Source of the DNA: a virus
IMG/VR virus record: IMGVR_UViG_3300008219_000036
Span: 1 to 37,944 of that record
Reading direction: 5' to 3' (one strand)
Length of the DNA stretch: 37,944 bases
Within the stretch, counting starts at the first letter, position 1, and every line of letters starts with the position of its first letter. The notes beneath the pieces are model-generated. The model was not told the DNA's origin, did not search any database, and saw only the letters and a program-made list of their open reading frames with translations. A program made the translations under genes and the position numbers. Below, in pieces: positions 1-37,944 of this stretch.

Positions 1-12
1 AGGAATAAGATA

Positions 13-324
13 ATGCCTGACTTCTTAGATAAACGTGAACCAACAACCAAACGGCAGCTTACTAGTCGAACAGGCGCACAAGTCATGGGGGGAGAACCCA
101 TGTCTACAGGAGAAGGAGATAAGTTGGAGGCTCTCATGGGCTTCTTGGGTCTTCTAGCAGGTGCAGCACCTGTGGGCCAAGCCTCTCGTGCTGCAATACC
201 GTCAGGTAAACTAGCGAAGGATATGCTCTTACCAAATATCCACCAAGCTGATCGAACAAGACCATTGTTCGAATACTTCTTGAAGTCTCTGAGGGTGCCT
301 GGGAATGCACCGTTTAGCCGATGA
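13..324 (+). CDS. Hypothetical protein before the terminase genes
   Basis: A 103-residue protein I do not recognise. AGGA at 1-4 sits 8 bases before the ATG. The middle, about residues 37-55, is a hydrophobic Leu/Gly/Ala-rich stretch (MGFLGLLAGAAPVGQ) that could be a helix or weak membrane segment, and the C-terminal third is basic. Its TGA overlaps the next ATG (ATGA, 321-324), so it is translationally coupled to the putative small terminase. The position suggests a packaging or late-operon accessory role, but nothing in the sequence proves one. A second in-frame ATG lies at 100. Confidence 0.55.
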   Translation: MPDFLDKREPTTKRQLTSRTGAQVMGGEPMSTGEGDKLEALMGFLGLLAGAAPVGQASRAAIPSGKLAKDMLLPNIHQADRTRPLFEYFLKSLRVPGNAPFSR

Positions 325-929
325 ACCAACTTCTTCCTCAAGGTGGTGAACCACTTACATTAGCTGATGGGACTGTCATCAATCCTGAAGATGGCTGTCC
401 TATCGCTGATGAAGAGACTTTACTTGTTCCTATTCCTAACTACGAACAACTACAGCGTAGTCATGTTGAGTCACATAAAAGTATAGCAGACCTACCTGCC
501 CCGCCAGAACAAATGAACACTCTATCTGTTATAATGTGCTATAGTGCTTTCGGAGTGTCAACTAAAGACATCTCGACTATCACGGGATTAACAGAAGATC
601 AGATCGGAACTATCAGAACTAGTGATGTCTACAATAAAGTGCAAGGTGAGTTCATTGAGTCTATAGTATTGGATGACGAAGATGGCGTCCGATCTTTCTT
701 CAGGCTACAAGCTAAGAATGCTGCTGCGGTTATGGCGTCTTCGCTTAATAGCGATAATGAGGCAGCCCGTCAGGCTGCTAGTCGTGATATTCTTGATCGT
801 GCTGGCCATCGTCCTAATGATGTCGTTGAGCATAGACATAAAGTTGAAGGCGGATTAAAGATAGAACATATTCGTAGAGAAGACGAGGATATACCGACGA
901 TAACAGTTGAACATAAAGAGGTAATGTAA
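321..929 (+). CDS. Putative terminase small subunit
   Basis: A 202-residue protein just upstream of the large terminase, the usual place for the DNA-recognition subunit that binds the packaging site. Residues about 66-100 read as a helix-turn-helix (hydrophobic helix, GVSTKDISTITGLTEDQI, then a second helix). Residues about 127-165 form an Ala-rich helix ending in AARQAASRDILDRAGHRP, a pattern common in phage small terminases and their HTH relatives. The C-terminal 35 residues are charged and may contact the large subunit. The start overlaps the previous stop as ATGA. Assignment rests on context and the helix pattern; sequence families of small terminases diverge widely. Confidence 0.6.
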   Translation: MNQLLPQGGEPLTLADGTVINPEDGCPIADEETLLVPIPNYEQLQRSHVESHKSIADLPAPPEQMNTLSVIMCYSAFGVSTKDISTITGLTEDQIGTIRTSDVYNKVQGEFIESIVLDDEDGVRSFFRLQAKNAAAVMASSLNSDNEAARQAASRDILDRAGHRPNDVVEHRHKVEGGLKIEHIRREDEDIPTITVEHKEVM

Positions 930-1162
930 TGGCAACAGTTAGTGATCTAAGTGGTAATGGTGGTGGTCGCAGTGGATCAGGACCAGAGAACGAATACAAT
1001 CGTGTAACTTCTACAGCTAGTGCGTTACATGGTACAACTACTCCATCCTTCGTTGGACAGAAAGGAACTGACACAACCAATGATCAGAATTGGATTGCAC
1101 AACGCACTGATGTTAGTAGCTCTACTGCACTGGCAAATACTGATTGGGCTCGTATCGATTAA
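929..1162 (+). CDS. Small Gly/Ser/Thr-rich protein
   Basis: A 77-residue, low-complexity protein rich in Gly, Ser, Thr and Asn (early run SGNGGGRSGSGPENEY), with no Cys and no recognised domain. GAGG at 918-921 lies 7 bases before the ATG, and the A of the ATG is the last base of the previous TAA. It sits between small and large terminase genes. It is probably expressed, because the ribosome binding site is good and the reading frame fits the tight gene packing, but its function is unknown. Confidence 0.5.
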   Translation: MATVSDLSGNGGGRSGSGPENEYNRVTSTASALHGTTTPSFVGQKGTDTTNDQNWIAQRTDVSSSTALANTDWARID

Positions 1163-1180
1163 TATAAGTGTTTCTTACTA

Positions 1181-2752
1181 ATGTCCACATTCCGTTTATA
1201 TGAAGACTCTCTGCAAGAGAGATTTCTAAAGTCCACTGCCAAAGTACAAGTCTTTGGCGGTGGATTTGCTAATGGGAAAACTTCTGCTGCATGTATCAAA
1301 GCATTAGAGTTTGCCAAAGACTATCCAGGGTCTAATGGGTTGATTGCACGTTCTACATATCCAAAGCTTAACGATACAATCAGGAAGGAGTTTCTAAAGT
1401 GGTGCCCACAGACTTGGATAAAGAGCTTTCCAAAATCACAGAATGCATCGAACACTTGTACATTGACAAACGGAACGGAGATCAACTTCAGATACATTGC
1501 ACAGCAGGGAAAGGGATCACAAGACAGTACTACATCCAATCTACTATCTGCGACATACGATTGGATTATCGTGGATCAAATGGAAGACCCAGAGATCGTT
1601 CACAAAGACTTTCTGGATTTACTGGGAAGACTGAGAGGAATGACTCGATACGAAGGCATGGATTCGAAGATGCCCCGTACTGGGCCTCGACAATTCATAC
1701 TTACTTGCAATCCGACCCGAGGCTGGGTATACAAGAAACTAGTTAAACCTTTACAAGACTTTGAAGCAAGGGGAATTATAAGTGATGATCTAATGTGTGA
1801 GATGGATGAGGATGGAAGCCTTGTCAGAGACGAAAACAACAGACCCATCCCAATCCTTGACCTCTTCGAAGGAAGCACATACGAAAACAAAGAAAACCTC
1901 GAAGCTGATTTCATACAAACGCTTGAATCTACTTATAGGGGCCAGATGCGGGACCGCTATCTACTTGGTAAATGGGCGGCGTATGAGGGTCTGGTTTATC
2001 CAAGTTGGGAAGAGGCGATACACGTTCTCAGTCACGACTCTATCTTGAACTACTTTCGTAACTTGAGACAAACACATAAAGACATCACAATACTTGAAGG
2101 GTATGATTACGGAATGGCAGTTCCTGCATGTTATATGTGGGGTTTTGCAGACTCTAGGGGTAATGTCTTTTTGGTTGACGGATGGTACGAGAAAGAGCTA
2201 AGTGTAGACAATCATATTGAGCTTATAAAAGCTCAACGAGCAGAGTATACATTGCCACAGGATGGTCATCTCCTGTCAGACCCGGCCATATTCAGGAGAA
2301 GTTCAGGAAATAAGAATCTAGTGGGCAAGTCAATAAGCTCCATGTTCCTTGATGATGATATATTCTGTGTTAGAGGTAACAACGATATAGCTAATGGTAT
2401 TGTTAAGGTATCTCAGTATCTACAGCCTATAGGTGGACACGAGAACCCAATACTTGGTACATATGGAAGTCCTCATCTATATGTATCGGATAAGCTGGAG
2501 TTCTTCATCGATGAGATCAACGATTACTACTGGAGAAAAGATACAACTGGCGATGTCATCGACAAGCCGAAAGATAAGAATGACCATGCGATGGATACAA
2601 TCAAGTACATGTTATCGCACCGGCCAGAAGTGGCTGTCCTCGTTAAAAAATTAGCACCCAAAGACCTTGGTTGGCGTAAATGGGGTGAGCGCGATATACA
2701 AGATATAAGGAAGAAGGTAAGATATGGCAGACGATCCAACTCTACCGTCTGA
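1181..2752 (+). CDS. terL: Terminase large subunit (packaging ATPase/nuclease)
   Basis: A 523-residue motor that cuts concatemeric DNA and pumps it into the prohead through the portal. The N-terminal ATPase domain has a Walker A-like loop at residues 26-35 (GGGFANGKTS) and Walker B with catalytic Glu at 129-135 (IIVDQME). The C-terminal RNase H-like nuclease has acidic residues at D309 in EGYDYGM, the Asp of HLLSDPA near residue 368, and the Asp of NDHAMDTIKY near 470. Length is typical for the family. No clear Shine-Dalgarno sequence precedes the ATG, and there is no alternative start upstream. The gene's last 29 bases overlap the portal start in another frame. Confidence 0.95.
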   Translation: MSTFRLYEDSLQERFLKSTAKVQVFGGGFANGKTSAACIKALEFAKDYPGSNGLIARSTYPKLNDTIRKEFLKWCPQTWIKSFPKSQNASNTCTLTNGTEINFRYIAQQGKGSQDSTTSNLLSATYDWIIVDQMEDPEIVHKDFLDLLGRLRGMTRYEGMDSKMPRTGPRQFILTCNPTRGWVYKKLVKPLQDFEARGIISDDLMCEMDEDGSLVRDENNRPIPILDLFEGSTYENKENLEADFIQTLESTYRGQMRDRYLLGKWAAYEGLVYPSWEEAIHVLSHDSILNYFRNLRQTHKDITILEGYDYGMAVPACYMWGFADSRGNVFLVDGWYEKELSVDNHIELIKAQRAEYTLPQDGHLLSDPAIFRRSSGNKNLVGKSISSMFLDDDIFCVRGNNDIANGIVKVSQYLQPIGGHENPILGTYGSPHLYVSDKLEFFIDEINDYYWRKDTTGDVIDKPKDKNDHAMDTIKYMLSHRPEVAVLVKKLAPKDLGWRKWGERDIQDIRKKVRYGRRSNSTV

Positions 2753-4835
2753 AGTAGAACAGACAATAGAAGAGACTACTGGCGGAGAGATTGAAGCGCC
2801 TAGACCCGCTAATAGAAAGCAGGCTCCATCCTATAAGGTAGTCGGTGACTCTAAGATTCCCGTATCTGATAAGCAAGGGTCAGTTTGGAAGTCTCGGAAA
2901 GAGATCGCCATCAAGTCGCTTGGTGATCTACCAGAAGCATGGGAAGAAGCAATAAGATACTTCGAGAATGATCAGACAGGTCATAGACAGATCACATCAA
3001 GGCATGGTGTCGGAAATAATGTCGGCAACCAACGTATAAACGAGAACGTAACAGAGACTGAGAATGTTATATTCGCTAATGTTACAACAATGGTGCCAAC
3101 TCTATACGCCAGGAATCCATCAATAGAAATCACTACAGATTCTGAACAGTTTCAACGTGCAGCAACACAAGTTGAGAGGCTTGTAAACGCGATTATTGCA
3201 AAGAGAAGCCACCCAGGAATTAGTTTAAAGTCTAAGGCAAAGAGAGCAGTTGTAACATCTCTTCTTACCAACAGATCATGGATAAATATAGGATGGACGT
3301 TTAAAGATGACTCATCCGATAAAGCATTTGATGATTTACAACGTATATCAGAAGGATACTTAAAAGCTGATACTACGAAAGAGATAGAAGAACTAGAAGG
3401 CCAACTGGAGACTCTCGAAAAGAACATAGCTATTCTAACTCCTGCTGGGCCTTGGGCGAAATTTAAAGGGCCGCACCAAGTTCTAGTTGATCCAGCATCA
3501 GAGGAAATGGATGCCTCAGATGCTAAGTGGATCATGGTAAGTGACTTCATGCCTACTCAAAGCTTGCTTGCTCGTTATGCAACCAAGGACCGTGACAGTA
3601 AGCAGTGGAAGTCCATATTTGCCCCTACACACATAATGAGGATGAGTAGTGATGGTGAAGACAGTCACGAAGACATCGACGCGTTCTCCCTCTTCCAAAG
3701 CGGAAAAAGCGCCAAAGACCACGGGTTCGAAGACGAAGAGTCGTTCGAGGCGGCGCAGCTTACGTTAGTTTGGTTTGTCTGGGACAAAGTTACACGACGT
3801 TTATTACTCTTTAGTGATAAGGATTGGGCTTGGCCATTGTGGGTCTGGGACGATCCTTATCAACTGGAGAACTTCTACCCGATCTATCCTCTCACGTTTC
3901 ATCTTGGTCCTGCTGGCCCAATGACTAAAGGCGAAGTATCCTACTACTTAGATCAGCAAGACGCTATCAATGAGATGAACGATGAAGAGAAAAGAGCGAG
4001 ACGATGGGCACGTAAGAACATATTCTTCAATAAGAACCTGACTAATAGAGATGATGTAGAAGCTGTCCTTAACGGTCCAGATGGAACCGCAAGAGGACTT
4101 GATCTTCCTGAAGGATTCAGACTTCAAGATGTTATTGGTTCTGTTATTCCACCAGGAATCAACATAAGAGAGTTATATGACAAAGAGTTAAAGTACAGAG
4201 CTATTGATCGTATAAGCTCTGTCTCTGAGACACTTAGAGGAGCGCAATTCAAGACCAATACAACCAACGACGCTGTTCAGGCTAATGTATCTGCTAGTAA
4301 CATGCGGGTTGACGAGAAATCAGACGCAATTGAAGACTGGCTCGGAGCAATCGGCTGGGGATTAGCTCAAATGTGTCTAATAAACATGGATCAGGAGATG
4401 GTAGCTTCATTCATTGGTCGAGAACAGGCTGAAGGTTGGGTCAATTACTCTCCAGAAGAGATTAGAGCAAACTTCTCGATGCGCGTTGTAGGTGGAAGTT
4501 CTAAGAAGCCAACCAGTCAAGCTAAGAAGTCAGAAGCATTAGAGATGGGCCAAGTTCTAGGTCAGTTTGTAAATGCTGCACCGGGACCAGTTCTAACTAT
4601 AATGTTACAGGTTATGGAACAGGCATTCGACGAAATAGTTATGAAACAAGAAGACTGGACATCTTTGAAAGAGGCTATAGCCCAACAAGCGCAGCAAGGT
4701 CCAGGTGGTGGCGGTGGAGAAGCCGATCCTAAAGAAGCCATCAAACAGTTATTAAGTCAACTACCGCCACAACTACAGCAGCAAGTTGTTGCGGCACTTC
4801 AACAAGGTGGCGCTGCTGGCCAAACTATGCAGTAG
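2724..4835 (+). CDS. Portal protein (head-tail connector)
   Basis: A 703-residue protein in the portal position between terminase and scaffold. It should form the dodecameric ring at the capsid vertex through which DNA enters and leaves. Visible features are an acidic N-terminus, a helical charged region about residues 210-240, a central Trp-rich segment (LVWFVWDKVTRRLLLF), and a C-terminal Gln/Gly-rich tail (PGGGGG then many Gln) that could be the disordered end of a barrel helix. The size fits the large portals of podoviruses. GAAGG ends 6 bases before the ATG. Identity rests on order, length and overall character rather than on a single motif. Confidence 0.85.
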   Translation: MADDPTLPSEVEQTIEETTGGEIEAPRPANRKQAPSYKVVGDSKIPVSDKQGSVWKSRKEIAIKSLGDLPEAWEEAIRYFENDQTGHRQITSRHGVGNNVGNQRINENVTETENVIFANVTTMVPTLYARNPSIEITTDSEQFQRAATQVERLVNAIIAKRSHPGISLKSKAKRAVVTSLLTNRSWINIGWTFKDDSSDKAFDDLQRISEGYLKADTTKEIEELEGQLETLEKNIAILTPAGPWAKFKGPHQVLVDPASEEMDASDAKWIMVSDFMPTQSLLARYATKDRDSKQWKSIFAPTHIMRMSSDGEDSHEDIDAFSLFQSGKSAKDHGFEDEESFEAAQLTLVWFVWDKVTRRLLLFSDKDWAWPLWVWDDPYQLENFYPIYPLTFHLGPAGPMTKGEVSYYLDQQDAINEMNDEEKRARRWARKNIFFNKNLTNRDDVEAVLNGPDGTARGLDLPEGFRLQDVIGSVIPPGINIRELYDKELKYRAIDRISSVSETLRGAQFKTNTTNDAVQANVSASNMRVDEKSDAIEDWLGAIGWGLAQMCLINMDQEMVASFIGREQAEGWVNYSPEEIRANFSMRVVGGSSKKPTSQAKKSEALEMGQVLGQFVNAAPGPVLTIMLQVMEQAFDEIVMKQEDWTSLKEAIAQQAQQGPGGGGGEADPKEAIKQLLSQLPPQLQQQVVAALQQGGAAGQTMQ

Positions 4836-4848
4836 AAGGGGAAAGTAA

Positions 4849-5805
4849 ATGGCAGACGATATATTAACAACTGATGATCAGATTCTTGCAAGTATAGGAG
4901 AAGGTGGGGATGATTCTGACTCGGAGACGACAGATAGCACGACAGAGGACACTTCGGCGTCGGATGAAACATCAGCACCTACAGCCGATAGTGGAGGCTA
5001 TTCGAACGAGCCGCAAGCTCAGGAGAATCGTGGTCCCCAAGACCTTGTTGGACAAGGTGGAGAAGTCATTGCAAGAGGAGGAGCAGAACGAAGGGTCTAC
5101 GAAAGAACAGTAAGAGAAAACCGTGATCTACAAGGTGAATTAAGAGAATTACGTGCACAAGTCCAAGCATACCAAGATGGTGGAAGCTTAGGCACACAAT
5201 TCAACCTAACACCTGATGAATTATCTGCTGGTGCCCAGTTGATGGAATCATTTAAGCAAGATCCTTCCGCAACAATAAATCAATTGTTGACACAAGCACA
5301 ATCTCAAGGTATAAATGTAGATGGCGTTGGTGGTCATGGTGTTGACATGAAGTCAATGCAGGACATGATCAACAATGCTATTCAACCGCTGACAGAAGCA
5401 CGTCAGCAGGAACTTGACACACAAAGACGAACTGAAGAAGCAACAAACATATACAATGACTTCTTCGACCGCTTTCCTGACGCTAAGGTCCATGAAGGCG
5501 CGGTTGCCCGGCTATTAGAAGAAGACCAATCTCTATCTCTTGACGCCGCGTATTACAAACTCCAGTCATTCTACGCATCTCGTGGATTAGATTGGAAGGT
5601 TCCTCTCGGTACTTACATTCAAAATGCAAGAGAAGCACAACAGAGTGGAAGTAACGGAAGTGGTAATACACAGCAAAGTGTCCCTGCTGGTGGTAGCATC
5701 GTCCCTGATGCAAGTAGCACAGATGAAGCTAACCTAGCAGTGTCCGCTGACACATCGATGAGCGACATCATTAGACAAGCCATCAATGAGTCTGGGATAA
5801 CTTAA
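4849..5805 (+). CDS. Capsid scaffolding protein
   Basis: A 318-residue protein directly before the major capsid gene. Scaffolds guide prohead assembly and then leave the head. Its first 65 residues are strongly acidic and Ser/Thr-rich, residues about 82-110 form a heptad-like charged coiled coil (RENRDLQGELRELRAQVQ), and the remainder is Gln/Ala-rich and helical with a low-complexity Ser/Gly/Gln stretch near 265-285. This composition is typical of phage scaffolds. AAGGGG lies 8 bases before the ATG. No protease motif is visible, so self-cleavage is not supported. Confidence 0.8.
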   Translation: MADDILTTDDQILASIGEGGDDSDSETTDSTTEDTSASDETSAPTADSGGYSNEPQAQENRGPQDLVGQGGEVIARGGAERRVYERTVRENRDLQGELRELRAQVQAYQDGGSLGTQFNLTPDELSAGAQLMESFKQDPSATINQLLTQAQSQGINVDGVGGHGVDMKSMQDMINNAIQPLTEARQQELDTQRRTEEATNIYNDFFDRFPDAKVHEGAVARLLEEDQSLSLDAAYYKLQSFYASRGLDWKVPLGTYIQNAREAQQSGSNGSGNTQQSVPAGGSIVPDASSTDEANLAVSADTSMSDIIRQAINESGIT

Positions 5806-5824
5806 TCAATAGATCGGAGAAAAC

Positions 5825-6784
5825 ATGGCTAGTACTCCTATTGCCACTGTTCTCGCCGCAACCTTGACGCGGTCCCGTAAGAAGCTAATCATGGCTTCTG
5901 TAAAGTCTAACTCTCTTATGGCTTGGGTCTTCGCCAATCAGCGTGTCGAGACTGAAGACGGTGGTCACGAGATCACCAATCCTCTGACTGTTGGTCGTAA
6001 CCCAAACATCAGTTCGTATGAGTACTATGATGAACTCCCCGTAGCACAAACGAGTGAGTTTGACACAGTGACGTACAACTGGGCGCGGGTTGCTGGCTCA
6101 GTCATCATTTCAGATCAGGAAGAAGATGAGAACCGCGGTGCGGCTTTGATCTTCAAACTAATGAAGGCCAAGATGGACGTACTCGAAGAGTCCATCAAAG
6201 AGAAGTTCAGTTCGTACCTCTATGCTAGTGGTGCTGGCACTGATCCTCAAGGACTTGGTCTTATGATTCCTGACGATCCCACAACTGGTACTGTAGGTAA
6301 TATCAACCGCGCAACTGAAACTCAGTGGCGTACTTCTGCCTACGACTTCAATGGAAACATCGACTCGACCAACATTGAAGAAGCTTTCGATGACATTCTT
6401 ATGGACTTGACACTGAAAGGTGATAAGCCAGACGTGATGCTCACCGGACGTAACTTGTACCGACACTACCGCACAGCGGTACGTGACAAGGTTGTCATTA
6501 ACATGTCAGAGTCCAACTCTGGCAAGAAGATGATGGACCTGGGCTTCACTGGAGTGCGACATCAAGGTATTACAATGTTGTATGATGAAGACTGCCCTGT
6601 TAACAAGGCATACTTCATTAACTCCAAGTACCTCCGACTGCACATTCTCAAGCACGTCAATATGAAAGTCAAAGAGTTGGTCGCCCCTTGGACGATCGAT
6701 GCAACTGGCTCGCGTATTGTCTGGCAAGGGCAATGGTGTATGTGGAGAGCCTTCCGCACTCACGCAGTTCTTATTAACGAGTAA
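5825..6784 (+). CDS. Major capsid protein
   Basis: A 319-residue protein following portal and scaffold, the expected place for the HK97-fold shell subunit. It opens with a short helical arm (residues 1-30), has a long acidic/amphipathic helix about 98-128 (EEDENRGAALIFKLMKAKMDVLEES) like the HK97 spine helix, and ends in a beta-rich segment (RIVWQGQWCMWRAFRTHAVL). There is no delta-domain-like long N-terminal extension, consistent with a separate scaffold gene. GGAG with a 5-base spacer precedes the ATG, and codon choice looks more C-rich than in neighbours, as often seen for highly expressed genes (impression, not counted). Confidence 0.85.
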   Translation: MASTPIATVLAATLTRSRKKLIMASVKSNSLMAWVFANQRVETEDGGHEITNPLTVGRNPNISSYEYYDELPVAQTSEFDTVTYNWARVAGSVIISDQEEDENRGAALIFKLMKAKMDVLEESIKEKFSSYLYASGAGTDPQGLGLMIPDDPTTGTVGNINRATETQWRTSAYDFNGNIDSTNIEEAFDDILMDLTLKGDKPDVMLTGRNLYRHYRTAVRDKVVINMSESNSGKKMMDLGFTGVRHQGITMLYDEDCPVNKAYFINSKYLRLHILKHVNMKVKELVAPWTIDATGSRIVWQGQWCMWRAFRTHAVLINE

Positions 6785-6809
6785 ATAGTAGGAGAAGGGG
6801 AACTACTAT
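6785..6809 (+). promoter_or_regulatory. Hairpin enclosing RBS and start codon of the gene after the capsid
   Basis: A 7-bp perfect inverted repeat, ATAGTAG at 6785-6791 and CTACTAT at 6803-6809, holds the ribosome binding site (GGAGAAGGGG) in its 11-base loop. The right arm includes the AU of the AUG at 6808. This is a plausible translational control element between a very abundant capsid message and the gene that follows. The stem is AU-rich and would be only moderately stable. Confidence 0.45.
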
Positions 6810-7149
6810 GGCAGATGTAAGACCTAGATTTGAAGTACACGAACTTGGTGGCGAGGTAAAACGAGAGAAGTTCAAGTACGATGACGATAGTAACCTCGTT
6901 AAGTACACTGAAGACGAACCCGCTGGATGGATGGTATACTTTCCAAATGGTTCATCTGTTCGTATAAGAACCGAGGCAGAGATGGTTAGGTGTGGTTTCT
7001 TTGAAGACCCAGAACTTGTTGATATGGAAACCGGCGATGTAGTCGGAAGAAAGTCAAATGGATCTTTGAAAACACGTTCTGAGCAAAAGACCGCTAAGAA
7101 CAAGTCTAGTCGTCAGACGCCTAGTGAGGAAACTGAACTGGCAACGTAA
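6808..7149 (+). CDS. Head-region hypothetical protein
   Basis: A 113-residue hydrophilic protein directly after the major capsid gene. The first 75 residues look like a small folded beta domain (DEPAGWMVYFPNGSSVRIRTEAEM), followed by a basic, disordered-looking tail rich in Lys, Ser and Thr. A strong ribosome binding site lies in the loop of the hairpin at 6785-6809. The position suggests a minor head or head-completion protein, but I do not recognise the family. Confidence 0.55.
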   Translation: MADVRPRFEVHELGGEVKREKFKYDDDSNLVKYTEDEPAGWMVYFPNGSSVRIRTEAEMVRCGFFEDPELVDMETGDVVGRKSNGSLKTRSEQKTAKNKSSRQTPSEETELAT

Positions 7150-7159
7150 AGGATAGACA

Positions 7160-8194
7160 ATGCCTAAACAACTACCGGATCACTTCCCACGTACTATTAG
7201 TCAGTATGTGCCAAGCATGGAGATGGCGGCTGACGTCATCAATGGAAGATGGTCGGGGTCGCTCGGTGCTCCGGCGGCTGCTGATGCCGATGGCATCCTC
7301 AACGACAAGAGCGCCACAGGGTCGGCCCAGACCTATACTAGTTCCGACTTCGAAACAACTTTTGACGGTGGCTCCTCTTCTCTGACCTCGACTGTTGGGA
7401 TGCTTGATGCGACCTTTGGACGTTGTTTAACTATGGTCGGTACAGCGGGCTCAAACCATGTCGTAACCGTTACTGGACGCGACTACTTGGGTCAAATAAT
7501 GTCAGAAGCGATCACTCTAAGTGGTACTAGTACCATCTATGGTGAGAAAGCATTTAAGTATGTCGATACGATTGCGGCTGCTTCTGGTGCTTCTGGCGAT
7601 ACGTTCGATGTTGGTTGGGATGACCGTCTTGGTCTTCCATATGCTGCAAGACGTATCCTTGAGTGGTACGAGGATGATGTGGCCATTGCCGTTGGTGAGG
7701 GTCAGATTCCTGTTGTCGCTATTGATTGTGTCTCTGCTGATACAGTCTTCGGTGTGAATAACAACGCTGGTTTTGTTACTCGCATGGATACAGTTGTCAA
7801 CATCGCTACTCAATCAGGTGCTACTGCGCTCACAGTTGAGATTGGTGGTACTGCTGTTGCGGGTCTAAGTGTTACGATTGCTGCAAGTGCAGCTATTGGT
7901 TCACTGGACACTGGATCAGCAACTGATGATCACGGCGCAACTTCGAAGATCGGCTCAAACGCCGCAATCGAAGTTGTTAGTGATGGTGGCACAGCTACTA
8001 CTGGCACTGCTGATGCACTCATCTCTGTTACTCAGGGTGTGTTCTTCATAGATGCCGATGGTACTACTGCTACTACGACAACTGGCGATCCCCGTGGTAC
8101 TGTTCAACCTCATACTGCTTGTAATGGCTCTGTGGAATTTGAGGTCGTTGCACAAATCAACGACGCTCAGATGCATGGTGTTGCTCAAGCATAA
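7160..8194 (+). CDS. Putative head decoration / virion protein
   Basis: A 344-residue protein very rich in Ala, Gly, Thr, Ser and Val, with alternating hydrophobic/polar residues throughout, which suggests beta-sandwich or beta-helix structure. Residues about 60-160 and 205-330 look like two beta-rich blocks, linked by a more charged helical section (LPYAARRILEWYEDDVAIAVGEG). It lies between capsid and connector genes, so a head decoration or surface protein is likely. GGA with a short spacer precedes the ATG. No catalytic motif is visible, and the strong hairpin just downstream ends this block. Confidence 0.55.
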   Translation: MPKQLPDHFPRTISQYVPSMEMAADVINGRWSGSLGAPAAADADGILNDKSATGSAQTYTSSDFETTFDGGSSSLTSTVGMLDATFGRCLTMVGTAGSNHVVTVTGRDYLGQIMSEAITLSGTSTIYGEKAFKYVDTIAAASGASGDTFDVGWDDRLGLPYAARRILEWYEDDVAIAVGEGQIPVVAIDCVSADTVFGVNNNAGFVTRMDTVVNIATQSGATALTVEIGGTAVAGLSVTIAASAAIGSLDTGSATDDHGATSKIGSNAAIEVVSDGGTATTGTADALISVTQGVFFIDADGTTATTTTGDPRGTVQPHTACNGSVEFEVVAQINDAQMHGVAQA

Positions 8195-8223
8195 AGGTTG
8201 CGGACCTAACGGAAAGCAATGAA

Positions 8224-8263
8224 GAGAAGTCGGGGACGGTTCCCCTTCTCGTCCCCGCTTCTC
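8224..8263 (+). terminator. Strong GC-rich hairpin between head and tail blocks
   Basis: The left arm at 8224-8238 (GAGAAG, T, CGGGGACG) pairs with CGTCCCCG and CTTCTC at 8250-8263. That gives a 14-bp stem with one bulged T and an 11-base loop. No U-run follows, so it may be a partial terminator, an RNA-stabilising 3' end for the capsid-block message or a processing site rather than a classical intrinsic terminator. It occupies most of the largest gap in the left arm (8195-8279). Confidence 0.5.
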
Positions 8264-8279
8264 GGAATTGGAAAAGACT

Positions 8280-8942
8280 ATGGCTAAAACTCTCACGCAG
8301 CTTGTGACTAGAGTTGAAACACGTCTGTCTATGGTTGCAGGTGTTGGTGTTCAATTCTACTCAGAAGATGCGATTGAAGAGTTTATTCAGACCACCTTCA
8401 ACACTTTATTCGATAAGGCATTTTGGCCTAGATTTACTACACATGCTTCCACATATACACTAGATGGAACTAATGGAATTGTAACAACAGACTTAACTAC
8501 TTTGATTAAGAGATTTGAGGATATCAGACACATATTCCCTGATAATTCTAATACTGCACTAACGGAGCTACCATCAACGATTAACGCAAGTACTATAGAT
8601 GGTACGTCTCCTGTACACTTCTCCTCCAACCCAGATGTATCGAGGATATTTACTATCTGGCCTAAAGCGTCAACTGGTGACATACAAGTTACATATCGTA
8701 CTAAGCCAGACGACTTTACAAGTACTGACGAAATAGACTTTGATGAAGACTCTCTTGTCCTTGGAGCATCCTGGGAATACCTCAAGGACGATGGAACGAA
8801 TCCAGAAGCAACCGCCAGTATGTTAGCTCTCTTTGAGCAGCGTGCCGAGCAGATATTAAACTCCCTGGGCAGCCATCCAGTTTCACTTGACCCAGTGACA
8901 ACGGACCCGAGATCATTTGAGTTTACTGTACTCGCAACATAA
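8280..8942 (+). CDS. Head-tail adaptor / tail tube-like protein
   Basis: A 220-residue protein between head and tail genes. The N-terminal half is helical (SEDAIEEFIQTTFNTLFDKAFWPRF), followed by a beta-rich part with repeated short strands (TSTDEIDFDEDSLVLGASWEYL) and a C-terminal helix. This layout resembles the adaptor proteins that join portal to tail in podoviruses (tail tubular A / gp4-like). I start at ATG 8280 because it has the upstream GGAAAAG; a TTG at 8268 in the same frame is possible. The stop overlaps the next ATG (TAATG). Identity is inferred from position and shape. Confidence 0.6.
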   Translation: MAKTLTQLVTRVETRLSMVAGVGVQFYSEDAIEEFIQTTFNTLFDKAFWPRFTTHASTYTLDGTNGIVTTDLTTLIKRFEDIRHIFPDNSNTALTELPSTINASTIDGTSPVHFSSNPDVSRIFTIWPKASTGDIQVTYRTKPDDFTSTDEIDFDEDSLVLGASWEYLKDDGTNPEATASMLALFEQRAEQILNSLGSHPVSLDPVTTDPRSFEFTVLAT

Positions 8943-10753
8943 TGGCAACAAGACTAAGTCAACGTGTACGTATTCCACGCGGAGAATTTCTGCGTAACGC
9001 TACTATTAGGGACTTTAGTGGCGGGTGGAATGTTATTGACAACGATCTAAACCTAGATACAAGATTCGCAAAGACCCTCAAGAACATGCAACGCTCCGTA
9101 GATGGAGCATTAGAAGTGCGCCCTGGAACACGTCTCTTCGCTGACACAAGTGAGTTCATCGAAGAGATTGTTAACATGGACTACTTTAATGGGCAGATCA
9201 TTGCTGTAGGGTCTAACGGTAAGATTGTTCGTATCAACTCTATCGGCGAAGTTCGTATCATATGGGATGATGACTTTGCAAAGAACTTACCAGGAAGCCC
9301 TTCAGGTTGGGATACCACAGAGTTCTGTTCCTTTGCCGTATTCAACGGCGATCTAACAATACACAATGGTGTAAACAAACCGCTCATTATAGATGGTGGT
9401 ACAAATCTATGCACGTTCTTAAATGATCCCGCTACTGGTAGTAATGCTAACACGCCTATAGGACGTTATGCCGTTACACATGGACGTTATCTTTGTATTG
9501 GTGGCGACCCAGAAGATGGTGATGCTCTACATATAAGTTCCACTGATACATCTGGTGTGTTCTTAGGTGATCCTGATCCTAATGATAGTGTAACGCTGTC
9601 TCTTGGTTCGCGGGTTCCGATAGGCGACCAAACAATTAAGGGAATAGGACGCTTTCGTGATAGACTAGTTGTTGCTTTCGAAGAGGCACTTCTACCCGGT
9701 ACATTAGGAACATTTACTGGTAGTGATCACACACCAACATTCGATGATGCAATTGAGAATCATGGAACCATCTCACATAGAGTAATCCAGTCTCTAGGTG
9801 ATGATATGCTGTTCTGTGATCCAAACGGTGTAAGCTCAGTTCGTCGTGCACTCTTCACTGGTAATGTAAGACCAGAACGCTTTAGTCAGCTTGTTGACCC
9901 AGAGATACAGAAAGATGTCAACGCTATAACCTCTACTAAGATTCTAGAAGACTATGCTTTCTCCCTATACGACAGCCAAGACTATAACTATATGCTGTTT
10001 ATCCCACAGTGGACTACCATAACCAATAAGGTAGAAACTAGAGGGTTTGTCTTAAAGAAGATAGAGAGTTTAAAGATTACAGCGTGGCAAGAGTTTAGGG
10101 ATTGGAATTGGGGAGCAGCCTGTAGATCAGAACTGAAACGAGTATTCTTCTCTATAATAAAGGGTAGTGAAGTCTACATAATGGGTAACAACAACGATAA
10201 GATATATAGAGACTTCGAAAAGTCAGAAGAAATGTGGGACGATGACACTGCATTTGGAGATGGCCACGGTTGGAGTCCACATAGTGATGACAACGATAGT
10301 GGTGTTCCCATAAGGTTTGATTGGGAACTTCCTTGGGCTGATCATAATCAACGATTCAATCTAAAACAGAGTCGCTATATCAACTTTGATACCGAGGGAA
10401 TGGCAAGGTTCAAGGTAGATATGTATACCGATAACTTTATAGAAGACCCAGGTTACATTGGACAGAAGTGGGAAGATGATGAAGGATATTGGGACGATGG
10501 ATTTGGTTGGTACGACTCAGTAAGATCACCCGCTATAACCAAGGACTTTGTTGGGGGCAAAGCTCCTGGTTTCGGCAAACAAGCATACGGACAGGATTTT
10601 GGCAGTGGGAGACCGACAAAGCATGAAGGTCTTTACGGTTGGCCTGCGCGCTATAAAATCCAGAAACTTCGAATGTACGGAGACGCACATGGGCCATTGA
10701 AGTTTATCTCTTTGACCCTCGCATACTTAACAGGTTCAATAAGGGTAGCATAG
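8942..10753 (+). CDS. Tail nozzle / tubular B-like protein
   Basis: A 603-residue protein with many short beta strands and repeated G-D/N turns (YFNGQIIAVGSNGKIVRINS, GRFRDRLVVAFEE, LGDDMLFCDPNGVSSVRR), giving a beta-propeller-like impression. The C-terminal part is rich in Trp, Asp and Gly (EGYWDDGFGWYDS). Large beta proteins of this kind following the adaptor gene form the short tail nozzle in podoviruses. It overlaps the adaptor stop at TAATG. The assignment is from gene order and fold impression; there is no catalytic motif. Confidence 0.6.
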   Translation: MATRLSQRVRIPRGEFLRNATIRDFSGGWNVIDNDLNLDTRFAKTLKNMQRSVDGALEVRPGTRLFADTSEFIEEIVNMDYFNGQIIAVGSNGKIVRINSIGEVRIIWDDDFAKNLPGSPSGWDTTEFCSFAVFNGDLTIHNGVNKPLIIDGGTNLCTFLNDPATGSNANTPIGRYAVTHGRYLCIGGDPEDGDALHISSTDTSGVFLGDPDPNDSVTLSLGSRVPIGDQTIKGIGRFRDRLVVAFEEALLPGTLGTFTGSDHTPTFDDAIENHGTISHRVIQSLGDDMLFCDPNGVSSVRRALFTGNVRPERFSQLVDPEIQKDVNAITSTKILEDYAFSLYDSQDYNYMLFIPQWTTITNKVETRGFVLKKIESLKITAWQEFRDWNWGAACRSELKRVFFSIIKGSEVYIMGNNNDKIYRDFEKSEEMWDDDTAFGDGHGWSPHSDDNDSGVPIRFDWELPWADHNQRFNLKQSRYINFDTEGMARFKVDMYTDNFIEDPGYIGQKWEDDEGYWDDGFGWYDSVRSPAITKDFVGGKAPGFGKQAYGQDFGSGRPTKHEGLYGWPARYKIQKLRMYGDAHGPLKFISLTLAYLTGSIRVA

Positions 10754-10754
10754 C

Positions 10755-10928
10755 ATGGCATCAGAAGTTAACGTCACCATTCCCGCCGATGGCGAGAAGG
10801 CTTCAAAGTCTGAATTTCGTACTCAGTTCCAGACTATCAAGAACGAGATAGATGACTTGCAGCAAAAAACGGGTATCCCTGCGCGTCTTGCGTATGGAAC
10901 CATGAGCTTTAATCTAGCTAACCGATAG
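10755..10928 (+). CDS. Short tail-region protein, 57 residues
   Basis: A short reading frame starting at ATG 10755, directly after the nozzle stop, and ending with TAG at 10926-10928. The product starts MASEVNVTIPADGEKASKSE and continues with a charged helix (QTIKNEIDDLQQK) and a short tail. It fills what would otherwise be a 184-base gap in a region with almost no gaps, and its start and stop fit the spacing to both neighbours. Likely a small virion or fibre-attachment protein, but the function is not known. Confidence 0.6.
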   Translation: MASEVNVTIPADGEKASKSEFRTQFQTIKNEIDDLQQKTGIPARLAYGTMSFNLANR

Positions 10929-10937
10929 GAGTCGTCC

Positions 10938-11336
10938 ATGAGCGACAAGATTGGTGTATTGGGTGAAGGATCGACCCTGACGGCAGGAACAACTACCGTC
11001 TATACTGTTCCAAGTGCTAAAGCCGCTTTGGTACGCATATTCTACGAGTGCAAAGGTGCGGCTGATGGGACTACTGACCTAACAATTACGATAAACGGTA
11101 TCGCTGTGATGGTTCACAGTAATATAACAGCGTCTAACTTCTTGTTTTCGAGTCCTAATGCCATAAAAGAGGGGCCACTTTCGGCCCAGGCAACAGGTGT
11201 AGATGGAGACACTACTGGCGCTCCAGCTCCGATTGAGTATTACTTATCCGCTGGTGATACCGTTACTTATACGCTTGGTGGTTCTTCTGCATTGGCTATG
11301 AACATCCAGGCTGTTGGAACGGAGATTGATGTCTAA
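10938..11336 (+). CDS. Small beta-rich virion protein
   Basis: A 132-residue Ala/Gly/Thr-rich protein with a strand pattern (TTVYTVPSAKAALVRIFYECK, TDLTITINGIAVMV, AGDTVTYTLGG) that suggests a compact beta-sandwich. AGGAG lies 6 bases before the ATG, and the stop overlaps the fibre gene's ATG (TAATG at 11334-11338). It is most likely a tail or fibre-associated structural protein, or a chaperone/adaptor for the adjacent fibre. I do not recognise the family. Confidence 0.55.
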   Translation: MSDKIGVLGEGSTLTAGTTTVYTVPSAKAALVRIFYECKGAADGTTDLTITINGIAVMVHSNITASNFLFSSPNAIKEGPLSAQATGVDGDTTGAPAPIEYYLSAGDTVTYTLGGSSALAMNIQAVGTEIDV

Positions 11337-13975
11337 TGGCTGTGACTGCCAATTTCAACTTTGATCTTATCGAGTTTGATAAGACTCCTTGGCATGAGAT
11401 TCATCATAACTTCCAGCGAAGTGTTGATGCTCTGCTGAATAAGTATATATCTGTAACAAACTTCAAAGGTGTATGGGATAATTCTCTCTCTATTTCCAAA
11501 GATGATATATACGTAGACCCTGATCTTGGCAGTCTTTGGAAGTCACTAGTTGCTCACACATCTTCGACGAGTGGTACGTTCGCAGCCGATCGTGCGACTA
11601 ACGCTGGTCGTTGGGAAGGCTTCACCGTTAACATTCAGAATGGCGGAGCTTGGGCAGCTTCTACAGCTTATGCCGTTAATACCTTCTTAACTGATAGTGG
11701 TAGATTTGGTGTCACTATCAACACATATACGTCTGATCCAACATCATACGACAATGATGTGACCAATGGAAACATAATCACACTCATTGACAGTACTGCT
11801 CGTAAGGATGAAGACTTCTTTATCGTAGATTCCGCGGATGTAACCAAACGCTGGAACTTTGAAGTTTCTAATATCCCTACTGGTACTACAAATGTGTGGA
11901 CTGTTCCATATGATGCTTCAGTTACGACTGACATATTTGTTGGAAGAGATACTCCTCAGACGCTATCAAATAAGGTATTGAACGCTCCTCAGATAAACGA
12001 TACATCTCAGGATCACCAGTATGTGTTTGCTGTAAATGAGTTGGCAGATGATCGGACAGTTACTCTTCCTCTGCTAACTGGCAATGATACGTTTGTATTT
12101 GAGTCACATGCTCAAACTCTTACTAACAAGACTCTTGCCGGTCTAACCTTGTCAGACGATTTACAATTCAGTAATGCTAACCCTAATATAATCGGTGCTG
12201 ACACCGATGGCGCTCTATCAATAACGGCTGACACTGCCACAAACCAAGGTGGTAACATTGTTCTTTACGGCAACACGCATGGAACCAAAGCGCAAGATAT
12301 AGAGTTCCGTGCTGATGCAACTATAGTTATGAACTGGGACGAATCTGGCAGCAAGTGGGCCATTACTGGAGGACTAGATGTATCAACCGATCTTGATGTA
12401 GATGGTACGGCTAACCTCGACGCGGTAGACATCGATGGTAATGTTCAGCTTGATGGGACGTTGACAGTTGGAGTTGACGGAACAGGTAAGGATGTCAAGT
12501 TCTTTGGTGATACTAGTAGTGCATTTATACTCTGGGATGAGAGCGCAGATAAGTTGTTAACTGCTGGTGGTGCGGTTATTGACATTGTTAAAGACAAGTT
12601 GTTGATTGGTAGTACAGCCGTAACAACTACTGCTGCTCAGTTGAACATTTTAGATGGTGCAACAGTCACTACTGCTGAACTCAATCTAATCGATGGTGGC
12701 ACAGCACGCGGCACGACATCAGTAGCTAGCGGAGATGGTATACTCATCAATGATGCTGGCACGATGCGTATGACAAACGTCGATACAGTTTCGACGTATT
12801 TTGCTAGTCATTCTGTTGGTGGTGGAAACATAGTTACGACAGGAGCCTTAGACGCTGGCTCTATTACTAGTGGATTCGGATCGATCGATAACGGTAGTAG
12901 TACCATCACAACTACTGGGGCTGTTGGTACAGGAGCACTTACTGTAGGAAGTGGTGTTGTAACCATTCCATCAGGAGCCTATGACGCTCCAAGTTTGACC
13001 TTCTCTGGCGATACTGACATGGGCCTATATGCTGCGGCAGCCAATACTTTAGGTATATGGGCTAGTGCAGGAATAGGGATTGGAACAAACAATCCAGACG
13101 GCGACGGTATCCACTATCAGAGTGCTGGAACTGCTGGCACTGTCACTGCACACACAGACGCCGACGAACTAGTCATTGAAAGTAATGCAAGTGCAGGTAT
13201 ATCAATACTAACTCCTAATGATGATCTTGGTTCGCTTTACTTTGGAGACCCGGATGACAACGACGTCATGTCCGTCAGGGGGGACCACGCAAACAACAGG
13301 CTTGCGTTCTATGCTAATGGAGGAAACCCCTCTTGGTATATTAACAACGGACATAACTTCTTCCCACACGTAACAGAAAGTTATCTAATTGGTAACAGTA
13401 GTTATGAAGTTGGAACTATCTACGTACAGAACTCTATTGTTGTTTCCGATAAACGTCGAAAAACGGATCATGGTGCACTTGATGAAGCTGCCGCAATAAT
13501 CGGAGCACTTGACCCCAGGTGGTTTACGTTTAAGGACACCGTTGTCGATGATATTACAACGACAGTAAAGCGTCCTAAGATGAAAACCAAGAGAACTACT
13601 TCAACTGAGATCGTTGAGGTTGACGGAAAGTTAGTGCAGAAGAAGGTGACAAAGAACGTCAAGAAGCCCGTCTATGAGTCAAAAGATGTTCATGATGAAG
13701 ACGGCAATGTTATCGGCACTAAAGACGAGCCTGTGTTTGAGAGTGTTGAGGAAGTTGAAAAGGGTAGGACCATAACTCACTCAGAACGTAGAGCAGGTTT
13801 AATGGCACAAGACGTTAAGTCTGCGATGGATGGTCTGGGGATTAATGATAGCTGGACATTATATCGGTACGATGAAGAGTCAGATACACACTCTCTGCAA
13901 TATCAAGAGTTAATTGCTGTTCTAGTAGGTGCGGTGAAATCTCTACAATCTCGTGTTGATGCGTTAGAGGGGTAA
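11336..13975 (+). CDS. Tail fibre/spike with C-terminal peptidase S74 chaperone
   Basis: An 879-residue receptor-binding fibre. The N-terminus (1-150) is probably the virion anchor. The middle has repeated shaft motifs such as TLSNKVL/TLTNKTLAG and AAQLNILDGATVTTAELNLI, typical of trimeric phage fibres. The C-terminus is an intramolecular chaperone of the endosialidase type (S74): SDKRRK with S704 and K709 in the spacing of the self-cleaving Ser/Lys dyad, then RRAGLMAQDV and LQYQELIAVLVGAVKSLQSRV, a final trimer coiled coil. The chaperone should fold the trimer and then cut itself off. Unusual is a long Lys/Glu/Val-rich stretch of about 80 residues between the catalytic motif and the GLMAQDV segment. 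Confidence 0.85.
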   Translation: MAVTANFNFDLIEFDKTPWHEIHHNFQRSVDALLNKYISVTNFKGVWDNSLSISKDDIYVDPDLGSLWKSLVAHTSSTSGTFAADRATNAGRWEGFTVNIQNGGAWAASTAYAVNTFLTDSGRFGVTINTYTSDPTSYDNDVTNGNIITLIDSTARKDEDFFIVDSADVTKRWNFEVSNIPTGTTNVWTVPYDASVTTDIFVGRDTPQTLSNKVLNAPQINDTSQDHQYVFAVNELADDRTVTLPLLTGNDTFVFESHAQTLTNKTLAGLTLSDDLQFSNANPNIIGADTDGALSITADTATNQGGNIVLYGNTHGTKAQDIEFRADATIVMNWDESGSKWAITGGLDVSTDLDVDGTANLDAVDIDGNVQLDGTLTVGVDGTGKDVKFFGDTSSAFILWDESADKLLTAGGAVIDIVKDKLLIGSTAVTTTAAQLNILDGATVTTAELNLIDGGTARGTTSVASGDGILINDAGTMRMTNVDTVSTYFASHSVGGGNIVTTGALDAGSITSGFGSIDNGSSTITTTGAVGTGALTVGSGVVTIPSGAYDAPSLTFSGDTDMGLYAAAANTLGIWASAGIGIGTNNPDGDGIHYQSAGTAGTVTAHTDADELVIESNASAGISILTPNDDLGSLYFGDPDDNDVMSVRGDHANNRLAFYANGGNPSWYINNGHNFFPHVTESYLIGNSSYEVGTIYVQNSIVVSDKRRKTDHGALDEAAAIIGALDPRWFTFKDTVVDDITTTVKRPKMKTKRTTSTEIVEVDGKLVQKKVTKNVKKPVYESKDVHDEDGNVIGTKDEPVFESVEEVEKGRTITHSERRAGLMAQDVKSAMDGLGINDSWTLYRYDEESDTHSLQYQELIAVLVGAVKSLQSRVDALEG

Positions 13976-13976
13976 A

Positions 13977-14183
13977 ATGCAAATAGACTCTAACTTCATA
14001 AACCTAACTCTGCGCTATCTTGACATGGCCCAGATTCCAGCGTCAGAGGCTGTTACCTTTGTTCGTGTACGCCAGCAGTGGCAAGCTATTCTGGATTCAC
14101 CTGGAAATAAGCAAGTTGTTGAAGAAGTTGAAGATGTTACAGAAGACAAGCAACCTGACTTCGATCCAATGAATAGCCTGTAG
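13977..14183 (+). CDS. Small hypothetical protein after the fibre gene
   Basis: A 68-residue protein starting one base after the fibre stop, with GAGGGG just upstream. The first 40 residues form a probable helix pair (FINLTLRYLDMAQIPASEAVTFVRVRQ shape), and the C-terminal 25 are acidic (VVEEVEDVTEDKQ). No recognised domain. It lies between fibre and lysis genes, so it could be a fibre assembly factor or part of the lysis block. Confidence 0.55.
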   Translation: MQIDSNFINLTLRYLDMAQIPASEAVTFVRVRQQWQAILDSPGNKQVVEEVEDVTEDKQPDFDPMNSL

Positions 14184-14198
14184 TAGGAAGAGAGTTAA

Positions 14199-14573
14199 AT
14201 GGATGGCGCAATTGATATCAAGCTGGTTATCACGATCGGTGGGATACTGTTCTCAGTTGCTGGAGCAGCAGCAGTAGCAAAACAGCAGATAAGAAGCCTT
14301 GTAGTACAGTTAATAGACATTGAAAAACGGTTAAGAGTACTTGATGGTCGCACAGATAAACAGCAGACTACTATTGAAACAAACGCACAAAGACTTAATG
14401 TGATTTCTTCAATGATGGACCCACCAACAATGGAGCGACGTCATAGAGAGTCAGCAAGTATTCTAGCAAGGATCAATATTCTTGAGAAGCAAACAAGTCG
14501 TCTTGAGCATATGCACAATGATAATCACCCTCCAGTAGCTACGACGTGGAATGGAGGAAAAGATGGTGAATAA
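14199..14573 (+). CDS. Membrane-anchored coiled-coil protein of the lysis block
   Basis: A 124-residue protein with one N-terminal membrane segment about residues 7-26 (IKLVITIGGILFSVAGAAAV), followed by a long charged helix with heptad spacing (QLIDIEKRLRVLDGRTDKQQ; later SILARINILEKQTSRLEHM). It precedes the endopeptidase gene and overlaps its start. Such single-pass coiled-coil proteins in lysis cassettes can be inner-membrane spanins or accessory proteins. A better spanin pair lies downstream, so the role here stays open. A ribosome binding site (AGGAAGAGAG) precedes the ATG. Confidence 0.6.
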   Translation: MDGAIDIKLVITIGGILFSVAGAAAVAKQQIRSLVVQLIDIEKRLRVLDGRTDKQQTTIETNAQRLNVISSMMDPPTMERRHRESASILARINILEKQTSRLEHMHNDNHPPVATTWNGGKDGE

Positions 14574-14970
14574 ATGGTCTAAGACATCGCATGAAAGATT
14601 ATCAAGTTGTCATGTTGATCTACAAAGAGTGTTTAATAAGGTTCTAATCTATCGAGATTGCTCGGTACTTGAAGGAGAAAGAGGAGCGGAGACACAGAAC
14701 AAATACTACGCAGAAGGTAAGTCTAGGCTCACTTATCCACACAGTATGCACAACAAACGTCCGTCACTTGCAGTAGATGTTGTGCCATACCCTGTACCAG
14801 ATTGGAATGATCCAAGACCATTCATCCGATTCGGAATGTTTGTTATTGGATTGGCAGCGGGTATCGATGTTAATCTACGATGGGGAGGAGACTGGGACCG
14901 TGACTTCGACCTAAAGGATCAGCGGTTCAATGATTATCCACACTTTGAATTACATGGAGTAGAAAAGTAA
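14563..14970 (+). CDS. M15 family peptidoglycan endopeptidase (endolysin)
   Basis: A 135-residue zinc peptidase of the L-alanyl-D-glutamate / VanY-like M15 group, which cuts the peptide crosslinks of peptidoglycan at lysis. Zinc and catalytic residues are visible: H63 and D72 in SMHNKRPSLAVD, a conserved RWGGDWD at about 107-112, and H127 in PHFEL. Length is typical for single-domain phage endolysins, and no signal peptide or binding domain is present. An in-frame ATG at 14551 exists, but I start at 14563 because GGAGG at 14553-14557 then has a 5-base spacer. It needs a partner to cross the membrane, and hydrophobic genes follow. Confidence 0.88.
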   Translation: MVNKWSKTSHERLSSCHVDLQRVFNKVLIYRDCSVLEGERGAETQNKYYAEGKSRLTYPHSMHNKRPSLAVDVVPYPVPDWNDPRPFIRFGMFVIGLAAGIDVNLRWGGDWDRDFDLKDQRFNDYPHFELHGVEK

Positions 14971-15152
14971 TGGACATGGCAGCTTTATTAGGTGAATGGT
15001 GGACTGTTATTACTTCTGTTATAGCACTCGCTTCAGCAGTTGCGGCAGTTACACCTACCAAGATCGATAATAATGCTATCGATGCAGTACTTCGAATTAT
15101 CAATCTAGCTGGTTTGAATATCGGTCAAGCCAAAAACGCGGACGATAAGTAA
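14970..15152 (+). CDS. Putative holin, 60 residues
   Basis: A small protein with a single predicted membrane segment at about residues 10-29 (WTVITSVIALASAVAAVTP) and a second amphipathic stretch (AIDAVLRIINLAGLNIG) before a charged Lys/Asp tail. Start and stop overlap both neighbours (TAATG). A small hydrophobic protein between endolysin and spanins is a good holin candidate, which would open the inner membrane for the endolysin at a set time. There is no single diagnostic motif for holins, so this is inferred from size, hydrophobicity and position. Confidence 0.6.
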   Translation: MDMAALLGEWWTVITSVIALASAVAAVTPTKIDNNAIDAVLRIINLAGLNIGQAKNADDK

Positions 15153-15367
15153 TGATAGCAACGGTAGTAGCCAAAGTAATAACAGGACTGCTATCGAAGA
15201 TTGCTGTTCCGGCTGTTGCGTTCGTCGCAGGAAAGAGGAGTGCAGCAGCCGGTCAGCAGAAGGATGCTATGGAAAAGGGAATTGAACGTGCCAAAACTGA
15301 TACGAGTGTCAGCACTATGTCTGACGATGATCTCGATAAGCAGTTGCTCAGGCATACTCGTAAGTAA
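15152..15367 (+). CDS. Putative inner-membrane spanin (Rz-like)
   Basis: A 71-residue protein with an N-terminal membrane segment at residues 3-27 (ATVVAKVITGLLSKIAVPAV), then a charged helical domain (KRSAAAGQQKDAMEKGIERAK) and a C-terminus with MSDDDLDKQLLR. That is the layout of an inner-membrane spanin, which reaches across the periplasm to its outer-membrane partner and helps fuse the two membranes at the last step of lysis. A second lipoprotein gene is nested in its +1 frame (15288-15491), as in lambda Rz/Rz1. It is short for an i-spanin, so its periplasmic reach would be limited unless it forms multimers. Confidence 0.6.
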   Translation: MIATVVAKVITGLLSKIAVPAVAFVAGKRSAAAGQQKDAMEKGIERAKTDTSVSTMSDDDLDKQLLRHTRK

Positions 15368-15491
15368 TGGATGCACTTGGACTAAGACTATTACCATTAC
15401 TAATGATGACCTTGGGTCGATGTCTCGCCATCTTAAAGAGCAGGTAGCTGCTCATAATATAGAGTGGGAGAAGAATTGTAAGAAGGGGTGA
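15288..15491 (+). CDS. Putative outer-membrane spanin lipoprotein (Rz1-like), nested start
   Basis: A 67-residue lipoprotein read in the +1 frame relative to the i-spanin gene and starting inside it. GTG at 15288 is preceded by AAAAGGGA (15273-15280) with a 7-base spacer. The product begins MPKLIRVSALCLTMISISSC: a basic start, a hydrophobic core and a lipobox ISSC with Cys20 as the lipidation site. The mature part (SGILVSNGCTWTK, then DDLGSMSRHLKEQVAAHNIEWEKNC) resembles small lysis-cassette proteins that end in an AHN-x-x-WE-x-x-C motif. It extends 124 bases past the i-spanin stop. Longer in-frame starts exist upstream (TTG 15201, ATG 15264), but they would bury the signal sequence. Confidence 0.6.
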   Translation: MPKLIRVSALCLTMISISSCSGILVSNGCTWTKTITITNDDLGSMSRHLKEQVAAHNIEWEKNCKKG

Positions 15492-15506
15492 TTATTTAGG
15501 AACCAC

Positions 15507-15746
15507 ATGTTTAAGATTGTACTAACGATATGTTTTATGATGCATCAATCATGTATCAATATGGTAAGTAATGAGACGTTCGACAGTCCCGAATCATGTG
15601 ACGAGAACATTATAAGAGATAAAGATCATCCAATACTCGAACAAATCTTTCAGGAATATGGTCCTTTTAATTATAACGCCCAATGTATAGAGAACAAAGA
15701 TGAGCCTTCTACAGACGATTACAAAGCGCCAACAGCGGACATCTGA
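15507..15746 (+). CDS. Small secreted Cys-containing protein
   Basis: A 79-residue protein whose start (MFKIVLTICFMMHQSC) looks like a short signal peptide or lipoprotein signal; the mature part has Cys near residues 31 and 60, which may form a disulfide in the periplasm. AGGA with a 5-base spacer precedes the ATG. It follows the spanin pair and its last 47 bases overlap the next gene. Likely a periplasmic late protein tied to lysis or exclusion; no family is recognised. Confidence 0.5.
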   Translation: MFKIVLTICFMMHQSCINMVSNETFDSPESCDENIIRDKDHPILEQIFQEYGPFNYNAQCIENKDEPSTDDYKAPTADI

Positions 15747-17469
15747 TCCAAGAGGTCATCCGGTCACACCATCGGGCAACCTACCTGGAGATGATACACA
15801 AGGCTTTCGTCATAGTCCTCCTTCCGGCTTGCCGAAACTCGGTGATCTAGGGCAAGGAGATGACACGCTAGTCGCTCATATATCACCTGAAGAAGCTAGG
15901 TTGTTATCTCAACGTGGTGGGATTGGGACGCGCAACCCGGATACTGGACTCTTGCAGTTCTTTGGTGACTATGGTGGGTGGTCGTGGGAAGGTGGAGAAG
16001 CAACTGGCGAAGGAGGTTATGGTGGAACTGGTGGAACTGGTGATGATGCTGATATACAAGATGAGCTATCAGGTCTTCCAGGTCTTCCAGGTTTTTCTAC
16101 TCCACTCGCTCCCGAACCGACCGAACCGACCGACCCCGCACAGACCTTCACGACGCCGCTTTGGCATAATCAAGCTGAACTTAATACCATCAATACTGCA
16201 CCAATTTACGGAATCTCGCCTGATATATTAAGTGCTTTTGCAAGGAGTAATGAATCTGGAGCTTTACCACCAGGCGCTAACGTAGAAATTGGACTTGGAG
16301 GGGATGAGATAACATTTACTGATCCCAATATCCCTGGAGGGAGGTCTACTTTTTCTGCTAGTCCGCCTGATCTTTTCAGTATGCCTGGGTCTGTTCCAGA
16401 AGGCATTCTTCGTGGAGCAATGGGTCTAATGGCTCCTGGTGTGGGTGCATTAGCCTCACTTCTTCCTGCCGATCCTGATCCTCTAGAATCGTTTCTCTTT
16501 TCAAGAGATGCCGCAATAGATGCAGAACAAGATGCGCAACTTGCTGGTGAAGGAGAACAAACACCAGGAGTTGCTACTGGTCTGCCTCGTGGGCCTTCTC
16601 CTTCTGTTGCTCCTGAAGCAATACCACCTGAGTTTCTCGCACAACCACACTTTGATACGGTTCTTGCTCAAGTGCTTGGTAGAACACCTAATCCGGGGAT
16701 TGAGCAAGAAAGGTTCGAAGACATTATTAACCGCGGATTACAGGGTGTATTTGACAGAGAGACAGATGGTATACCAGAATCGGTTGGAAGCCTGGAAGAT
16801 TTACTCTCGTTCTTTAATCCAGGCACTGGTGCACAGTTGCTCGGTGAAGAAAGCGGAAGGCTTCGTGATCAGTTTAGAGGTGATGTAAGTACAGCCTTTG
16901 ATGACTTCCAACCTTTCCGTGACTTCGCCGCATCGCCAGAAGCAGGCTCTCTTGCAGATCGTATCACACAGGACCAACAGACAGCAGCATTCAATGAACT
17001 CTCTAATCAGATAAACCGTGGTACTCTGTCTGCTCGTGGTGAGCAGCTTGCAAACTTAAATATAGGTCAGCAGTTTGAGCCAGCTAGAGAACGTGTTGGA
17101 CAAACACTTAGTGATGTAGCTGAAGAACGTAGGCTGGGATTGACGGATCTCCGTGATGAGGCTCTTGGTAATATCTCTCAATTCCAGTTAGGGCGTCCAG
17201 AACGCACTCTGTCTGAAAGGCTTGCCGAACGTGATGCATTTACTGAGACAAGTCTTTCAAACTTCGATCAAGATGTACGAAGCGGACTTGGGCTTGAGCC
17301 TCTGTTCGATCGTCAAGGAGCATTTGAAGTTGGTGCAAGTGGACAAGGACTTGTGAGTGGTGGTCCGCAAGATGCTAGTTTAGATGTTATAGCAGCGGGT
17401 GAACGAGATATACCGGGTAGACGCACAACAACTCGTGGTCTAGGACGGTCAGGTAGTGGGAGTTTCTAA
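15700..17469 (+). CDS. Putative internal virion / DNA ejection protein A
   Basis: A 589-residue protein that opens the internal-protein block. The N-terminal third is Pro/Gly-rich and disordered, with GDDTLVAHISPEEARLLSQRGG and short tandem peptides (GGTGGT, GLPGLPG, EPTEPTD). The C-terminal half is helical and charged (ADRITQDQQTAAFNELSNQI, then ERVGQTLSDVAEERRLGLTD), which fits a protein packed in the head and ejected with DNA. The start at 15700 lies within the previous gene and has only a weak GAG upstream, so the exact N-terminus is uncertain. Function is inferred from position before three other proteins of similar character. Confidence 0.55.
   Translation: MSLLQTITKRQQRTSDPRGHPVTPSGNLPGDDTQGFRHSPPSGLPKLGDLGQGDDTLVAHISPEEARLLSQRGGIGTRNPDTGLLQFFGDYGGWSWEGGEATGEGGYGGTGGTGDDADIQDELSGLPGLPGFSTPLAPEPTEPTDPAQTFTTPLWHNQAELNTINTAPIYGISPDILSAFARSNESGALPPGANVEIGLGGDEITFTDPNIPGGRSTFSASPPDLFSMPGSVPEGILRGAMGLMAPGVGALASLLPADPDPLESFLFSRDAAIDAEQDAQLAGEGEQTPGVATGLPRGPSPSVAPEAIPPEFLAQPHFDTVLAQVLGRTPNPGIEQERFEDIINRGLQGVFDRETDGIPESVGSLEDLLSFFNPGTGAQLLGEESGRLRDQFRGDVSTAFDDFQPFRDFAASPEAGSLADRITQDQQTAAFNELSNQINRGTLSARGEQLANLNIGQQFEPARERVGQTLSDVAEERRLGLTDLRDEALGNISQFQLGRPERTLSERLAERDAFTETSLSNFDQDVRSGLGLEPLFDRQGAFEVGASGQGLVSGGPQDASLDVIAAGERDIPGRRTTTRGLGRSGSGSF
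16021..16131 (+). repeat. Three short 9-bp in-frame tandem repeats
   Basis: Inside the 589-residue gene, three different 9-bp units occur as tandem copies within about 110 bases: GGTGGAACT twice from 16021, AGGTCTTCC twice from 16071 (plus a degenerate third copy), and CGAACCGAC twice from 16113. Each adds three residues per unit, so the frame is kept. They mark a flexible linker likely to vary in length between relatives. Confidence 0.7.
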
Positions 17470-18326
17470 TGGCTTTACTTGAAGCACTTAAGACAGCAGC
17501 ACCTTTTGTGTCGCTTGGCTCGGGCCTTTTTGGCACATTAGGAGCGCGAAAAGAAGCTGAGCGGACGCAGGAAGGGAGGCGCGAGGAACTGGCGGCTGCC
17601 AAGCGAAAAGAAGAAATAGCAACTGCTGGCACAAGAGACCCGTTTGGAATACAGACTGTATATGATAAAGGGACTAATGTATTTGAGACCACAGCGCCCG
17701 GCCTTGATCCTCTTTTAGATGCTATAAAGAGTAGAACTACAACAGGAGAACAAGCTCGAAGCTCTTTGGCTAATGTTGCTCGTGGACAGATAGAAGAGCC
17801 TTACGAGACTCCTACATTGCCCTCTATTAGAAGTTTGCTAGAAAGACAAAGAGCAAATACAGATGCTCTTATGCAGGCACAGTATCTTCCTCTTTTACAA
17901 GGAATTACTCAACGAATTGGTAATATAAATCAAGGGGCTATGAGCAAACAACAGAACGAATTAGGAAAAGAACTGGCATTAGCACGAGGGGCAGAAGAAC
18001 CTGTTGGGCTTCAGGCGCTTAAGATTAGAAACGATCTACTCGCTGGGCGTAACAAATATCTTATGGATACAGCCGGATTGCTTGAAACTGGTGGGCAGAC
18101 TGTTCAAGTACCTGGGGCTACATCTCGTGGTGCAATTACCCAGGCAGCTAATGTGATACCTACTCAGTTTACTGCTGGTGCTAGTCCATTAGCGGCTACC
18201 TTAACTGGCACGTCAGGCGCAATTAATCAATTTGAGGCTGCCCAAAGACAGGCAGATATGGCCAAAAGAACCAACAGCCTTATTCAGGCATTAGCTGGTA
18301 GACAGCTTGGCAATGTTGCCGTCTAG
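17469..18326 (+). CDS. Putative internal virion protein B
   Basis: A 285-residue, Ala/Gln/Arg-rich, mostly helical protein. Residues 8-27 (TAAPFVSLGSGLFGTLGAR) are a Gly-rich hydrophobic segment that could insert into or lie on a membrane, followed by a charged coiled coil (KEAERTQEGRREELAAAKRK). This pattern resembles the smaller ejection proteins that line or extend the DNA channel in podoviruses. Its ATG overlaps the stop of the previous gene (TAATG). Function is inferred from neighbours. Confidence 0.5.
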   Translation: MALLEALKTAAPFVSLGSGLFGTLGARKEAERTQEGRREELAAAKRKEEIATAGTRDPFGIQTVYDKGTNVFETTAPGLDPLLDAIKSRTTTGEQARSSLANVARGQIEEPYETPTLPSIRSLLERQRANTDALMQAQYLPLLQGITQRIGNINQGAMSKQQNELGKELALARGAEEPVGLQALKIRNDLLAGRNKYLMDTAGLLETGGQTVQVPGATSRGAITQAANVIPTQFTAGASPLAATLTGTSGAINQFEAAQRQADMAKRTNSLIQALAGRQLGNVAV

Positions 18327-18347
18327 TGAGAATGTCGGAGAAGTATA

Positions 18348-19049
18348 ATGGCTGACTATATGGACATACTAAAGCAGACTATATTTGAACCTACTGCTGC
18401 TATGAATCGAGAAACCGACGCGCAGGGCAGGTCTAATATGGCAGCTTTAGTTCAGGCCGCTCTGGCACAGCGTCAGGCTGACGCGGCAAAAGTTGCTGCC
18501 GGAGTTAAGCGAAAAGCTGAACTGACACGAGCATTGATTAATGCGGGTACCATTCCAGAAGGCTTGCCTGAAAATACTGCCGCACAACTGAGAAACATAA
18601 AAGTCATTAATGAGGCACTAAAGAGTGCAAAAACCGCGCAAGCTTTGTCTGGGGCTGGTATTAGTCGGGCAGTAGGAACGACGGGAAACCTGGCGCAAAT
18701 AACTGATCCTAATGCACTATTCATACAAGGAGAAGCACCGGCAGTGCAGGCTGCAAGGCTCCCACAAACTACGACACAAACAAAGCAGTTTGTCCCAGGC
18801 ACTGGCGTTGGTCAACTCCCTAAACAACAGACTATAACTGAAAGAAGGAGAGGAGGTCCGCCAGCGCCACCAGCTAGGCCAGCGCCACCAGCTTGGAGTA
18901 AAAAACAACTGGATACACTGAAGAGCGTCATTACTAATAAAGTGGGCATCTCTTCAGATAGGGTTCAAATAAGACAGATAGGTAATGAAGAACCTAAAGT
19001 CTATATTGATAATGAGTTAGTTAAAATAAACATCATTGAGCCTAAGTAA
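18348..19049 (+). CDS. Putative internal virion protein C
   Basis: A 233-residue helical protein, Ala/Gln/Lys-rich in the first 110 residues and Pro-rich at about 170-185, where a 16-bp sequence is repeated exactly at an 18-base offset (18860-18875 and 18878-18893; PAPPAR/PAPPAW). The C-terminal 45 residues look like a small folded domain (SSDRVQIRQIGNEEPKVYID). CGGAG lies 8 bases before the ATG. It sits between two likely internal virion genes, so a similar role is inferred. No family is recognised. Confidence 0.5.
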   Translation: MADYMDILKQTIFEPTAAMNRETDAQGRSNMAALVQAALAQRQADAAKVAAGVKRKAELTRALINAGTIPEGLPENTAAQLRNIKVINEALKSAKTAQALSGAGISRAVGTTGNLAQITDPNALFIQGEAPAVQAARLPQTTTQTKQFVPGTGVGQLPKQQTITERRRGGPPAPPARPAPPAWSKKQLDTLKSVITNKVGISSDRVQIRQIGNEEPKVYIDNELVKINIIEPK

Positions 19050-19053
19050 CACA

Positions 19054-22000
19054 ATGGCACAATATACAATAAATATATCACGCGAAGAGCTAGACGAAGC
19101 TATGCGTGTGGTAGAGGCCGAAAAAGCTTCTGAAGTAAGTGATACAACAAAGCGACCGTCTAATATCTTTAGACAGGCTATTGCTGGCCCTACGGATGTT
19201 ATTACAGGTATACCACAGTTAGCAGGAATTATTGGTGCGGGGATCGAAGCTGTTAGTGAACGAGGTAAGGCTGGCAAAGGTGGTAGCCTTCCTGAAGAAT
19301 TTATAAAAGCGTTACAAAGTGGAAAAGATAAAGAACTACTAGAGTTTGGTGCTAGAGGAAGAGAAGCTGTTAATCGTTTCCTTAATATTAAAGAGCCAGT
19401 CTCATTGGAAGACCAGGCTTCTCGGATTATCTCATCGGTTGCTGTTCCTGTTCCAGCAGCTTGGCTAGGCAAGTTAGGTAATGTCGGCGGCAAAGCAGCC
19501 GCACTAGCTACACCAGCAGTTAGAATAGAAGGAAACCTACGTAAGTTTGGTCGTGGCGGGCTCACTAAGGGAGATAAGATAAGACTTGGTACACAGGCTG
19601 GACTTGGGATAGGTATTGATCAAACTGTCCGCGCTCTTATGGATGATCCCGAATTGCCGACTATATTTAGTGAACGCGCACTTTCAGGTAAGATACCAAC
19701 AATAAACATTTCAAGGGAAGAGTTAGAAGAAGCAGAAGCTCAGATACTCACAGGTAGTCCAGAGCCCGAAACAATAAACATAGACTCTGAATCCTTACGT
19801 CAGACTCAGATTAACCAAGACATTGAGATTGCTAGGGCAGAGGAATGGCGCAACGCTAAGATAGCTGTAGCAATGGCTGCTGCTGGTATCCTTGGTTACG
19901 CAGGTGCAAGAAAGTTTAGAGCAGGAACGATTAAGAAAGCCCAGCCTGGTACACGTAACATACTTGGTCAGCAAGCAAGAACCAATAAGTTCATGGACTT
20001 TGTGGATGATGTTAAGGACAATTCTGTCGCAGAAACCAATGATAAGGTATCAGCAAGGACACGCGCAGCATTAGAGACAGGGGCATCTAAGTTCCTCGAC
20101 AAGTTTGGTATACCCAATACACTCAAACAAACGACAGACCCACTTCTTACGCCTGCTGCCTCGGCTGCTCGTAGTGTCGCTTCTAAAGTCAAAGGTCGTT
20201 ATATTGATGAAGGTAAGTTAGTTCAGGAGAAGTTTCGTAATGCTGTGTACGGGGAGTCAGAGGAAATACAGGGTCTTCAAGAAGCAGACCATCTCGGAAG
20301 GTATGAACAGTTTAATATCGATTTTATAGATACATTCGATGATAAGCTTAATCGTCTCGGGCCTCAAAAACGTAGAATGTTTACTGAGTATATGAACAGC
20401 AGAGATGAGATTGCTAATAGGATTAATGCGGATGCAAGTTGGCTATTAAGACATGCACCAGGTACAGAGCTTGCTGACGACTTTCCATTAGCATCGCTTC
20501 GTATTGCAGTGGATGAAAGTAATCTCGACCAAATGAACGTGTTGATGAATGAACACAGAGCTGCAATGATGGCTATCCGGCGTAATCTGGAGAACTATAG
20601 ACCAGAAGAAGCGCCTGGAATGTGGAGAAACGCTCAAGCTGGCGCTGATGGTAAGAAAAGTCCGATACCAAGGAGTGAGCTAGAATCGACGGTAAAGAAT
20701 ATAGAACTTAATTTCCCAGAAGTTAAGCTGCTTGCAAATGAGTATACCGCAGTATTCGATAATCTACTTGAAAGAGCCGTAAAGCAAAAAGTCTTCGACG
20801 AGGAAACAGCCACAGCATTAAAGAATCTCTTTGTGCTTGACGGTCAAAGGGTATATGTTCCAAAAGAGAATGCAGTAGTACGTGCCTCAATATTCAAAAA
20901 GATGGGAGCGTACATTGGTACTGGATCAACAACAGGCAAGAACTTAGCTGAGTTTAGTAACTTGCTTAAACGCAGTCGTACTCATGCAAAAGGTGTAATG
21001 ACGCCAGGCGACCCGGTAGGAGCACTTAGAAACTATGCTTACCACTTTATAGAACATATAGATAAGTCAACATATCAATGGAATTACCTAGCTCGTATGA
21101 CGGGTATAGCCATTGATAAACAGGGTAGATTATATAGAGAAGGCGTTCCCGAAAACGTATCGGCTATAGACTCACCAAGGTTTGTTGGTAGGCAGAGAAT
21201 AACTATTGACAAAGGCTCAGATGATTGGACTGCATCAACGGCAATTGATGATGCAGGTAAAAAAGTTGATGGTGGTTATATTGCTAAAGGTGATGACTGG
21301 GAAGTATTAGCCGAGCGGTTTGATCTTAATAATAGGTTTGCTACTATCGATACCCAACGTCTCATTGCCGACGATGTTATTTGGGTTCAACACAAAGGAG
21401 ATAAGTACGCTTTCTATGTTCCTGATACACATCTAAGAACGGCCCTACACGTAAAAGAAGATTGGGGCAACATAATGGTTATGGCCAATAAACATAAGCG
21501 TATGTTCCAGCGTTTTACTACTGGTGACTTATCGTTATTTTCTCCGGTCTCTGCTGCCTTTGGTGTACAGCAAACTGCAATAAACCGTGCAATGAGATTA
21601 GGTACGTACAATCCTGGTAAAATGACAATGGAGTTGCTTAGAACAAACAGAGACGCCTTCGTTGGTGCTTGGGATTTGTTCTCCGCAACGGCTGGCAAAG
21701 ATATATCTAATCATCTTACATTTAGATTACAGACTGGAACAGGTCTATCTGGGCATGTTAACCCTAAATTCTGGACAAATCTTAGAGATAGGCTTGATAG
21801 AGCATACGCTCGTTCATACTCTTCTCATGTAAAGCGTCATACAGGAAGACTGGCAACGTCCGTTCAATCACAGCAATTCACAAATGACCTAACAGGTGTG
21901 TTTGAAGCAAATCTACCTAACTTCGAACAGATGTGGGGAACTCAAGCAGCCGGCCTTATATGGCGAACTTGGAAGAATGCCAATACAGCATTACATGAGG

Positions 22001-23487
22001 GCGCTGCCTACGGTCTAGTTATGCGTCGATTAAGAGAATACGACGAGATGCCTGTAGGAAAAGAACTTAGAAACATCGTGCGCGAAGCCAAAGATGTGGC
22101 TGGTGATGTAACTCGTATGGGAACATCGCCTTTTATACAGGGTTTTAATGCGAGTGTTCCGTTCTCTGGTGCTATGATACAATCATGGAACTCAATCGGC
22201 TCTCACATGATGAAGCACTGGGATAAGATACTTCCGATGATGGTGGGTGTTGTCGGCTTCCCAACGATGACAGAGCTTGCTTATAATAGTATGCTATCAG
22301 AAGCGTCTGATAAACTTTGGCCTGATCCTGTTGAAAGAGGCAAGTCATGGTCATACAATGATTACTACTGGAATGGATTCTCTGATGATCAGAGGACGAG
22401 TAACGCAATTTTTTTTATTCCTGGCAGACCTCCTTGGGAAGCCGTACTAATTCCAATAAGTCCTGAGTTTGGTCTTTTTCGTTCTGCGGTCATAGAGGCA
22501 GCAGATGCTTTCTTTAACTTCTCTAATGTTGGAGAATCAGGTAGAGCTGATGTTAATGGTAAGAACTATAGACGCGCACTTGAACGTGTATTAGATATAC
22601 CATTGCCTCCCTTCATAAAGATGGTGGGAGCCTTGAGCGGAGCTAACATAAGAGCTGGATTAGTAGAAGGTATAGATCAACAAGGTGAAGAGATAGTTAC
22701 TACACTTAAACTACAACCATTTGCTGCCCCTGAGCGCATTACGGGTACTGGTGGAATAGATAAACATGTTGACTCGGCTCTTAAGGCTACTACAAAGGCG
22801 GCAATTAGTGCAATGTTCGGTAGTGCTGGATTAGCATACACAAGGATGCACGAAGCATTTGTCGCTGGGTCTGATCAGAGTATTATGGAAGGTGCCTCAC
22901 AAGCCTTCGGTACATTGGGGAGAGAGGTCAGACGTCAAGCAAGGTACCTTAATCCAATAACAACTCCATTCTTTGGTAAAGCTCTATCAGCTAACCCTGG
23001 TGAGGAGATCAACGAAGAAATAATCAAACGCAGAATGAACATTCAAGCGTTATCCAAAGACCTTAGAAATATCACAACGCAAGGTATGGTAACTTCTGCT
23101 GGCTATCCACTAGCAGGTGAGCGTATTATTATAGAAGACCCAATCATACAGGCTTTAGCAAATCATACATCATATCTTTCTCCTATTATGCGACAGTACG
23201 ACGAACAAGTTTCGGCACATAGGGTGTCAATAGCAAAGCTCGGAAATGCTACATATGATGAGGTAACTAAGTCACATTTAACTGCTCAAGATAGAGCCGA
23301 TCTAACTGATTATTACAAGTCTATGATCACATCAGTTAAAGCTGAACAGCTACACTTCTTAAAGAATTATGAGGTATTCGCTAGTAAGCAGCTAAGTACA
23401 TACTTTAATAGAGATGTGGATGTGGACCTAACCAAGCTCCAAAGGCGTCCTATGATTGGTGCGGGGATATTTTCCCCAACACGTTAG
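19054..23487 (+). CDS. Large internal virion / ejection protein, 1477 residues
   Basis: The largest gene and the last of the late arm. Large helical proteins in this place in podoviruses are packed in the head and ejected to form the channel across the cell envelope. Visible parts are a Gly/Ala hydrophobic stretch around residues 40-65 and another near 270-285 (AVAMAAAGILGYAGA), long charged helices through the middle, and a more hydrophobic C-terminal third (PMMVGVVGFPTMTELAY). A short motif, TINISREELDEA, recurs near residue 215 as TINISREELEEA and again as TINIDSESL. I see no lytic transglycosylase motif. I start at ATG 19054 rather than TTG 19036; no good ribosome binding site is visible, so it is probably coupled to the previous gene 4 bases away. 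Its end overlaps the opposing gene by 38 bases. Confidence 0.65.
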   Translation: MAQYTINISREELDEAMRVVEAEKASEVSDTTKRPSNIFRQAIAGPTDVITGIPQLAGIIGAGIEAVSERGKAGKGGSLPEEFIKALQSGKDKELLEFGARGREAVNRFLNIKEPVSLEDQASRIISSVAVPVPAAWLGKLGNVGGKAAALATPAVRIEGNLRKFGRGGLTKGDKIRLGTQAGLGIGIDQTVRALMDDPELPTIFSERALSGKIPTINISREELEEAEAQILTGSPEPETINIDSESLRQTQINQDIEIARAEEWRNAKIAVAMAAAGILGYAGARKFRAGTIKKAQPGTRNILGQQARTNKFMDFVDDVKDNSVAETNDKVSARTRAALETGASKFLDKFGIPNTLKQTTDPLLTPAASAARSVASKVKGRYIDEGKLVQEKFRNAVYGESEEIQGLQEADHLGRYEQFNIDFIDTFDDKLNRLGPQKRRMFTEYMNSRDEIANRINADASWLLRHAPGTELADDFPLASLRIAVDESNLDQMNVLMNEHRAAMMAIRRNLENYRPEEAPGMWRNAQAGADGKKSPIPRSELESTVKNIELNFPEVKLLANEYTAVFDNLLERAVKQKVFDEETATALKNLFVLDGQRVYVPKENAVVRASIFKKMGAYIGTGSTTGKNLAEFSNLLKRSRTHAKGVMTPGDPVGALRNYAYHFIEHIDKSTYQWNYLARMTGIAIDKQGRLYREGVPENVSAIDSPRFVGRQRITIDKGSDDWTASTAIDDAGKKVDGGYIAKGDDWEVLAERFDLNNRFATIDTQRLIADDVIWVQHKGDKYAFYVPDTHLRTALHVKEDWGNIMVMANKHKRMFQRFTTGDLSLFSPVSAAFGVQQTAINRAMRLGTYNPGKMTMELLRTNRDAFVGAWDLFSATAGKDISNHLTFRLQTGTGLSGHVNPKFWTNLRDRLDRAYARSYSSHVKRHTGRLATSVQSQQFTNDLTGVFEANLPNFEQMWGTQAAGLIWRTWKNANTALHEGAAYGLVMRRLREYDEMPVGKELRNIVREAKDVAGDVTRMGTSPFIQGFNASVPFSGAMIQSWNSIGSHMMKHWDKILPMMVGVVGFPTMTELAYNSMLSEASDKLWPDPVERGKSWSYNDYYWNGFSDDQRTSNAIFFIPGRPPWEAVLIPISPEFGLFRSAVIEAADAFFNFSNVGESGRADVNGKNYRRALERVLDIPLPPFIKMVGALSGANIRAGLVEGIDQQGEEIVTTLKLQPFAAPERITGTGGIDKHVDSALKATTKAAISAMFGSAGLAYTRMHEAFVAGSDQSIMEGASQAFGTLGREVRRQARYLNPITTPFFGKALSANPGEEINEEIIKRRMNIQALSKDLRNITTQGMVTSAGYPLAGERIIIEDPIIQALANHTSYLSPIMRQYDEQVSAHRVSIAKLGNATYDEVTKSHLTAQDRADLTDYYKSMITSVKAEQLHFLKNYEVFASKQLSTYFNRDVDVDLTKLQRRPMIGAGIFSPTR

Positions 23488-24700
23488 AAGTAACATCCAA
23501 GCTCTCTATTGCTCGTGTGGCTCTATATATTTTCTTTTTCTTCGTGCCGCTCCCAACTTCGAATACATCTATGTAACCGCACTCTTTCATAACTTCAATC
23601 AAGACTTTAAACTCTTTCGTGTCTATGTTGCGTCGTACATTGTTATAGAGTTTAGAGTGTTGTATTCCATCGTGCCCAGCTTTTACTAGGTTTCTTCTAA
23701 CTCCGTCAATACCGTCTCCGAATCTACTTGAGCTACTGGTTCCTCTTCCAAAGAGCTTGATGGCATTAGCCTTAATGTCAGTGATAGCGCGACACGAAGA
23801 TCTAATGTGCCCATCTTGTAGTTCGAATGAACCATCGTTAATGGCAAGACACGCTGCGAGTCGTAGGACGTGGTCGTCTTCTCTACTTTCAAAGCTGGAT
23901 TCGAAAGGATCGAAGCTAGAAGGTCGTGTGTTGTACCACTGAGTGAAGCGCCTAAGTCCTCGCTCATTAGCGGTGATTTTTCCAACTTCTCTCGCATTTC
24001 TACCCGCAATATCAAGAGATTCGATAATTCGATCTGATCCCACCTTTTCGGTTGAAACCCCTCCCCAAGCAATAGCTCGTTTACGTTGGCTAGCGCAAAC
24101 AAAGATAACTCTTGATGCGAAGCCCCCTTCAACCACTTGCGGATTGATTGCAGTGACGAGCCAGCTTGGGGTGGAAGCTGTGAGAAGCGTGGTAAAGACG
24201 TTGGCATGAGTTAGTTCTCCTTCTCTGTCTCTGTTGGGTAATCTCCTATCTGCACAGTCGTAGAGGTCTGTAAGGAGTCCAGGCATTCCCGCCATGTATC
24301 CCTCTCTTCCGAGGATAGTGACCATTTCGGAAGAGATGATATTACACCTTGCATCACCAACTTCTCTTGTTCGCTTAGCGAGTGACTTTTCAAGCGTCTC
24401 AGGTGGAGTCTTAGCACTAATGATAAGACCGTAGTCATTGTTGTGTCCAAGGCCATTAAGGCATCTTTGAACCTCTCTAATCGCAGTCGATTTTCTAGTC
24501 TTGCCCGATTCCGATGCGAATACAATATACCAATTGAGATAAACTGGACTAGCAGGACGATCCACAATAACATCTCGACCACAACAAGCTCCTATCAAGT
24601 AGATTGCAGCCCAAAAGTCGTAAAGAGTTGCAGTCTCTTTATCTTGTTGGGCCTTCATGTAGAGATCAATGAATGATCCTTCAGGCACAGACGGAATCAA
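23450..24700 (-). CDS. DUF3987-type helicase/primase-like ATPase
   Basis: A 416-residue P-loop protein of the DUF3987 kind, a phage and plasmid family related to replicative helicases and thought to act in DNA replication. Walker A is degenerate: FASESGKTRKST at 61-72 keeps GKT but lacks the first Gly. A Walker B-like segment with Glu is at 121-130 (IISSEMVTIL), and GGFASRVIFV near 192-201 fits an arginine-finger region. The C-terminal 100 residues look like a winged-helix domain (IQHSKLYNNVRRNIDTKEFK). The start is TTG 24700, with TAGGAG placed 6 bases upstream. It follows the polymerase gene by 15 bases and ends in antisense overlap with the late arm. Confidence 0.7.
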   Translation of the reverse strand: MIPSVPEGSFIDLYMKAQQDKETATLYDFWAAIYLIGACCGRDVIVDRPASPVYLNWYIVFASESGKTRKSTAIREVQRCLNGLGHNNDYGLIISAKTPPETLEKSLAKRTREVGDARCNIISSEMVTILGREGYMAGMPGLLTDLYDCADRRLPNRDREGELTHANVFTTLLTASTPSWLVTAINPQVVEGGFASRVIFVCASQRKRAIAWGGVSTEKVGSDRIIESLDIAGRNAREVGKITANERGLRRFTQWYNTRPSSFDPFESSFESREDDHVLRLAACLAINDGSFELQDGHIRSSCRAITDIKANAIKLFGRGTSSSSRFGDGIDGVRRNLVKAGHDGIQHSKLYNNVRRNIDTKEFKVLIEVMKECGYIDVFEVGSGTKKKKIYRATRAIESLDVTSNVLGKISPHQS

Positions 24701-24715
24701 AGAACTCTCCTATCA

Positions 24716-27163
24716 TTAGTTTATTGTACTCCATCGGTGTAAACCATCCTCACCAGGATGGCTCTCCTTGATCTCTGCTGGAATGATAATGTCCTGTCCG
24801 CGTATCTTTATCGGACTCTCTGCATGTTTCTTCATTATTCTCTGAACTATCTCTTTGTCTTCTGGCTTGTGTATTGCAATGAGCGCGTCATGTATGTTTA
24901 GAAGCATTCTAGCATCAATAGGCCACTCGGGGTCTTCGTGACACTCGTATATGCAACCAGCAACTTTGTCACCGATAGTACTTTGGGGAACGAATGCGAC
25001 AATTGGTTCAAGTAGTTTCTCGGTAATTCTCTCAAGTATGATAAGTCTGCGTCCCAAGAGTGAGTAGAGTACTTTGTTAGCTCTAACTTCGTCTGCAATT
25101 TCCTTCCAAGCTTTTCTGATTTCAGGGAAAGCGAGATGATAAGCGGCGTGCGCTTCGAATGCTTGGTTAATAGGTATACCACACACTTCCGCGAGAAGTG
25201 GGGCTCCCATACGATAATTAAGTCCGTGTACACATCGCTTTCCAAGGAAGCGGAGAGTAGGTCTTCCTTTATCGTCTCTATCGTAGGAAGGAATCTCATC
25301 ATATGGGATTCTAAAGATTCGCTCGGCATTCCCTCTGTGCACATCGAAGCTATTGTCTGTCTTAGCTCTTTCGAATGACTCGATAAGTCCATTGACTTTC
25401 CATTGATATGCGACAATTCTAGCCTCCGCTTGTGATAGGTCAAAGTATGTGAACATGTATCCAGGGTCAGATACAAACATGTGGTATGCTTTTTCTGGTT
25501 GGTTCTGTAAGTTCATTCCTGAACCCCACATGACCTGAGCTGAACTCAATCTACCTGGAGCACTCTGAACTCCCCACTGTCTATACTCACAACGTATCCT
25601 TCCATCAGGATCTACTTTTGAATTTAGATATGTCGATAGAAACTTAGTGTCTGTTGCGAAGTCGTTGTATAGATGTATGAGTTCTGCATGTGTATCAGTA
25701 GTGCCTGGATGCACTAACATCCTATCTCTATTCGCTTTGTTAGTGCTTCTACCGTGACCGACTAACTTCATGTCATCGAACCAGAACTTTGCCATCTGCT
25801 GATTAGAGCGCAGATTAGGATACAATGGTTCTCCATTTATCTTTTCGGCAATAGAATAGAACTGTTGTATTTTCTTATCCAGTTCTTCTTGAAACTCAAT
25901 AGCTAGTTTATCTTTGTACTCTTTGTCTGCTTTTATTCCTCCGACAGTCATAGCTGTAAGATGTGGTTGTAGTTTCATTACTCGATCGAAGAAGAACTTA
26001 TCTAGCTTTTGTTCTTTGAGTTCTTCGTGGAGCTTTTCGTGTACTGCGTAAGTGATGGCGCAATCTTTGACGTTGTAATCCCAAAACTGATTGATCGCAT
26101 TAGGGTCAGGATTTTCCCTCCATTCTTTTCCTTCGTCTTTGTAATACGGATGAGTCGTATACTGTGCGGTGAGGAACCCCAAGTTATGTGGCATTCGTGG
26201 GTAGAGGGTGTGATGAGCCAAAAGAGTGTCAAACCAAATCGGTTGAACACGGATGCGATCTTTGTACCAAAGCCAGTAAGCATCAAAGTTACCGTTCTGA
26301 GCTATAAATCGTTTGCCGGGTTTGGAGAATAGTCTTTGAATATGTTTACGTAGTCCAACCTCGTCTTCAAGGGAGAACGTGTCACTAGTGTTTCCACGGA
26401 AATTAATGCAGACTCCTTCATGCGCTTGATTCGCAAAGCCAATACATGCTGTTTGGTTCGCAATAGTCTCAATGTCGAAAGCGATGGGTTTATCGGTATC
26501 CATAAGACTGTCAAGTTCATCATGCGCTTCTTCCAATGACAGATTAATCCGGTGTTTTATTACATGCTTCTTGTATTTACCTTCGCGTACTAGTTTAATC
26601 TTGTTTGCGTCAAACTTATATATGACTTCCCACCTGGATTCGTATAGTATATAAGCAGGATTGAACATGGCTATTGCACTGACTTTTCTCTGAGATCTGC
26701 CGACCATACAGTTAAATACAGAACCACGCCAGTTAGTGATCTTGCTATCGTTAACAAGAGCGTGTAAAGCCATTCCGCCTAGTATTATGACTATCTCTAT
26801 ATTAGGTAACTGATCTATTTCCCAGTCTAGTAGTCCTTCCCAATGGTCTCTTTCGTCTTTCTTGATGGGAGACTTATCAGACATCTGCCTACCAAAGTTG
26901 AGAACTCTCTTGCATACATTTGTAACATAACATTGTGATCTTGTGATTCCAATCTCTTGCATCTTATCCCAGAAGTAAGCCCCAGATGGTCCCACAAGTG
27001 GTATCTTCATCTGCTCTTCTTTCTCGCCAGGAGCTTCTCCTATAACTAGTATCTTTGATTCAAGTGGTCCTGATCCTGGGCAACTCAGCGTCAATCCTAT
27101 TTGAGTTGTAAGTTTTGTTATTTCTCTTAGGAGTTCAGTTTCGTTTCTAACGCTGGTATCCAA
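24716..27163 (-). CDS. polA: Family A DNA polymerase with N-terminal uracil-DNA glycosylase-like domain
   Basis: An 815-residue fusion. Residues about 25-185 resemble the family 4-type UDG fold (GEAPGEKEE at 42-50, LVGPSG, VIILGGMALHAL, RGSVF, FNPAYIL at 167-173). The 3'-5' exonuclease has D230/E232 (FDIET), D294 (NGNFDAYW) and Y363/D367. The polymerase has motif A with D575 (YFDLSQAEARI), motif B with R638, K642 and Y650, and motif C as HDA at 758-760 where HDE is usual. Only one Cys precedes the glycosylase motif, so the four-Cys iron-sulfur site of family 4 appears to be missing, and the usual His of the HPAYLL motif is Asn. I start at TTG 27163 because GGAGGG (27175-27170) is 7 bases upstream. 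It overlaps the kinase end by 37 bases. It is the main replicative polymerase of this phage. Confidence 0.88.
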   Translation of the reverse strand: MDTSVRNETELLREITKLTTQIGLTLSCPGSGPLESKILVIGEAPGEKEEQMKIPLVGPSGAYFWDKMQEIGITRSQCYVTNVCKRVLNFGRQMSDKSPIKKDERDHWEGLLDWEIDQLPNIEIVIILGGMALHALVNDSKITNWRGSVFNCMVGRSQRKVSAIAMFNPAYILYESRWEVIYKFDANKIKLVREGKYKKHVIKHRINLSLEEAHDELDSLMDTDKPIAFDIETIANQTACIGFANQAHEGVCINFRGNTSDTFSLEDEVGLRKHIQRLFSKPGKRFIAQNGNFDAYWLWYKDRIRVQPIWFDTLLAHHTLYPRMPHNLGFLTAQYTTHPYYKDEGKEWRENPDPNAINQFWDYNVKDCAITYAVHEKLHEELKEQKLDKFFFDRVMKLQPHLTAMTVGGIKADKEYKDKLAIEFQEELDKKIQQFYSIAEKINGEPLYPNLRSNQQMAKFWFDDMKLVGHGRSTNKANRDRMLVHPGTTDTHAELIHLYNDFATDTKFLSTYLNSKVDPDGRIRCEYRQWGVQSAPGRLSSAQVMWGSGMNLQNQPEKAYHMFVSDPGYMFTYFDLSQAEARIVAYQWKVNGLIESFERAKTDNSFDVHRGNAERIFRIPYDEIPSYDRDDKGRPTLRFLGKRCVHGLNYRMGAPLLAEVCGIPINQAFEAHAAYHLAFPEIRKAWKEIADEVRANKVLYSLLGRRLIILERITEKLLEPIVAFVPQSTIGDKVAGCIYECHEDPEWPIDARMLLNIHDALIAIHKPEDKEIVQRIMKKHAESPIKIRGQDIIIPAEIKESHPGEDGLHRWSTIN

Positions 27164-27744
27164 CGTAGAGCCCTCCAAAGTTGAATGCGATATAAGTCAA
27201 GTTCATGCTCATTATTTATACGCTTACCTTTACATCCCCATTTTTTCCAATCAATCCAGTCTCTACTGTCATTATCAAAGTCGCATCCTGGTCTTTCGAT
27301 TTGTAAGATAAAGACATTTCCTGGGCTGAAGGCTTTGACAATAGCTTCAACCTCTCCGTCGAATCCTCCACCGTTAATGAGTGCATATCTACACGGTGTT
27401 TGATTGATCTCTCTAACCACCAGTTTACCCAAGTGAGCATCTCCAAACATAGGCTTAATATAGTTCTCGCTAATATCAATAAGAACTTCTCTTGGGCTTC
27501 TTGTTGCAGGTGCATCACTTGCAGGCCAGTCTGCGTATCCCAAGGTGACGGACTGTTCATCCTTTAGATTCTCCAATAGATTATATGTTTGTATATCTGT
27601 GAAGTTGAACATGGCCCTGAATATCTTACGGAGTGGATCAGCAAACCTAAATACTTCACAGTTTGGTATGTCCTTCTTTAGGTATGTAACTGCCATGTCT
27701 TTACCGCAGCCTGGTGGGCCATTGACTATTATGATTTCAGTCAT
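27127..27744 (-). CDS. Deoxynucleoside monophosphate kinase
   Basis: A 205-residue P-loop kinase resembling phage dNMP kinases (T4 gp1-like) that raise dNMPs to dNDPs for DNA synthesis. The P-loop is GPPGCGKD at residues 9-16. The lid/substrate part has SPREVLIDISENYIKPMFGD at about 83-102, a pattern I associate with this family. The C-terminus is Trp-rich and basic (DWIDWKKWGCKGKR). Its start overlaps the helicase stop (ATGA), and its end overlaps the polymerase start, so the three are probably translated as a unit. Substrate preference cannot be read from the sequence. Confidence 0.78.
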   Translation of the reverse strand: MTEIIIVNGPPGCGKDMAVTYLKKDIPNCEVFRFADPLRKIFRAMFNFTDIQTYNLLENLKDEQSVTLGYADWPASDAPATRSPREVLIDISENYIKPMFGDAHLGKLVVREINQTPCRYALINGGGFDGEVEAIVKAFSPGNVFILQIERPGCDFDNDSRDWIDWKKWGCKGKRINNEHELDLYRIQLWRALRWIPALETKLNS

Positions 27745-29054
27745 CTGACTATCTTATCATCCTTCTTATAGAGTGATAGAGACAAGGCTCGTTGATCTGT
27801 AACCAATCTAACAGACTTACGAGCTCTTGATATACCAGTGTATAAGTTCTTCCTATTCAGTAGAAAGTTCCTTGACTTATTCATCACGTACATGACGTGT
27901 TCGTACTCACTACCCTGACATTTGTGTGTTGTGATTACATATGCAAGGTCTATATCTTTCTGAGGATTAAAGTACTTAGAACCATGTCTATCTTCGTACT
28001 CTTGAATTGTTGGTATAGTAGTGACCTTATCTCCAAAGTCTATCTCGATCCCCATTTGATCATCTATCTTCGAGACAATACCAGTCTCTCCATTAAACAC
28101 TTCAAGACCATAGTTGTTCTTCATCATAACAACCTTGTCTCCTTCAAAGATACGAAGATGGGATCTTTCATCCCATTGATGGCGTTCGAGTTCCCAGTAC
28201 ATTCTACCTGATGGTTGTACTAATGATTGAATCTGGGCGTTGAGAGATTCTGTTCCAACCCATCCCTTCTTAGTGCAGGATATTATCTGATTATGAATAC
28301 TTGTAAAGTCTACAGCTTCATCTTTTATATTGCCAAAGTCATCTACGTCATCTAATTCAGCCAGGACTCTATTACATATGACGACTACAGGATCATCTGT
28401 GATATCAAGAATGAATGTGTTACTTCTCTTCGGCATTCCACCACGTATGATCAGATCACCGTTTGATATAATGTCGCTGCCTTCTTCCTGTCTATGTATC
28501 TTAGTTAGCCAGACACCATTAAACTTGTCTAACATGTTCATGAATGGCGACGGCCTGTTCTGAAGAGACTTGGCACTCTCGATCGGAGACAATTGATTAG
28601 CATCTCCAAACATGCGTATAAGACTCCCAGGACGCATAGCATCAAGAAGGTTACGATGTACTTCATGATTGACCATAGCATACTCGTCGCCAAGTATAAC
28701 ATCATAAGGAATTGGTTTGTTTCTGTCGCACTTAGGGTCTGATGAAATAAGTGCCTTGCCTGTCTTTTCATCTATTTCTCCAGGCATTGGGTATTCAAGG
28801 AGACGGTGAAACGTCATAGCAGGTATACCTGTTAGCTCCTTAATACGTTTTGCAGCTTTTCCTGTTGGTGCTGCTAGTACAACTTCCTTATTCTGTCTCT
28901 TCCAGAACTCATAGACTTGTTTTAGTATCGTAGTCTTTCCTGTTCCTGCTTGACCAGTTACAGCTACGATCCTGTTATCGGGTGAGGTGCAAGCACGTAC
29001 TGCTTCTTTCTGTGTAGCATCAAGCTCCATCTGCTTCGATATTATCTGATTCAT
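27741..29054 (-). CDS. SF1B DNA helicase (RecD/Dda-like)
   Basis: A 437-residue 5'-3' type helicase. Motifs in order are Q15 (DATQKEAVR), Walker A GQAGTGKTT at 34-42, Ia APTGKAAKR at 62-70, Walker B GDEYAM at 122-127, III GDANQLSPI at 150-158, IV region KIHRQ, V AYVITTHKCQGSEYEHV, and VI LYTGISRARKSVRLV. That is a complete set of the RecD2/Dda branch. No long N-terminal domain is present, so it is closer to small phage helicases. It probably drives fork unwinding or origin opening with the polymerase encoded downstream. The start at 29054 has AGGG close upstream; a second ATG lies at 29030. The first 35 bases overlap the preceding gene. Confidence 0.87.
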   Translation of the reverse strand: MNQIISKQMELDATQKEAVRACTSPDNRIVAVTGQAGTGKTTILKQVYEFWKRQNKEVVLAAPTGKAAKRIKELTGIPAMTFHRLLEYPMPGEIDEKTGKALISSDPKCDRNKPIPYDVILGDEYAMVNHEVHRNLLDAMRPGSLIRMFGDANQLSPIESAKSLQNRPSPFMNMLDKFNGVWLTKIHRQEEGSDIISNGDLIIRGGMPKRSNTFILDITDDPVVVICNRVLAELDDVDDFGNIKDEAVDFTSIHNQIISCTKKGWVGTESLNAQIQSLVQPSGRMYWELERHQWDERSHLRIFEGDKVVMMKNNYGLEVFNGETGIVSKIDDQMGIEIDFGDKVTTIPTIQEYEDRHGSKYFNPQKDIDLAYVITTHKCQGSEYEHVMYVMNKSRNFLLNRKNLYTGISRARKSVRLVTDQRALSLSLYKKDDKIVR

Positions 29055-29322
29055 TATCCCTATGCTCTTTCAAAGCCATTGCACAACGAACTATACACCA
29101 CCTACCAAATCCAGCTAAAGTAAGTCCTAGAGAGTCAGCTATCTCTTTAGCCATATCATATTCGGCATTGGTGCAACGGATGCGGAGATTGCCACCGTAC
29201 TTTCCGGTTGACATAACTCCTCTTGCGCGTGGTATCTCAGTTGGGCGTGGGATTGTCACTTTTAGCGGCGGTTCGTATCTGTGAAAATAGTTGTTTTCTG
29301 GCAATTTTGTGTGTGATGCCAT
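29020..29322 (-). CDS. Ribbon-helix-helix-like DNA-binding protein
   Basis: A 100-residue protein whose C-terminal half matches the ribbon-helix-helix pattern: a beta strand (GGNLRIRCTNAEY), helix 1 (MAKEIADSLGL) and helix 2 (LAGFGRWCIVRCAMAL). These are usually dimeric repressors, here in the early arm before the helicase. The N-terminal 40 residues are Pro-rich and basic. I choose ATG 29322 with GGAG 10 bases upstream. A shorter start at ATG 29214 would give a typical-sized 64-residue protein and avoid overlap with the zinc-ribbon gene, but its ribosome binding site is only 2 bases away. Confidence 0.55.
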   Translation of the reverse strand: MASHTKLPENNYFHRYEPPLKVTIPRPTEIPRARGVMSTGKYGGNLRIRCTNAEYDMAKEIADSLGLTLAGFGRWCIVRCAMALKEHRDNESDNIEADGA

Positions 29323-29431
29323 ATATGTTGTTCTCCTCAATGCAGTCATCGACTTCTTTATCGATTGTCTGTTTGAAAGACTTTCCACATTTCTTGCAGA
29401 AATCAGTTACCCAATCGAAGTTGTGTCTCAT
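29237..29431 (-). CDS. Small putative zinc-ribbon protein
   Basis: A 64-residue protein with MRHNFDWVTDFCKKCGKSF near its start: a CxxC knuckle (C12, C15) plus His3 and Cys at about residue 29 (EVDDCIEENN), a likely zinc site. The rest is helical and basic. Start ATG 29431 has only a modest AGAAAG upstream; TTG 29455 is another option. The end overlaps the next gene by 86 bases, unusually long for this genome, and the promoter-like sequence at 29427-29455 covers its start codon. The protein pattern looks genuine, but it should be seen as provisional. Confidence 0.45.
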   Translation of the reverse strand: MRHNFDWVTDFCKKCGKSFKQTIDKEVDDCIEENNIYGITHKIARKQLFSQIRTAAKSDNPTPN

Positions 29432-29455
29432 AGCACACTTTCTTTTGTGTGTCAA
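29427..29455 (-). promoter_or_regulatory. Sigma70-like promoter with ACAC/GTGT dyad
   Basis: On the - strand, TTGACA (29455-29450) is followed by 17 bases and TATGAG (29432-29427), with TGC directly before it as an extended -10. The spacer starts CACAC and ends GTGTGC, forming an imperfect inverted repeat. Expected RNA start is about 29420. The sequence closely parallels the promoter at 36380-36408. Downstream genes are the RHH regulator, helicase, kinase, polymerase and DUF3987 ATPase. Confidence 0.55.
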
Positions 29456-29850
29456 GCACTATTGTTTTCGGAGTCTTCTTCACTTTCAGGACTGAGCTTC
29501 ATTTGATAAGCAAATACAGGGATATCATGTGGATAACCTCCATCTGCGTCTGAATGAAATACAATATCCTTATCTAATGAAGCAGCAAACTCTACCGCAA
29601 GTGCCGTTCCCTCACCTATAAGATCGTTTACGTTAAGTACATAAACACAGTCGCAGTATACTATCTTTGATAGTTGAACTGCTTCCATTCTTATCATCGA
29701 TCCCGCAACAGCCTTGGGGTCGTTTTCAACTATATCTTTCGTAGACTGTTCTATCAATCCATCAACTCTGTGTCCTTGTAGCGTTAAGCTCCGTTCCACT
29801 TCTCTCCACTGTTTGTGGAAATAGGTAGACCCAATGATTGTAATTCGCAT
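29452..29850 (-). CDS. Nucleoside 2-deoxyribosyltransferase-like / DUF4406-type protein
   Basis: A 132-residue protein with a Rossmann-like start (MRITIIGSTYFHKQWREVER), then ALQGHRV-like sequence, a central VYCDCVYVLNVNDLIGEGTALAVEFA and SLDKDIVFHSD. This is the layout of the deoxyribosyltransferase-like fold seen in DUF4406 proteins, where the GEGT/E segment binds a nucleoside or nucleotide. It may handle nucleotides during phage DNA synthesis, but an enzymatic activity is not proven. The start at 29850 fits MRITIIGS; in-frame codons before it look non-coding. AGG lies 6 bases upstream. Confidence 0.6.
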   Translation of the reverse strand: MRITIIGSTYFHKQWREVERSLTLQGHRVDGLIEQSTKDIVENDPKAVAGSMIRMEAVQLSKIVYCDCVYVLNVNDLIGEGTALAVEFAASLDKDIVFHSDADGGYPHDIPVFAYQMKLSPESEEDSENNSA

Positions 29851-29890
29851 TGTGTACCTATGAGTATTATGTTGTGTGTCGCAGTAGAAT

Positions 29891-29930
29891 AGCAAAAGGG
29901 CGGCACCCCTTCGAATGCCGCCCGATTGCT
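29891..29930 (-). terminator. Intrinsic terminator after the 64-residue gene
   Basis: GGGCGGCA (29898-29905) and TGCCGCCC (29916-29923) form a perfect 8-bp GC-rich stem with a 10-base loop. It is extended by AGCAA/TTGCT (29891-29895 with 29926-29930) across a 2-base mismatch. Read on the - strand, four T follow the stem. It should end transcription from the 29953-30147 gene before the next block. Confidence 0.7.
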
Positions 29931-29952
29931 GATTTTGTCTCTGCGTACCGTC

Positions 29953-30147
29953 TTACGAGACAGCATCTACCGTAATGTAAGTCGCGCCAGGATTAGACTC
30001 CATAAGTTCAAGAGCCGTTGCTCCGTCCCGTGTGGCACCAAGCACTTCAATATCATGCTTGTCGATTTGGTCGCCAGCACGCGACTTGATCACCATAATG
30101 ACCTTGCGAGCCTTTTGCGGTTTACGTTTTGGTGCGTCATCTGCCAT
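29953..30147 (-). CDS. Small basic hypothetical protein, 64 residues
   Basis: A 64-residue protein with a Lys/Arg-rich start (DDAPKRKPQKARK) and a C-terminal part with alternating strands and a helix (VIMVIKSRAGDQI, ATALELMESNPGATYITV). AAGGGG is upstream of the ATG. It stands alone between two terminators (29891-29930 and 30198-30231), which suggests its own transcript and separate regulation, possibly strong expression. No clear promoter could be identified in the 50 bases before it. Function unknown. Confidence 0.55.
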   Translation of the reverse strand: MADDAPKRKPQKARKVIMVIKSRAGDQIDKHDIEVLGATRDGATALELMESNPGATYITVDAVS

Positions 30148-30197
30148 TAGGTATACCCCTTCATTGGCTGGTTGATGATTGAGACAATGTACTATAG

Positions 30198-30231
30198 AAA
30201 AGAGGCAGTGTCAACTCAAGACACTACCTCT
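30198..30231 (-). terminator. Intrinsic terminator after the DUF669-like gene
   Basis: Arms 30201-30212 (AGAGGCAGTGTC) and 30220-30231 (GACACTACCTCT) pair over 12 bp with one G-U wobble on the - strand RNA and a 7-base loop. Three T follow on the - strand. It lies 14 bases after the stop of the gene at 30245-30667. The remainder of the 30148-30244 gap holds no gene. Confidence 0.7.
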
Positions 30232-30244
30232 ATTCCAGTCCAGG

Positions 30245-30667
30245 CTAAGTTGCCCGAACGCGAGTGATGACAGCGCGGGGCGTACCTTCCCAGGTTTCGC
30301 TACCAACTTCGACAGCAGCTTCTGAGCCGACCCAATCGTTGACATCTATCTTTTTCCCCAGTGGTGCACCTAACGCTTCGATGAAACGCTTAGTACCGTA
30401 ACGTGCTTGAGCGTTGTCCTCAAGGGATACCCTACGATACATAATGGTTGTACCATCTGGGTTGCCTTCCGTGAAATCAGGCGGGTACTGATCCGAACTG
30501 ATATGGAAAGCTACTTCTCCGTAACGTGTGCCTCGTTGGGAGGTCTTCTGCATAGCGGAGCGAACCTGCGCTGTATACTCACCAGCGGGAAGAGGCTCGG
30601 GGGCGTCTTGTTTAGATAAGTCTACACTGTACTCGATAATGGAACCGAGGTCTTGAAAGTCTGCCAT
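30245..30667 (-). CDS. DUF669-like putative single-stranded DNA-binding protein
   Basis: A 140-residue protein with PLPAGEYTAQVRSAMQKTSQRGTRYGEVAF, then RRVSLEDNAQARYGTKRFIEALG and a C-terminal GSEAAVEVGSETWEG. This resembles DUF669-type proteins, OB-fold-like phage proteins usually encoded beside RecA-like or Sak4-like recombinases and thought to bind or anneal single-stranded DNA. Here the Sak4-like gene is directly upstream. Start ATG 30667 is chosen because AAAGGA lies 8 bases before it; codons before it overlap the promoter at 30714-30742. It is probably an abundant replication accessory, since it has a promoter and terminator of its own. Confidence 0.6.
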   Translation of the reverse strand: MADFQDLGSIIEYSVDLSKQDAPEPLPAGEYTAQVRSAMQKTSQRGTRYGEVAFHISSDQYPPDFTEGNPDGTTIMYRRVSLEDNAQARYGTKRFIEALGAPLGKKIDVNDWVGSEAAVEVGSETWEGTPRAVITRVRAT

Positions 30668-30713
30668 TTTGTGTGTCCTTTGTGTTACACGTTTCAGGTT
30701 TTTGGAACTGAAC

Positions 30714-30742
30714 ATAGTAGTGGTAATCCGCTACAAAGTCCA
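30714..30742 (-). promoter_or_regulatory. Sigma70-like promoter for the DUF669-like gene
   Basis: On the - strand TGGACT (30742-30737), a 17-base spacer and TACTAT (30719-30714) give a plausible promoter with 4/6 matches in each box. Expected RNA start is about 30707, leaving a leader of about 40 bases. The site lies in the 136-base gap after the Sak4-like gene. Confidence 0.45.
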
Positions 30743-30751
30743 GCCCCAAGA

Positions 30752-30792
30752 CTTAGTAGCAGCGTCTACTACTACACACTATATGTAGTAGT
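30752..30792 (-). promoter_or_regulatory. Inverted repeats built from TAGTAG/CTACTA units
   Basis: ACTACTACA (30768-30776) and TGTAGTAGT (30784-30792) form a 9-bp perfect inverted repeat with a 7-base spacer. A further TTAGTAG at 30752-30758 can pair with CTACTA at 30766-30771, so two alternative hairpins exist. The unit recurs in the -10 box at 30714-30719. It may be an operator or a weak terminator for the Sak4-like gene; no U-run follows. Confidence 0.4.
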
Positions 30793-30803
30793 TAGTTTCT
30801 TAT

Positions 30804-31631
30804 TTACTTAGTGGGAAGTTCTATTTTCTTCCCGTCATTGGATGACCATTGATCATACCAGTCAGATATTCCCGAACCTTCATCTGTGTCTGCATCGTAG
30901 TTCCAGACGAACTCAGGGTCTCCTGACGAGATAAACATTCGGGACTTCATCGGTCTACGGCTTCTCGACTGTCTAATGGCAATGCGTCGTTCTTTACCTG
31001 TGTCGGAAACGTGCCACACTTCCGAGAAGTCGATCGGAACCTGTGCGTTCAGTGAGCTTCCTAACATAATAGATATATAGAGTACGATGCCTTGATCGTC
31101 CATTAAAGGTTTGTCTTCGTGAGCGATGAAGATAACATGCTTATTTAACTTTGCTGTTTCTTCTAAGAAGTTCTTAACTATAAGTCTTGTCCAGACATTC
31201 TTATTGCCATATCCTGCATAGCCTGGGTCTTCGATGGTTGCCTTGCGTCCTTTTGATGTACCCTGTGCTTCGATGATACCATGAGCAAGTGCTTTCTCGC
31301 CAAAGTTTGTTAGTGAATCGATTACTATAGTATCTGGATCGTATTGCTCGATGGCTTCACTAACCTCTGCTGGTATACCTTTTCTAAACTTCATTACTAT
31401 GTTATTGGGAGAAGGCGCTAAATCAAATACAGCAACATCATCCCTATAAGACACAGCATTAGTACCGTCAACGTCAAAGTTGATCCATAGTTTTCTTCCA
31501 GGCGCAGTGCCAGCAAGAGTAGTCTTCCCTTGACCGGCTGGACCCCAGAGCAGTGCTGATATACGTTTTTGTTTTGTTTTTGGCGTTTCAAGTTTAACTC
31601 CTCCGAAGCTGATTTCAGGTAACTCTTCCAT
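30804..31631 (-). CDS. Sak4-like RecA-family recombination ATPase
   Basis: A 275-residue RecA-like ATPase. Walker A is GPAGQGKTT at 30-38, Walker B is TIVIDSL at 101-107, followed by KHVIFIAHED (sensor-like strand with His) near residue 170. These short single-domain proteins (Sak4/AAA_24 type) promote single-strand annealing or strand exchange with a partner ssDNA-binding protein, here probably the DUF669-like product. It lies in a set with a Cas4-like nuclease, which together look like a recombination module. The start at 31631 overlaps the previous gene by 17 bases; GGAG is 10 bases upstream. Confidence 0.78.
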   Translation of the reverse strand: MEELPEISFGGVKLETPKTKQKRISALLWGPAGQGKTTLAGTAPGRKLWINFDVDGTNAVSYRDDVAVFDLAPSPNNIVMKFRKGIPAEVSEAIEQYDPDTIVIDSLTNFGEKALAHGIIEAQGTSKGRKATIEDPGYAGYGNKNVWTRLIVKNFLEETAKLNKHVIFIAHEDKPLMDDQGIVLYISIMLGSSLNAQVPIDFSEVWHVSDTGKERRIAIRQSRSRRPMKSRMFISSGDPEFVWNYDADTDEGSGISDWYDQWSSNDGKKIELPTK

Positions 31632-31839
31632 CTTCCCAAAACTCCAATGTTGCTTCTACTTCGTTGCCACCAAGATTTTGTTCGCGGTAATCTACCCAGT
31701 GGTTAGGGTCTTTTAACCATTTGGGTATACGTTTCATTAACTTCTGAGCCGCGGGATGATAAGAGTCGTAGAAAGACTTTCCTAGTTTACCTCTTACCCT
31801 AACCTTGTACTGAGTCTTCAAGCGGGGACCACTCATCAT
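31615..31839 (-). CDS. Small hypothetical protein between nuclease and Sak4-like genes
   Basis: A 74-residue basic protein (KTQYKVRVRGKLGKSFYDSY, then helix HPAAQKLMKRIPKWL) with an acidic C-terminus. GAGGAG lies 7 bases before ATG 31839, a strong ribosome binding site, so this start is preferred even though it places the first 41 bases inside the nuclease gene in another frame. The end overlaps the Sak4-like start. Position suggests an accessory role in recombination; no family is recognised. Confidence 0.55.
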   Translation of the reverse strand: MMSGPRLKTQYKVRVRGKLGKSFYDSYHPAAQKLMKRIPKWLKDPNHWVDYREQNLGGNEVEATLEFWEDGRVT

Positions 31840-32920
31840 GTATCATCTCCTCTAATATTAACTCTTTCTGCTCTCTGTCACCTTCGGCGCATAGTGGAAC
31901 AAATGAGCATGGTCTAAAGTATCTGTTACAAGAATGAGTATACATAGGTGCATCTAGTGGTTGATCACGATAGCGTTCATCTATCTCAACAGTGTGTATA
32001 AGCCACTCTACCCATTTAGAGAACATTGTCTGTGATCTATTTACTGCTTCTTTTCTGATACCATCAGAGACTACTTTGCCTAATGGTATCTTCATACCTT
32101 CTACGAATGCCCTAGTACATTCCACTCCAGTGAATGTAGTTGCTGCGACGTTGTAACCTGTGATCTGGTGGGATAAGATCCACTGGGCAAGCCAAGCATC
32201 ATCAATTCTAGCGCCGGTCTTGTTTTCCATAGAGATGAGCACGCCTGGCGCATCCCATCCGAGACCGTCGATCTTGCCGGTGTATCGAATAGCCTTGTGA
32301 TGTTCTTTGGCAGTTCGTCCACTCCCGATGGAATAAACAACGTCCACTCGTATATCGTATGGTATTTCGATACCCAAATCAGAGTAGGGGTCTTCCTCAT
32401 CTCTGATCCAGATCGGATATCTATCTATGTGCCATCTATCGATATAGGCGATGAGTGAGTCAGAGATATTTGAAACGGTTCTGTTGCGGTTATTTGGATC
32501 GTCGTAGAAGTCGCTGCTATACAGAGCTTCCAAGGTGAAGTTGATGACATTAGTTCTCTCGTTTGCAGTCTTTGATAGTGTGTTCTTCATGCGTTCGAAC
32601 CTATCTTCACCAAAGATACGAGCGCCCTGGTTCTCTGCTATACGTGACAATGTAGTAGTTACAGCTTGCTTAGAGTGGAATTGATACCACTTAACTGCTG
32701 CGAACCCTTCATGTGCTGCTGCTCCAGCTTCAAGAGCCATTGCACGACTTGCTCCTTCCATCTTCTTGTGGAGAGAGTATCTAATTACTCCCCATGTAGG
32801 GCAAGTATTAATGTTAGAGCATTTAGTGTGATCGTATGGAATCAGTTCTGCTTTATCTTTCTCGTTGGTCTTTCTAGTCGTAATAGAGACTAGGTTAAAT
32901 TGTGGATGATTCTGGGCCAT
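31799..32920 (-). CDS. Cas4/RecB-like PD-(D/E)XK nuclease with iron-sulfur Cys set
   Basis: A 373-residue nuclease. Motifs are H70 in AAAHEGF, D218 in TGKIDGL, E232 and K234 in SMENKTG, and QITGY at 252-256, the order of the PD-(D/E)XK exonuclease fold. Cys34/Cys40 near the N-terminus and C331, C338 and C344 near the C-terminus (CNRYFRPCSFVPLC) match the split four-Cys iron-sulfur cluster of Cas4/AddB-type enzymes. It should resect DNA ends to give single strands for the Sak4-like annealing system encoded just downstream. No cas1 or CRISPR array is present, so a role in spacer acquisition is not suggested. AAGGAG abuts the ATG, which is close. Confidence 0.8.
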   Translation of the reverse strand: MAQNHPQFNLVSITTRKTNEKDKAELIPYDHTKCSNINTCPTWGVIRYSLHKKMEGASRAMALEAGAAAHEGFAAVKWYQFHSKQAVTTTLSRIAENQGARIFGEDRFERMKNTLSKTANERTNVINFTLEALYSSDFYDDPNNRNRTVSNISDSLIAYIDRWHIDRYPIWIRDEEDPYSDLGIEIPYDIRVDVVYSIGSGRTAKEHHKAIRYTGKIDGLGWDAPGVLISMENKTGARIDDAWLAQWILSHQITGYNVAATTFTGVECTRAFVEGMKIPLGKVVSDGIRKEAVNRSQTMFSKWVEWLIHTVEIDERYRDQPLDAPMYTHSCNRYFRPCSFVPLCAEGDREQKELILEEMIHDEWSPLEDSVQG

Positions 32921-33143
32921 CTCCTTGGGTTCCCCTCTTATCTACCCTTTCCAATAAGTTCTTCATATTCACAGCAACGGTTTGTGTACTGGCGACCACG
33001 TCTATCATGCCATCTACGACTTCAGTCAGGGCTGCTAGCTGTTGTCCTAGTACATTCTGGCTTTCAGCTAGTCCTTCCAACACTCTGACCACACGAGGAT
33101 CGGTGTCTTTCCCGATAAGTTCTCTTACTTCACGAGCTTTCAT
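32895..33143 (-). CDS. Small helical hypothetical protein
   Basis: An 82-residue protein, mostly one long amphipathic helix (VVRVLEGLAESQNVLGQQLA, then VVDGMIDVVASTQTVAVNM) with a charged start and a Gly/Ser-rich end. It may form a coiled-coil oligomer. GGAG is 9 bases before ATG 33143. Both ends overlap neighbours (14 and 26 bases). No recognised family. Confidence 0.5.
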   Translation of the reverse strand: MKAREVRELIGKDTDPRVVRVLEGLAESQNVLGQQLAALTEVVDGMIDVVASTQTVAVNMKNLLERVDKRGTQGDGPESSTI

Positions 33144-33387
33144 TTGGAATCTCTCCGTATTTATCGCGAATAAAGTTGACGATCTGCTCCTTCGTAAGAA
33201 TGTCGTCTTTGCTGGTCTCGGATAGATTACTTGGTGGATGTAATGTTAAAATCCATGAGGTCTCATCTATGTCATTCGACTGACGATCTGCTCCTTCGTA
33301 AGTATGGAATGGTCCTATGAATCTAAACCCTGTTAGTATAGTACCTGCCATTATGATATGCAATGAACAGTCGTGGATGTCACTCAT
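33130..33387 (-). CDS. Small hypothetical protein with GPF motif
   Basis: An 85-residue protein starting with MSDIHDCSLHIIMAGTILTG and RFIGPFHTYEGAD, a short beta-rich domain, then a helical end (TKEQIVNFIRDKYGEI). The GFxFIGPF...A pattern occurs in small phage proteins of unknown role. GGAGG lies 7 bases before the ATG, and the ATG overlaps the previous stop (ATGA). The gene contains two exact copies of a 22-bp sequence (33177-33198 and 33281-33302) read in different frames. Confidence 0.55.
   Translation of the reverse strand: MSDIHDCSLHIIMAGTILTGFRFIGPFHTYEGADRQSNDIDETSWILTLHPPSNLSETSKDDILTKEQIVNFIRDKYGEIPNESS
33177..33302. repeat. Two perfect copies of a 22-bp direct repeat
   Basis: The 22 bases at 33177-33198 and 33281-33302 are identical (core GATCTGCTCCTTCG), with a 104-base offset that is not a multiple of three. 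On the coding (-) strand they encode different peptides: TKEQIV in one and TYEGADRQ in the other. Both lie in the 85-residue gene. This points to a DNA-level function or a recent duplication rather than a protein repeat. Confidence 0.8.
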
Positions 33388-33665
33388 TCTAATACCTCCA
33401 ATCTTAATACGCGGATTTCATGGGCGTACTTTTCTAGTTGGGTTAACGCTTTCATAACACGTTCGTCGCATTTAACGAATAGTTCCAGTTTCTTATCCAA
33501 TCTTTCCAACGATTTATCTTTGTTCGCTTGTCTCCTTATAGCTTGAACCTCTTCGAACTGTCGAACAGGTTTCATTCTTTCTTTACGAATGGTTTTAAGT
33601 CGGGCGCTGATCTCATCGTCTGACATTTCTTCGATAGACGTGAGTCTGATTGGTGAATCAGTCAT
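33384..33665 (-). CDS. Charged helical hypothetical protein
   Basis: A 93-residue protein with a high Lys/Arg/Glu content and almost entirely helical (ISARLKTIRKERMKPVRQ, LERLDKKLELFVKC, LTQLEKYAHEIRVL), likely coiled coil. I start at ATG 33665, which has AGGAGG at a 5-base spacer; ATG 33668 is also possible. It overlaps the preceding 419-residue gene by 8 bases. It could bind a partner or nucleic acid; no family is recognised. Confidence 0.55.
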   Translation of the reverse strand: MTDSPIRLTSIEEMSDDEISARLKTIRKERMKPVRQFEEVQAIRRQANKDKSLERLDKKLELFVKCDERVMKALTQLEKYAHEIRVLRLEVLE

Positions 33666-34917
33666 CATTGCCTCCTCTCCCAAAACGGTACCATCGTCTG
33701 AAGCCACCCACGCTGTCTTCCTCAAGCCCTTTCAGGGTTTTCCCTAACGCAGCCATGTCTATATAGTCCTTGCTATTCTCTATATGCTCCTCGTCTGTTG
33801 CTCCGATATTTAAGTTGTGTGTGTTTACATGGTGCCATCCAGGGACCGTTATTTTTATTTTGTAGCCCTCCCAATTAAATTCCCGAATACCCCGGAAATG
33901 TGTTCGAACAATACTTCCTGTTTTCCTGACATGTGTTCTGACTATGTGGAATATTTTCTTCTTATTCCCTTTGTGGTCTACACATAAATCACGGTCTTTA
34001 AAAAAATAGGGTGTTCGTAAGACATTAACGCTAAATATGGCGGCTAACCGGCCCTTGTATGCACTGACCTTTATCATTGAATCGGCGGCAGCTATTTGAG
34101 CATTCGCGGTTTGGATAAAAATTGACGCTAGAAATGACTGTACGTCTTTGCCGTTCTCTTCAGCCCAGTCTTCAAAAAAAGATGGTACGCCCCAACTCCT
34201 TTGCGGAACAGTAAATGTAGATCCTCTACCCTTACCTTTTTTCGCCCGGACTTTAATGTTTTTATTTTCAAGAACCTTTAGTATATGGACCTCTCCGCTA
34301 GGAGAAACATTAAGGGCAAATTCAGTTGGAGTGCCGCCGTCCCTTGATCCGTGAAACGTGTCCCAGTATACGGTGCAACGATAGACATCCCCGCTGTTGA
34401 CAGGCTGCACAATAGTCGGCGCTCTAGCCAAGCGGTACTTATTAAAATAAACCGCAAAAGGAACGTAGAATTTCTTTTCCTTATCTATCTTCACCTCTTG
34501 GGAGCGACTGCCGTACAACACCATTCCAAAGGAAGGGCGAAGTTCAAGCCATCGTGGTTCTAAAACCTCGCGTTCATACTCTCCGAATCCGTTCGACCTC
34601 TCCGGTAATATATATGCGCCGAGTCGTGAGTATAAGTCATATGCCTCTTTGTCCCCGTGCTTCATGCGCTTGAGGATGACAAAATACCTGCCGAGTTGAT
34701 CTAGTATGGTATGGCGAAAATAAAATTCCCCGTACTCGTCCTCTTTTGTGGCTGGCGCAGCCTTAGAGATTACCTTGGCTGGCGCAACCACAGAGGCTGT
34801 CCCCCAGGAGGAAGGTTTGAAATAGTTTGTTATCAGCAGCCAGTATTTTCTGAACCCTTGCACTACGCAAACTTGTGTTGGTTCCGTTTTTCTTGGATTT
34901 CTAGGATTAAAGGTCAT
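33658..34917 (-). CDS. Unrecognised early protein, 419 residues
   Basis: The largest protein in the early region without a recognised family. It starts basic and aromatic (TQVCVVQGFRKYWLLITNYF), has a mixed alpha/beta central part with many aromatic residues (FYVPFAVYFNKYRLARAP), a Lys/Arg/Gly-rich loop around residue 228-235 (RAKKGKGRG), and a C-terminal part with KKKIFHIVRTHVRKTG, FRGIREFNWEGYKIKITVPG and WHHVNTHN. The basic His-rich stretch suggests nucleic acid contact, but no catalytic motif is clear. It overlaps the gene before it by 4 bases (ATGA) and the one after by 8, so it is part of the operon. Neighbours are a DUF932 gene upstream and the recombination module downstream. Confidence 0.65.
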   Translation of the reverse strand: MTFNPRNPRKTEPTQVCVVQGFRKYWLLITNYFKPSSWGTASVVAPAKVISKAAPATKEDEYGEFYFRHTILDQLGRYFVILKRMKHGDKEAYDLYSRLGAYILPERSNGFGEYEREVLEPRWLELRPSFGMVLYGSRSQEVKIDKEKKFYVPFAVYFNKYRLARAPTIVQPVNSGDVYRCTVYWDTFHGSRDGGTPTEFALNVSPSGEVHILKVLENKNIKVRAKKGKGRGSTFTVPQRSWGVPSFFEDWAEENGKDVQSFLASIFIQTANAQIAAADSMIKVSAYKGRLAAIFSVNVLRTPYFFKDRDLCVDHKGNKKKIFHIVRTHVRKTGSIVRTHFRGIREFNWEGYKIKITVPGWHHVNTHNLNIGATDEEHIENSKDYIDMAALGKTLKGLEEDSVGGFRRWYRFGRGGNDD

Positions 34918-35396
34918 TCATCTGAACAATACACTTTGTAGTAGGTATTGCCCTTCTTCGGTTTTGTTGCAGCACTGATAGCTTTGTTCACGATTTCCTT
35001 ATCTATACCAAGCTTTGCCAGTTCTATACTCATGTCTTTGGATGATACTATTACACCATCCTCATTCCTTTTCTTTTCGAACTTAAACACTCTATTATCT
35101 ATTAATACTTTTGTGCTTCCAGCATCTATTTCTGTTTCAATTCCTGCTTCTCGGCAGTTTATATCTAAGTTGGCTTTTGTATTGTCGTATTTCTTTTTCC
35201 ATTCAGAGTTTAAGTCATTACTAACCATGAAGTTACACATGGCTTTGTGTAGTTCGTATAGAACTACATTTTTTGAGTTTGTTTTGTCAGGATCAGGGAT
35301 GAATTGGGCGTAAAGATCGGAACGAAGCTCGTCAATCTGTCGTTCTATTTCTATCTTTCTCTTCCCAAATAGACTTGCAAGTATACTAGCTTTCAT
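34914..35396 (-). CDS. Hypothetical early protein, 160 residues
   Basis: A lysine-rich, mixed helical protein (KRKIEIERQIDELRSDLYAQ, then WKKKYDNTKANLDINCREAG) with a folded-looking C-terminal half. It starts 13 bases after the stop of the DUF932 gene and ends with an ATGA overlap to the 419-residue gene. AAGGATAA lies close upstream. I do not recognise the family. Confidence 0.55.
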   Translation of the reverse strand: MKASILASLFGKRKIEIERQIDELRSDLYAQFIPDPDKTNSKNVVLYELHKAMCNFMVSNDLNSEWKKKYDNTKANLDINCREAGIETEIDAGSTKVLIDNRVFKFEKKRNEDGVIVSSKDMSIELAKLGIDKEIVNKAISAATKPKKGNTYYKVYCSDE

Positions 35397-35408
35397 GTTA
35401 TGTTATCC

Positions 35409-36350
35409 TTATGCTGCGATCTGTTGGAACTGGTCAGTCTCTACCCAAGATCGGACTTGGCGTTCTCTATTGTTTAGTGTAGCAGCTATATGATCGTTAG
35501 CGGTCTCTCTTACTTTGAATGAACCGCTTGAGTGTGTTGCGTAGAATGTAGCGGCTGAATATAAAGCCCATACGGTCCTTCCATGATGCATACACTCTAT
35601 ATGGAACTGATGTAGTAGTTGTTCAGTTCTACGTTCTGATACACCTGGCATAGCTTCGAAGCATTCTTTAGCATCTTCATCACTTATCTCTTTACCGTGC
35701 CAGTGCTTATACGTTTCGGCTTGGTTATAGAAGATATCTATTGAAGACTTGATCTTGTCTACCATGTTAGGGATCTTGAAGCCAGATGTATGACGTTGTA
35801 TTGTCATATCGAATACTCCTGTGACCATTCCATTGAAACAGAAGAAGTCGATTGCTCCATTGTAAAACTTGAATGACGATGTACCGTCATACCCATTAAT
35901 AATGATTGTTCTAAAGGCGACAGAAGATTTGGATGAAGTTCCAAGATCGTCCGATATAGTCGGGAATACATATTGTTTGAACAGCATTCCACCGTGATAC
36001 GCCATTGATTCAGTAACTTGACATCCTCTGAGTTGCTCATCCGACATAGCCTCCAGTAGAGCCCCTTCAGCAGAGTGACAAAGTTCTTTCATCGTCACTA
36101 GTTTATACTTCTTCCCGACGATACCAATTGCTCTTGGCGCTCCATCAGGCATTACACGGACAATTGCTTTGTGTGAATCTACTTCGTAGTTGTCATTCTT
36201 TCCTGCGAAGCTTATATCTCTTTCATATACTGGGAAGTATAGATCACTTTCGTCTTCGCGTGGTGTAAACGGTTTTGCGTTCGGAATGATATGATCTTCG
36301 TGGAATGTGTGTGTACCAAATCTATCTGCAACATTGATGACATCAGCCAT
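35409..36350 (-). CDS. DUF932-family phage protein
   Basis: A 313-residue protein with the pattern of DUF932 (phage/plasmid LGT_TERF-like) proteins: YEVDSHKAIVRVMPDGAPRA, GIVGKKYKLVTMKELCHSAE, an arginine/asparagine-rich middle (FRTIIINGYDGTSSFKFYNG) and FFCFNGMVTG. The family is common in phages and plasmids and has an unknown biochemical role, possibly in DNA metabolism. ATG 36350 is supported by GGAG with a 6-base spacer; codons upstream fall in the promoter. It is the first gene after the strongest early promoter, so it is probably highly expressed. Confidence 0.7.
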   Translation of the reverse strand: MADVINVADRFGTHTFHEDHIIPNAKPFTPREDESDLYFPVYERDISFAGKNDNYEVDSHKAIVRVMPDGAPRAIGIVGKKYKLVTMKELCHSAEGALLEAMSDEQLRGCQVTESMAYHGGMLFKQYVFPTISDDLGTSSKSSVAFRTIIINGYDGTSSFKFYNGAIDFFCFNGMVTGVFDMTIQRHTSGFKIPNMVDKIKSSIDIFYNQAETYKHWHGKEISDEDAKECFEAMPGVSERRTEQLLHQFHIECMHHGRTVWALYSAATFYATHSSGSFKVRETANDHIAATLNNRERQVRSWVETDQFQQIAA

Positions 36351-36373
36351 TTTATACTCCTTTATTAGAGTGT

Positions 36374-36420
36374 TAACCCTGTGTAGCACACAAACTACTT
36401 TGTGTCAAATGCACAGGTTA
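36374..36420. promoter_or_regulatory. Nested inverted repeats overlapping the early promoter (probable operator)
   Basis: An inner perfect repeat, ACACAAA (36388-36394) and TTTGTGT (36399-36405) with a 4-base centre, lies inside an outer one, TAACCCTGTG (36374-36383) and CACAGGTTA (36412-36420, one base shorter). Together they cover the -10, the spacer and the -35 of the promoter. A dimeric repressor or activator could bind here, for example the RHH-like protein at 29020-29322. Confidence 0.55.
36380..36408 (-). promoter_or_regulatory. Main early promoter (sigma70-like)
   Basis: On the - strand, TTGACA (36408-36403) is a perfect -35, with a 17-base spacer ending TTTGTGTGC and TACACA (36385-36380) as -10, preceded by TGC (extended -10). 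Expected RNA start is about 36373, giving a 23-base leader before ATG 36350. It directly follows the strong terminator of the upstream block. Confidence 0.65.
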
Positions 36421-36427
36421 GTGACGT

Positions 36428-36478
36428 AAAAAAAAGCCCCGGCTACAGCAGGGCAGAATTGCTTTTTGTAACCGGGGC
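36428..36478 (-). terminator. Strong intrinsic terminator
   Basis: Arms 36436-36446 and 36468-36478 (GCCCCGG core) pair over 11 bp with one G-U wobble, around a 21-base loop, and eight T follow on the - strand (36435-36428). It should end the transcript carrying sulfotransferase, HNH and lipoprotein genes, and separates it from the early promoter 20 bases on. Confidence 0.85.
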
Positions 36479-36601
36479 CAAGTTTAGTTCAGGGAGGCAC
36501 CAAGACCCCACCGGAGTACAGTAGGGGGCCGTGGCCTATTTACCTCAAGTCATGTGGACTTGAGGAAACTAATTTCGGAGCACTATTTATTTAATCATAT
36601 C
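36428..36601 (-). ncRNA. Candidate structured small RNA or structured 3' UTR
   Basis: This 174-base stretch holds no gene but at least three hairpins on the - strand. They are CCTCAAGTC/GACTTGAGG (36543-36551 with 36557-36565, 9 bp, 5-base loop), a long imperfect GC-rich hairpin (about 36499-36537, CCCC/GGGG core with GGC/GCC and AC/GT flanks) and the terminator. It could be an independent small RNA or a stabilised 3' end of the lipoprotein message. No separate promoter is clear. Confidence 0.35.
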
Positions 36602-36868
36602 TTAGTTTGTCAAGTCTTTTTGTTCTTTGCATATTGGTTTCTCTGACATAACCCTTAGCATTGAGCAGTCGCTATCAAGTATGTAGGACAGTCCGTGATC
36701 ACTTAGTGTCTTGTTAGTTGTTATATAGCTTGTACCATTGGCTGTTATTGTTATTGTTCTGATTGCTATAGGTAATGTACAGCCACACATAACTAATAGC
36801 AGTACTACCATCAGGAGTAATGCTTTTCCTGCGGCATGTTTTCTAATATCCCACACACTTTTAGTCAT
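36602..36868 (-). CDS. Small putative lipoprotein
   Basis: An 88-residue protein with a lipoprotein-like start: basic KSVWDIRKHAAGK, hydrophobic ALLLMVVLLLVM and CGC near residues 28-30, where the second Cys could be lipidated (lipobox MCGC is imperfect). The mature part has ITANGTSYITTNKTLSDHGL and DSDCSMLRVMSEKPIC, two Cys that could form a disulfide. GGAAAGAAG precedes ATG 36868, which overlaps the HNH stop by 8 bases. It may sit in the envelope and act in superinfection exclusion or host interaction, but that is speculation. It ends just before the structured non-coding region. Confidence 0.55.
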   Translation of the reverse strand: MTKSVWDIRKHAAGKALLLMVVLLLVMCGCTLPIAIRTITITANGTSYITTNKTLSDHGLSYILDSDCSMLRVMSEKPICKEQKDLTN

Positions 36869-37304
36869 TATCTTCTTTCCGTGCTTCAGCCTGTATGTTT
36901 CCAATTGTCCCCTTTGATAGTCCATATAACTTTGCGATCTCTCTATGTGATTTGCCCTCAGTCAGGAGTTTTCGTATAGCTGCCCTTACTACTTTGTTCA
37001 CACCAGCTCGATCGCGTTCTTTCATGTCAGCCATGTTATCATCATGACTGCCCCACCTAAGATGGTGAGGATTACAGCATACTTCGTTATCGCAGGAGTG
37101 GAGTGCGTGACGTCCATCAGAGGGTTCTCCCGAAAAGAGTTCAAGTGAGTACACATAAGCCGCCTTTGCAAGTCCGTCCACTCGGAAGTACGGTCTTCCG
37201 TCTTTCTTGTTAAGCTTGCCCTTCCATTCCCAACAAACATCTTTGTCTCCGTCATGCATGTTAACGCGCTTGAATACATCTACTGGTTTGTTAGTCTGTC
37301 CCAT
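36861..37304 (-). CDS. HNH endonuclease with C-terminal helix-turn-helix
   Basis: A 147-residue HNH protein. Residues 22-30 (DVCWEWKGK), YVYSLELFSGE, and ALHSCDNEVCCNPHHLRWGS give the classic HNH_3 pattern, with H69, N78 and H80/H81 in the active site and C71/C76 near the zinc fold. Residues about 115-140 form a helix-turn-helix (SHREIAKLYGLSKGTIGNIQ). Such single genes are usually homing-type endonucleases that spread between phages; some take part in packaging-related cuts, but here the position is far from terminase. It overlaps the sulfotransferase stop by 14 bases. Confidence 0.82.
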   Translation of the reverse strand: MGQTNKPVDVFKRVNMHDGDKDVCWEWKGKLNKKDGRPYFRVDGLAKAAYVYSLELFSGEPSDGRHALHSCDNEVCCNPHHLRWGSHDDNMADMKERDRAGVNKVVRAAIRKLLTEGKSHREIAKLYGLSKGTIGNIQAEARKEDND

Positions 37305-37944
37305 ATCCGAACTCGTATTTAAAGTCTTGTATTAGTTCTATATTACACTGGTGCACATAGTCTACCAAGTCTTTCCTGTAGTATTCTCTGTAGTCTTCGT
37401 GCATACTAGTGTTAAAGAAAGGCATATCTATATTAGTGCCTATCTCTTTACTAACTTTCTTCATACTCTCGTCAATCTTCTCAAATTGGAATATGTTTAT
37501 TTCAGCCCTGTCAGGTTTCTTAATCCAGTCATATGGCGATACTTGGGTTATAGGTTTATCCTTTGTTGGTGTATAGTACTGCCACTTACTGTTTCTTATC
37601 CAGAAGTCTAGCCCACCTCTTCTCAGGTTCTCAACGAACTCGTTTAACTGATCTCTTGGTAGCTCTTTATAATACTGGTCTAGATGTAACCATCTTGGAT
37701 TCTCCATCAGGAATCTGAATAGTGAGACGTTCCAATCCCAAGGGTTGCGTACAAAAGCGAACTTATAGTAATTGTTCCACCTTTTATTGCCTACAGTCAG
37801 GCGAAGCTCAGTTGAGTTAAGGTGGAGCCGCGGGTAGTCTACGTAGCACTGACCATTTAGTCCTCTTAGTGCTAATCTTAATGATAGTCCTGCTGTCTTT
37901 GGGACATGTAAGTATATGAACCCGTAGGTATCACTCACGAACAT
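37291..37944 (-). CDS. Sulfotransferase-family protein
   Basis: A 217-residue protein with the PAPS-binding motifs of sulfotransferases: 5'-phosphosulfate loop HVPKTAGLS at 13-21 and 3'-phosphate site FAFVRNPWDWNVS at 62-74. A typical family member transfers sulfate from PAPS to a sugar or other hydroxyl group. The phage substrate is unknown; host surface glycans, phage-coded glycans or a small molecule are possibilities. The ATG at 37944 is the last codon of the window, and the start FVSDTYGFIYLHVPKTAG fits the family, so it is likely complete, but an upstream start cannot be excluded. Confidence 0.8.
   Translation of the reverse strand: MFVSDTYGFIYLHVPKTAGLSLRLALRGLNGQCYVDYPRLHLNSTELRLTVGNKRWNNYYKFAFVRNPWDWNVSLFRFLMENPRWLHLDQYYKELPRDQLNEFVENLRRGGLDFWIRNSKWQYYTPTKDKPITQVSPYDWIKKPDRAEINIFQFEKIDESMKKVSKEIGTNIDMPFFNTSMHEDYREYYRKDLVDYVHQCNIELIQDFKYEFGYGTD

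Follow-up and report, generated by a model that had tools for sequence, protein, structure and literature searches.

The window, the whole stretch of 37,944 nucleotides of viral DNA that was analyzed, very probably encodes a two-component spanin pair of overlapped architecture, consisting of the genes at positions 15152 to 15367 (i-spanin) and 15288 to 15491 (o-spanin). Judged from sequence, the two products would function in host lysis, and the pair, previously unannotated, is a new but ordinary member of a known family rather than of a new kind. The spanin genes lie directly downstream of those for an M15-type endolysin and a small membrane protein, the latter a holin candidate by position only (Table 1). 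In Pfam, the endolysin matched Peptidase_M15_4 below the cutoff.

Table 1. Features of the predicted lysis region of the window
Feature	Positions	Strand	Basis or description
124-aa protein	14199-14573	+	N-terminal hydrophobic segment, coiled coil, C-terminal H-N-x-x-H-P motif
Endolysin, M15-type peptidase, 139 aa	14551-14970	+	PHROG 465 endolysin, E = 1.3e-31
Small membrane protein, 60 aa, one hydrophobic segment (holin candidate)	14970-15152	+	PHROG 9685 (unknown function), E = 3.3e-7
Putative i-spanin (Rz-like), ATG start, 71 aa	15152-15367	+	PHROG, held-out profile, likeness to L001
Ribosome-binding-like AAAAGGGA	15274-15281	+	Sequence; 6-base spacer to GTG
Putative o-spanin (Rz1-like) lipoprotein, GTG start, 67 aa	15288-15491	+	PHROG, tblastn, held-out profile

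The earlier note on this DNA had described a lipoprotein gene nested out of frame in a spanin-like gene, on the Rz/Rz1 plan. The o-spanin gene is indeed offset by +1 relative to the i-spanin gene and starts inside it, and each product has homologs among annotated i-spanin/o-spanin pairs, but the two genes share only 80 bases and the o-spanin gene extends 124 bases past the i-spanin stop codon. The embedded lambda Rz/Rz1 type, in which the o-spanin gene lies wholly inside its partner, was rejected for that reason. An out-of-frame start inside the i-spanin gene with an end beyond it is what defines the overlapped architecture, and the window architecture is of this class, that of P2 LysB/LysC.

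Profiles built from phage spanin proteins, with the window sequences excluded, were applied to 1016 frames of the window. Each ranked the expected gene first: 15288-15491 for the o-spanin profile (E = 3.2e-18; next best, 0.66) and 15152-15367 for the i-spanin profile (E = 1.6e-5; next best, 1.6). A scan of the window for short lipoprotein-like open reading frames with a ribosome-binding-like site returned 15288-15491 as its sole find, and the same scan found none in 30 dinucleotide-preserving shuffles. A chance origin of 15288-15491 was rejected on the basis of the shuffles and of the top profile rank of both frames.

The 67-residue product begins MPKLIRVSALCLTMISISSC, then SGILV..., and shows the basic start, hydrophobic core, and good lipobox (ISSC) that the earlier note had read from the GTG. 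These features identify a lipoprotein with a predicted lipid-carrying Cys20 and periplasmic Cys29 and Cys64, for which an outer membrane location would be expected. The ribosome binding site reported before the GTG is present, with a spacer of 6 bases instead of the 7 first given. The proposed likeness to known spanins was borne out by a match to PHROG 1275 (Rz-like spanin; E = 2.5e-13) and by tblastn, which returned 114 phage records at E values up to 1, including HK639 (E = 1e-9), AF (E = 9e-6), and mEp390; a Pfam search with the lipoprotein gave no match. Identity is 40.7% to the AF protein and about 36% to that of HK639. Met1, Cys20, Cys29, Ile35, Lys50, His56, and Cys64 were invariant in an alignment of nine o-spanins. 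A unimolecular spanin of the T1 gp11 type, which combines a lipobox and a C-terminal transmembrane segment in one protein, was rejected, as the C terminus of the lipoprotein is hydrophilic.

The 71-residue product has an N-terminal hydrophobic segment, a charged C-terminal part of about 44 residues, and no cysteine. Its matches to PHROG 1026 and 8821, both Rz-like spanin groups, are weak (E about 1e-3); Pfam gave no meaningful match, and tblastn against phage records found nothing. It shares with the i-spanins of the family a C-terminal motif resembling SDDDxDxxL. The protein would span the membrane once near its N terminus and expose its C-terminal domain to the periplasm. Hydrophobicity of the segment is only moderate (Kyte-Doolittle mean, 1.87), and the Lys-Arg directly after it disfavors a C-out topology under the positive-inside rule; basic residues at this place also occur in several i-spanin relatives.

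An independent environmental phage contig (L001), reached through endolysin similarity, has the same gene order as the window: an endolysin (60% identical to that of the window), a 52-residue membrane protein at the position of the holin candidate and of similar size, a 66-residue i-spanin, and a 62-residue o-spanin, with the spanin genes overlapping by 74 bases. The i-spanins are 40% and the o-spanins 39% identical, and in the alignment the two GTG starts coincide. The lipid-carrying cysteine is conserved in an atypical lipobox (TANC, with Asn at -1). Relatives in viral contigs were obtained through the endolysin and by profile scan: the o-spanin as a single query returned no viral-contig relatives, and a diverse alignment had no segment of sufficient conservation for a scan. 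A regular-expression scan for lipoproteins around 79 relatives of the endolysin gave no clear spanin; because L001, with its atypical lipobox, was missed, this outcome does not show absence. When 40 virus records, many of them fragments, were searched by profile, the o-spanin turned up only in that of L001, and scans with the 589-residue downstream protein and with the L001 o-spanin found no further relatives.

Two other readings of the locus were weighed against the spanin pair. As the earlier note had pointed out, the lipoprotein frame is open from TTG 15201, giving a longest frame of 96 residues, so that the real gene might be a longer nonlipoprotein of unknown function, or the frame might be fortuitous. 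We regard this as scarcely credible. The frame of the L001 o-spanin is open for only 15 bases upstream of its GTG, and in several phage relatives it is likewise closed just upstream of the signal sequence, so the long TTG frame is not conserved, whereas the signal sequence and the lipobox cysteine are, and the homology of the lipoprotein is strong. Loss of that cysteine, or conservation of the longer frame alone, had been named beforehand as what would count against the lipoprotein; the relatives that were checked favor it. It is also highly unlikely that the o-spanin alone has the proposed role and is partnered by the 124-residue protein encoded upstream of the endolysin, leaving the 71-residue frame to do something else. 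The 124-residue protein does have a weak match to the Rz-like spanins of PHROG 739 (E = 0.0023) and a hydrophobic segment preceding its coiled coil. However, it is the 71-residue frame that matches the i-spanins of the family itself and is kept beside the o-spanin in L001, members of the 124-residue family were found without such an o-spanin in three phages (L105, L154, and L165), and the L001 protein at the matching position carries its hydrophobic segment at the C terminus.

The known systems closest to the spanin pair are PHROG 1275 with PHROG 1026 and the BcepNazgul o-spanin family, which includes AF, HK639, and mEp390 under the overlapped architecture (Kongari et al. 2018, PMC6139136) and also takes in PY100, KL1, and others. 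In AF, the endolysin is followed by an 82-residue Rz-like protein (i-spanin) and an overlapping 67-residue o-spanin; in HK639, the order is holins, endolysin, spanins. Homology and arrangement place the window pair with this family. It resembles the family in its overlapped genes directly after the endolysin, as in AF and HK639, in the length of its o-spanin (67 residues in AF), in the pattern CxW...K...H...C, and in the related C-terminal motif of its i-spanin. It differs in being about 35 to 40% identical, in its GTG start, in its M15-type endolysin, and in coming from an environmental phage without a close relative in the phage collection. The published o-spanin families were clustered at a cutoff of 40% identity (PMC6139136), by which the window o-spanin is borderline.

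The pair shares with lambda Rz/Rz1 an inner membrane protein and an outer membrane lipoprotein in the +1 frame, but Rz1 lies wholly inside Rz and is proline rich, whereas the window genes overlap only in part and their o-spanin has no proline-rich region. Like T4 PseT.3/PseT.2, it combines an i-spanin that has no cysteine with an o-spanin that has two in the periplasm; the T4 genes are separated and larger, and the likeness rests on the cysteine pattern. In the published survey, the commonest combination is an i-spanin with no cysteine and a mature o-spanin with two besides the lipid-carrying one; T4 lysis requires both o-spanin cysteines (PMC6139136). The conserved Cys29 and Cys64 suggest, by analogy with PseT.2, disulfides. 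The earlier note had called partners of 71 and 67 residues very short, which they are not: AF has 82 and 67, and the annotated overlapping pair of Mangalitsa, with no annotated endolysin adjoining, has 78 and 69 residues. Published combined periplasmic lengths range from 62 to 300 residues (PMC6139136), and that of the window pair is about 91 if the inner membrane segment ends near residue 27.

After peptidoglycan degradation by the endolysin, spanins bring about membrane fusion, their inner and outer membrane components being bound to each other across the periplasm (PMC6139136). Here, the hydrophobic segment would anchor the 71-residue protein in the inner membrane and leave its charged tail periplasmic, and the 67-residue product would be exported, cleaved before Cys20, and lipid anchored in the outer membrane, with the o-spanins probably disulfide linked through Cys29 and Cys64. 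The periplasmic parts of the two proteins would bind each other, and once the endolysin had cut the peptidoglycan, the complex would drive fusion of the inner membrane with the outer, and the cell would burst. It seems doubtful that so short a pair, whose i-spanin has no long coiled coil and whose o-spanin has two conserved cysteines and lacks a proline-rich region, departs from the lambda coiled-coil model in how it fuses membranes.

Phages with a capsid protein 87 to 90% identical to that of the window share the 124-residue neighbor gene and carry other lysis genes beside it. One (L175) has a different peptidase-like gene and a 151-residue membrane protein and another (L176) a lysozyme-like gene and a 145-residue membrane protein, all named from reading the sequence; no similar spanin pair was found in either at the place matching window positions 14551 to 15491. 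From these few genomes, the lysis cassette seems to be swapped as a unit. The 124-residue protein is common to the related phages L105, L154, and L165, in which the genes directly after it are different lysis genes or other small ones.

The analysis assigns a lysis cassette to an uncultured phage without altering the understanding of spanins; the divergent members that it adds help to show which o-spanin residues are constrained (Cys29, Cys64, Lys50, and His56). Gene annotation frequently overlooks o-spanin genes or misplaces their starts (Kongari et al. 2018, PMC6139136), in line with the remark in the earlier note that the nested gene is easy to miss, and overlapping ones are again seen to escape gene callers easily.

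Some observations concern neighboring or related genes. In HK639, the homologous lipoprotein is encoded by 2492-2719, and the annotated o-spanin coding sequence (HK639_71; L083, 2570-2719) begins only after its signal sequence. In AsXd-1, the o-spanin gene (L088, 2486-2716) lacks an annotation. In LUZ100, the homologous lipoprotein (L084, 2468-2659) lies amid structural genes, with no annotated endolysin nearby, and is annotated as hypothetical. In the window itself, the spanins are followed on the plus strand by a 79-residue open reading frame (15507-15746) with a hydrophobic, cysteine-containing N terminus, whose only match is a weak one to PHROG 22960 (unknown function).
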